Positions 1-64,000 of a stretch of 64,000 bases of DNA are shown in pieces. A program made the position numbers and the translations under genes. Each line of letters starts with the position of its first letter. Position 1 is the first letter of the stretch. The stretch covers positions 17,654,126-17,718,125 of the forward strand of contig NC_079224.1 in assembly GCF_029633865.1 (NCBI RefSeq). The letters are read 5' to 3'. The notes below the pieces were generated by a model. That model searched no databases. It was not told where the DNA came from and saw nothing but the letters and a program-made list of their open reading frames with translations. Source of the DNA: Lampris incognitus (lineage: Eukaryota; Chordata; Actinopteri; Lampriformes; Lampridae).

Positions 1-247
1 GTGTCAGTGGGGATAATTGCAGGGTTCAAATTAGAAAATGCTGCAGCGATTTTCCACTACAGGGGAACAAAAATAGCCTTCTGTTAAGCTTTTTTTTTAA
101 AAATCATTCTTATTTGTCTCAGGGTTGGAAAATAAGCCAACATTGCGGTGGCTGTTGAGACTGCACCGTGCCTCAGTGTTTAAAATCCTGGCCTGCTGTT
201 CATAAAGTTCACTACTGTTAATTTTAGGCGGCATTTCATATTCATTT

Positions 248-592
248 GGCGGCACGGTGGTCCAGTGGTTAGCGCTGTCCCCTCCCAGCGAGAAGGTTCT
301 GGGTTCGAACCCCGGGGTTGCCGATCCTTCGGGGGGGGTCATCCTCTGTGTGCATGCTCTCCCTGTGTCTGCAGTGGGTTTTCTTCGAATGCTCCGGTTT
401 TCCCCCCACCATCAAAAAAGACATGCAAGGGTTAATACTCCTGTCTGTGCCCCTGACCGAGGCGTGGCAAGACAAACTGCGGTTGCTGCACGGCGCCTGC
501 CCACTGCTCCTAGCTACACAGCTAGCTAGGGTGGGTTAAGAGCAGAGAGGGATTTCCCCACGGGGATTAATATAGTATATCAAAATAAAAAA
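248..592 (+). repeat. tRNA-derived SINE, family A, full length
   Basis: The 5' end starts ggcggcacggtgg and has a tRNA-like A box (gtccagtggttagc) and B box (gggttcgaacccc). The body has the phrase ctgtgtctgcagtggg and the 3' end reads cccacggggattaata followed by an A-rich run. Related copies sit at 20712-21064, 35680-35765, 41305-41656, 45968-46315 and 63195-63400. It is probably moved by an L2-type LINE, judging by the 3' tail. Confidence 0.8.
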
Positions 593-2256
593 CAATTCTT
601 CAGCTCTTGTAGCAAGTTTGACACTTTATTCCTATTACGGCTACACAGCTTGGGTCAAAATGCCAGCTTTTATTGTGGGATCAGCAAAGAGCAGCCGTGC
701 GGACGTGACTTTGTCACTGGGCGGAAGTCAGGCCGACCAAGCCGCGAGCCACAAGCCAGTGAGCTCAGCCGCGTCTCTCTTGGCCTCCTTTGTGAGGTGC
801 CCAGCGCAGCTCACAATGGCGGATCAAACCGTACGTGCTGCAGATCATCCTGATTGATATAAGCTCCCCTTTCCCCTCCTCGCTGTTTCCAAGCAGGGCG
901 ACCACAGCAGCGAGCGGCAACGGGGAGCTGAAAGTGGAGCTTGGCGGAAACAGGCGGAGGGGGGCAACCCTCGACGTGTTCAATTTCGATGCGATATAAA
1001 AAATAAAAAAAAACAAAACAAGGAAGTTCTGCATTCGAAACCGATCTGTTACTGTGAAGTGGAAGGGATCGTGACGCAAGCTGTGTCTTTTCTGCCGACA
1101 GGGACGCAAACTGGGCTCAGATATTATACTCCCACCATGGGTAAACATGCAAACACGGCGAGCCACTGCTCCGCATGGTACAGTACACACCGTTAGAGAC
1201 GGCACAAAGGAGGGTGCATGATTGGTGTGTTTGACGGAGATCTGATAAACCCATAATTGGAGCATGTAGAATGCATGTGTTTTTTAGTCAAACAAAGGCC
1301 CCGGTCACGCCATAGAAACTGCTTCTCAATGTTTTCATTGTCTGGCAACTGAGAAAAGTAAAGTGGCGGGTGACAGCGCTCCGAGTCAGACTGAGTGTGT
1401 TTAGTGTGTCTGGAAAGGCCGCTTTAATGTGTGTTTACTCGCACGTATGCACGTATGCACGCTTTGCGCGTGTGCGTGTAGATTCGCGAGCGAGGCGCAG
1501 CGCGATTGTGTTAGCGCTGAAAAGAGGCCGAGACAAGGCGAGGTCGCGCGGTCATGGAAGGACAAGGGGCCGTGCAATGTCGGCCATGTCTGGTGGAGTT
1601 GGGAGACTCTTTTCAGAAAAGCTGAAATCTTATCAGATCTCGCAGTTCCTATTTGTTCCACTCCTTCGAAAAGCCACAGACACATTCGGGCACATTTTCC
1701 AGCCGGAGGAGGAAAAAAAAAAAAAAAGAAGAAAAAAAAATGTTTTGACAGCGGGTCAAAGTTCAACGCAGGAGTGCGAGTCTCAATGAAGTGCTGCTCG
1801 CTGGGATTTGACTTCTTGGTTGAGCGGACAACTCGTCAAACACTTCTGATTGTTTTGTCCCATTTTTTGTAAAACGTTTTATTAAGATGCAGCAGAAATG
1901 GCCTTCTCAGCAGGATGGAATAGCAAGTGCCGGCTTAGGTGGGAAATGGGGAGGGGTGCAGAGTCGAGCGCTATTGGCACCTTTCATGCTGAACCTGTCT
2001 CTCATTTACCGACCCCCCCCCCCATTTTCCAAACAGCTAACAATTGCCAATTGTGTTGCTTTTTATCAAGCACTCCCCCTCTCATATCTCCCTAACAAGC
2101 AGCCCAGACTTCATGGACCTTGAGAGCGTGAGTGGGACTGAAATCCTGTGAGGACCGGCCGGGGCCCCGCTCGCCTCTCTGTCTTTCCGAGGAACTTATC
2201 CTCCTGTTGCAGATCCGGGCTTCTGTCTCCACCCATCCACCCACCCACTCCCCTCC

Positions 2257-2383
<127 letters not shown>

Positions 2384-3630
2384 GTTATCTGTGACGTCAC
2401 CTCTGCCAAGGCTGTTCCCTCGAGGGCCGGGGCTCCAAACAGCTGATTCAGGGAAAGTCACGGCGTGTACCGGAGAGCTGACCTTCCACTCCCGAGACAA
2501 AACAACGCCCAAGAGGAGGCCCGATTCCACGGGACAGAGGCGATGGGGACGTTAGCTCGGAAACAATAACAGCGCCTTGTGAGACGACAGGGGGGAAAAA
2601 AGCAGACGAGGCTCGGTTTTCCAGAGGCAGATGCAGAGAGAGCTGCCTTCACACTTGTGACTCTAGGTCGAGCAGGTGAACCTCAATGCACCCCAAGCGA
2701 GTGCCATCATCTTCTTCTTCTTCTGCAGCCTTGCACAAAAATATGCACGTTAGAGGGTTTCTAAGTTGCGATAAAGACTCGTTTAACACCAAATGAGGGA
2801 ACGTATCACATGCAACTCAGCAATTATTTTTTGTGTCAGGGGTGTTAGCGAAGCATTAGCCATGCACTGAATGCTTTCACTGAACCTCGGCGCTCTCTAA
2901 ATCTCTGAAATGTCACCGAGCTCTATCTTTATTAAAATAAAAACTCTCATGCTCAGTTTAGGCCTACAGACTGAAAAGCGATGCTTTCGAAGACATTTTC
3001 CCTCCCCGCGTCCCATAATTCTCCGTCTTTGCATCGTAATTAGATTCAGTTGGTGAGCGTGTTAAATTACACACCTCGCTTATCTTGTTGAGTTGTCTCA
3101 TAGCTTTTTAAACACTTGAGTTTTATGGGTGATGGATGGCGGGCTTATCTTCCCGGGGTGGGGTGGGAGGGGTGGGGGGGGGGGTTCCTTGACGCCGGGC
3201 AGGATGATCCCAGCTCCCTGAGGTGTCCACAAACACTAACGGAGCCGAAGGAGGTCAGCAATACCCACGTCTATGCTTCTCAGATGTTCCTTTACGGTCG
3301 GTGGAGCCTGGCACTGGAGCTATACGTACACTGAAACGGGTTTAGCTTCAAGTGTAGGCTTCAAAATCATGCAAGAGCATCTCCCACAGCACTTCGTCAC
3401 CTCGGCCTACTTTGTGTATGATCATGTGCTCCGTGGTGTGCGTGTTAGACATAAATAGATGCGTGGACCGAGCAAGTGTCACGTATGTACCATGCATCTG
3501 CAGGGCCATTGCACAGAAACAAACCATAAGTCAATATGTCGCCGCATTGCATTCAAGAAAACGTGCGGGCGAGCACACATGAGGAATTTAAAAACGGAAC
3601 GAGGGACTCAAGTATACCCATAATCCAATA

Positions 3631-3991
3631 TCCATCCCTCCATTATCCAAACCAGTTATCCTGCTCAGGGTTGCTGGAGCCTATCCCAGCAGTCATTGGG
3701 CAGCAGGTGGGGAGACACCCTGGACAGGCCGCCAGTCCATCACAGGGCGCCGCCCCCCCCCCCACCACACACACACCTAGGGACAATTTAGTACAGCCGA
3801 TTCACCTGACCTGTCTTTGGGCTGTGGGAGGAAACCAGAGCACCCAGAGGAAACCCACACAGACACAGGGAGAACATGCAAACTCCACACAGAGGACGAC
3901 CCGGGACGACCCCCAAGGTTGGACTACCCCGGGGCTCGAACCCAGGACCTTCTTGCTGTGAGGTGACCGCGCTAACCACTGCGCCGCCCTG
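3631..3991 (-). repeat. tRNA-derived SINE, family B, full length
   Basis: On the minus strand it begins with the gcggcgcagtggttagcg A box and the gggttcgagccc B box, continues through the cacagtccaaagacaggt-type body, and ends in the ccagcaaccctgagcaggat / ggataatggaggga tail. It shares its 5' half with family A but has a different 3' half ending in a GGAT-rich tail. Other copies: 4589-4930, 45472-45596 and 55984-56357. Confidence 0.8.
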
Positions 3992-4588
3992 TTCCACCCA
4001 ATAATCCAATATGAGCAATCAAAACTCAACACACAACTGCGGAAGATTTTTAACATTTCAACCTTGACATCCACCTAAATCCTCAGAAAACACGGCGTGA
4101 CCTTAATCTGTTCTCTCAAAGGCCATTTGTGTTTTATTTCCAGTTCGTGTAACATTTTTGCAGCGAGAGCTTGAGTGTTAGCACAAACTTGAACTTTCAT
4201 TCCTATTCCTATTTCCTCATTTCTCGGTTTTTTATTTTGTGTTTGGCCGGGGTGGTTGTACTGAGAGGTAGGATTCCTTCTCCAAGGAGGACGTTGCCCA
4301 AGAGCAGCAACGCCAGCATTTCATATGCTGGAGTATCCGCGGGATAGCCTGGTTTAGGCGGTGTTAAGTCAAGGCAAAGTGAAGGGAACAGGTCAAGTGA
4401 ACGCCGACTGTGTCTGACTGACATGACATCATTCGGTTGTACTGATAGGCGGCAACCGGAGAGCCGGGACACGGACAACGGCAACACAGATAAAGGAGTC
4501 TCCCTCTGTCAGAGGACAGGGAAAAACTTCAACCCATTTCCCGGTCGGATGCGCAATGCCCTCTTTATAATGTTTGACTTAATGAGTA

Positions 4589-4930
4589 GGGCGGCACGGT
4601 GGCGCAGTGGTTAGCGCCCCGGGGTAGTCCAAACTTGGGGGTTGCCTCTGTGTGGAGTTTGCATGTTCTCCCTGTGTCTGCGAGGGTTTCCTCCAGGTGT
4701 GCCGGTTTCCTCCCACAGTCCAAAGACATGTAGGTCAGGTGAATCAGGTATACAAAACTGTCCCTAGGTGTTAATGTGTGAATGTGTGTGTCGGCCCTGT
4801 GATGGCCTGGCGGCCTGTCCAGGGTGCCTCCGCACCTGCCACCCAGTGATTGCTGAGATAGGCTCCAGCATCCCCGCGACCCTGAGAGCAGGATGAGCAG
4901 TTTGGATAATAGATGGATGGATGGATGGAC
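4589..4930 (+). repeat. Family B SINE with its B box deleted
   Basis: It begins gggcggcacggtggcgcagt and ends in a (GGAT)n tail. Compared with 55984-56357, the stretch between the A box and ggggtagtcc is missing (gttagcgcc runs straight into ccggggtagtcc), removing the internal polymerase III B box. This copy cannot be transcriptionally competent in the normal SINE way. Confidence 0.8.
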
Positions 4931-5121
4931 TCAGAGTTTGATGGATGACCCCCCAAGCCAAGACGGTGAAGCCACAGACACGGCATGACGCTCTCGGCGC
5001 TGTTCAGATGAGCAGGGATGTGTTGGTCGTCACATGGCAGCGACAGGGAGGGGAACCATGACGGAAGCCGGGCACAATTAGTTAGCCAGCTCCCCCCCCC
5101 CCCACCCCCGGACACTCCTGT

Positions 5122-5139
5122 CTCACACACACACACACA

Positions 5140-5177
<38 letters not shown>
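5122..5177. repeat. (AC)n microsatellite
   Basis: AC repeat interrupted once by tc near 5141, preceded by a C-rich homopolymer. Confidence 0.95.
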
Positions 5178-5182
<5 letters not shown>

Positions 5183-5884
5183 ATCAAGCAGGTGAGCAGG
5201 GCATTCTGTTGTAGACGAGCCCAGGGAAACAAGGACAGTTCATGTTCAAATGACAAAGGTTGCTTTTACACCTGTCAGGGTTCGTTTAATCATCTACCAC
5301 TCCAAACAGCAGGGCCCTCATAGGGACCCGGCCGGTGCTCGCGGCCCCCCGGCAGCCTCGGCTCTCTGCTGCAGGGGCGGGGGGGCGGACAAAGACTCGC
5401 TGGGAAATAAAACTTAACTATGTTTTCCATAAACCAAATGTAAATAGGTCGACGCTTCGAAGCCCCGACCCAGACAAGGAGGTAATAATCAAATAAAAGA
5501 AATGACTGTAACAGCGACTGCATGGCAGGTATAGCTGTGCAAATATGAGCACTCTTTTCTTTCTTTTTCTTTTTTATTGGGCCAACCCATCCCACAGGGT
5601 TTAGTAGCTGGAGAAACAACACAGATTGCACGGTGAAGACTGCCATATTTTGCACAGGTGTGGTGACTGTTTTCTTGGAGATTGTGGCCTCAGGTCAGTG
5701 GCAGAGCATGGCGACCTGCAGTAGGATATAAAGAAGTGCTGCCTCGGTCAAGGCAGGAGTGCTGCTGTGGCTTGCAGTACAGTCTGGGAAACGTGGCTCA
5801 CCTTTTCTGATGCCATTTCACAACCCGGGGGACTAAAATGATCAGATATTTGACCATTATCTGATTTTTCTTTCATGATAAATG

Positions 5885-5976
5885 TAATGATGAAGATGAC
5901 GATGATGATGATGATGATGATGATAATAAAAATAAAAAGTGAATTTTAAAATGATTTTTTTGTGTGTTTTTGATGG

Positions 5977-6027
<51 letters not shown>
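5885..6027. repeat. (GAT)n and (TG)n microsatellite pair
   Basis: A GAT trinucleotide run at about 5887-5921 is followed by a TG run at about 5982-6027. Confidence 0.95.
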
Positions 6028-6029
<2 letters not shown>

Positions 6030-6591
6030 ACACCTCTAAAATAAAAAAAGGAGAAGGTTTCTGAAAATGTCTCCATTATTTTGGCGTACGGGCTGTAATT
6101 ATCAGTTGTCTGTTTAAGAAGCGTTAGATTGTGTTAGTTTTGTGTGAACGATTATTGTGTAAGCTTTAAAAAGAGCACGTTAAAACTCCTCCAGTGGGAC
6201 CAGTCCAGCCCAATGTGGGATACAGTTACAAATCATGGTCCCCAGTTCATGCCGTCAGTACAACATGACTGCTGCAGTTATTTGTTTTATTGTGAAACAT
6301 CAGCACGACACATAACAACCGCCCAAGCTGATTTTACAGATATATCTTATAAAAACTCCACATGTACAGGGTACAGAGTTAGAATAAAAACACATTATTC
6401 GCAATTATGCAATTATGCGTAATTCCTTAGCGATGGGAATGTGATAACTCTGTTTTAGTGGTCGTGGCCTAGCTCCTCTCTTATTTTACTGGCTTCAGAT
6501 TGGTGATTTTTATTCCTTCTATTCAGCTGAATTAAACTGATGTCTCAAATCTCAAAATCAAAATATCAGTCCACAGCGTGCAGTACACTAC

Positions 6592-7050
6592 AGTATATAC
6601 ACGATGTACTATATAGTATAGTATATAATATATAATAAAGTTTACACTATATAGTATAGTTTATACTATATAATATACTATATATACTACATAATATATT
6701 ATATAGTACATATAGTGTACTATATAGTATATATAGTATACTATGGTATATTACTACTACTACTTTCGTATACTACTGACTTACTTTAGTATACGACCTT
6801 ACTTTAGTGTACTTACTACGTACTTTAGTATACTAGGGTATATAGTATATAATATATTATATTGTGCATTATACAGTATATACTATAAAGTATACCATAT
6901 ATAGTGTATTACATAGTATATTATATATAGTATATTAAATAGTATTTGCTATATAGTATATTATATATAGTATAAAATGCAACTTGATTGATTGATTGAT
7001 ATATAGTATATTATATATAGTATATACAGTATATTATGTACTATATAGTA
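6592..7050. repeat. Degenerate TATAGTATA-type AT-rich repeat block
   Basis: About 450 bp built from irregular, often self-complementary variants of tatatagtata, with embedded actacta and ttgattgattgat tracts. The unit length varies, so it is not a simple dinucleotide microsatellite. No gene is visible. Near its end (6971-6993) it carries a 23-mer also found in gata6 intron 3, suggesting a transposon tail. Confidence 0.75.
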
Positions 7051-7770
7051 TGTATGATGCTAAGATTAAATAAAGCAGCTATAAAAGGTAAACGCGTTTA
7101 ATTAGTTATTTTGACTGCATTGCGTCTCATTTATCATGAAGTTGGAATTAAACAGAAATGTCCCTCACCTTATTTTTTTTTAAATGCAATGCATGGAATT
7201 AAAACCATCATAAATATACACATATGCTAAAGTAAAACTTGTCTTGTTTGGCATTTCCGTTTGAGAAGCGGAGGAATCTGCAGCGTTTGAGCAGGAGGCG
7301 GATTCAGGCTCCCAGTCACCACGAGTAGAACAGGCCCCTCCAATACTGGCGGGGACAGATGACGACTGCCCAGCCTTTCATAGGACGTGCTGGATGCAGA
7401 CGGAGCCCGATCGGGGCTGCTCGTGGGGGCCTCGTTGTCTCGGTAACGTGACGCATAAATGGCCGGTGTAACGGCGGGCCGCGCTGGCTGCTGGGAGCGG
7501 GGGCGCTGCAGAGGGCCGCGTGCTGTGTGTGTATCAGAGATCATCTTTATCAAGTCGGTACATACGGCAGCGACACCTGAAGAGGGCTCAGCTGTGACGC
7601 AATGAGAGAAACAAACAGTATCCAGATAGGCCCGTGGCGATGATGGACATCTTCACACAAAAAAAATCAATCCGGAAGAGCACAGATCAACCTGAAATAT
7701 GCAATTAAAAAGAGACGTCTTGATCGATCGTAATTTAGCACGCGATTTGCCCAGGCCTAATAATGGATGA

Positions 7771-7915
7771 GATAATAACAATAATATCAAGATATAATAA
7801 TAACAATGATAATAATAATAATAATAATAACACCAGTAATATCGACAAATAATAATAATAAAGATAATATTAATAACACTAGTAATATCGACAAGTAATA
7901 ATAATAATAATGAAT
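7771..7915. repeat. (AAT)n-rich imperfect microsatellite
   Basis: ATA/AAT trinucleotide runs with two similar blocks, each containing the phrase agtaatatcgacaa, so part of the tract has been duplicated. Confidence 0.85.
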
Positions 7916-8030
7916 ACGTACACGTGCATCAATATATGATTTTAAGAGGCGTTTTTGTAATCAGAAACACGCACGCGTACATATATTTTTGTTGCTTTCT
8001 TCACATCCTCAGCAGGCCGGCCTGTGTGCG

Positions 8031-8050
8031 CGTGCGCGCGCGCGCGCGCG
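8031..8050. repeat. Alternating CG/GC tract
   Basis: About 20 bp of alternating purine-pyrimidine GC, a candidate Z-DNA former, some 200 bp upstream of the inferred distal gata6 promoter. It sits in a CpG-rich neighbourhood. Confidence 0.85.
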
Positions 8051-8217
8051 GCAGGCCGGTCCCTGGCTCCGGCTGCTGAGACTCGGCGGCGTCCCGCCGC
8101 TCTCTCCGGAGTGATTCGTCACCAGCAGCCCTGTCAGACAAGACACACTTTGGCATCAGTGTGAAAACACCTCATTCGTCAAGTCGGAGCAGAAGAGAGA
8201 GGGAACCCGAGACAGGA

Positions 8218-8249
8218 TTTTATATCCTGGCACCTCTCTGACAACCGGC
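8218..8249 (+). promoter_or_regulatory. gata6: Candidate distal gata6 promoter (for exon 1a)
   Basis: A TATA-like ttttatatcc lies at 8218-8227 in a CpG-rich stretch, about 25-35 bp before the inferred transcription start. The position is inferred from the TATA-like motif and from the strong splice donor ending exon 1a; no transcript data support the exact start. Mammalian GATA6 is known to use two promoters. Confidence 0.4.
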
Positions 8250-8553
8250 TCGTCCAGGCTGGAGACGGTAGCGCGGCCCGGCTACTCCCACACTGACACC
8301 GCCGCACACACGTTACACTTCCACACTCGCTCAGGGGTATTTGCCGGGCTGTCTTGATCCGTCTTTAATCGGTCGGGGACACGGAGATTGCTGCAGCATC
8401 GTCACCGACGAAAATAAGAGAGAGGAGAACGGGGCACCTCGGGGGGGGGGGGGGTCTCCAGCACCTCTCCGGCGAGCTGCTGCTGCCGGCTCACATGAGG
8501 TTGAAATCAAACGTACAGGCCCTGAACCAAAGCAACGACAACAGCAGCACTAT
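8250..8553 (+). other. gata6: gata6 alternative first exon 1a (inferred)
   Basis: A GC-rich block ends in a consensus donor (actat|gtaagtac, GT at 8554-8555). It contains a G14 run at 8441-8454. The first ATG after the inferred start is at 8495. From there the frame is open to the donor, leaving two bases (AT) in the last codon. Exon 2 starts with G, so splicing makes an ATG at the junction in frame with the Gata6 start at 11039. The 5' boundary is approximate. Whether the exon is translated or only leader cannot be settled from sequence. Confidence 0.5.
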
Positions 8554-9819
8554 GTAAGTACGGGTTAACTATTTAGATCCACAACTAAGCAGAGACATCA
8601 CAGCCTTGTGCATGTTGCGTGTCTCCTACCTAGCGGTGTGCTTGTGCAGACTGAGAGTAAACAGACACACGTAGTTGTTGGGTTGTTGTCGGTGTGGCGG
8701 ACGAAGGTCTGTTTGTTTGTTTGTGGAGCTGCGGGGACGCGGCGGAGGACCGGCCGGTCAATGGATGATTCAATTCACGCCTCCTGGCTTTTTGATCATC
8801 ATGTGTATTCGGGCTGAATGGATCATGGCGGGTCTCTTCGGGACAGTTTAGGCCGCGCCGCTGAACCGTTTTAATCCCGTTTAACACCAAAGCAAAACGT
8901 CTCATTTAAATAAACGAATTAAGAGGCCCAGTCTCCTCCGCATTACAATGCTCCCTTTTTGATTTTCATTGTTCTCCCCCTCTCTCCCCCCCTTCGTTTG
9001 ATAGAATTTTTTCTTTATTTCTAAAATACTGTTAGGTTGTCTTAAAATAACGACAAATAATTAACTTTGCGTCACGTGCTTCTAAGTTTGCCAATTTACT
9101 TAATTTGGCAAATTATAAAGTTCATAATGAATTAAAAAAATCAATCAGTATACTTTCGTAAAAAAATAGAATGGGCCTGTCCCATTCCTCCGCTAATATG
9201 CGATTAGACTATATATTAACTATATATTAAATTTATATTAACTTTATATTAACTATATATTAACCAATAGACATTTATTAATCATAAATTAATGACCACA
9301 TTATACGTGACAAATTCCAGTTTTGCACCCATATAGTGTGTGTGTGTATATATATAAACCAACTGTTAAGTGTGTGCATAACTTATAAAGCTTATCAGTA
9401 AGGAAATATGTTTGCTATAAAGTATTATAAGATTTCTGCGTCAAGTTTTTTGTTTTTGTTTTGTTTTGTTTTTGGGGGGGGTTGTGTGAGGTTTTTCTTC
9501 ATATGAACCCAGGGTCTACAGATAAGGGGTGTACTACAGGTGTGATATGTAGCGATATCGAGGTAAATCCATCGGGATTCAGGCCTGTACGTTTGACGTG
9601 GTGCCAAGCGGTTCTGGTCGGCATGGTACAGAACCTGGTCTCTCCCCCCCCCCCACGGCGAGGCGCGTCTGAAGAAAAAAGAGGAAAAATATCATCACAT
9701 CCGCGATTTACGACGATTATTAAAACCGTGATCGAATCTGGCCGCTTGATTGATAGGGAGAGCTTACAGGCTGGCACCCCCCCCCTCCATCGGGGCTCGC
9801 GTCCGGCGCTCGAAACGTG

Positions 9820-9899
9820 ATTGGTCGGCGGAGCCGTCCGTCACCGCGGCCGCTGGAAGCGCCTCCTCTCATAAACCTGCTCGGAGCGCAGAGGCGTTT
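9820..9899 (+). promoter_or_regulatory. gata6: Candidate proximal gata6 promoter (for exon 1b)
   Basis: An inverted CCAAT box (attgg, 9820-9824) lies in CpG-rich DNA, followed about 50 bp later by the AT-containing ataaac at 9871-9876. This resembles a promoter core about 25 bp before an inferred start near 9900. A WGATAR site (ttatct, 9903-9908) falls at the start of the inferred exon. Confidence 0.4.
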
Positions 9900-9979
9900 T
9901 CATTATCTCCAGGAGCTCGCGGCTGCACACCAGCGCGAAAACTTTTTTGCGCGCGACTTAATGGCCCAGAAGCTAGCAG
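9900..9979 (+). other. gata6: gata6 alternative first exon 1b (inferred)
   Basis: This CpG-rich exon ends at a good donor (agctagcag|gtaggt, GT at 9980-9981). It has one ATG at 9961, which after splicing to exon 2 reads seven codons and stops at a TAG at the start of exon 2, so it forms a short upstream ORF. The 5' end is approximate. Confidence 0.45.
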
Positions 9980-10157
9980 GTAGGTCCGCCACTAGGTCCA
10001 TTTCTTCACTTCGGCTGTGCCCTCGTCCGCGGCCGGGCTGCGCCGAGTAAGAAAAAAAAGAAGAAGAAAAAAAAACAGCTGGTAAAACATCTGGCTTGAG
10101 TGGTCCGCTGGAGTGCCAGCTGCGCAGCGGGCTGCCCAAATCATTTCGCCTATTGTT

Positions 10158-10219
10158 TTATCACCGCGGGCTGCCTCTCGGCGGCCTTATCTCTGCTGCG
10201 TCTTATCAAGCGGTTATCT
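10158..10219 (+). promoter_or_regulatory. Cluster of four WGATAR sites in gata6 intron 1
   Basis: TTATCA at 10158-10163, TTATCT at 10187-10192, TTATCA at 10203-10208 and TTATCT at 10214-10219 are four GATA-factor consensus sites in 62 bp. All have the same orientation (WGATAR on the minus strand) and lie 180-240 bp downstream of exon 1b. This fits an auto- or cross-regulatory element bound by GATA proteins; function is inferred. Confidence 0.55.
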
Positions 10220-10757
10220 CTTTGCTTCGAAGACATATTGCGTTTTGTTTCCTATCTGTGACAGTGTGTGTGTATGTGTGCGTGTTTGAGAGAGAGAGAG
10301 AGCGAGGGGGGTAGAAAGAGAGAGAGAGGGGGAGAGTGTGTGTGTGTGTTTTTTTTTTTTTCTGGGTAATTATGATGAGACTATCGCGAAGAGGGAGGAC
10401 GAGGGGTTGTACGCGGATGGATCCGGCGCCCCTTTAAAGAGCGCTTGGGCGATTAGAGCGCGCTCGATGCGGATTAGCCGTACCTATTTTATTGAGCTCG
10501 AGGAGATACAAAGTCCATCGACCGACCCGCCGCCCAGTTTCGTCCGGGAGCGAGTTTTAGTCATCTGGCCTCGGACTTTCATTTCACCCCTCTTTTTTTC
10601 CAGCTCATATTGAAGGAATCTATACACACGCGTCTCGAAATGAAACCAAGCCCCGCATCAGTAGAGGGTTTGAGAATTTGGCGAAAAGGTGTGGCCGTCA
10701 AAACCCACCGTTAAATTCTGTTGCGATATTTGGGTTTTTTTGGGTTTGCCCTTATCA

Positions 10758-10761
<4 letters not shown>

Positions 10762-10849
<88 letters not shown>
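10762..10849. repeat. (AT)n microsatellite in gata6 intron 1
   Basis: Perfect AT repeat of about 86 bp, ending about 134 bp before the exon 2 acceptor. It can form cruciforms and is probably length-variable. Confidence 0.97.
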
Positions 10850-10850
<1 letters not shown>

Positions 10851-10983
10851 CTGGAAATATGGTGTGTGCGTTGGCCGACGATCACGAATCGCGTGGAGTC
10901 CAGAGCGTCCATAGTCTAATATCAAAGTTCACCCTTTTTCCTGCCTGTGTGTCTGACTCTCCCTAATACGCCCATTACTGCAG

Positions 10984-11939
10984 GGTAGACTACACCCTCA
11001 CCATTTTCAACCCCACGGCGTATGGAAAGTGCTCCTGGATGGACCTGGGTGACAACAGCTGGTCCATGGTCAAGCGAGAAGTGTCCAGCAGCCCAGGGTC
11101 ACCGGCTGAGCAGAGCTACTTGCACGGCGACAGCAGGAGGGAGGCTCCCACCGCCGAGGAGCTCAGGTCACCGGCGCCGCCGAGCGAGCTGGACGCCTTG
11201 GCACACCGACGCTCCGAGGGACGACCGCTACACTCCTACGTCCACTTCGGACACCACCACCACCATCACCACCACCACCACAGCGGCGGCAGCGGCGGCA
11301 GCGGCAGCCTCACCCCCGCCGCGGAGGACATCCCCCTCTTCACGGATTTAGACCAGGGCAACAAGCTGGTCCTCTCTGGCGGATCACACAAGGCGGGCTT
11401 GCTCGTCGACCCCACAGATATGTATCAGACACTCGCCATCGCGGCGGCGCAAAGCCAGACTGGATACGATTCCCCCTCCGCTAGTTATAGTATGCACTCC
11501 AACCCCAACTCTCCGGTGTACGTGCCCAGCTCCAGGGTGGGCTCCATGATACCCAGCCTGTCTTATCTGCAGGCCAGCGGGTCCACTCAGCCCAGCCACG
11601 CCGTCACCAGCCACTCGGTCTGGTCCCAGTCTACTCCGGACAGTCCGTCGTACAGCACCGGGAGCCCGCACACGGCCAACCGTTTCCACTACCCTCCAAG
11701 TCCGCCCATGAATAACGGGGCGCCCAGGGACACCGGCTACACGAACACGCTGAATGTGAGCAGGGACCAGTACAGCCTGACCCGGCCCCTCAGTGGATCC
11801 TACCCTAGTCCCTACTCCCCCTACGTTGCCCCCCAGCTGTCCCAGTTACCCTCGCCATGGACAGGAGGGCCTTTCGATAACACCATGCTGCACACCTTGC
11901 AGAGCAGGGGTGCGCCCCTAATTCGAGGCCCGAACGGAG
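10984..11939 (+). CDS. gata6: gata6 exon 2: leader end plus N-terminal activation region
   Basis: The acceptor cattactgcag ends at 10983. The first 55 bases precede the main ATG at 11039 and contain no in-frame stop. An out-of-frame ATG at 11022 opens a 109-codon overlapping upstream ORF. The exon encodes residues 1-300 and the first base of codon 301, and ends at donor gtaggg (11940). It contains the CAC/CAT run coding ten histidines and the glycine-serine tract after it. Another in-frame ATG at 11420 (MYQTLA) matches the internal start known in mammals. Confidence 0.93.
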
Positions 11940-14862
11940 GTAGGGGACAAAAATAATAATAAAAAAATCTTAGCCACACTATATATTATTATATAATGGA
12001 TGACATTGTGTTGTAAATGTTTTAAAATGGAAACTGGGTTACGAAATGCAGCTTTGCACGCGTGTCGGGCCTTGGTAAGAGAGTAAGGGGAGCAGTATAG
12101 CCCACACTTCAACCAGAGGCACGTTGAAAATAAAGCGAATAATTAATAAATGGACGATACAGGTATATAGTTATATCCAAGCTTAATTGAATATACTCTT
12201 CCGGGGGGGGGAGGCTGCCCTTTATTGAATTTCACCTCCCTACGTGAAACGCAGGCCCCTAATTAAACCAGGTATGGCTTCTCCACGACATTGTCTTGGA
12301 GATGAATCCTTTAGGAGGTGTTTAACAGACACGTGTGTTCTCCTTTTCAGAGATCCTGGACGACATGGCGGAGAGCAGGGAGTGTGTCAACTGCGGCTCC
12401 ATCTCTACGCCGCTGTGGAGGCGCGACGGCACGGGCCACTTCCTCTGTAACGCCTGCGGCCTTTACAGCAAAATGAATGGACTCAGCAGGCCGCTGATCA
12501 AACCCCAGAAACGCATGGTGAGAAGGGGGGAGGGGGGTGTCCCACTTCACCACTCCATTTTCTTGCCCGATTATTTCCAGTCCAATGGCTAGAGGCTGCA
12601 CCGTTATCCACGGTCGAAACTCCTTAAGCGATGCGCTACTTATACGTAGGCCTTATTTGTATTTACATAGCAGTCCACGTAAAACGGAGGCCATCTAGCC
12701 TGCCTGCTTCTCGCTGGAGACGGTCAGACGGCCTGCTTTCATTAGGGCCACGTTATTTATCGTCAGCCTCTTGGGGGCCGAGCAAGTGTTCTCAGGAGAC
12801 AGAAAGGGGAACTTGGCCGGACGCGACAGCTCCCGGCGCCATTACGCACGGCATTACGCACGGCATTACGCACGGGTTGCACCAGGCGATCAGGCGCCGC
12901 GTGAGATCATCGATAATTGACCGCGGGCAAATAAACGCGAGTAAATGTCAGTTGGGCTAAATGGGCAGCATTAAATGGCCGTTATTATCGGTAGGAAACA
13001 GGGTGCAGCCAAGCGAAGGATAATCAAATGAATGAAATCACAAACGACTCATTTATCTGTTGGGCAAAAGCCAGTCCAGTCATGGTAGTCACGTAAGCGC
13101 GAGATAGGCCTGTCTCTATTTTGCCTGCATTAGTCTGCCAGTGTCTTATTAGTATTATTACTATAATTGGTATTAGTGGTAATATTAATAATAATGATAA
13201 TAATATATTCTATTTTATTTACATTATCGTTATTGCTGTTATTGCTGTTATTATTGTTATCACTATTAGACTTGTTGCTATTATTATTCTTATATTTGCT
13301 ATTATTATCTTCTTCTTCTTCTTCTTCTTCTTCTTATTATTATTATTATTATCAGCTAGAAAAGAAAAGCGCTATAAAATGCAACTTGATTGATTAATAT
13401 TATTATCATTGTTGCTGTTGCTTATTTGCATTATTCCACGTTAATCACCGTGTTGTGTGTTGTGTGTTGCGTGTTGCGTGCTGGCCCACCAGTCCTCCTC
13501 CAGACGAATCGGTCTGTCGTGCGCCAACTGTCAAACAAGCACGACCACCCTGTGGCGCAGGAACGCGGACGGGGAGCCGGTGTGCAACGCCTGTGGGCTC
13601 TACACCAAATTACACGGGGTGAGTGCAAAAATAAAAATAAGATAAAATAAATCAGTTTCACCTTGATTATTCATATGTCTAAATTATTCGATGTGAATTA
13701 ATTATTCAACGAATGCAGGGAAGAAAAAAACTTGTAGTTAAAATCGCTGTTCAAATGCGGGTCCCTGTTCTGCAGGTACCTCGGCCGCTCGCCATGAAAA
13801 AAGAGGGGATTCAGACGAGAAAAAGAAAGCCCAAAACCTCAAATAAGACGAAAGGATCCTCTGGTAAATTTGTTGATTAAAAACTAATGATGTTAGGAGG
13901 GTCACAGCTGTTTCCCAGTGCTTTTTTATTTTATTTTATTTTCTTCTCATTGACATTGTCTGGTTATGTTTTCTATGCAGGCAATAGCAGCGTGGTCCCC
14001 ATGACTCCCACCTCCACGTCCTCATCCAACTCTGAAGACTGCTCCAAAAACAGCTCTCCGTCCACACAGGGCTCAGGGGTGAGACTGCTCTTAACGACTT
14101 TATTTCTAAAAATGAACCCTGCTGCTGGCTCCGCATGCTGTCGTAAATTGATAAGAGTCATGCAGAAGAAACTGATGTCATATTTTAATTACAGTTTTTT
14201 TTTTCTTTTCTTAAAAGTGCAATGGGCATTGGCTCTCACAAATACAAAGGCTGCATTTGTCTACTTTTTGCTCATATTAACCACTGCAATTCTCCAAAAA
14301 AAAAAGATAAAGATCAATTTATATTATGTGTTCTCTGAGCAAACGCTGTACAGTAAAACAGATAAAAACAAATTGTAAGCTTTTGCAAGGACAACAGGTG
14401 TGTTACTGAAATAAACAATGACAGGGTCAGAGTCATGCACTTTGGTGCGTGACTATTTCCTGATGATGAATCTGATGTCATGACATTATTATAATTAAAA
14501 AAAATTACTACAGTAAATATCTGGTGCTTTATGTAATTGTGTAATGTGACTCACATTATCCCCAAAACCATACACATGAATTACAGTCCAAGCAACACAG
14601 CGACAAACGCCGTGCAAAATGTGCAACCCTTTACGTACATTTCATTCCTATTAGGCCTAATTCTTGGTCTCCCCCCCCCCCCCCAATGTTGCAGGTGAGC
14701 TCCTCTGTGCTGTCCAGCTCTTCGGTGGAGGGAGCAGGCCCGGGCTCGGGGGTGAAGTACCCGGGACAGGAGGGTCTCTATACCAGCGTGGGTCTCTCCC
14801 AGCCCTCCGATGTGGCTTCCTCGGTGAGGGGGGAGCCCTGGTGCCCCATGGCCCTAGCTTGA
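11039..14862 (+). CDS. gata6: GATA-binding factor 6 (six coding exons, 515 aa)
   Basis: Zinc-finger transcription factor binding WGATAR DNA; in vertebrates it drives endoderm, heart and gut development in the nucleus. Coding exons: 11039-11939, 12351-12517, 13493-13618, 13776-13863, 13981-14078 and 14695-14862, all with GT-AG introns and matching phases. Residues 1-300 are the activation region, with LFTDLDQ near 100-106, MYQTLA at 128, SPVYVP near 158 and a 10-His run at 72-81. The N-finger has Cys312, 315, 333 and 336; the C-finger has Cys366, 369, 387 and 390; each is CX2C-X17-CX2C. The basic tail around 413-418 (RKRKPK) is the nuclear-localisation and DNA-contact segment. The C-terminus (KYPGQEGLY, ending WCPMALA) and the inter-finger [16 protein letters not shown] identify GATA6 rather than GATA4 or GATA5. 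The start at 11039 was chosen because MDLGDNSW resembles the family N-terminus; extended or internal starts are possible (see findings). Confidence 0.95.
12351..12517 (+). CDS. gata6: gata6 exon 3: N-terminal zinc finger
   Basis: Follows acceptor tccttttcag and ends before gtgaga at 12518. It encodes residues 301-356: a CVNC start, WRRDGTGH core and CNAC end of the N-finger, then [17 protein letters not shown]. In this family the N-finger binds FOG-type cofactors and some GATC sites. Confidence 0.95.
13373..13395. repeat. Transposon-tail-like 23-mer in gata6 intron 3
   Basis: The string beginning tataaaatgcaacttgattg is shared exactly with 6971-6993 and follows TTC/TTA trinucleotide runs (13311-13352). 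It looks like the 3' tail of a dispersed fish repeat; no coding part remains. Confidence 0.5.
13493..13618 (+). CDS. gata6: gata6 exon 4: C-terminal zinc finger
   Basis: Exactly 126 bp (42 codons, residues 357-398) between acceptor cccaccag and donor gtgagt. It encodes SSSRRIG, the CANC...WRRN...CNAC finger and GLYTKLHG. This finger gives the main WGATAR binding. Residue 394 is Thr where human GATA6 has Met. Confidence 0.95.
13776..13863 (+). CDS. gata6: gata6 exon 5: basic tail after the C-finger
   Basis: 88 bp, phase 0 to phase 1, residues 399-427 plus part of 428. It encodes [20 protein letters not shown], the highly conserved basic arm used for nuclear import and minor-groove contact. 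Acceptor ctgttctgcag, donor gtaaat. Confidence 0.95.
13981..14078 (+). CDS. gata6: gata6 exon 6: Ser/Thr-rich segment
   Basis: 98 bp, residues 428 (part) to 460, encoding a [10 protein letters not shown] / SEDCSKN region shared with other GATA6 proteins. The acceptor is ttctatgcag at 13971-13980 and the donor gtgaga starts at 14079. Confidence 0.92.
14695..14862 (+). CDS. gata6: gata6 exon 7: C-terminal exon and stop
   Basis: Encodes residues 461-515 and the TGA at 14860-14862. KYPGQEGLY and the terminal WCPMALA match the GATA6-specific C-terminus. The preceding acceptor uses a run of 14 C (14671-14684) as its pyrimidine tract. Confidence 0.93.
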   Translation: MSSSVLSSSSVEGAGPGSGVKYPGQEGLYTSVGLSQPSDVASSVRGEPWCPMALA

Positions 14863-15039
14863 GCATGTACAATCTGGGAGATGAGACCGATCAGCAGCCC
14901 CCACCCCACCCCATCCCACCCCACTCCACATACCCCCCCATCTCTGTGGAGTTCACGTGTTGTGGATGTGGTTGGTGGCCCCAGACAAGACCCCCCACCC
15001 CGCCCCACCCACCCATGCATAGCATATGCATGGGAGCTG

Positions 15040-15079
<40 letters not shown>

Positions 15080-15580
15080 ATTATGAGTCCAGCCTGCAAG
15101 TTTGAAAACGAGTGTGGAGTACTTAGGATCAATTTCCAGAATGTTGTTGGCGACCTGGCATTGCTGGGGGAAAAAAACAAGACAAAACAAAACCAACAAA
15201 GGGAGATGTTTTTGGATGGTGCCAGACGATTCTTTCCGCTGACCTATGCCCTGGACGGCTTGTGGACCTGCAGAGCACTCGATATCTCTCCCATCACACC
15301 TTGGTTCTCAAATGAAGACCACAATGTACATAATGATATGGATTTCCCCAGTGCAACATCTGTTGATTTGAAAAAAAAGAGAAAAAAAGAAAAGTGCTGA
15401 ATGAGGCACAATCCTCAGAGGACATTTAGATTGTTGTTGTTTTTTTTCCCCTCTCTTCTCTGCAACTGGAATCAAGCTATACGACTACCAAGACAACTCT
15501 TTCACGAATCAAAGTATTTATAAAATCTTCCATTGTAGAAAACATGGCTATGATTGTTAATAAAGATATAAAAATAGAGT
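14863..15580 (+). other. gata6: gata6 3' untranslated region
   Basis: Runs from the stop codon to shortly after the poly(A) signal. It includes C-rich tracts (14900-15015) and a (GA)n microsatellite at 15043-15074. The end point is inferred from the AATAAA position. Confidence 0.6.
15559..15564 (+). terminator. gata6: gata6 poly(A) signal AATAAA
   Basis: Canonical AATAAA (gttaataaagat) about 700 bp after the stop codon. A T/GT-rich stretch (cttgtcgagtggtggtgttt) follows about 70 bp later, as expected of a downstream element. Confidence 0.65.
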
Positions 15581-16876
15581 AGAAATTAAGAACATTTCTG
15601 ACGTCTTCTTTTCTAGTTTCAACCTCGGTCTTGTCGAGTGGTGGTGTTTAGTAATGCTGAATCGTGTTCACCACTGAAAGCTCTCACTGTATCTGACTGA
15701 AACTGGTATGGTTTAAACAGGGTATTCATGACTATGGCATCCTTTGTCCTGTAGTGTTTTTATTTTTTTTTAATTTTATTTCTTTTTGCTGAAATTTACC
15801 AATAATCAACTCCTCCAGTTTCATTTTGATGTTAAAACGTTGTCAGCTGTTAGGCAAGCAGAGGTACTGCTAATCTCAAAGCAATGGTCGATTTATCATT
15901 CAAAGGTGAGTAGAAATGGCGCAGATTTTTTTGTTTTAAATTCCCTATAAAACATTGCAACTGCAAAAGAGAAGTGCTGGCTGCACAGACGACTGGCTGC
16001 CTAACAGATACTAGCAAACCTGCAGACATTTAGCGAGTCGAGCATGCGTTCATAACGTTAAACCCAAGGAAACCAGTGAGGTCAGCGGGTGAATATGTCG
16101 TGTTATTCTGACTCAGTGGCGTCATGAGGATTTAAGAGAACCTATCGACAGTGACGTCACAAGGAATCGGCGACAAGAAGGGCGAGGGCTAGCTATACAT
16201 GCTAGCTATACTTACTAGCTGTGTATGCTAGCTGTAGTCGCCAGCTATATTTCATCATATTGTTGTTGCAATTGGCCTGTGATAAAAAAAAAATCCCCCC
16301 AAAAAATCGGACAATCTTGGATAAAAAGTAAATAACGTGGGGTATCAGCTCAACACGAAGACGTTTTTGAGAGCTCTGTGGAGGTTTTCAACGTGTTTCA
16401 AAAGTCCAAAGAGCCGTGGCGCTCACGTCGCCACGTCCGCTGACACAGACTAATTCCTGGGTAACGTGGGAGCGTCCGTCTGTAGGCAATCTGATATGCG
16501 TTACATTGTGAAACTGGCGTAGGTTTTGTTTTTTTCAAATCGTGTCTTTCCCCCCTTTTTTGTTTTTGTTCCACAGCCTACTACAATTAAAATAGGGTCT
16601 TTCCTTTCTTTCTTTCTTTTTTCTTTTTTTTTTGGACTTATTTATTATTTGAAATATCATGTTCATTTCAGCATTGTTTTCCTCTCATGTCTGGGTATTT
16701 TTGTATTTTGCTGTTGTTTTATTTCTGAGACGGTATAGAAATTATTCTATTTAAATTCATTTCAAATAAATTGTTTTGGTGAAACAAGTGAATTTGACAA
16801 AGAAACCCCTCTACTTTAAAAGAGCCAGGATATTTTTGAAGGAAACAACCACACCTGTGCAATATATTCAGCTGTC

Positions 16877-17070
<194 letters not shown>

Positions 17071-18547
17071 AAGGACTGGGGACTTCCATTCCTGAGAGGG
17101 TTTTATGGTTGTGAGGGCAAGTAATTGACAATAGAAACCACTGTCGACAGTTTATCTGTGGCAGGTATTCGACTTTCACTTTCAGAAAACTTTTTATTGT
17201 CCATCACATGGATGGAAATCTGTCTTCCACGTAGGCACCAATACAACAAAATAACACAAAAGAAATTGAGTTGAGTAAAAAACGTGAGTCTCCCTTCCAA
17301 AAAAAAAAAAGAAGAAGAAGAAGAAGAGATATCTGCATTCACACCTCTGGAAGGAAAGGGAACATTTAAAATTAGTGGTGACGGTCAGGGGTTTGTATCG
17401 TCGAGTGTGTTGTGGGTGGCTTGCTTAAGCTGTGCTTATGTTTCATTACAACAGGCCTTTGCCCTTACAGATAGGCTTTATTCAGGCCCTCTTTTGGCTG
17501 CTAGCTACTAACGGTTTCCCGCTGAAAGCACAATGCTCTCTCCTGTGTCCTTGTAAACCGCTAAACACAGTGACAGGCACTTTGGGCTCGTGTCTGTAGG
17601 CCAATATGACCTATGAGTAATACCTCCATCCAGTAGACCGAGAGATTTTAGAGATGGTAAGATTTATGTCTGGGCTTAACCTTATCTGCCTGCTCTTTGA
17701 CATATTGATTCAACTGAGTTTATTGAGTGTCGAGGAATGTATGAGACCACTCCAACAGCCAGAGACCCCATTTGGAGACGTGTGCTGTCATTTAACCTCT
17801 CTGTCTTGCTCTTTGTAAAAGAATAAGTGGTTTGAGATGTGTTTTTCCTTTTTTTTATTCTTTGCAATAATTTCAATTGGGAAATCTATGATACTGTCAT
17901 TTGCTCTGGGCTACTTAACCATAACTCAAGTCCTTCTTCTTCTGCAAACCCATTTCAAAGTTGGGCTGGACATGGAAAACACCAACTCCTGATATGTATT
18001 CATTTGCACCTCCATATTGATTGATGGTGTGTTGCGTAAAACTTGATCTGTTTGATGAGGACCACCAGGTGCACGGGCTGGGCAGGACCATGCACATCCA
18101 AGCAGGCAGATTACAAGGCGAGCGTTAGATATGTAAATTCAACCCGGTGTCCGCAAATATTTATAGGTTTGTGAATTTATGAGGCGGTCCTCGCTTGGCA
18201 CTGTCTGACTGGTATCCACAGTGCTGCGAGGGAGGAAATATAAACACCACATCACACACGGTCCTCCCTCGGCTGGCCTTCCAATGGATGCACGCAGGGG
18301 TTGAGGGTCGTGCACCCAACGCTGTTTTGCACACATCAAACGATCAAAATGAGGCATTTATCTTAAACTTAACAGTGATATACAACAAGACGGAGAGCTG
18401 CAATGAGATGGCAACGTTTGTCTCTCTAACGCATGGCAGCTGAGTAGGAAAACTGTCCAAAGAGGCAACTGAAGACATGGAGAGATGGCAGCAAGGGAGT
18501 GGACCATGAGAGACCGCCGAGCGGGGCAGAGGTGAGCGAGGGAGAGT

Positions 18548-18553
18548 GAGAGA

Positions 18554-18634
<81 letters not shown>
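18548..18634. repeat. (GA)n microsatellite
   Basis: GA repeat with a gagtgaga interruption at its left end. Confidence 0.95.
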
Positions 18635-18638
<4 letters not shown>

Positions 18639-18825
18639 AGGAAAAATTGGGGGGTGATAGAATGAGAGAGAGATAGAGAAGGGCTGGGACAGAGGCAGAA
18701 GCAGAAAACTGCTCACAGAAAACCATTAGAAAGATGGGAAAAGAGAGAGGGAAGAACAGAGCGATCTTCATGGCAACGTGGAGTTGAAAGTCCTCCGGTA
18801 GGGCCAAGGTAAACAACAGCCAGCA

Positions 18826-18859
<34 letters not shown>

Positions 18860-18912
18860 TGAACTGACCGACTGGTTGGTTGGTTGGTTGGTTGGTTGGT
18901 TGGTTGGTTGGG
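18826..18912. repeat. (GGCT)n and (GGTT)n tetranucleotide tracts
   Basis: A ctgg run of about seven units and a ttgg run of about eight units are separated by 22 bp of unique sequence. The two differ by one C/T change per unit and probably share an origin. Confidence 0.93.
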
Positions 18913-19931
18913 GATAGACTACAGGTCCCAGGGCTGCATGTTTGGCCAATGGGCAGCGGCACAACTCTAGCACAGCAACTCCCCGAGGAGATGCCCGTTG
19001 ATCTTTCCATGTTGCCTTTCAAAGTAAAGCTCTGCTGGCCCTGCCTCCGGAAGAGATGGGATCTCTGACTCAGCCCTTTTGGGTTTCCTCCATGGACAGA
19101 GGGCACATTCTGGGGGGGGGGGGGTGAGAGAAAAGTCTCAACAACATTATCATGACAGCCACACTGCTTGTAGGTTTCTCTTTAGATTTGGAAAACCAAC
19201 AGAATCTTGCTCTTTATCGGTAAAGGGAACTTGTGTGGTAAATAGGTAAGAGAGCTCCCGTTATTTTAGATAGCCGCTTCCTGATTTACGCGAGTCTTAT
19301 CTGGCCCACAGTAAGCCAAGGTGACAGGACATGGAGATGGGTGTTTTCACGCTCGGGATCGTTCTAACCAACAATTTCCCCAGCTGTGTAATAGAGAATA
19401 AACGTATTGTCAGAAATATGTTTGAAAAAGACTTGCCTCCGCCAAATCAGTCATACAGAACTGCAGGAAGCGGTTACTCAAAAGGATGTCTCTAAAATTC
19501 ACGTGACTTTTTAAGCAATGATGAGAAATGGACACGCAATCCTTAACGTCTTCTTCTGACAATAAAGACGGGCTGATGTAACCTGTGGAGAAGAAAAAAA
19601 AAGAAGAGTGGCCTAAATCATCCCCGTCTCCATCCGCTAATACTGTTTACCTCACAGCACTTGTATTCCAATCAGCGTCACTCGTTATGGGAGCAGCGGG
19701 AGTGAGTTCATGGCAGCCTGGATGTTTTTAAAGCGAGACAAGATGGAGTCGAGAAGAAATGAAAAGCCTTGACCTGATTTTGCATGTCTGCGTTTGCTTG
19801 CTTGAGCTGTTCCGCGTGTGTGCGCGTGCGTGTTCGTGTGACTGTATTTGTGCATGTACATGCAAATGTGCACGTGTGTCTCTGTATATACCTGTATGCT
19901 AACGTGTGATTGGTTTTTGCAGTTTTACAGT

Positions 19932-20002
<71 letters not shown>
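19932..20002. repeat. (GT)n microsatellite
   Basis: Perfect GT repeat of about 70 bp. Confidence 0.97.
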
Positions 20003-20005
<3 letters not shown>

Positions 20006-20511
20006 CATGTATATGTACATATAAGTATCTGTGTGTGCAGGTATGTGTGTCTGCTGTAAGGAATGTCGGGAAGTTGTAGGAGAATGAGGCTTTATGGGAG
20101 GAGATGTGCTTGAAGGTTGAGAATGAAGGAAGGACAAAAGATCAGAGACATTTGACTTGGAAAGAGGAAAAGTGAGCATCACTCACCGATGACAACCTAT
20201 AACCCTGTGACCTGAAAGTGAATCTAAGGCTGCAGCACTTTTCAAGAACAAAGCAGCAAGCTGAGTTTCTCTTCAACTGTTTTACCACCATGCACCAAAG
20301 TGTTTTGGTTTTTTTTTTTTAACTGTTGTGAGAATTAAGGAAATGTCAAATATTAGCTCTGATGGTTCACGAGAGTCTCTATTTCAAAATCTCATCTCAT
20401 ATGACAGATATATTCAAATTAAGGCCTCTGCTGTAAGCATTATGAAACGCTGGTGTTAGTTTGTGTAGCGTACTTATGTTGGGATATTGGTCCCATTCTT
20501 GGCTAGTTGAG

Positions 20512-20624
<113 letters not shown>

Positions 20625-20711
20625 AAATGTTATTCAGATTTCTTGAGATATCTAGTGTGCATTTTGCACTGACTGAACGCTGCCATAGCCTATTGCTGTA
20701 CTTCAAAATGA

Positions 20712-21064
20712 GGGAGATACTTTATTGATCCCTGTGGGGAAATTACACTCTGCATGTAACCCATCCTAGCTGTGTAGCTCAGCAGCAGTGGACAGCTGCC
20801 GTGCAGCGCCCGGGGACCAACTCCACTTCTTCTTTCCATTGCCTCAGTCAGGGGCATAGACAGGAGTACGAACCCTAACATGCATGTTTCTTTTTGATGT
20901 TGGGGGAAACCGGAGCACCAGGAGAAAACCCACAGCAGACACGGGGAGAACATGCAAACTCCACACAGAGGACAACCTGGGATGACCCCCAAGGCTCGAA
21001 CCCAGGACCTTCTTGCTGTGAGGCGGCACTGCTGCGACAGCGCTAATGGCTGGGCCACCTTGCC
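20712..21064 (-). repeat. Family A SINE, full length
   Basis: On the minus strand it has a degenerate A box region (ggtggcccagccattagcgc), then the B box gggttcgagcc, the ctgtgtctgctgtggg body and a tail reading cccacagggatcaataaagt. That tail type is common to L2-mobilised fish repeats. Confidence 0.8.
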
Positions 21065-21402
21065 GGCGGAATCCTACCTGACACCCATCAAGACGACAAA
21101 AACATACATTTAATACGAGTGCCGTAATGAACCCAGTTTTGCTGGCTATTGTATTATATAATGCGTAATTCAGCATCTGAAGAGAGTTAAATAAAAGGCT
21201 TGCGTAATGGCATATGGGTTGGACGGCATGAGACCAAGCTCTTTGTCAGCTAGCCATAGTAGCTGCTCATTTCCCCAGCCAATTTAATTTCTTAGCTGGG
21301 AACAAAGTTTTCAGAATGGCATGGATTGACAAAACACCTGTCTCAGAGGTTTTACAGACAGACGTTTTCGTAGATCCGAGCCCTTAAATGACCTTTATAC
21401 CC

Positions 21403-21522
<120 letters not shown>

Positions 21523-23258
21523 CAGTTCAATCACGCTCTCAAGTGTGATTGGACTTGGCAGTTTGTGAGCCGGGTGATGACTTTTTCTTTCAATACTCTT
21601 ATATTGGTAAAACAGGAGATCACGAGGCTGGCTCTAGGCCGGACTTCAAAACAACAGCTAAAACATACATGCGTTAGCCTGGTGGCTGGTATTAATTTCA
21701 ACCCTGTACGGCTCTATTACACACTGACCGAACGCAGCTGATACTTTTCCACATGTATTGGAGAGGGTTTTTCCCAAAAGGATGTTCGAAACTGAGAATA
21801 TTCCATCATCTTGAGCTCTGCGGGTGCAGTGTAATAAATATATTCGCTGATATTCTCTATTGGTCTCTGACACTGCAATAGGCGCGTATCGGAGACCAGT
21901 ATGTGCGAAGAGATTGGTCACGCTTTGTGTTTGCTTAATCTTTTGTTCCTTCTAAAGGTGTGGGAGCCTTTTGCCATGAAAAGTTGAAAACCCAAGTGCA
22001 CACACGCACACACACACGCACGCACATCCCTACACACACATGCAACGCGCACAGAAAATACGTTGCAGTGACAGGTTGCAGATTTGCATGTGCACAAAGC
22101 AGTATTTCCTTTTGCGTATTTAACTGTTAAATACTCTCCCAAGCCTAACAATGTACTCTTGCATGCCACCCAAAGCATGTAAATGTGTATGAAACCCTAT
22201 GCGCCCTATGCCTACGTAGCATTAGGAAGGCTTGGGCCTGACTTTACGGCGTCACAGACGGTCTAGCTTCAGAAAACACTTTACATATTCCCCCCCTCCC
22301 CCTCCCCCCTGGTGATTGACATGATTTGAGAATAACTACATTACAGCAATAAGGGGCTCCGGTGGGCCCCATAAAAAAGACCATGTTCGCCCCCACAAAT
22401 CATTCTCGAAGGCACCACACCTCTGACCTTGTTATCTTGTAACTGTAAAAAAAAAAACCAACATAAAATAAACACCAATTATTTCCATATCCACGAGGAC
22501 AATGTGAGCTGCAAACAGCCTGGCACAATCCCCCCCCCCCCCCCATTAAACCAGCCTCGTATCTAAGACAACAATATAACAAGTTTGTCAGTGAAAGGGG
22601 CTCTGTTCTTCTCTATCCGGACAGCCCTTTCCATTACCGAGCCCCCTTGACTGTGTCTCTGCACTTTGAAACTCAGCCACTAAATCATTTAACTCATTTA
22701 AGTATTTTCTGCTGCCGCTATCCAAGGAATACTCTGAGATTCCTGCGAGTTCAGGCCGAGGTTACAGCTATCTCCCCCCCCCCCTCTCTCTCTCCTACTA
22801 GTCCAACAGTCAGTCCCGCGTCCAAGGCGTTTTGAATTAAGCTCGGCGCTTTCGTGTATGGGAACCCGCGCTCGCCGCCAAATGCAATACTTCCCGGAGT
22901 ATTTCTGTCAGAGCCCCGGCCCTTTGAAAACAAAACAAAGTGAAATCACGGCAGGCCTCTTTTAATCAATGAAACATATGTCAACAAGCAACATGCTAAT
23001 CATTTTCTCAGCCCGGGATAACAAATTCCCATCTGATGATGTGCAGCATGATCAGCTGTCAATCACGGCTGGGGAGTCACGTCTCAAGAGGGGACTCGCG
23101 GATGGTGCGGACCGCAGTTCCAGCGGTGGAATAAAACGCGCGAGATGGCGGTAGATAGGGTACGTTTTGGAGTGTCGTCGTCCTCCGCGGCACGTAGGGC
23201 CGCTCGAGAGGCTTTTGCTTTATCGTGTGACTTTGTCACAGCCAATACTTTCACTGCT

Positions 23259-23361
<103 letters not shown>

Positions 23362-24526
23362 TATCTGTTTGGGTCTAACCAACGCTGTGGACACACTTGT
23401 GTGGAGTCATGGAAAAAATGTAAGGTGAGTCAGAGAGGGATGGTCGACTTTCCCATGTCCCCACACCAATCGCAGCCGGAGACGGAAGACAAGTGCTTTG
23501 CGCGCACGCGTGAGAGAGAGAGAGCGAGAGGGGGCGAGCGAGCGCACGTACATGGGTGTATGTATGCATGTGTTTCTTTGACTTCAGACAAAGAGGCTGG
23601 GGGGGAAAACCATTCCTTCCTGGATGGTATCACTCCTCTGGCTCCATGGCTCCAGTCTCCTCAAGAATCCGTATGGAGTCATGGCTTTAGTCACTTGGGT
23701 CAAGTACGGGCTACAAAGTCTGGTGGGGTTCATTTGGCCCCTCCCTCATATACCCAGAATGCAGCGCTGCATCCCAGACTTCAGGCCCATGCTCTCAGAG
23801 TGAGGTATGCCTGTGTAAACATCATTTGGCTCACTGAAGCCTCGAAACGCAATAAATTTTCATCTGGAGTCCGAGATAGCTGTGGAGCCACATTGCAGCG
23901 ACGGGTTTTTACACGCAGGATGCGGCAGGCTGTTGGGCGCTCGCGGTATAACCCAACTAGGGGCTGGTCATGGGGCTGTCCTGGCCTGCCGACTGGACGG
24001 CTCTCTTCTGAGATGTCTTATTATTCAGATCTCTGATAAAGAAGTTGATCAAGCAGATTAAATAAAGGCTGGTGCATGGCCATCTCCCAAATGGAAGGAG
24101 CGGGCGCCCACTGAAACCTGGACACTGGCTTCAGCTAAACCTTTGAGATTTGAACCCATGACGTCATTTGTTTTCCACCAGTATTATTTTTTTATCTTCT
24201 ATTTACCTGATTTTAAGATTTGAAGCAGCTCGTGAACCGGGCTTCTAACCCATTCACTCACAGACTGGCATCTGTTTAGCTAAAGGATGTGTGTAGATGG
24301 GGGGGGGGTCGCGACCCTTCCAATAAAAACAAATAAATGGTATTAAAAATAAAAGTCTGTTGTTGAGTACGTCTAAAAATATATGCTGTAAAAATATATG
24401 CTGTTGTATGATGTTAAAGATTTTGCGGTTTTCTTTTTTTTAATGGACATTATAATCCTTGGCAAGAAAATTGGCAAAATATTTTTCTTTCTGCGCCCCC
24501 ACCATTTTTCTCTCTTAGCCTCTTCC

Positions 24527-24979
24527 TGTGAAGCTCCACCCTGCCCCCTGGGTTGTGTTTTTCATTGTCTCATGTTAGTCATTCGTTGTTTCCTGTTTTA
24601 TTCTGAAGTACTCACCTGTCTTGTCTTTTCAGTTCCTGCCGCTCGGTTTGCCATAGTCAGCGCTGTTTAAACCCCATTACCTATTTCGAACCCTGGCTGT
24701 TTACCGACTCGCATTTTGTTTTTTTGCCTGCTATCTCGGATACTGTTTGTGAACTCTGCCTGTCCCCCAACTCTATCTGCTTGCTGTCGTAAACTACAAA
24801 ATACCCCCTGGCGATTGGCTAGTGAGTCTTTTGTAGTTTTGAATTTCTGGATTTTCGACCTTTGCTTGTATTATCCATTACGAGACTAATTAGCTGTTTT
24901 TTTAACTCTTTAATAAATCTCCTTTCATTTTCACCAGTGTTTTTGGTCTGCTCTTGAGCCCATACCCTCTTATCCATAG
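24527..24979 (+). repeat. Gypsy 5' LTR
   Basis: About 453 bp. It contains an AATAAA (in tttaataaatctcc) near its right end, matching the 3' LTR. The right boundary is judged from loss of similarity with the 3' LTR, which ends at tgaca next to the target duplication. Confidence 0.8.
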
Positions 24980-25000
24980 CTACATTCCGATCTGGCCGCC

Positions 25001-25936
25001 ATGGATCCTGCAGACCTCAGTCAGCTGAACATAGTCCTGGAGAGATAGGGAACCCTGCTGGGAAAACACCAAAGCAAGTTGGAGTCTGTTTATTGAGTGT
25101 TGGACTCTTTCACCAGCAACATGACAGATATCGCCGCACGGCTACAGCAGCTTCAGCAGGGGCAAACCAGCACTCAACCACCACTTGCCCTCCCTGCCAG
25201 GGAACCTCGTCTGCCTCCCCCTGAGAACTATGCTGGTAAACTGGTTACATGCAGGCATTTTCTGTCCCAATGCTCACTCATTTTTTGAACTGCAACCATC
25301 TATTTTCCCACGCAGCGAGCGAAGGTCGCCTACATTATCACCCTGCTGTCTGGTTGGGCTTGCGAGTGGGGAACAGCCATATGGGAGGCCGGCTCTACTC
25401 TCTGCAATGACTATGGTTCTTTTGCTGAAGAGATGTGCAAGGCATTTGATCGTTCGGTGTACGGGGTAGAAGCCGCCCGTCAGATACTCCAGATACACCA
25501 GGGGCTTAGGTCTGTCTCCATCTATGCCATAGAGTTCCACACTCTTGCCACCACCAGCAGAAGGAACGTGGTGGCCCAGTTTGACACATTCCTCAATGGT
25601 CTTGCTGAGGATCTTAAAGATGAGCTTGCCACCCGTGAGGGTCCCCCCTCCTTAGATGACTTGCTAGTGATGACGATCCGTGTTGACAAGTGGCTAGCTA
25701 GCTCAACGTTGCCGAGAGAGAAACAGGAGTGCCTCCTGCGGTCATCTGCAGAACTCAGCCTCTTGTCGTGCCGGTCTCTAGATCCACGCCACCTCTTGAA
25801 CTGGAACCCATGCAGATCGACCGCACTCACCCGACTCCTGCTGAAAGACAGAAAAATCAGCACAAGGTCATGTCTCTACTGTGGCATAACTAGACACTTC
25901 ATAGGTACCTGTCCAGCAAAAGACAATGCTCGCTAA
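25001..25936 (+). pseudogene. Gypsy gag remnant
   Basis: Starts at an ATG just after the 5' LTR (MDPADLSQLN) but hits TAG at codon 16 and further stops and shifts. The capsid-like helical region (around 25430-25700) is recognisable, ending in a CCHC zinc knuckle ([14 protein letters not shown], about 25873-25914). Not functional. Confidence 0.8.
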
Positions 25937-28219
25937 TGGCCCAGAGAGGGCTGGTGAGCGTCACCCGTGTTCAGAGCTCCCCAATCCTTTGTACTCTTTT
26001 ACCCGCCACACTCTCGTGGAGGGGTCAGCAACACACATCAACTAGGCTGAGAACTCTGTCTTGGGCTGGAGCTCATTCTGTCATATACACTGTCTATGGT
26101 CTGCCCAATGTTCTGTGTCTCCCCTCCCAGTGCCTCAAGAGGATTATCCTGACCTTTCAGCTGTTCCTCCCGAATATTTGGACCTATAGACGGCCTTCAG
26201 CCAGTCCAGGGCTACTTCGCTGCCCCCACACCACCCGTACGACTGCTCCATTGACCTGTTGCCAAGTACTTCATCACCCCCTCCCATGGGGTCATTTCTA
26301 CTCGCTGTCTCCCCCAGAGGTCGAGGCTATGAACAAATATATCAGTGAGTCCCTGGCTGCCGGTATTATTTGCCCTTCATCCTCTCCAGTTGGTGATGTT
26401 TTTTTTTTTTTGTTGTTGTTGTTGTGGGGAAGGATGGCTTCCTCCATTCATGTATTGATTACCAGAGACTTAAGGAAATTACTGTTAAGAACCTTTACCC
26501 ATTACCCCTCATAACATCTGCTTTTGAGCTCCTGCAGGGACTAGCTATTTTATCTAAGTTTAACCTCTGCAATGCCTACCACCTGGTCTGAATCAGAGAA
26601 GGAGATGAGTTGAAACCTGCTTTTAACACCCCAACAGGGCACTACGAATACCTCGTTTTGCCTTTCGAGTTGACCAACGCCCCTGCAGTGTCTCAAACTC
26701 TGGTCAATTACATTCTGCGAGATATGATAAACCATTTTGTCTTTGTCTACCTTGATATTCCGATTTTTTCTGAGTCCGTCCAGGAGCATGTGCAACACAA
26801 CACGTCCGGCAGGTTCTACAATGTCTTCCGGAGAACCAGCTTTACGTCAAGACAGAAAAAGTGTGCCTTCCACCAAAAGTCACTCTCCTCCCTGAGGTTT
26901 ATCATCTCAGCAGGTAATATCCAGATGGACGTTGGAAAGGTCAAGGTGGTGTCTGAATGGCCCATCCCCAAGACCCACAAGGACATCCAAAGATTCTTAG
27001 GCATCACCAATTTTTATCGAAGGTTCATGCAGGACTACAGTAAGGTTGCCACCACTCTCACTGCCCTCACTTTCACTGCAATTAGATTCAGCTGGATGGA
27101 CAGCACTGATAAAGCATTCAGTGAGCTCAAGAGATGTTTCACCACGGCACCCATTCTGACTCTCACCGACCCCTCCCGTCAGTTCGTCATGGAAGTGGAT
27201 GCCTCGGATGTGGGTGTGGCGGCTTTTTTTTTTTGTCTCAACACTTGGTCAAGGATGATAATCTTCAACCCTGTGCTTTCTTTTCCCACTGGCTCACCCC
27301 CACTGAACAGAATCATGACATCAGTAACCGCAAACTCCTGGCTGTTAAACTTGCCCTTGAGGAGTGGTCCCATTGGCTTGAGGGCACAGAGGTCCTGTTC
27401 TTGGTCTGGAGGGATCCCAAGAACTTGGAATATATTGAGACAGCCAAACACCTCAACTCTCATCAGGCTCCCTGGGCCCTGTTCTTTACCCGGTTTAATT
27501 TTATCTTGTCCTACAGACCCGGGTCTAAGAACACCAAACTTGATGCCTGCTCCCGCCTCTGAGGAAAACTCAAAGCAGGTTACCATTCTGCCTGCGCAGC
27601 TTTTAGTGGCCGTGGTGGTTTGGGACATCGAAGTTGCGGTGTGCAACATGGCTTTATTTGTCCCCTGTTCTGTGCATTCGCAGGTCCTTCAGTGGGGACA
27701 CTTCCCGGTTGACTTGTCACCCTAGTTTCAGAAGAACTCTGGCCTGCATTCGGCAGCGGATCTGGTGAACCCCCAAGTCTGAGGATGGCAACAGCTTTGT
27801 CACCACATGCTTAGTCTGTGCCCAAAACAAGTCTTGAAACCAACCCCTGCTGGTCTGCTTCAATCTGTTTCTGTACCTAGACGTTCATGGTCCCACATAG
27901 CCCTGGATTTTGTAACTGGTCTCACTTCCTCCAACGATGACACTGCCACCCTCACAGTAGTTGATTATTTTTTTTAGTCTGTTAATGTTATTCCCCTTCT
28001 CAAGCTACCTTCTCCTAAAGAGACAGCACAGCTCATGATCAATCACGTATTTAAGATGTATGGATTACCTTTTGGCATTGTTTCTGACAGAGGGCCTCAT
28101 TTTGTCTCTCATTTTTGGAAGGAGTTTTGCAGGCTCATTGGTGCCTCCATCAGCTTGTCCTCCAGATTTCAACCCCAGACTAACTGCCCAACTGTGCAGT
28201 CTAATCAGGACCTGGAATA
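25937..28219 (+). pseudogene. Gypsy pol remnant (RT, RNase H, integrase)
   Basis: Several frames together show the family landmarks: [20 protein letters not shown] before the RT (about 26310-26370); FELTNAPAVSQTL and FVFVYLDI (26748-26759), where YxDD has become YLDI; RFLGITNFYRRF (about 26990); [12 protein letters not shown] of RNase H (27185 on), then KLALEEW and YRPGSKN; and SDRGPHF of integrase (about 28085). Poly-T runs at 26401 and 27226 add frameshifts. The integrase frame is cut at 28219 by Tc1 and resumes at 34137 with a WTMLTI.../ [10 protein letters not shown]-type segment. Confidence 0.85.
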
Positions 28220-31190
28220 TACAGTGGTGCTTGAAAGTTTGTGAAATCTTTAGAATTTTCTATATTTCTGCATAAATATGACCTAAAACATTATCAGATT
28301 TTCACACATGTCCTAAAAGTAAATAAAGAGAACCAAATTAAACAAATGAGACAAAAATAGTATACTTGGTCATTTATTTATTGAGGAAAATGATCCAATA
28401 TTTATCAGTGAGTGTAAAAAGTATGTGAACCTCTAAGATTAGCAGTTAATTTGAAGGGGAAATTATAGTCAGGTGTTTTCAATCAATGGGATGACAATCA
28501 GGTGTGAGTGGGCACCCTGTTTTATTTACACGTTTGTGGAAGTGTATCATGCCATGAACAAAGGAGATTTCTGAGGACCTCAGAAAAAGCGTTGTTGATG
28601 CTCATCAGGCTGGAAAAGGATACAAAACCATCTTTAAAGGGTTTGGACTCCACCAATCCACAGCCAGACAGACTGTGTACAAATGGAGGAATTTCAAGAC
28701 CATTGCTACCCTCCCCAGGGGTGGTCGACCATCAAAGATCACTCCAAGAGCACTCCAAGGTGTGTAATAGTCGGCCAGGTCACAAAGGAACCCAGGGCAA
28801 ATTACAAGCAACTAAAAGCCTCTCTCACATTGGCTAATGTTCATGAGTCCACCATCAGGAGAACACTGAACAACAATGGTGTGCATGGCAGGGTTGCAAG
28901 GAGAAAGCCACTGCTCTCCAAAAACAACATTGCTGCCCGTCTGCAGTTTGCTAAAGTACACGTGGACAAGCCAAAAGGCTATTGGAAAATTTTTTTGTGG
29001 ATGGTTGGGACCAAAATAGAACTTTTTGGTTTAAATAAGATACTTTATTGTCATTGTGTACACACAATGAAATTTAGATTGGTGACTCTCAGACCAGCAA
29101 CACAAGACAAGGTAAATGATTAAAAAAAAACCAACCCAAGATAGAAACAAGGACAAACAACATTTAGTATAAATAAGTGAGGTAGTAAAAATAAGTGAGG
29201 TAGCAAAAATGTTGATAAGACAATAAAAGATAGCGGCTTTTAAAGTTCAAATTAGTGCATGGGGTTACTGCACAGTTGTCCATATTGCAGCGGCTTTAGT
29301 ACCAGTTAGTCCTCAGCAGCTATAGGCAGATGTGTATGTGTGTGTGTGTGGGGGGGGGTGGGGGGGTGATGGACGCTACAGCTCTGGGGAAGAAGCTGTT
29401 CCTCAGCCCTGTCCGAGTTTTGATGGTGCGGTATCTTTTCCCTGATGGCAAGGGAACGAACAGACTGTGACCTGGGTGTCTTGCGTCTTTGCTGATGTTG
29501 CCGGCTTTCCTCTGTAGGTGGCCAGCATACACAGCATCCAGGTTCCAGAGCACAGCTCCCACAATTCTCTGTGCAGTCTTTACCACCCGGGCCAAGTCCT
29601 TCCTGTTCTCTGCTGTACAGCTGGCATACCACACTGTGACACATTGACAGAGGATGCTTTCTATTGTACTTCTGTAAAAGTTGACCAGCAGCTGAGAAGG
29701 GAGACTGGCTTGTTTAAGTTTCCTGAGGAAGAAAAGCCTCTGTTGTGCTTTCTTCACCAGGTGGGAAGTGTTGAGTGACCATGTGAGTTTTTTGGTTATG
29801 TGGATTCCCAGGAATTTGATGTTATCCACAATATGCACCTCTTCACCATTTATGTGCAGTGGGGGTGGGGTGGTCTCCCTGGATCTCCTGAAGTCCACAA
29901 TGATCTCCTTGGTTTTACTCATGTTCAGGACCAGGTTATTGTCTGAACACCACCCAGCCAGATATTGGACCTCCTCTCTGTAGTGTGCCTCCTCATTGCT
30001 GGTTATGAGTCCCACTATAGTGATGTCATCAGCAAACTTCACTATAGTGTTGGAGGAGTGAATGGGGGTACAATCGTGGGTGAAAAGGCTGAACAGGGCT
30101 GGACTGAGCACACAGCCCTGCAGCACACCTGTGTTCAGGATGAAGGTTGAAGATGTATGGTTACCTATCCTGACATTTTGTGGTCTGTGAGTGAGGAAGT
30201 CCATAATCCATGAACAGAGTGAAGTGGTTAATCCTAGGTTGCTGAGTTTGTGTACCAGTTTATGGGGGATTATCGTATTGAAAGCGGAGCTGAAGTCAAT
30301 AAAAAGCATCCTGACATATGTGTTTGGATGCTGCAGGTGGGACAGGGCTGTATGAAGTGTATTTGAGACTGCGTCCTCTGTAGATCTGTTCCCCCGATAG
30401 GCAAATTGGTGGCTGTCCAAATCTATGGTTATGATGTCCTTAATGTGACAGAGTATAATCCTCTCAAATCACTTCATAATAATTGGGGTCAGGGCAATTG
30501 GGCGATAGTCATTGAGGCAGTTGACTGCTGCCTTCTTGGGTACAGGTACAATGGTGGTGGATTTAAGGCAGGTGGGGACAACAGCCTGTCGTAAGGAGAG
30601 GTTGAAGATGTCGGTGAACACTGCTGTTAGTTGGTCAGCACATGTCTTCAGTGTGCGGCCTGACACTCTCTTTGGTCCTGCCGCTTTGGAGATATCGATT
30701 CTGTTCAGACTGGATTTCACCTGATGGTGCTGTAGGACGAGTGCATGCTCCTCCTTGGGCAGGGTCATTTGGGCCCTCACTCCGCTGAGCTGCGTTTCAA
30801 AGCATGCAAAGAACTGGTTAAGTGTGTCGGGGAGTGTGCTGTCACGGGTGATGTGTGGGGTGCTGCATTTGTAATCCGTTATGTTTTTAATACCTCTCCA
30901 CATGCTCTGGGGATTGTTATGTGTGAAGTGCCCCTCAATGCGCTGCTTGTACCTGCGTTTAGCCTCTCTAATGCCCTTTTTCAAGTCCCTCTAGGTAGTC
31001 TGTGAATATTCTCATTCATCCAGGTCATGGTTATCCAAAGGAATTGAATCGAGTGCAACTGGACTTGGTATATATCCGTGAAGACGTTTCGCCTCTCATC
31101 CAAGAGGCTTCATCAGTTTGTGCCTTTCTGACTAGACCAAGCTAGTCTGACTGGTTGGTGATGAAACTCAGATATTTATTCTCTTTGGAG

Positions 31191-31425
31191 TCGTTATCCG
31201 AGCTATTGATGACCATGGCTCTTTGTGATCAGATGTTTAGCCACGCTGGTCGTTATCAGAGCTAATGATGTCCATCGCTCTTTGTGTCCCGATGTTTAGC
31301 AACGCCTGTCGTTATCAGAGGTATTGATATGCGTGGCCCTTTTGTGTTCCGATGTTTAGCAGTGCCCGTCGTTATCAGAGGTATTGATATGCGTGGCTCT
31401 TTGTGATCCGATGTTAAGCAGCGAC
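31191..31425. repeat. 59-60-bp minisatellite inside the Penelope-like element
   Basis: Four units start with tcgttatc at 31191, 31250, 31309 and 31369. Each contains gatgtttagc-type and ggctctttgtg-type phrases. It lies downstream (3') of the endonuclease frame. Confidence 0.88.
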
Positions 31426-31473
31426 GGTTGTTGGGGGTGTGAGTTTCGACTTCATTAGTGATCCATTCAGTGG

Positions 31474-31908
31474 TCATGAGTCGATGGAGCCATTAGTGAC
31501 TGACTGTTGTTCTTGGAGGCTAAGCTTCTTGAGTCTCCTGGGTAGAGATGAAAGGACGGCATTGTAAGTGGGAGATAGGTGGTGTCGCAGACCTCCTCCT
31601 CTGTTGAGTGATGGTTTTTCCAGTTTCGCATAGATGGCTTCCTTCACCCCTCTTTCAAACCATCTATCTTCCCTGTCCAAAATGTGTACGTTGCTGTCCT
31701 CGAAGGAGTGTGTCTTCTCCTTTAGGTGTAGATAGACTGCTGAGTCTTGTCCTGAGGAGTTTGGCCTTCTGTGTTGGGCCATCCGTTTGTGTAGTGGTTG
31801 TTTGGTTTCTCCTATGTATAGGTCAGTGCAATCCTCATTGCATTGTACAGCATACACCAGATTGCTTTTTTGGGTGTGTGGTACACGGTCTTTGGGATGA
31901 ACCCCCAT
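31474..31908 (-). pseudogene. GIY-YIG endonuclease fragment of Penelope-like element
   Basis: A 144-residue open frame with NLVYAVQC (GIY-equivalent), DLYIGETKQPLHKRMAQHRR (the YIG segment and conserved Arg), and downstream KEKTHSFEDSNV and RGVKEAIYAKLEKPSLNRGGG. This is the C-terminal endonuclease characteristic of Penelope-like elements (Neptune/Poseidon-like in fish). Its start coincides with the inversion point, so the reverse transcriptase part is missing. Confidence 0.82.
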
Positions 31909-34843
31909 ATGTTTCTGGGGTCTCCGAGAAACTCAGGAGAATTTTTAACAAACACCGCATCCCGGTATACTTCAAACCCAGCAACACACTCCAACAAAGA
32001 CTGGTTCATCCCAAAGACTGTGTACCACACACCCAAAAAAGCAATCTGGTGTACGCTGTACAATGCATTGGGGATCCCTCTGGGTATTTTTGTAGGCCAG
32101 CATGTCACCTGTCCTGAAGGCAGCATCTCGAGCCCTGAGCAGAGACCGCACATTCCTGTCCAACCATGGCTTTTGGTTTGGAAATACCTTGATGGTTTTG
32201 GTGGTTAGTACTGTCTCAGTACAGAAATGAATGTAGGCCAGGACGGCTGAAGTGTACTCCTCTAAGTCTGCTCCCTGTGCAAACACTCCCCAGTCTGTGC
32301 TTCCAAAGCAGTCCTGCAGTCGTGAGGTGGCTTCCTCACTCCAAACTTGGGACAGTTTTAACAGCTGGTCTTGTTCTTCAGATCAGAGGTTTATAGGATG
32401 GAGTCATTACCAGTGAGATGTGGTCTGATAAGCCGAGGCATGGCGATGGTGCAGCTTTGTATGCTTCTTGGATGTTGGTGTAAACTTGGTCCAGAATATT
32501 TTTGTCTCTCGTTGGGAAGTTGATATTCTTGTGGAGTTTGGGCAGCACTGTCTTTAGTTCTGAGTGGTTAAAGTCTCCTGGCACAATCACAGTTCCCTCT
32601 GGATGTGCATTCAGCTGGTTGTTGAGAGTGCTGTGCAGTTCCTCCAGTGCCATCTTAGCATTAGCATGTGGTGGTATATAAACGGCTGTGATTAAGATGG
32701 CAGAAAACTCCCTCGGCATGTAAAATGGTTTGCATTTCACAGCCAGGTATTCTGAGTCCCAGGAGCAGTGTGTTCCAATAATGTTTGTAGCTGTACACCA
32801 GTCATTATTTATGTAAATACACACTCCTCCATCTTTGCTCTTACTGGAGGCTGCTGTCCTATCCACTCGATAAACAGAGTGCCCCGCTAGTTCAATAGCC
32901 GCGTCGGGAACGGTGCTGTCCAGCCAGGTCTCTATGATGATCATCACACAGCTGTCCATGTTATGCGACGTAATCCTCGGTCTTATTTCGTCCATCTTAC
33001 TGACAAGCGAGCGGGGAGTTGGCAAGAAAGAGACTCGGCAGGAGTGGTCTGTGCAGGTTAGCCCTTAGCCTAGCTTGTAGGCTGCTCCTCTTACCCCGCT
33101 TCTGCTTCCTTTCCCTCCGACGCCTCTTTGGTGGGATAGCCATAACTCCCCCTCCGGGCTCTCCTGGATGCAGGCTCTCCGGTGGGATCGAGTCCAGGCT
33201 TCCAGTTGTGTCCTGATACCATCCTCCAATGTTAAGGAGTTCGGCTCGGTCATACTGTATACGAGCCTCGAGCGCTCGAACAAGCAACCACAACACACAC
33301 AAAAGCACAAAAATACTGTTTCGCTGAGGGCACCGAGCTGCTGCGTCTGTGCGTGCCATCATCTACAGATGAGAAACGTTATGTTTGGAGCAAGGAAAAC
33401 ACTGCATTCCAGGATAAGAACCTTGTCCCATCGGTGAAACATGGTGGTGGTAGTATCATGGTTTGGGCCAGTTTTGCTGCATCTGGGCCAGGACGGCTTG
33501 CCATGATTGATTGAACAATGAATTCTGAATTATACCAGCGAATTCTTAAGGAAAATGTCAGGACATCTGTCCGTGAACTGAATCTCAAGAGAACACGGGT
33601 CAGGCAGCAAGACAACAGCCCCTAAGCACACAAGTCGTTCTACCAAAGAATGGTTAAAGAAGAATAAAGTTAATGTTTTGGAATGGCCAAGTCAAAGTCC
33701 TGACCTTAATCCAATCAAAATGTTGTGGAAGGACCTGAAGTGAGCAGTTCATGTGAGGAAACCCACCAACATCCCAGAGCTGAAGCTGTTCTGTACGGAG
33801 GAATGGCCTAAAATTCCTCCAAGCTGATATGCAGGACTGATCAACAGTTGCCAGAAACATTTAGTTGCAGTTATTGCTGCACACGGAGGGGGGGGGGGGG
33901 GTCACACCAGATACTGAAAGCAAAGGTTCACATACTTTTGCCACTCACACATATGTAATATTGGATCATTTTCCTCAATGAACAAATGATCAAGTATAAT
34001 ATTTTTGTCTCATTTGTTTAATTGAGTTCTCTTTGTCTGCTTTTAGGACTTGTGTGAAAATCTGATGTTTTAGGTAATATTTATGCAGAAATATAGAAAA
34101 TTCTAAAGGGTTCATAAACCTTCAAGCACCACTGTATTCTGCACTTCCGGGCCTCCTAGCATCAATCCTCCTAAAATCAACACTCGGCCTGGGTGGACTA
34201 TGCTCACAATTCTCTTCTGGTATCTCCCAATGCCCTATCCCCTTTTCAATGTTGTCTCGGTTACCAACCCCCCCGTTTCCCTCTCAGGAAGAGGAGGCCA
34301 GTGTTCCCTCCATTCGGGTGTTCATCCAACAACCTGGAAATGAGTTTGCTTGGCTTTGCTTCAGTCCGGGGAATGGGTGAGGAGGGCAGTGGACGGGGAT
34401 AGGACCAAAGCACCCCATTACTGTTGTGGTCAGAGGGTTTAGTTGTCCATTCGGGACCTACTGTTGAAGATGTGCTCCCAAAAGTTGGTGCTCCAGTTAA
34501 CTGGCCCTTACCCCATCTCCAAATCATCAGCTCATCTGTGGCCCGCCTCAGACTGCCCAGTTCCCTCCGCCAAGTGCACCCATCCTTCCATGTCTCCTAG
34601 ATTAAACCTATGCGTCGCTGCCCTCACTCACCTCTGACCCCAGCCCCACCTCCTCCATGACTCATCAATGGATCAGCTGCTTACACAGTCAGGCGACTGT
34701 TGGATGTCTGCCACAATGGTTGAGGGTTTCAATACCTTTTTGATTGGGAGGGTTATGGTCCTGAAGAGAGGAGCTGGGTTCCTGCACGTGACATTCTGGA
34801 TTTGTCCCTTGTCTGACATCAGGAGCCATCCCTGGCGGGAGGA

Positions 34844-35338
34844 TGTGATGCCCCACCCTGCCCCCTAGGTTGTGTTTTTAATTGTTTCATGTTAGTCATT
34901 CATTGTTACCTGTTTTAGTTTGAAGTACTCACCAGTCATCATTGCCTGTTGTGTTTCCTATTTTATTTTGAAGTACTCGCCTATCTTGTCATTTCAGCTC
35001 TTGCTTCTGGTTTTGCTATCAGTCAACCCCATATATACCACACCTGCCTGCTGTCTCTGAAATCCTGTTACCTGTTTTGAACCCTGCCTGTTTACCAACT
35101 TGCAATTTTTTCTTGCCATCTCGGATAATGTTTGTTGGTTTTGAACTATGCCTGTCTCCCAATTCTGTATCTGCTTACTGTTTTGGTTTTTTGCTATTTT
35201 GAATTTCTGGATTTTTGACCCTTGCTTGTATTATCAACTACAAGACCGATTAGCTGTTTTTGAACTCATCAATAAATCACCTTTCATTTTCATCAGCGTT
35301 TTTGGTCTGCTTTTGATTCCATACACCCTTGCCTGACA
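34844..35338 (+). repeat. Gypsy 3' LTR
   Basis: About 495 bp, starting tgtgatgccccaccctgcc and ending cttgcctgaca next to the cttcc target duplication. It is longer than the 5' LTR mainly because a segment containing ttttgaagtactc (about 50 bp) is duplicated near 34918-34980. Divergence from the 5' LTR is substantial, indicating an old insertion. Confidence 0.85.
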
Positions 35339-35679
35339 CTTCCTCGTATACTGTCACTTGGTATTGTCCATTTGATTTCATTCCAGGTAGGATTTCACAG
35401 AAACATCACTGACAGAGATGCAAGTAAGACGTTCTCTATCACCTTTAACTTGCTCAAACAAATCAATCTTTTGATCAAAGTTTTGAAGTTTCTGATGTGT
35501 CGGCTTGCTTTTGTGGGTTGTTGTGCTAAAAACATGATTCAGATGAGCTAACTTTAGCTCTGTTGAACCACTGCAAAAGCATCTATTGTACAACGTCAGT
35601 GTTAAGCTTCCAATGAGGATATGATGTAAATAATATGTAAAGTTAGCTACTCTGTTGAAAGTGTTCAGTTAATACAATA

Positions 35680-35765
35680 CCACTGCTCCTAGCTACACAG
35701 CTAGGATGGGTTAAATGCAGAGGAAGAATTGCCCCACGGGGATTAATAAAGTAGTAAAAATAAAA
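35680..35765 (+). repeat. Family A SINE, 3' fragment
   Basis: Only the tail is present: cactgctcctagctacacag, then gggttaaatgcagag, then ccccacggggattaataaag and an A-rich end, nearly identical to the end of the copy at 248-592. This is the usual 5' truncation of target-primed reverse transcription. Confidence 0.85.
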
Positions 35766-37436
35766 AAAGAGACCTACTTCCAATTATAAATTCAAGACCA
35801 TGATCCTACACTGTTCTGTTTACAGTCACACAATATCTTTGCTTCTTATCTATTACACTGTGCCCTTTTTTCACTGTGTTTATAGGCTCTTGAAATTTTA
35901 TTTTCAGTCTAAATGATTGGCACCCTCATTTTCAACTTTTGCTGAATGAAAATGGATATTACAGAATCAGCATCATAGAGCTTGGCATGGGTGCATTCAC
36001 AGCCGTGCATTAGGTCTTGAATGTGAACCCTGCATCTGAGCATAACAACAGAACCACTTCCTTGTTCTCTCTGCGCCGGCTGACCAGGCAGACCCTTTGG
36101 CTGAGGCAACCAATTAATTATAGCGGTGGCTTTAAAACTTCCTGTTTTTCCCTCTTTAATTAAGCCAATCTGCCCCTGTTGCTCCAAAGAGAGGAAATAC
36201 CTCAAAATAGTTCCCAATTTCAGCACGTTCAATTATTTTGTACCCAGCAAAGATTGCATCAGGTCGTGTTAATGTAAGGATCAACAATGTTTGATCACAA
36301 GGAAATTATGTCTGTCATTTCTTCCTGTTTCGCCCCAAGTAATGTGGGAATTATGAGACGAGCAATGCCCGAGGTGGGCACGGCCTGTGCACTGGTTAGC
36401 AAGTACGTGCCCTGAGTCAGGCCCATCTAACATCAATCTCTGACTGATATGTTTGTTATTACATATATACGGTCACTTACTCAGAGGAAAGAGGGCGAGA
36501 GAGAGAGAGGGAGAGAAAGAGAGAAAAGACTGATTTATGCGTGCACGGCTACCCTTTCCTGTCCTCATTTTACAAGCCCAGTTCCAGTGAATTCCTGCAG
36601 TATTAAGAAAACAGTTACAAGGTCATGATTTACTAATGCTACCTCATTGTGCCGTGTGATATGTCCAAAGACACTGTGGTAAAGCGCTGCTGTTTACATG
36701 TGCCAATGCCAAATAGATTCAGCGAGGCACATTTTAAACCCTCAATCTAAAAACGCATCGGCCTTGACGGCAAACAGAAGCATCGTATCTCCGTCCCTGT
36801 CTGCCCCACACTCTTAATTACACAAAATCGGCAGTCAATCCAACCAAGTCAACTTGACTGTTATCGCGAATGCACCGTACTCGTTGAATATCTGCCAGTG
36901 TTTTCGAATGGTGCCCTTTTCAACTTTGAACTGAAACTCACCTCCAGGCCTCGCCCTGTGTTTTTCACATGGAAACAGGAAAAAGGTGGAGAAAAAGTGA
37001 AGACTTGAGAGTGCACCAACGAGAGCCGGGGCAGTTTAAAAAGAGGGGTTTCTGGGGAACTTCAAAACAAATCTGCTGGCCGACCTAATTTCGGATCAAG
37101 TACAGTAGGAGGTGAAAAATTCTTTCACGGGCCTTATCAGATGGATACTTTCTATTGTTCGCCACTGTCATATCTTTAGCTAGGATCTTTAAGGTTGACG
37201 GAGAACTATGGTCAGGAGCTGGTCCAAAACACATGTTTTCTCCATCTGAAAGTCCTTTTTTGGAAATGATGGGTCAGACGCTGTTCTGTGTGCATCTACT
37301 CACAGACTTTTGGCAGGTCTCTTTTTTCCTTTTGAAAGACTGACCACCAGGAAGGTTTTCAGCAATGGGCAGTTTGAGGGAGAGGTACTCATCTTTTCAT
37401 TTCAGCTGTTTCTTTTCCTCTGCATTTTTTTTTTGG

Positions 37437-37883
37437 ATCCCCCCCCCCAACCCGTTTTTCCCCCTCAGTTGTACGCGTCCAATTACCCCACTCCTCCGAG
37501 CCATCCTGGTCGCTGCTCCACCCCCTCTGCCGATCTAGGGAGGGCTGCAGACTACCACATGCCTCCTCCGATACATGTGGAGTCGCCAGCTGCTACTTTT
37601 CACCTGACAGTGAGGAGTTTCGCCAGAGGGATGTAGCGCGTGGGAGGATCACGCTATCCCCACCCCCCGTTCCCCCTCCCCCCCTGAACAGGCGCCCCAA
37701 CTGACCAGAGGAGGCACCAGTGCAGCGACCGGGACACATACCGACATCCGGCTTCCCACCCGCAGACACGGCCAATTGTGTCTGTAGGGACACCCGACCA
37801 AGCCGGCGGTAACACTGGGATTCGAACTGGCGATCCCTGTGTTGGTAGGCAACAGAATAGATCTCTACGCTACCCGGATGCCC
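37437..37883 (-). repeat. tRNA-derived SINE, family C
   Basis: On the minus strand the head reads ggcatccgggtagcgtagag (A box) and later cgccagttcgaatccc (B box). The body contains ctgaacaggcgcc-type and gccgatctagggag-type phrases (seen here in + orientation) and a C/T-rich end. A second copy is at 43862-44282, in the same orientation. Confidence 0.78.
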
Positions 37884-40079
37884 TTTCCCTCTGCATTTCA
37901 GAATCTCAAGACCAGTTTGATGTGTAAAAGTGTATTCCCAACCATTGATACTCCTCTTGAAATGAAAAATGTGTTTTTTTTCTCTCCACAAGTTCATTAA
38001 AATGTAAGGGTAGAGACGCTTTGTTGATGCTCGCCATTCTCAACAAGCGTCCACGTGGCTTAATCAGTAAATTCATTTCAGTGGCGATCATAAAGACGGT
38101 TAATCAGGAGCTTCATCATAACCGTACCACACAAGTTATCACAATATATTACCGCAAAATAGGTTGCACAAAGCGTACGGGGCTAGCATAAGCAATTTCA
38201 AACGGGATATGCAGAACTACACCCCGAGCCCAATGAACGAACCTACCGTCAGCAGGTTTCCACTGCCCCGCTAGGGGTAATGCGAAGGAAACGCACTTGT
38301 TTTGCTGTGATGTGAGAGTATCTGCTCCTGATCTTAGCGGCGGTATAGGGATGTGATGGGGGGGGGGGGGATGCTTGATGGATGTGTGAGGTTGGATGGG
38401 TAGATGTGACATCATCAAGGAGGAAACCGCAGCAGACCCTCCTTGTGTGCTGCTGAAGGCCCCTCAATAAACAGGCTGGTTATCACATTGCTAACATTTA
38501 TTTAACCCTCGCACAGAGGACAAGAAAAAGAAGGTGTTCGGCCTGGGGGGCGCGTGGGGGGGGGTGTTTCCAGGGAGGAAACTGCTCCTGGATCTCTTTG
38601 GCTATATCACATTTTCCTGACCCCCGGTTTATACCCTAAAGAGTTATGGACACACAAATATGCGCACAGACACACGCACAGATGTACATAAACTCGGCGA
38701 CATACGTATGCTAGCACACAACAAAGCCGCTGCATGGAGGGGGTCCTCCATGTGCAGTCTCTGTAGTCTCTTCTAATATGGTTCTCAGTCTCCTCTGAAC
38801 ACCACAGCCTGTCTTTCTTACACTTTATTCTGTTCTGATTCACTCGGCTGCCTCTCTTGGACCCCGGGCCAGCAATGTGACTTCATCCAGAGGAAGAGGC
38901 CCTGAGAGGTGTGGGCGAAAGTGTAGGGGGACTGGAAGGATGATTCAGTGAATAAGAAGGTTGAGGAGATTCCCCCGCAATGCCTCGTTACCTCACACCC
39001 CACCAGCTCCAGAAATCCCCGACGATGGGAGCGTGCACGCAGCCCTCTCCCACACAATCTCCACATCCTCGCGCCGGGCCCCGTGTGTTTTCTCAATTCA
39101 TTACTTAAAGCGGAGAAATGCGGCCGATACCAAAATAAATATGGCTCTCTCTCAGATCAGACCATGTTTCATTGTGCGATAGCCCTCTCAGAATGGGGGC
39201 TGTTATTCTAACCGGAGGAGGATGGAAGTCTCGGGCTCTGGAGTGTGTCTGTCACCCTGTTCTTTGTCTCCGTCACATAAGCCCCGGCTCACCATGACGC
39301 TCTTATCACAAGATTCAGACCCAAATACACAACTTACAAATGGACCTGCCCGCTGTGGTGACATTTTGCAGCGAATAAAGATTCACTGGACGCTGCTCCG
39401 CACTTGAAGCCCCACGAGGGAAACTTGAACTGCTGGATTTGTTTGTTCTCATACGTTACATGCCGGCATCTAACTCAAATTAAGCATAAAAAAGTCCATT
39501 TGTGCTAATTACTTGTAAATATGCTGTATATGTATGCAGCTACCCAAGCCCAACAATGTGATATTGGAGTGTGATCACTGAGCTACACCAAGCCATCAAT
39601 ACATTCATGTCTTGGGGCAGTGGATGTTTTGATATTTGAAAAATATCAAATAAATAAATAAATAAATAAAAATTCTGCCCAATGGTACAATATGGTATTT
39701 TCAAACGAGATACGAGGATGCATAAAGAGAACTTTCCCTGGAAAAGGGGAGCAAGATTTCCTTATTTTATCAAAAATACCAGCGAGTTTAAGCGCTCCTT
39801 GGTCAATGACCTTCCTCTGGAGCAAAAACACTGCCTCCAGTATGCATAACACACATGCAAAAAAAAAAAGGGTCCAAATAAAGTCTGCGAGCAATCGAAT
39901 TCAAATCTCTCTGCTAGAACGACACACTATTAACTTGAGGGAAACCCAAGCACTTGTCACGCGGGGTATGGAGCTATCTCGATTCTCTCCTGCTTCGGGT
40001 GAGGTCTGTTAAATGGCCAATTGAATGCTCTGTCAAGCAGAACCTTCCTGTGACCCTAGCACGCACATATGCATGCATG

Positions 40080-40082
<3 letters not shown>

Positions 40083-40118
<36 letters not shown>
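40083..40118. repeat. (AC)n microsatellite
   Basis: Perfect AC run preceded by gcatgcatgcacgc. Confidence 0.95.
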
Positions 40119-40123
<5 letters not shown>

Positions 40124-40626
40124 TTTACTCCGCTGGCACAGTCTAGCACATGCGTCAGAACATCAATAGTTTGCTTATAATTAGCCCTGGCACCTCTTGA
40201 CTACTTAGAGAGAGTGATTGTTTTTGAAAATGGCCCCTGGGGTCCTGTTGACTGATTGGCCCGAGGTGGCTGAGGGAGCGCAGCAGAAGGTCTGTTGCTG
40301 GTCCACAGTTGCAGGCTGCATTCCACACGAGCCGCCCCGGACCCTCGTCTGACAGCCACTCTGATAATAGGCTAGCCCGATAGGCTCACAGCGCTGTAGT
40401 ATCTCTGAACTCTGTGCAGAATCACTCAATTAGTGGAGGGAGGGACATCGTCTGACAGTCATTCTGTCCTGGAAGAAAAGGAAAAAAAAGAGCACCAGCA
40501 TTGCACAGCAGCACACAAACAGCACGGCCTCAATTAATAAGCCCTCGTGTTTATGGGGAGAACTGTGAGGTATAAATACAATTTGTGTGGTCTTGTAGCG
40601 TACTCTCTGTTGGTGGGACTTTGGCG

Positions 40627-40628
<2 letters not shown>

Positions 40629-40712
<84 letters not shown>
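40629..40712. repeat. (GT)n microsatellite
   Basis: Perfect GT run of about 84 bp. Confidence 0.97.
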
Positions 40713-40713
<1 letters not shown>

Positions 40714-41304
40714 CCTCTCCTTGTTTATAGAGTTAGACTTATTTCAAGGGCAGAGCTCACACCCTCTCCTCACAAGGATACTGACACGTCACAAAATGGA
40801 TTCTTCGCTTCACCAGACATTCAAAGGAGAGCTCCTCTTTGTGAGGAGCACACCGAGATTTTGAGGAATGTGCACTTTTGTTCAATGTACATATTCTGAG
40901 GTCAAGAGAGCTGCAGCGGACTCATTGCACACCATGTAACTGCAATGAATTGAAGTTCAATATCCAAAAAAAACCCAAAAAAACAAAACGTCCACAGCTG
41001 CATTTTCTGCACTACGTTTGTAACTTTTGAAACAAGACGTGTGTCTGTAAAATTGCCCTGGTTTTACAAGTGCAGTTTAATTTGGAGCAAACTCGATAAT
41101 TTGATGCAAAAGAACATTTGATGCAAGTTATTTGATACTTGTTCATCTTCGCCAACTGCTTTGAGCAAAGTAGCTTGATCAAACAAGCCCGTTGGCTTGC
41201 ACAAGTCCAATCTGTGTTTGATCAGAACTTATAACTAAAGACTTTGACGACCTAACAGACCATCCAGCACTGGAATTAGCCGGAGGTGTGTTCCTTCATT
41301 TCCA

Positions 41305-41656
41305 GAAGAAAGAAGAAGAAAGCCACTTTATTTGACATTGTATTCTCACAGTGAATGTGTTCTCTGCGTTTAACCCACCCTATTGTCTAGCAGCAGTGGG
41401 CAGCTGATGCACCCGGGGACCAACTCCAGTTCTTCTTCCAATGCCTTGCTCAGGGGCACAGACAGGGGAGTATTAACCCTAACACGCATGTCTTCTTCAT
41501 GGTGGGAGGAAACCGGAGCGCCTGCAGGAAACCCACGCAGACACAGGGAGAACATGCAAACTCCACACAGAAAGGACCTGGTATGACCCGGGGTTCGAAC
41601 CCAGGACCCTCTTGCTGTGAGGCAACAGTGCTAACCACTGGGCCACCATGCTGCCC
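41305..41656 (-). repeat. Family A SINE with L2-like stem-loop tail
   Basis: On the minus strand: gtggcccagtggttagcac head, gggttcgaaccccggg B box, body, and a tail with a cattg/caatg stem then aaataaagtggctttcttc. That tail resembles the end of the L2 at 29037. Confidence 0.82.
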
Positions 41657-43861
41657 TATATACACTATGTATGTATGTTACCATTCACTTCAAGTCATTG
41701 AGCTAACACGCTTGGCGTACATGCCAGTGAGATTAACTCCACTTTTGCACTTTGTACAGGAGGTGGTCTTGATCCCGATCCCATCTGGTCCTATATTGGA
41801 CCATTTGTATATTTGAATGCCTGTACATATAATGAGCTTTTGCAGGTAGGTTCAAGTGTCATTTTCTAGGAGAACAGTCTCGGTGCATACAGCTCAGGGC
41901 CCATGTGAGACCAGCGGATTAACTAAGGCGAGCCCTTGATGAATATGTTTTGTCTGCTTAATCACATAATGCGTAACGGTGGTGTTTACAGGGCCATTTT
42001 TCATGTGCCACAGCGAGACTGTTTGGACTGTGGGGGCGGCAGTTTAACCTCAGCTGCGACAGACCGAGCGCCGACTAACTATGATTCCTCGCCAGGACAC
42101 CCCCCCCCCCACACACACACAGCCTGCTTTCTTACAACACCGCCCGCTTGGCCAGCCTGCCAGTGACCCTTCACCTTTCACTGACCTGTCACCTGCAGAC
42201 GCCCTGCCTGGCTACCTTTGATGTGCTGTTTGCACCTATGTACAGTAGAGGTTAATCACACACCTTGAGAGGCGCTACGTGGAATTCCATACAATGAGGC
42301 TGTTTGCTCGTGTTGTCCGAGGAGTTTGAGGAGGATTAGGGATTAAAGGGCAGCCAGTGTGTGAGGTAAATAGGGGAAAACAATATTTTACCTCCTCCAC
42401 GTTTAGTCAGCGGATGTTGCTGTCAACCGGCTATTCTTTCTCCCTGATATTGTGTGCGTGTGTGTGTGTGTGTGAGTGTGTGTGATCCAAAGCATTATTT
42501 TCCTTATTGATACTTCTGATCTGCAGTGTGTGAAATCTCATAACTCTGCTGTGAAACGACAAAGTTTGAGAAGAAGTAACGTGCAGAAAAGACATCCACG
42601 AGGTTTTTGATGCGCTGGATGCATGATGCAAAAAAACTGCAAAATAACACGAAGTTACTGCAAAACGTGCCTTAATGCGCACAATATTTTTTGCTCAGTT
42701 CATAAAAGGGCCAAATTCGTGATTGTCGGCGAATTGAAAAAAAAAACAGTTTGCATCAAAGCTAGACATGTGTGACTGGTTATATCTAGCAGCTAGTTAT
42801 AACTTAGTTAGCCAACATGGATGTCAGTCAATTAACCGAAACCCAACATAGATATAATGAAACTAGCATGAGGGAATAGCCACAGCTGCAGTAAATATGC
42901 CTCATCTGTCAAGCTAACATTTCTCTCTCCGTCTCCGAAGACTTGAAAAGGGAAAAACAACATCAAGATCATTGATCATTTAATGTTGGAACTAGTCCAG
43001 CAATTTTTATTACTTATCATTCCTCGAATCTCCTTTGTCCCAAATACTTGATGTTGAAAGAAAGGGGGAAAGGAAAATCCCCCTGATTGCTGAGAGCCCC
43101 GCTTCAGGAACGGTATTGCTTAAATGCTCATCGAAACGAGACACTCCCTCAAGAACATGGGATGGTGATTCACTCGCTAATTGAAACTGAAAAGTACGAG
43201 TTGTGTTTTCAACACTTTGGAGCCTTTTCCGTAAAAGGCCTCATTAATTTTCGTGACTGGGGTTGGGGGGGTGGGGTGCAAAACAATACAAACCAAAATG
43301 GTAGGTATCGCCTCACAGGAAAATGTTAAGGACATAATGGATGGGCGCCGAATGCACGAGCCCCCAAAACGAGGGCGGTTAAAGAAGATTCATGGCAAAT
43401 CTGCATTCTCATGCAGCGACATCATGAGGCCCTGGCCTCCTAACGCTGACCTCTGAGGAGCTTCACACACCGCTCTCACCGGGGTCCAATAACAGGGCCT
43501 CTTATAAAACCCAGTGCACTGTTGGGGACATCACCGGTGGGTTTGGGTCTGGCCCGGCAGAGCCGCTCCGCATAGTGAGAGGATGCATCTGCTGCAGACT
43601 GCTTTCCACATTTACCGATGAGACCTCTTCCCATCATAAAGTTCTGGTGCGAGCTCCGTCAGGAGACAGCAACAGGCTGATGATGCCACACTTTTATTTA
43701 CATAGCAGAGAGAGTTTATATTTTGAGAGTGAATAATATCAATGACAATATTCACATCTGGTCAGCATAGACTCCTCGCTGTTGTGCAATACAAAAAGGG
43801 AAAAAGACATTTTATAAAGTTCCTGCCAAGTCATATGTCATTCTATTCATTCATTTATTTA

Positions 43862-44282
43862 TTTACCCCCCCCCCCAACTGTATCTGGCCAATTATCCCA
43901 CTCTTCCAAGCCGTCCCGGTCACTGCTCCACCCCCTCTGCCGATCTAGGGAGGGCTGCAGACTACCACATGCCTCCTCTGATACACGTGGAGTCGCCAGC
44001 CGCTTCTTTTCACCTGACAGTGAGGAGTTTCGCCAGGGGAACGTAGGAGGATGGGACTTGGGGGGGGGGATCATGCTATTTCCCTCCAGTTCCCCCTCCC
44101 CCCTGAACAGGCGCCCTGACCGACCAGAGGAGGCACTAGTGCAGCGACCAGTACACATACCACCCGCAGACACGGCCAATTGTGGGACACCCGACCAAGC
44201 CGGAGGTAACACGGGGATTCGAACTGGCGATCCCTGTGTTGGTAGGCAGTGGAATAGACCGCCACGCCACCTGGACACCCTA
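43862..44282 (-). repeat. tRNA-derived SINE, family C, second copy
   Basis: Head ggtgtccaggtggcgtggcg and B box cgccagttcgaatcccc on the minus strand. The body is closely similar to 37437-37883, with a C-rich 3' end. Confidence 0.78.
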
Positions 44283-45471
44283 ATTTATAAGTTTTTAACC
44301 CGTTTCTGCCAAGGCTAATAATATCATGTGTCATTTTACACTACATATTTTGAGTCAATAATGCAATCTGTGTGGGCCACTGGTCTCTGTTAACAGGGTT
44401 GTACTGCCTACCAATGGCAAGAGACCCCTGTATAACTGGCACGCAAACAGGGCCACACGTCGGTGTGGTGATGATGCTGAACAGCCTGCAGCTGATGGCG
44501 GGGCTGCATGGGCCTGCTGGGTTGTGGAATATGACTCCACGTTTGGTGGGACGCTGCGCTCGCTGATGCAAGTTCCCTCTGCAGCACGGTGAGGTGCTGC
44601 ATATAGCCTCACCTGCAAGGGACAGACCTGTTCCACCCGGCTGTTTAGGTCATTCCTATCAGCTGTTATAAATAATGTACTTTCGGAGAACAGAGTGCGG
44701 TATGTTTGAACGTGTAAATAAACCAGTTTCCAGTGTAAACATTCATGTTACCAATTACAACGACGGAAACAAGTCCAACAACATATTTCCGTTCTGCCCG
44801 ATTGATATATGATAGGTATTAAGCAGGCTGAACTCTGAAAAGCTGTTTATTTATTTTTTCCCCCCCTAGTCCTTATATGCTAAATGTCTTAGTGGATGAT
44901 GCCCGCAGTGGGCCGTAGCATAACATTTCTGCGGAAACTAAGCCACAAGAAAAAGAGAGAGGGCACTGAGAGACAACAAGCCTGCTGGTTTCAAAGGGAA
45001 AGAAAGTACTGATGAGATTTCCTGGAAGAGGCGTCAGGAGGAGTCAGATCCTGCCTGTGAACGGGCCTGGTTGCTCTTTGCACAATGTCTTCATTCCTCA
45101 CTCCCACTGGAATCTGATGACAAACTAGGTTTAACCTCCCAGCTATGAGGAGCCCGGTCCAGCTTCTTATTGCGCTGGGTGGGGGAGTCTGACTGCTCTC
45201 CGCCGAGAGATGAATTGATGCAGCGGTGTGATTCAGGGCAGGAGGAGGCGTGCAGGGACGCTCCGCCCAGCACACCGTCAAGCGGCTGCTGAGCACCTTC
45301 AGTCTTCGCGACGGGCCGAGTGGTAAAGGCACCACACTGCACATTTGATGACAAATGGGAAAGAATAAGAAGAACACAGCAGCAGTGGGGAAGTTAGAAT
45401 TTAGTATCCCCCCCCCACACACACTCTTTTCAGATATTGCGTAACACCATCCATAAAGGCTCATCTCTCAT

Positions 45472-45596
45472 ATTCCATCCATCCGTCCGTTATCCAAGCC
45501 GCTTATCCTGGTCAGGGCAACGGGGATGCTGGAGCCTATCCCAGCAGTCACTGGGCAGCAGGCGGGGAGACACCCTGGACAGGCTGCCAGATCATC
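45472..45596 (-). repeat. Family B SINE, 3' fragment
   Basis: Only the GGAT-type tail and about 110 bp of body remain (ccagcagtcactgggcagca seen on the + strand), a 5' truncation. Confidence 0.8.
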
Positions 45597-45967
45597 CCAG
45601 ATCTCTCAGATTTCTAAACGATATTTGAATTGCTAAAATGTACTCTTTCTACGGGTGCCATGAAAGAAAGGGGTGTGAAAGCATTTTCCCAAACGTGTGT
45701 TTTTAAAGGATAATTCCGCTTTTTTTTTTACAACCCGAGTCTTGTTTTTTTTGTAGTTTATGTGTCATTGTGCATATTGGTTACGATAATTTTTCGCACC
45801 GGTGTCGTTTTGGATATTTTGGACAACACAGCTGTGCAATGGCATCTTATGGGGCAATTAAATACAAACGCTAAACCTTTCCTTTTAACATTATGTAAAA
45901 AAGCCCACCATTAGTTCATCAGTTAGACTTTGTACACGATTTACCATTATCTATGACTTCTAATGCA

Positions 45968-46315
45968 TGGGCGGCACGGTGACCCAGTGGTTAGCACTGC
46001 CGCATCACAGCAAGACGGCCCTGGGTTCGAACCCCAGGCTGTCCCGGGTCGTCCTCTGTGTGGAGTTTGCATGTCCTCCCTGTGTCTGCGTGGGTTTCCT
46101 CCGGGTGCTCCGGTTTCCTCCCACCATCTAAAAGACTTGCATGTTAGGGTTAATACCCCTGCCTGTGCCCCTGAGCAAGGCAATGGAAAGAAGAAGTGGA
46201 GTTGGTCCCCGGGCGCTGCAGCTGCCCACTGCTCCTATATAATGGGATGGGTTAAATGCAGAGAACAAATTCATTGTAACCTGTGCAATGACAAAATAAA
46301 GCGGCTTTCTTCTTC
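45968..46315 (+). repeat. Family A SINE, full length, L2-like tail
   Basis: gggcggcacggtgacccagt head, gggttcgaacccc B box, and a tail ttcattgtaacctgtgcaat followed by gacaaaataaagcggctttc and TTC repeats. Confidence 0.85.
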
Positions 46316-46380
46316 TAAATTGTGCTGGTAGTTTATCGTTGGTTACTACTGTAAACTACTAATAAGACACGTTAGCCCCT

Positions 46381-46530
46381 AGCTAACGGGTCTGACCCTT
46401 TAGTCGAGCGGTTAGCGATGTCGACTTGTGGTGCAGTACACCCAGTATCGAATCTCGCACCGGGCAAGAAAATAACTGGTTACCCTACTCCCTACGGTAA
46501 GTATAGGCTGATCTTTCCTGCAAGTTGAAC
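46381..46530 (+). repeat. tRNA-derived SINE-like repeat, family D
   Basis: gctaacgggtctgacccttt, then tagtcgagcggttagcgatg (A-box-like) and tatcgaatctcgc (degenerate B box). Matches the copy at 51979-52150 in head, spacing and the gatctttcctgc phrase. The right boundary is approximate. Confidence 0.6.
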
Positions 46531-47740
46531 CAGGAAGTAGCTCAGCAACGAGATCGACCACTGTTGATAATACTGGACATTTCCAATAATATTTTTTATC
46601 TAGTTTTCACCTCCAAATCTGTGTTTTAGATACGCTGGCTAAACTGTTGGAACACGTGTGACCATGATGTTTGGTTGCCCCATAAGACACCGTTGTAAAA
46701 CCGCGTCCAGTGGCGCTCCTGTGTCCAACATCTCGACAATGAAGCCGGTGAGTAACATTAGCCTGTCGTTTATGCACATGACACATTATATCACAACTTA
46801 CACTCGCGATGGCAAAAACCATAGAAATAACACCCAGGCTGTGAAGAAGTGGAATTAGCGTTTAAGTCGGCGCGCATCTAAGTGTTGATTAGCGCGGCGG
46901 GCTGGCCGGCAGTCTTGTGGAGAGAGTCATCTGAAGCCGCTGGGTCTGCTGTGCTCTAAATATATACTTCCCCGGAGCAGATAAAAGCAGTGAAGGCTCA
47001 ATTAGCCCGACTTCAAAGTGGCAGGGTTTTCAATACCAGCCCCCTGGCGCTGCCGAGCCGTGCCAGTTCTTTCATCTCAGCCCATCGACCCTTGAGGGCC
47101 CGGCAGTTAGAGGGATTCAGGAAGTCAATGCTATCGCTTGGCATTCTGGGATATGGAGGGAACGGTCAGCTTTGACCCCCGGAGAAGCTCCGACTCACTT
47201 TGTTCTGTAAGTAACGGCCGCTAATCAGGCCCCGATACCTTCTTTTTGTTTTTGTTTCCGCGACTGCAAACCACTCACACTCCATTTCTGTACTTCGTCC
47301 TGCAATCCGTGTCTTAATTTCAGAGGTCATTTTCCTCCGAGGCATTTTGTTGGAGGTGATTCCCCCCCCCCCCTCGACTCTTTGGATTAATGACCTGTTC
47401 TTGAGAATGAGAGGCGAAGCAATCCTATTGTACACCATCACGCTGGGAAATACCCTTCCTATATAAATAAATTAGCAAGCAGCTTTCTCCAAACATCGCC
47501 ACTCGGTGCCACCAGTTATCCTTTCACATGACAAATCATTCGCATTTCCACTGGGAGCGTTTCCTCCACAGCCTACTTCACAGACAAAAGCAGCCTGAAA
47601 GTGCTGATGCTGGGCAAAGGATGGTGTTTTTGTAAGTGGTTCGGCGTCTCTGTCACAAAGGCTGTCCCACGCCGCCATCCATTAGCTCTCTGTGGGACAG
47701 GGGGAAGTTATCTAGGGGCCCTATTGTAAGTTAGTTGGAC

Positions 47741-47794
<54 letters not shown>

Positions 47795-47925
47795 AGTACA
47801 GTAAGCGTATGGAGGGGGTGCAGCAGCTTTGTTGTCATGTGTTAGCTTGCGTATTGCAGCCTGTGATCATTAATTTAGTGTGTGTGTTTGTCTGTGCATG
47901 TGTATGTGCTTGTGTGTGCGCGCGC

Positions 47926-47963
<38 letters not shown>
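47741..47963. repeat. Two (TG)n microsatellites
   Basis: TG runs at about 47741-47792 and 47926-47963, separated by mostly unique sequence. The long open frame across them is a repeat artefact. Confidence 0.95.
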
Positions 47964-47965
<2 letters not shown>

Positions 47966-50084
47966 TTGAATGTGCATGTGTAATTTGTTTGGAGAAGGTC
48001 TTGGACAGAGCCCAGTGTTGCTGTCTTGAGTCCCAGAGGAAAGCTTCAGCTCCAGGGGTCCTGTCCTACCCTACGGCCCCTGCTGGGCTGGTGGAAGGGC
48101 CAGCCAGCCAGGCAGCCAGCCAGCCAGTCAAAGCAGTCAGGCAAGCAGGCAGGAGGATGGGCGCTGGAGATAGGGGGGAGGAGAGTGGAGGGGAACGGGG
48201 TTGCTGGGCTGGCTCTTGCCCTCACGCTGACAGGATCTGGTCAATGTCCTGCCGCCGAGGGTCGCGGCCCAGCTTACGCACACAAACTTATCTCCAGTGC
48301 ATCTGCTGGGCCGCCTGCGCAGTCAGGCTGTCTCCACGGCGGGCCGCAAGCGCTTTCCTGCCGCGGATGAGAGTGAGGGGAGGGAGAATGGTGGGAGGAC
48401 AGGGGGGGGGAGGAAAAGGGGAGGGGGGTAGAGAGAGAGAGAAAGAGAGAGAGAGACAGAGGGAGAAGGCAGGGGGGGTTCAATGGGAAACTGCATCTGC
48501 AGAGGTCTGCCAAGTCACTGAGCTATATGGAAAACACGAGCCGCCTCCAGGGTAACAGAACCACTTCTGAATTTCTACAAACAAAAATAGCCCTGATGTC
48601 TGGCTGCGACCCCTCCGTTCTCTGGCCCCCGTCGCTCTCTGCGCGTCTGTCACACGAAATTCCCACATGAATAACAAGCTCATGTTCGGACCGTAGCCGT
48701 CTGCGAGAACGAACTCGTTTACTGCGCTGCTGGCGCTGAAAAAGCAGAAGAAGAAGAAGAAGAGGAAGAAGACGAGAGAGAGAGAGAGAAAAAAAACGCT
48801 GAAATTTAATAATTGCGTGGAGCCTAGTGTATTTATCATTCCCCCTCTTTTTGGATGGAGATGACCTTGTGGTGACCAACTGTGTGGACCTTGATTTAGG
48901 TCCCATTGGTGAGCCATTTCATCATTCAAACAGCTTGTGTTCCCATTCTCATGACCTAATGCGTTGTAGAATGCCTGAAAGCGGCCGTTGTATTTTTCTC
49001 CTCTCTCCCTGAGCCCTTTTCTCATCAACAGCATGAGGAAGCCATAACAGATTCCTCACCAGAATGAAACGGCCGGCGAGCTTGAGCCGTTCTGACAAGG
49101 TGGTGAGCCACGAGCGGCGTGTTTTTCATAGGATATTATGACTGGGAACAGCCTGGGATCCTCTCCGATGCAAACAACATGGATGCATTGCCACTATAGT
49201 GCGCGAAATTGAAACAACCATTACTGACATTAATATGTGTTGGTCTGGGCCGTGCAGGGCAGATCACTTCTATTCCCCAACTTAAATTTTTTTTTAAATT
49301 ATTTATTTTTTTTGCAAAGATCCAAATTCCTCTCAGGTCTGTGGGTCAATTACCTTTCAGGGTTAAGTTTCACATTTTAGGCTCCAAAACAGGGCATGAT
49401 GCTCACGCCCCCCCCCCCTCCTGCAGCCCTGCAGTAGATTCTCCAAAGCCTCCAGTGACGGCATACCTGACACCGACACATGCACACCTATAAACCTTAG
49501 ACCACAGCTCCCCTCATCTGCTCCTCATTGGGACCAGTGTTAAAGCGAAACCTCTAACACAGAGGTAAAACCTCGCAGCCGCTGTTTACAAGACAAAAGT
49601 TCTACCCATCTGACCTCCGCCACTAAAACTGCCCGATATGGAGGATGGAGGCAAGGGGGGGGCGTGCACAGGGGTCGAGTGGGAGGGTGGGAGGGTTGGA
49701 TGTGGTGTGATATCACTTTTTGAAACCTAAAGCATCGTACGTGTCGGGCAAAACAAACATAATAGAAACTTTACAGAAAAACGCAGGGCCTCATGTGAGC
49801 TCAGCTAATTTTTGGGGACCCCCCCCACACACACCCCACACCAAGTCCTCTCCCTGCTTTGACTTAAATATGACAGCGAATCGGGTAAGATGCAGCATTA
49901 CCCGGGATGGGCTGAAGCTGCCTTCCCTATTCGAGGCTTCGGGCCACTGTTGGAGAAGTGTTTCTCACCCTGGGTCGGGTTTAGAGGGGAGGTAGGAAGA
50001 GAAATGAGGAGAAGAAGGAGGGAGGCGAGACAACCTCCTTAATGTACATTCTGTTCTATCCCCACTGTGTTTCTCAAGGTTGCC

Positions 50085-50122
50085 TGTGTGCGTGTGCGTG
50101 TGTGTGTGTTTGCGTACGTGCT

Positions 50123-50213
<91 letters not shown>

Positions 50214-50464
50214 ACACACAAATTGAAGTGGGTGTATGCCTGTGCCTCTGTATGTCTATTACTCTGTGTGCGGGTGCACGCGCATGTGTTTGTGTATGTG
50301 TATGTGTGCGTTTGTGTATGTGTGTGTGCTTGTGTACGTGTATGTGTACATTTGTGTATGTGTGTGTGCGCACGCGTGCACAGGCATGTGTGTGTTTGTG
50401 TACGTGTGTGTATGTGTTTGTGTGCCCATGCATGTGTGTGCATGTGAATGTGTGCGTTTGTGTA

Positions 50465-50503
<39 letters not shown>

Positions 50504-50557
50504 ACGCGTGAGCGCACAAATTGAAGTGGGTGTATGCCTGTGCCTCTGTATGTCTAT

Positions 50558-50617
<60 letters not shown>

Positions 50618-50740
50618 ATACGTGTTTGTGTGTGAATGTGTATGCGCTAGCACACAAATCAAAGTGGGTATGACTATGCCTCGGTATGTGTGTCTATTAG
50701 CGTGTTGTGTGTGTGCGTGTGTTTGCGCGCGTGCGCATGT
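50085..50740. repeat. TG-rich higher-order tandem repeat
   Basis: A 53-bp non-microsatellite segment beginning acaaattgaagtgggtgtat occurs identically at 50218 and 50516, and a diverged third copy starts at 50654. Each is followed by long TG/TGC-rich stretches, so large blocks with internal microsatellite have been duplicated. Confidence 0.85.
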
Positions 50741-51978
50741 GCGTGGGTGTAGTGGTGCCAGGTACAGCGTCTCCTCTGGCTCCTTCAGTGTTGACCCTGC
50801 CCTGTGCATTCTGAGAGTGAGAGTCTCCTCCCTCTCTGGGCGTAGCAACATTGTGCTAATATGAACATATGCGCACACAGATGGGCATGTGCAGTCATAC
50901 ATCAATACCACACGGACAGAACATTAACGTACCCACACATGTGCACGTGCACGTGCACACGCACACACAAGTCTTACAAAATACAACAAAAACGTATGTA
51001 GCCTGTTCATTTGACCCAGTGCAAATGCATGGAAGAAATGCCAGATTTGCATAACTCACTCGTCCCAGAGAACAACTTGTTACGGCCTAATCCCCATGGG
51101 GAGCAGCGCGGCCTTCCTCCTTGGCATGAGACAGCAATTTACGTTATGTTCGATCACACCTACGTTTGGCAATGAGTGAAACAGTTTGGCCAGTTTGCTG
51201 CTAATCAACACAGCATGGGTGACTCCATGAAAAATGAGGTGCGGAGCGGTCCGACTCAGGTACCATCTCTCAACAGCTTCCACCGTCATTACAGCGGTGA
51301 AGCACTTTTTTGTTGTTGTTGCAGGAATTCTAATAAAAGGCCATTTTCACTACCTCTTCTTCAACCCCCCCCCCGTAACATCACCAAACACTCTCTCAAT
51401 CAGCGATTTTATAAGTATGACAAAATACTGCGTGTGTGAAATGAATTGTAAATGGTCAAAGTATGTGAGGGTACATTCCGCTGACTGTTTAACTCTGATT
51501 TAAGGCCCTCTCGTCCGAGGCTGGCTCTTACCTCATTAGAAGTCCCACTTTCCTGTGAGAGACCATGTCGTCCCTGCCGTCCTATTCCAGGGCCTGATCA
51601 TATCTCGCTACCAGCCCACTCTGTCTCTCTCACACTCCTCCAAATGAATACAAATGAGTGTTTTCATTCTGAGCTAGACGGTCAAGTATGTAACCAAAAA
51701 CACTGTTTTATACTCTTAAAAGGAGCAAACACTTCCCTAGGAAAAACAAACATGTGAAATTCCAGCGGATACAATCATATTGTTGTCAAAAGTGTTTTTG
51801 CATTCGGAACAAGCTTTATAAACTGCCAAAGGCCCCAAACGAGGATTTTAAAAAATCACATTAAAAAGGACATTGCATTGATTGTGGGTTTCCACGTAAT
51901 CCTGTGAGATGATATTAGGATGATGCACATGTGACCGTTAGCATTGCATACTGTAACGTGAGTAGTCACGTTGGTGCT

Positions 51979-52150
51979 TGGCTAACGGGTCGGACCCTTT
52001 ACTCGACTGGTTAACGTTGGCGCTTGCTGAGTGGGAGACACGGGTTCGCGTCCCGGCTGTGGCGACGGTCTCCCAGACTCTGCCCCCCGAATTCGCTACA
52101 ATACATTAGCTGGTGCACGCAGGCAGAGCCGATCTTCCTGCTTCCCAGCA
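51979..52150 (+). repeat. tRNA-derived SINE-like repeat, family D, second copy
   Basis: gctaacgggtcggacccttt, tactcgactggttaacgttg and a good B box (cgggttcgcgtcccgg). A tRNA-like head with intact internal promoter spacing. Confidence 0.65.
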
Positions 52151-52658
52151 TCAGTAGGAACCAACAAGAGCGTGTCTCATAGCGGCGGTGCCCCGATAAT
52201 GACAATCAATATGAATTTTTACAGAAATGCTTTAAAAAAATTACTTTTGGCTTATATGTGATTAGCATTAGTTTCCAACATCTAGGGGAAATATGAACTA
52301 TTAAAAAAACTGACCTAATGTTCCCAAAAAGTGATTTCCTCAATACTGTGGAATTTCAAATGATGCCAGGAATATGTCAGAAACATAAAGGAGGGCTGAA
52401 TAACTCACGCTCTGCCTGACTTACAGGCTGACTGAAAGTATTTTTCAAAAAGTTTACACTTAATACCGTTCGACATTTAGCGCCGTGTCTAAATTCCTGA
52501 CTTGAGATGTGCGGCGAGGACATCTTGTTATCAAATTCGCCTCGCTTTCAATTTTATAATCGACGACGCGAGAATCCATCATATCCAATAGTCTCGTATG
52601 CGGTTTGGTGTACTGCGGCGTGGCGGTGGACTACAGTAACGGCGGTTCTGCTTAGTAT

Positions 52659-53005
52659 TGTAACCGTAGTTAGTGTACACGTTTGAGCTATTATTTTATT
52701 TATACATGTATATGTGTAATATCTAACTTGTTATTTCACGTCCCCTTGCCTACGAGTGAATATTAGTTCCTACCTGCCATTGTTTAGGAGGGACAGTGAT
52801 GAGTGTCACAGAGAGGGGAAGTAGCACGTGCGGCGAGGGTGGCGGAACCTCCGGGAGAGTGAAGGGATGGTCTGTACTGTCTTGCCGTGTTGGTTGTTAA
52901 GTCGAAGATGTTGAAATAAATAAACAGAGAGAAATTGTAGCTCGCTTATTAACCACACGCCAGAGGAACCGGGGAGCGCTACCGGCGCAGAAAAGAAGGG
53001 TTACA
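52659..53005 (+). repeat. Probable solo LTR, 347 bp
   Basis: Starts tgtaacc and ends ggttaca, a perfect 7-bp terminal inverted repeat with TG...CA ends. It is flanked by gtat at 52655-52658 and 53006-53009. An aataaataaa poly(A) signal lies near 52915. No internal retrotransposon sequence is next to it, so it looks like the product of LTR-LTR recombination. Orientation is inferred from the poly(A) signal. Confidence 0.6.
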
Positions 53006-53981
53006 GTATTTTTGAAGTCGCAGAAGCTGAGACGTCCTCAGCGTCGTTGCCCCATCTGAAGGCTGCCTCGGTATAAATCTCTCACACGGAGACCCGGGCT
53101 GACCCTCAGAGTTAGCCTTTGTTTGGCAGACGCCTTGGGCCCCTTTAATCTTGTGAAGAGATAAATCCTTTGATGGACCTGGCCTGACTCGGTTGAAAGT
53201 GCGGCCCCCGCCGTCTCCATACATCACCACAGTAAGGCATGTTTGATGTTTTGGGAAGGGGGGGGTCGGCAGTGGCGCGCAGGGTGGGCTCCCTCGCAAC
53301 CCATAACATGGTCATCAATCCTGCGCCACAACCGCAGACCCATACCTGCTTACATCCACGCCTGCTGTTCCCTCCTCCTCCACCACCACCACCTTGTCCG
53401 ACCCCTTTTCAAACCCGTACACCAACCCACAGCCGACCCTGCCCTATTGACCACTGAGAGCCAACACTCAGCCAGGATAAGCTTGTCTGTCCGTGGGAGA
53501 CACAAACAGCCAGGCACAGAAAACACACCCATCACACCCTGTTTTGTCTTCTTTTTTCTTTTTATAATTGTTTTTGTTTTTTCATTTTCGTTTTCAGGAA
53601 ATGTTGTGTGACGTACCTCTCTCATGGCCACTGAAGTTACATAAGCGGCTCACACCAGCTGGTCAGGCAGGACGCTGATCTGTCATTACCGATGAGGGAA
53701 ATGTGTGTATTTTACACCGATATTAAATTCCTGAGAAAGTGAGCGGCCCTTGCCACGGAGTAGCTACATCACCCGAGTTGTTTTCAGGGTCATCCAGAAA
53801 AGCTGATGGCTTGAACTGAGATGAACTTCAGGGAGCTCTTCAGATTTCACCGATAAGACCTGCGCCCCGTTAAGACAAGCGGCCCTTTACGCGCTCTCGC
53901 TTATCTAAATCCTTCATCAACACACGCCTAATCTGAATCACAGCTGCTAATTTTGATAGATTTGATGCTCCGCAGGGAGCA

Positions 53982-53982
<1 letters not shown>

Positions 53983-54026
<44 letters not shown>

Positions 54027-54040
54027 TGCGTCTGTGTGTG
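53983..54040. repeat. (TG)n microsatellite
   Basis: TG run ending in tgcgcgtgcgtctg. Confidence 0.95.
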
Positions 54041-54303
54041 TGTTTAGCGTGGACAATCAAACAATAACAGCATGCCGTTGTGCCTTTTGAGACAGGTTCA
54101 AATGTTACGACTTTGCAGAATTTACTGCACTTTTTAGTCTTCCCCTCCCCCTCCCTCTCCCCTCCCCACTGACTCACAGCAGCAAGTTAGACAACCCAAT
54201 GGATGTGCAGTGATACAGCTTCTTACTGTATGTAAGTGTGCACTAGTGCGTGTGTGCGTGGGCGTGTCTACCTCTGTGTTTATGTGTGACTGCTTGCATG
54301 TGT

Positions 54304-54351
54304 TGTGTGTGTGTGTGTGTGTGTGTGTGTGTCTACGTGTCTGGTATGTCT

Positions 54352-54423
<72 letters not shown>
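54304..54423. repeat. (GT)n microsatellite pair
   Basis: GT runs at about 54304-54333 and 54354-54423, separated by ctacgtgtctggtatgtcta. Confidence 0.95.
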
Positions 54424-54427
<4 letters not shown>

Positions 54428-54548
54428 CAAGTGCACATGCTAAGTGTGTCTCCAAGCAAGATGACTAAGGCAAGTGACAATAACACCCCTGAAATAACTT
54501 GGCAGGCATTTTAATTGCTCAACCCTGCAGTGGCTCAAAACATTGCTG

Positions 54549-54554
<6 letters not shown>

Positions 54555-54606
<52 letters not shown>
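54555..54606. repeat. (AT)n microsatellite
   Basis: AT run of about 52 bp after tgtgtgta. Confidence 0.95.
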
Positions 54607-54608
<2 letters not shown>

Positions 54609-55983
54609 CAAAAGGGTGAAAATGTTCCCAGGCCAAGCATCCAAAAAATAAATTAAAAATGTAATAACTGTATTAGTTCGGGGGTTTTGCCACTGTCAAC
54701 TTACTTCTAATGATGTGGTTTAAATACACCAAAAAAAAAAAAACATCTGGATTTTCAGATCTTAACTTGATTTCCTGGCCATCTTTCCTGGCACCGGTCA
54801 TCTCTCTTTCATATTCCCTTCTTCCACCTTGTTCCCATTTCTTCTTTCATCCGTCTTTGCTGTTATGATTGACACAAATATTACTACGCCGCTGCGCAGC
54901 CCCGGGTCCGATGCAGCTGTCAGCCCTATTGTTTCTCTGCTTATGGGGAGGCGAGGGGGTTTACGACGCACTTGCCGTGTTTTTCTTTAATCAATGTGAA
55001 AGTAATAGCGGAGTCCATGTGCGTCCAGACTCACAATGAGGTGCCGGAGCACTTCATGTGTAGGAAGCCTCGGACAAACACAGGAAGCTCGGTGTTTCTC
55101 GGAGAGGGCAGCAGGCCGCGCAGATTAAAATGGGGGGCGAAAGGTGCCGCACTTAAAAAGACCTTGCTGTAGCGTGCAGTGGGCTGGACCACCGCGCAGG
55201 AGCTACACGTAGCCCCCTTTTACTTTGTGATGCTAACCACTTGGACGATTTGTCCTCTTTAAACGTGCAGTAAGTGTCGGACAAAAGAGAGAGGCGAGTG
55301 TTTCTGGCAGGGTGTTTGCCAATGCAACACTCTCCAACGCAGAGAAAAGAAGAAGAAGATGGAAATGAAAATAAGTTGATGAAACTTCATTTAAGAGCTC
55401 GTTGTGCTCCCATATTGATTATTAGGGAGGTTACGTCATCAGCCCCTGGGAGTTTTAAACAAACCCCCGATACCGAAGAGACAGAAAAAAACGATTAAAA
55501 ATATGTAGATATTTCCAACAGTTTATCTCCTTACTCCAATTATGCCTCCTATTCTTTGGACTGTATATTCTTAATCTCATCAATTCCACTTGGTGTCAAA
55601 GGTCACAGTGTAGATTTTGTGTGACGTAGATTAAAGTCCCCGTTGCGCTTAATCGCTAAACTGCTGCGCACTCTTCTTCTTTCTCTGCAGCGCCTCCAGA
55701 CACGCTGACCTGACCCATGGGCTCTGACACAGGAAAGCTTAACTGCAGTAATGCATGCAGGGAAGACACATAGAGACATCTAGTGGTGAACAGTTGTATT
55801 ACTGTCAGCCAGTCCCCCAGCGATACGTTGTATGAGCTCTGCAGTGGACCCCCACAATGAATCAGACCCCAAAATGTTTCTAGAAATACTGTTGTTCAGT
55901 TCAGCAGAACTGGTCACTGAATGGCGGGAAATTAGGGTTTAAACCCGAACCTTAATGTATTATTATTATTATTCAGAAATGTT

Positions 55984-56357
55984 TGTGCACGGTGGCGCAG
56001 TGGTTAGCGCAGTCGCCTCAGAGCAAAAAGGTCCTGGGTTCGAGCCCCGGGGTAGTCCAACCTTGGGGGGGTCGGGGGGTCGTCCTAGGTGTGGAGTTTG
56101 CATGTTCTCCCCGTGTCTGCGTGGGTTTTCTCCGGGTGCTCCGGTTTCCTCCCACAGTCCAAAGACATGTAGGTCAGGTGAATCGGCTGTAATAAATTGT
56201 CCCTAGGTGTGAACGTGTGTGTGAGAGTCGGCCCTGTGGTGGACTGGCGGCCTGTCCAGGATGTCCCAGTCTGCCGCCCAGTGACTGCTGGGATAGATTC
56301 CAGCATCCCCGCGACCCTGAGAGCAGGACAAGCGGTTTGGATAATGGATGGATGGGT
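55984..56357 (+). repeat. Family B SINE, full length
   Basis: cacggtggcgcagtggttag head, gggttcgagccccgggg B box, the phrase cacagtccaaagacatgtag, and a tail gcggtttggataatggatgg. The best-preserved family B copy in the window. Confidence 0.85.
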
Positions 56358-56439
56358 TTGTGCACCCGTGAGATGGTATATGGTTGACTTGAGATTTTGC
56401 CCATTGATTTTAAGTTGTGTGCAAGCGCTGCCCAAGAAA

Positions 56440-58000
56440 CATGACAATCGGCCTGATGGGGGCGCTATAAATAAAGGTCAACATTTTGAATTTTGAAAAG
56501 CCATAACTCCTACGCCGTAAATCCGATTTAGACGAAAGTTGGTACAGACATCCATCTAGCCTTACTCTACAAACTTGCCAAAGGAAACCCTAAAGCTCGC
56601 CTGATTAGATTTCACATCTTGACTGGGTGTCCCAAAACACTGGGAGAAGGCTGACACAGGTGGAGGCACGACAAGGTCCTTACAGAAATTGACAAAGGGA
56701 CGGACCTGCAGAGGGTCAAAGCCAGTAAACACCAGGCACTACCACCCGACGTTGTCAATTTCCAAAGGTAAGGAGATAAGGCTCCTTGGGCAAGAACAGT
56801 TGACAAGAGCCTGTGCTCCATTTTGCGTCGAGCTTCCGACTGAGAGGCGCAAGTGGACCCGAAGAAGAGACTTGTCTTTCCAGAAGAGGTGGCAGTAACA
56901 TCACTCCGAGCAGACGGTTCTTCTATCCAGGAGCACAAAAACTATCGCAGTAGCCGAACTCTCAGTGCCCTGGGAGGACAGGCTAGCCACCTCTCACCAA
57001 AAGAAGAAAGCCACGTACCAGGATTTGATCAATGAGGGTCTTGTCAAAGGATGGTACGCGGCAGCCATGGTTTACCGGCGACACCAGTGCGCTGTTTCCT
57101 ACAGAAGATGGGTTTGGAACCCCAACAACTGAAGCAAGCCATTGGGGAGATAGCCATGGCAGCTGAGACCAGTTCAAGATGGTTGTGGTTGATGAGAGCC
57201 CGCAGTTGGAACCTTTCTGCAGGTGAAGGCTAATTTGGTCTTTGCTGCCCCACTCAGATGAGGCGTACAAGCTAAGGGGCGAAACGCTTGTGACCCTGAG
57301 ATACCTGCTGAAGATGCAGAAGGGTTCCTCGCAATGCGATGCTCTGACCACTCTGCCATCAAGGAATGCCATCAAGAGGAGTAACTTGCAACATCTTCAG
57401 TAGCTTCTGCAGTTTCTGCTTGTAGCAAAGTATGTCTGATGTTTATTTAACTTCCGCCATTTTGATTTTTTAAAATTTTTTAAACACGTTTGACATCTCC
57501 TAAACCTTAGGTCCGATTGCTACCAATTTTTTTTCCGGAATCATTATTGGACTTAGCTTATCAAAAAATATATAAAGCTTGTTGATATATTATTTAGCTT
57601 TCAAGATATTGACCATTGAACTTCAGAAGGGCGTGTCTCAGCACATAAATAGAACAAAGTAAATAACCTTTGGGGCAATCATCACAAAACTTGCAAGATA
57701 CCGAAGTACCTGAAACATACTCTGAAAGTTTCATTCAAATATACCACTAGGAGGCGCTACAAATGCACAAATCAGACTATAAATGAGAAATTGTTTGTCC
57801 AATCATTACAAACTCGCACGATATGTTTCATAACAAGGATGAACCACGTGTGTAAAACTATGTTGGAATCACTCAATAGGGGGCGCCACAAATTCCAAAC
57901 ACGTGCATGGGCCTGGCGCAAATTTGGCCATAAATCAATGACAATTTGTCCAAACATCACCAAACTATAACTTTGATTTCTTGATATAGTTTAGGCTTGA
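56440..58000. repeat. Degenerate repeat with recurring ggcgcta motifs
   Basis: Phrases of the type gggggcgcta, aggaggcgctac and gggggcgccac recur with cataactcc, tccgattt and tttgtccaa(t/a)catcac(a/c)aaact. The region looks like a diverged array of roughly 100-150-bp units, interrupted at about 56600-57410. I do not recognise a named family. Confidence 0.5.
56689..57235 (+). pseudogene. Possible retroelement C-terminal ORF fragment
   Basis: Broken frames here resemble, by memory, the C-terminal part of reverse-transcriptase proteins seen in many fish genomes: RKWTRRRDLSFQ-type text, QDLINEGLVKGWYA, then a frame shift to RCFLQKMGLEPQQLKQAIGE and SSRWLWL. No catalytic motif is present. It could instead be an unrelated processed fragment. 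Confidence 0.35.
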
Positions 58001-58040
58001 TATAGTTAAACTATAACTAATATACAGCAAATTTATTTAT

Positions 58041-58240
58041 TTGCTGCATAGTAGTTATTGCATACTAATACTATATGGAGTAGTATCAATAGTTCATTTG
58101 CTGTATAGTAGTTATTTCATAGTAATACTGTATGAAGTAGCAGCACTAGTTCATTTGCTCCATAGCAATCATATCATAGCAATATTATATGAAGTAGTAG
58201 TACTAGTTCATTTGCTGCATAGTAATCATATCATAGCCAT
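58041..58240. repeat. 57-bp tandem repeat, about 3.5 units
   Basis: Units start with ttgct(g/c) at 58041, 58098, 58155 and 58212, exactly 57 bp apart. They share catagta(g/a)t, agtaatact-type and ctagttcat phrases. Because 57 is a multiple of three, an open frame of repeated hydrophobic residues runs through it; this is unlikely to be coding. Confidence 0.88.
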
Positions 58241-59349
58241 CAGCGTGTATGTCATGTCAAGTGCACTTAGTGTAAGTGCACCTTAGATCATCAGGTGGGA
58301 TTGATAGCGGAACAGTTCAAAATGACACATCTCAGTATTATTGATATATCATAGCCAAGAGAGTGCAATCTATGTCAAGGACACATAGTGTAAGGGCACA
58401 ATAGTAAACAGCAGTAATCCTGCTATCTGAGTGAGGCCACAACGGTCATAACCAGATACCAGTAACAGTACACAATATTTCATTTTCATTTTTTTGGATG
58501 CGAGGACACGTGTCATTCTGCTGAGGATAGGCGCTTGGTTTCCTGACGTAAGAGGTGGTAAATGTCGAGCTTGTCTGATGGGTTTGATACTGAGAAATCT
58601 AATGGGTTTGAGAAAGGAGAGAGTGACCTCCTCGAACCTCTCAAAAAAGAAATGATATCGTCATCCTTGGAAACAATTTCTACGGTATGCAATCACACAC
58701 ATTGGCCTTGATCATTGAGCAAGTAAAGGAGAACGGATTACCTCAGCTGGCAGTATAATTTTCTTAAATTTATTTAGTTGCAAAGGTAAAAAAATACAAA
58801 AAACGGAGTCGTCAGGCAGGACAAACGCCAGCTATGTGTTGTGATGACTTAGACTTACACTAGGTGGCGTGTGCAGCCAGGTTATGCCTGATCCAAAGCG
58901 AAGCGGGGCGTGTACGGCAGACAGATGGCGCCATTGCCGAGGCCGCGCTAACTTGCATATTTTGGAAAATGATCCCCCCCCCCCTCAAAACAAGCACAGC
59001 AAGGCCCCATTATGTCAACATCCATAGATCATTGTGTTGATAACTGCAAGCAGATAGTCACACACTGCCAAAGCGGGAACTTGCAGGTCGGTTGCAGCCT
59101 CATGTCAAACCGATCTCCGAACCAACATTGTCCCGCAATTCTCTAAATTCCCAGTCTTGATGCTTTTCAAAATAGCTCGGAAGACATCACCGACTCATTG
59201 TCCCCGAAACGCTGCGCCATGTGACTGCTGTCAGTTCGCTGTTGGAGCAACACTGGATTAAGAAGATTAAGAACAGACACCGAATAACCATGGGGATAGT
59301 GTTCATTTTAATGTAATTTTGGCATACCCTGTCACAGAAGAAGGGGAGG

Positions 59350-59384
59350 GAGGAGGAGGAGGAGGAGGAGGAGGAGGAGGAGGG
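59350..59384. repeat. (GGA)n trinucleotide tract
   Basis: Purine-rich GGA run about 250 bp upstream of the cables1 start codon; a possible promoter-proximal polypurine tract. Confidence 0.93.
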
Positions 59385-59489
59385 AAGAGGGGGGGCACAC
59401 AGCAAGGCAGGAAAAGAAAAAACACACGTATCCCTGTGAGCCCATTGGTCCGCTGGTTTTTTTTCCCTTGCGCTGCCACAATACTGCAC

Positions 59490-59630
59490 ACACGTGACCT
59501 GCCTGTTTTCAGCCAGTTTTAACGCATGTAGTTAGTCCCAAAGACAGGACACTGGCGTCCGCCGCACACAGGCACGGCTGAAGCACGGTCCCAGGTGAAC
59601 CGAGGGGAAACGCTGGTCGGAGGGTGGACC
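59490..59630 (+). promoter_or_regulatory. cables1: Probable cables1 promoter/5' UTR
   Basis: A GC-rich, CpG-bearing stretch directly upstream of the cables1 start. An E-box CACGTG is at 59491-59496. No TATA box is evident, consistent with a CpG-type promoter. The transcription start cannot be placed. Confidence 0.4.
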
Positions 59631-60193
59631 ATGGCGGCTGCCACAAGCAGCAACACATCCAGCAGCACGCTGCAGATCAAGCACTCCGGCATCGAGCATA
59701 CGCGGAAACGCATAGATCCGAGGAGGAGGCAAGCGGCGCTGTCGTTTCTCAGCAATATCTCCCTGGACGGGCGGCCGGTACAAGACGATGCGGACAACCA
59801 GACCGAGGAGGACCACCACTGCGTTGAGGCCGGGGCTAGACACAGCCTGCTGTCCCCGGAGCGCTCCGTGCAGACGGCTGCCGGCAGCGCGGCCGCCCAG
59901 ACCCTGGCTGCTGCACACCAGGCTCTCCTGGCTCACCCCCGGGCTGCTTTCGGGACGGCTTCCTCTGCCACAGCTGCCCCGGCCGGGACGGGGACGGAGC
60001 TGGAGCCGGATGCGTTCGGGCCCTCGATATTCAGCTCCCCCTTCTCTGCGGTTCCAGCCGCGACGAGAGGAAGGCTGCAGACCTACACTCAGGGAATCCT
60101 ACCTGCCCCCTATTCCAGACAAGCCCCCCAGAACTACTGCAGTCTGGAGGCTGGACAGATAGCCAACTCTGCCATAGAGCTGCAGAGGTCAAG
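59631..60193 (+). CDS. cables1: Cdk5 and Abl enzyme substrate 1, coding exon 1 (partial gene)
   Basis: CABLES1 is an adaptor that links cyclin-dependent kinases (CDK2, CDK3, CDK5) with tyrosine kinases such as Abl and Wee1, restraining the cell cycle and acting in neurons. This exon encodes 187 residues plus two bases. It starts at an ATG in good context (ggaccATGG) with an Ala/Ser/Thr-rich beginning. Residues 29-49 (DPRRRQAALSFL then SNISLDGRP) match the family's first conserved block. RLQTYTQGILPAPYSR and QNYCSLE near the end match the block that separates CABLES1 from CABLES2. The exon ends in LQRSR split by donor gtaacc at 60194. The cyclin-box C-terminus lies beyond the window. An upstream in-frame GTG at 59595 is not needed as a start. 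Confidence 0.9.
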
Positions 60194-60239
60194 GTAACCA
60201 TGTGGACAGGCTTAATGCAACTATGATATTAGTGTTTTA

Positions 60240-60320
<81 letters not shown>
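60240..60320. repeat. (CTAT)n tetranucleotide microsatellite
   Basis: Twenty uninterrupted CTAT units starting 46 bp after the cables1 exon 1 donor. Confidence 0.97.
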
Positions 60321-63194
60321 AATCAACCCTCTAAATCCACAATAAGAGTGCCTGCTTTGTGCTGAGCATCACCTTCAGCGTAATGGTGAATATATTATTA
60401 TAGGTTCCATCACCCGGTTCAAGCCCATCTAAGGGACCTGACACCGGAAACAATTGGATCACTATAAAGGGCCTTGATCCATCTTGCTGTGGCAAACCAA
60501 AAACTGGACTGGGTTTCCCTAACAAGTCTTTATGCTGAAGTTGTCTCTGTGCCATTGCCAAACACACAGAGGAGCCCTCCGTCTGACAGACACCCCTGAG
60601 ACCTGGCAGCTCAGCTGTCAAGATTTTACTGATCTCCATTACAGGCCGCCAAGTTCTGAAAGCAGAGCTGTTAGGCTACAACTCCCGGCGCATGTAAACA
60701 GTGCGAGTTCATTCATAGAGTCTATGTGGACTCCCGGTGCATGTTATCCGGTTCAGTGTGGAACAAGAACCATCGGCAGCCTACTGCAGCCAATCATTTG
60801 CTTTTGTGCTTTGTTGATCAACTGGGCAATACAATGCTGTCACATTTTGACAGTTGCTCTGGGAATCTTCAGGTAAATAAGGACAGAAGACTGAACTAAG
60901 GTCTACAATAAGTGCTATAAAGCCAGTACAAGTGATAGTAAAACAAGTCCCATAGTTCCATGTTCCCTCATAATGCACAGATTGTTTTTTTATCTACCAG
61001 AAGTTATCCTTTTTTGCAGCCACAGTGTCTTGTTAACCAATGGATGAGCTTTTTTTTTTCATCCCTTCAGGATCAATTTCCTCTCAGGCCTCTTTATTGT
61101 CAGACGGAGATGCGTCAGCAATTGAATTTATTTGAACAGAAACAGACTGTAGATGATGACATGCCTAGATTTCCAAGCTAAATTTAGCCAGGATGCAATA
61201 GCACATGTCAAGATGGGGGGAAGAATGCAGCTATTCGCTTGTTTTCTCCCCATGCAGATGTACACAGCCCCATGACTCGTGGATTTGCATACACACAGAT
61301 GAGTTTGCAGATGCAACATCTGTGTAGCTGTAACCTAGTTCCCAGAATGAGAGAGAGCTCAACACACTCCAGAATATACTCTCTCTCGCTCTCTCTCCCT
61401 TTCTATCTATCTCAGGCAAGAACTCTTGTTTTTATCTCGTACATGAGCACATCCACCATCTCCTTGTTCTCCAAGTGATGTGAAAATTCTGCTAACACTG
61501 ACCCCCCTGTCCGTCTACACTTTACCGAAGCTCACAGCACCATGTGGGTATCTTTTGCTTGGGGTTTTTGTCTGCTCTCCCCTAGTGAAGGCACCAAGAA
61601 GATGTGTGAGGTTGCTGCTCCACAGTGGGACAGCTGTCGGTAACACCTGTCCCGCGGTCCTCTCACTGTCAGAACCTGCTGTCACATCCTCCACAAACCG
61701 CTTTCCACAGAGGGCCCTTCTTTCCTACTGCACGAGTCCTTTCACTCCGGCGGGGCCGAGTATCTACCAGACGTCACAGAAAGCTCCGCTACGGGAGGAA
61801 GCGGTCATTAAGCATTCCTTGCACCCTGCCTGACTCGATGGAAACTGCGTTGCTAAATGTACAGCCTCGTGCTGTATTTTTTTTTCCCCCCAAGAGCAAA
61901 CGTGATGTTAAAGAAGTTATGTAACATCTTGACAGCGCTAAAGACACAACTTGTAGTTTACAAATTAACCATTCTGTTATTCATCCTCTAAGTGTACCTC
62001 TGAAAAGCACATCAACATGCAGCCTCGATTATCTTTCGCCATAATGTATATTCAGTTCTGGTCTGCCATGTTACAGAGCTCTGTACAGTATAATTTCAGT
62101 CAAATACTGTACCCTGGCATAGGAATGTTCCTGGAGGACGTCCACCGCGGTTGAACTGAGAAGTAATCAAACTGTTGATGGAGAGCTGCCATATTCCGCC
62201 GGCTCACGGACGGTCGGCCGCCCTACACAGTGCCTGGTCTGTTTTTGTGGGCAGCTGATGGAAACGTGTCCAGAGGTCCCTGGCTGGGCAAGGCATGATG
62301 CCCGGGCTTTCTGAGAAACCGCCTGGCTCGCTGCTCTTTATTTTCTGTCCTTCACTTCCTCTCCCAGGGGCTTCAGACACACGCTCTCTCCCTTCAGACT
62401 TTTTGGCCCGCAGTCCGGCTCCCATTCAGGAAGTCACAGGGCCTCTGATGTGCCGCCAGAAAAGACTTTTCTCAGGCCAAACCTGCCTCTTTTCTCGTCT
62501 GAATCGAAACACATGATCCTACTGACAGCCTTCTTTCCACTCCCCAACCTCAATTCATCTCGAGTCAGCACATCGGGGGCCATGTTTTAAATGGGGGCAC
62601 ACCTCTCAACCATCTGGTCTGGGCAGACTTTCATTGTCTGACCAGGCCAGATGAATGTCTGTGGGTCAGACATTCATTTCATCTTTGTTTCCACCCCCAA
62701 ACACTGGCGGTGTAAGTCACCCTCACGTTCCCTTTGAGTCGTTTTTTTTTTCCATCAACATTAGGAAGTGCCAAAGCATGTACTGTGTTTTAACAAGGCA
62801 GTTTTAGTGCCGGCAGAAACGGTGGCTGTTAAGACGGGCGGCCCAACCTATTTTAATGGTCACTGAGAGTTTTGTGCGATTGGATCACATCCTCCTGGCA
62901 GCGAGGTTGATTGTTGTTCGCTGAAGTCATGGTTGGCATAATCGCAGGATTACATAAGAATGCCTCGTTTTCCTTCACTGAAATCTACCCATGCTTGAAC
63001 TGTCAGCAAATGCTCTGAGACAGCCAGAGGATATGGTTAAAAACCACCATAATCAAAACCAGACCGGCAATTACTGCAGAGATAAGATAGACAGACGCAG
63101 TGACTCGGCTCAGCGTGCTGTGTCTTACTGTACGCTAGTTTCAAAATAGATGCCAGAGTTCAGTTTCCACTGTGTAAGTGGTCTGCGGCTCATC

Positions 63195-63400
63195 AGAAGA
63201 AGAAGAAGAAGAAGACGAAGAAGAAAGCCACTTTATTTTGTCATTGTGTTCTTACAATGAGTGTCTTCTGTGTTTAACCCATCCTGTTGTATAGGGGCAG
63301 TGGGCAGCTGCAGCGCCCGGGGAACAACTCCAGTTCCTCTTTCCATTGCCTTGCTCAGGGGCACAGGCAGGAGTATTAACCCTAACATGCATGTCTTTAA
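63195..63400 (-). repeat. Family A SINE, 5' truncated, in cables1 intron 1
   Basis: On the minus strand the last two-thirds are present: catgttagggttaatactcc, ccctgagcaaggcaatgga, then cattgtaagaacacaatgac, aaaataaagtggctttcttc and a long TTC run. The tRNA-like head is missing. Confidence 0.83.
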
Positions 63401-63642
63401 CTTACAATATATTGCTATTTTGGAGGTGTAGTGTCCCTGTGGTGTAGTGTTGTTATAGTCGAAATGTGTGCGAGGACTCATGAACTTGAGGGAGAGTATC
63501 ACGTTTGTTTTGCTGTTAGGGTTTATACCGTAATAATTAAATGTACCTTTGCCAGGCATAAAGCCTAAAATATTACGTCTGTTTCTGCGCAGTGACTTGC
63601 CAGTTTAAACGGAAGACAATGTCCGTGGCAAGCAGCCAGCAG

Positions 63643-63694
63643 GGTGTGTGTGTGTGTGTGTATGTGTGTGTGTGTGTCTGTGTGAGAGAGAGAG
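63643..63694. repeat. (GT)n microsatellite with GA end
   Basis: GT repeat with tatg and ctgt interruptions followed by a short GA run. Confidence 0.93.
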
Positions 63695-64000
63695 ACGGTT
63701 TAATCTCCCCTCGAGTAGTCCACCTTAGTTTTGTAACCTCAGTGCATTGGCACATTGGGGTGGATTAAATCTTTGTTTTTCAAATAATTTATTGGAAAGG
63801 AGATTATATTGTATAGCGCCTGCTATATATCATCATTTTTATGTAACCTGGCTTGAATTTATGAAACATCCCGGGGGGGGGGGGCACAACTTGAGACAGG
63901 AATGGTGGAAAGTGTTTCCTGGGGGTGCATTCTGAGAGGAGTTTGTGTTGTCGTCCCACCGTCCAGGGCAGTAAGTTGCAGTGGCTTTTCCGCGAGGCTC

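Follow-up and report, generated by a model that had tools for sequence, protein, structure and literature searches.

A candidate upstream coding exon in the gata6 gene of the teleost Lampris incognitus

Japanese flounder GATA6 is represented by a RACE cDNA (record KY039315) of 535 residues from eight exons, with zinc fingers at residues 332-361 and 388-412 and a 92-base 5′ UTR that takes up exon 1 and continues into exon 2 (PMC5297793). Zebrafish GATA5 and GATA6 are given just one exon ahead of those that encode the fingers (Gillis et al. 2009, PMC2857956), and chick Gata6 is described without an alternative first exon. The initiator ATG of zebrafish gata4 is reported to lie in its first exon (PMC2795200, citing Heicklen-Klein and Evans 2004), and alternative first exons of chicken GATA-5 lead to distinct isoforms (PMC9099915). 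Vertebrate GATA4/5/6 have lost the N-terminal motif N1 that invertebrates keep (Gillis et al. 2009), and the long form of GATA6 is reported to be more active than the short form (PMC5297793). No report of a teleost gata6 extension encoded by an upstream exon was found in the open-access literature, where the flounder study was the one teleost gata6 cDNA paper giving numbers.

Described here is the gata6 locus of Lampris incognitus, located in a 64-kb window, by which we mean the whole stretch of DNA analyzed (64,000 nucleotides). Two predicted upstream exons, 1a and 1b, precede the exon that encodes the N-terminal part of the protein. We consider it probable that exon 1a is a coding exon, whose mRNAs would give Gata6 extended by 38 or 19 residues, with exon 1b mRNAs giving the unextended MDLG form and some short form. 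The reasons lie in the anatomy of the locus and in its codon-position composition.

The gata6 gene and its predicted upstream exons

The region from 7.9 to 15 kb of the window, on the + strand, is a teleost gata6 gene. Its GATA-N domain, followed by two GATA zinc fingers, has the domain order and exon positions of a gata6 orthologue. Pfam GATA-N (PF05349, E = 8.9e-65) matches residues 146-317 of a 318-residue query (10985-11938) and falls in the later part of exon 2 (10984-11939), and the first zinc finger (PF00320, E = 1.4e-15) is encoded by exon 3 (12351-12517). The gene model continues on the same strand with exon 4, which holds the second finger (13493-13618), exon 5 (13776-13863), exon 6 (13981-14078), and the coding part of exon 7 up to the stop codon TGA (14695-14862). 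Exon 2 is coding from the long-form start MDLGDNSW at 11039, which we take to resemble the mammalian GATA6 long-form start. The MDLG form is 515 residues long, with finger cysteines from residues 312 and 366; the second finger, CX2CX17CX2C, spans residues 366-390. The short-form start, MYQTL (11420-11422, +), lies 127 codons after 11039, and the long N-terminal part characteristic of gata6 is thus present; short and long are named after mammalian GATA6 (PMC5297793).

Nearly all of the PDB matches listed for Gata6 pair its natural ten-histidine run with expression tags and were rejected as relatives; the one true relative among the matches listed is GATA-4 (8vg0). Protein scans for stray fish gata6 returned 588 pattern matches in genome contigs and 600 in viral contigs, none of which was confirmed.

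Exon 1a is predicted at 8014-8553 (+), with a provisional 5′ boundary and no ATG before 8495. Bases 8551-8559 read tat/gtaagt, which places the end of exon 1a at 8553, and bases 10978-10990 read ctgcag/ggtagac, which places the start of exon 2 at 10984. Donors were scored with a weight matrix built on approximate base frequencies. The exon 1a donor at 8554 (TAT/GTAAGT) scores 3.47, ranks 71st among 4120 GT sites on the + strand, and falls inside the range of the five gata6 model donors (2.72 to 5.26); we infer that 8553/8554 is a donor in use. At 8016 lies a high-scoring site (7.22) that looks like an acceptor, so that exon 1a may instead be internal. The predicted exon 1b is defined by its 3′ end (9961-9979, +) and the donor CAG/GTAGGT at 9980, which scores 6.06 and ranks 10th among the same 4120 sites. 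Both donors fit alternative first exons joined to one exon 2, whose acceptor at 10984 scores 1.85 (rank 263 of 4052 AG sites). The placement of exon 2 fits the coding signal found over its opening 55 bases.

Anatomy and composition of the candidate extension

Joined, 8553 and 10984 give ACT ATG GTA GAC in frame with MDLGDNSW, the ATG being split between 8552-8553 (+) and its third base at 10984. Downstream of this junction ATG, and counting from it, the frame stays open over 19 codons (MVDYTLTIFNPTAYGKCSW) as far as MDLGDNSW at 11039. The sole ATG within 7939-8551 is at 8495, and from it 38 codons run in the same frame, again stop-free, into MDLGDNSW. To the proposed extension exon 1a contributes 8495-8553 (+), which encodes MRLKSNVQALNQSNDNSST and supplies the first two bases, AT, of the split codon; exon 2 contributes 10984-11038 (+), (G)VDYTLTIFNPTAYGKCSW. 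The upstream exon is therefore open, in frame with the main exon, and supplied with an AUG of its own. The junction ATG has a strong context (GCACTATGG, A at -3 and G at +4), whereas those of ATG 8495 (CTCACATGA, C at -3 and A at +4) and ATG 11039 (CCTGGATGG, T at -3) are weak. An example of a tryptic peptide inside the proposed extension is SNVQALNQSNDNSSTMVDYTLTIFNPTAYGK.

Spliced to exon 2, exon 1b yields the uORF MAQKLAG, closed by TAG at 10986-10988, and the AUG of this uORF at 9961 has a weak context. The first-pass annotation of this DNA had reported the strong junction ATG, the open frame leading from it to 11039, the single weak ATG upstream in the same frame with extensions of 19 or 38 residues, and the seven-codon uORF of exon 1b, and each was recovered exactly. 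It had also proposed that splicing creates the junction ATG. The unspliced RNA, however, already has an ATG at 8552-8554, followed directly by TAA, and what splicing alters is the sequence that comes after.

How far such an arrangement may be expected by chance was gauged with a donor control, in which 122 other GT sites from both strands, each scoring at least as high as 8554, were joined to the acceptor at 10984. An ATG at the junction arose with 11 of the 122, an in-frame ATG at least 19 codons back with 11, and at least 19 open in-frame codons with 45. Because both features are not rare at comparable donors, neither an open frame nor an ATG at the junction is strong evidence by itself, and the latter was dropped as an argument in its own right. 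An open frame together with an excess of G+C at third codon positions (GC3) in the last 19 codons was found at 1 of the 122 donors, and at none once an ATG was also required. Among all 7722 other GT sites, 21 combine the open frame with the GC3 excess and 11 have the ATG as well.

The 38 codons have GC1/2/3 values of 0.32/0.42/0.76, a third-position excess of 0.395, compared with 0.53/0.57/0.78 and an excess of 0.228 for the 515-codon gata6 CDS. An excess as large as that of the 38 codons was reached by about one of 5000 dinucleotide shuffles (P = 0.0002), the statistic being a standard one, though picked after the sequence was seen. Both exon parts contribute, with values of 0.32/0.37/0.74 in the exon 1a half (shuffle P = 0.0052) and 0.32/0.47/0.79 in the exon 2 half (P = 0.0108). 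Control windows of 114 bases, overlapping, from both strands and outside the gata6 exons but with the exons of other genes still included, equaled the excess in 4 of 17518 cases, in 2 of 11119 when matched for GC, and in 1 of 2812 when matched for GC and stop-free. The first-pass annotation had cautioned that an open stretch of this length could be due to chance; the open frame taken singly is indeed ordinary, and its codon-position composition is much less so.

A codon-usage model, for which the remaining 515 codons of gata6 served as training set, agrees. The 38 codons score 0.145 bits per codon, a value equaled by 7 of 5710 stop-free windows and by 5 of 3907 GC-matched ones, and the exon 1a half scores 0.03 against a null mean of -0.63. 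The held-out ORF at 59532-60197 (+), which has no Pfam match but resembles the first exon of cables1, a gene that together with mib1 flanks gata6 orthologues, scores -0.004 under the same model. This coding-type composition, measured against the controls, makes exon 1a more likely coding than untranslated.

The leader upstream of ATG 8495 bears on the same question. Bases 8001-8494 contain no ATG, where 2000 dinucleotide shuffles average 3.6 (P = 0.012), and the depletion fades as the interval is shortened (P = 0.0245 for 8100-8494 and 0.0895 for 8200-8494); the ATG-free leader is weak support for the coding reading. Bases 8369-8494 are also open in the same frame, without an in-frame ATG; their GC3 excess is just 0.107, and their codon-model score of -0.08 bits per codon lies close to that of the exon 1a half and exceeds the null mean. 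This similarity blurs the upstream limit of the coding signal, and the segment may be either a G+C-rich leader that mimics coding sequence or the trace of a non-AUG start farther upstream.

Start codons, predicted products, and competing readings

The expression steps proposed here are derived from the established scanning rules of ribosome initiation. On an exon 1a mRNA, the first AUG met by scanning ribosomes would be that at 8495, in its weak context, and ribosomes passing it would reach the strong AUG completed by splicing, in the same frame. Since both AUGs of exon 1a are in frame, the product would be the Gata6 long form with 38 or 19 extra residues. Few ribosomes would get as far as the AUGs at 11022 and 11039, and the MDLGDNSW start would be minor or unused on these mRNAs. 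The part of exon 1a that precedes the junction looks coding, so that AUG 8495, despite its context, is probably a real start, with the junction ATG as a second one.

The AUG at 11022, common to every mRNA that contains exon 2 and absent from the first-pass annotation, opens an out-of-frame uORF of 109 codons plus stop (11022-11351, +; context CGGCGTATGG, weak). This ORF runs across the MDLG start and closes 68 bases ahead of the short-form ATG at 11420, and by scanning rules it alters the outcome to be expected for exon 1b mRNAs. Such mRNAs could not encode the extension; their ribosomes would meet the seven-codon uORF at 9961, then the 11022 ORF, and then 11039. The MDLG long form would be made by leaky scanning past 11022, and some short form by reinitiation at 11420 after the 11022 ORF has ended. 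Since the exon 1a AUGs would let ribosomes bypass 11022, and those on exon 1b mRNAs would encounter it, the choice of promoter could alter the Gata6 N-terminus and the long/short ratio together. The suggestion of the first-pass annotation that promoter choice may switch the N-terminus gains from the coding-type composition of both exon parts, the agreement of the codon model, and precedents among GATA genes; its stress on the junction ATG may be misplaced, and it had missed the 11022 AUG. We regard as doubtful the wider proposition that teleost gata6 has a second 5′ coding exon, with promoter choice setting both the extension of 19 or 38 residues and, through the 11022 ORF, the long/short ratio.

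Flounder GATA6 (PMC5297793) offers a comparison. It has 20 to 22 more residues before the fingers than the MDLG form, and the junction form adds 19. These numbers are compatible with an extension and also with differences in the length of N-terminal repeats, and the placement of the flounder 5′ UTR points most simply to a start within the main exon; the numbers were set aside as a test because of this ambiguity. The flounder 5′ RACE primer Rv1 matches the Lampris sequence at 11069 with one mismatch, and Rv2 has no match with fewer than six mismatches in the 64-kb window.

Three other readings of the locus were weighed. Exon 1a may be an untranslated leader as in mammals, its open stretch and composition being due to chance and MDLGDNSW being the sole long-form start. 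The literature describes mammalian GATA6 as having two promoters, with first exons that precede two initiation codons, and GATA first exons as generally untranslated, and the open frame, matched at 45 of 122 equally good donors, is ordinary; but chance would then have had to produce coding-type composition in both exons and in the right frame, and the 11039 start left to this reading has a weak context with an out-of-frame AUG just ahead of it. On balance we judge an untranslated exon 1a unlikely. The coding reading is preferred, with reasonable rather than high confidence, whether the exact start is 8495 or the junction ATG. That the junction ATG alone serves, adding 19 residues while 8495 is bypassed owing to its weak context, seems rather unlikely to us. 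The A(-3) and G(+4) of the junction set against the C(-3) and A(+4) of 8495 speak for it, as does the flounder cDNA, with 535 residues to the 534 predicted and a first finger beginning at 332 where 331 is predicted. The fit is less close for the second finger (388 in flounder, 385 predicted) and the C-terminal remainder, however, and the exon 1a half before the junction, too, is coding-like.

A different course of splicing would remove the extension altogether. If the donor at 8554 were unused, or joined elsewhere, the extension would never form, and the upstream AUGs would open nothing but short ORFs. A candidate alternative acceptor, at 10604, reaches 9.26 and so greatly exceeds the one at 10984; with the donor at 10689 (4.16) it delimits a possible cryptic exon, 10604-10688. 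Either the joining of 8553 to 10604 or the inclusion of 10604-10688 as an exon brings stops into the frame. The coding-like composition of the exon 2 half would be left unexplained, though, and we hold this course to be quite improbable.

Significance and relation to known GATA genes

Should exon 1a prove to be coding, work on fish gata6 in which the MDLG form alone is expressed or blocked would overlook what one of the promoters mainly makes, and exons 1a and 1b would constitute a simple, testable switch of protein form. In the heart, gut, pancreas, and gonad, both the dosage of GATA6 and the balance of its isoforms are important. The description of zebrafish GATA6 as having one exon before the fingers (PMC2857956) would be corrected at least for Lampris incognitus. 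Exon 1a may already be present in automatically generated gene models for other fish. No new principle would be involved, as first-exon choice already alters other GATA proteins.

Mammalian GATA6 is like this locus, as predicted here, in its two upstream first exons (1a and 1b) and in an exon 2 that holds both the long- and the short-form start; its first exons are untranslated, and its two exon 2 AUGs are used through leaky scanning (PMC5297793, PMC9099915), whereas here exon 1a would add 19 or 38 residues. An upstream AUG in the leader of mammalian heart GATA4 is reported to lower translation of the main ORF, as the 11022 AUG may do here, but the GATA4 uORF is said to act together with a double-stranded RNA structure (PMC10547706), and the 11022 ORF is predicted from sequence. 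Zebrafish gata4 shares membership of the teleost gata4/5/6 genes and, with the arrangement proposed here, a start codon upstream of the main N-terminal exon, although it is another paralogue. In chicken GATA-5, as proposed here, the choice of promoter and first exon alters the N-terminus; there an exon is omitted and the protein truncated (PMC9099915), whereas in Lampris incognitus residues would be added.

Sequence upstream of gata6 exon 2

Splice sites were scored with a weight matrix. A strong acceptor-like site (score, 7.22) lies at 8016, 5′ of the putative gata6 exon 1a, and exon 1a may itself be an internal exon, with another exon farther upstream. The stretch at 8369 to 8494, immediately 5′ of the candidate exon 1a start codon (ATG at 8495), is open in the frame of that ATG and is codon-like by one of two coding measures (third-position G+C excess and a codon-usage model trained on gata6); a non-AUG start is possible. 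The intron preceding exon 2 contains a strong acceptor-like site at 10604 (score, 9.26) and a fair donor at 10689 (score, 4.16), which delimit a possible 85-base exon (10604 to 10688), as well as an uninterrupted (AT)43 repeat at 10763 to 10848.

Overlapping frame and histidine run

An out-of-frame, 109-codon open reading frame (ORF; 11022 to 11351) begins 17 bases 5′ of the long-form (MDLG) ATG (11039) and stops 68 bases short of the short-form ATG (11420). This ORF may control the balance of long and short forms in mRNAs without a start farther upstream. Positions 11252 to 11281 encode ten consecutive histidines of Gata6, a run long enough to match the expression tags of PDB chains in a PDB search.

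Mobile elements and neighboring gene

Mobile elements are clustered at 25289 to 33064. Pfam matches comprise retrotransposon gag and RT/RNase H (25289 to 27722) and a Tc3-type transposase (28638 to 29120) on the forward strand and a LINE-type reverse transcriptase (29323 to 30468) on the reverse strand, where GIY-YIG (31477 to 31932) and endonuclease (32381 to 33064) matches fell under the cutoff. A forward-strand ORF at 59532 to 60197, which had no match in a Pfam search, is a putative first exon of cables1, the customary neighbor of gata6.
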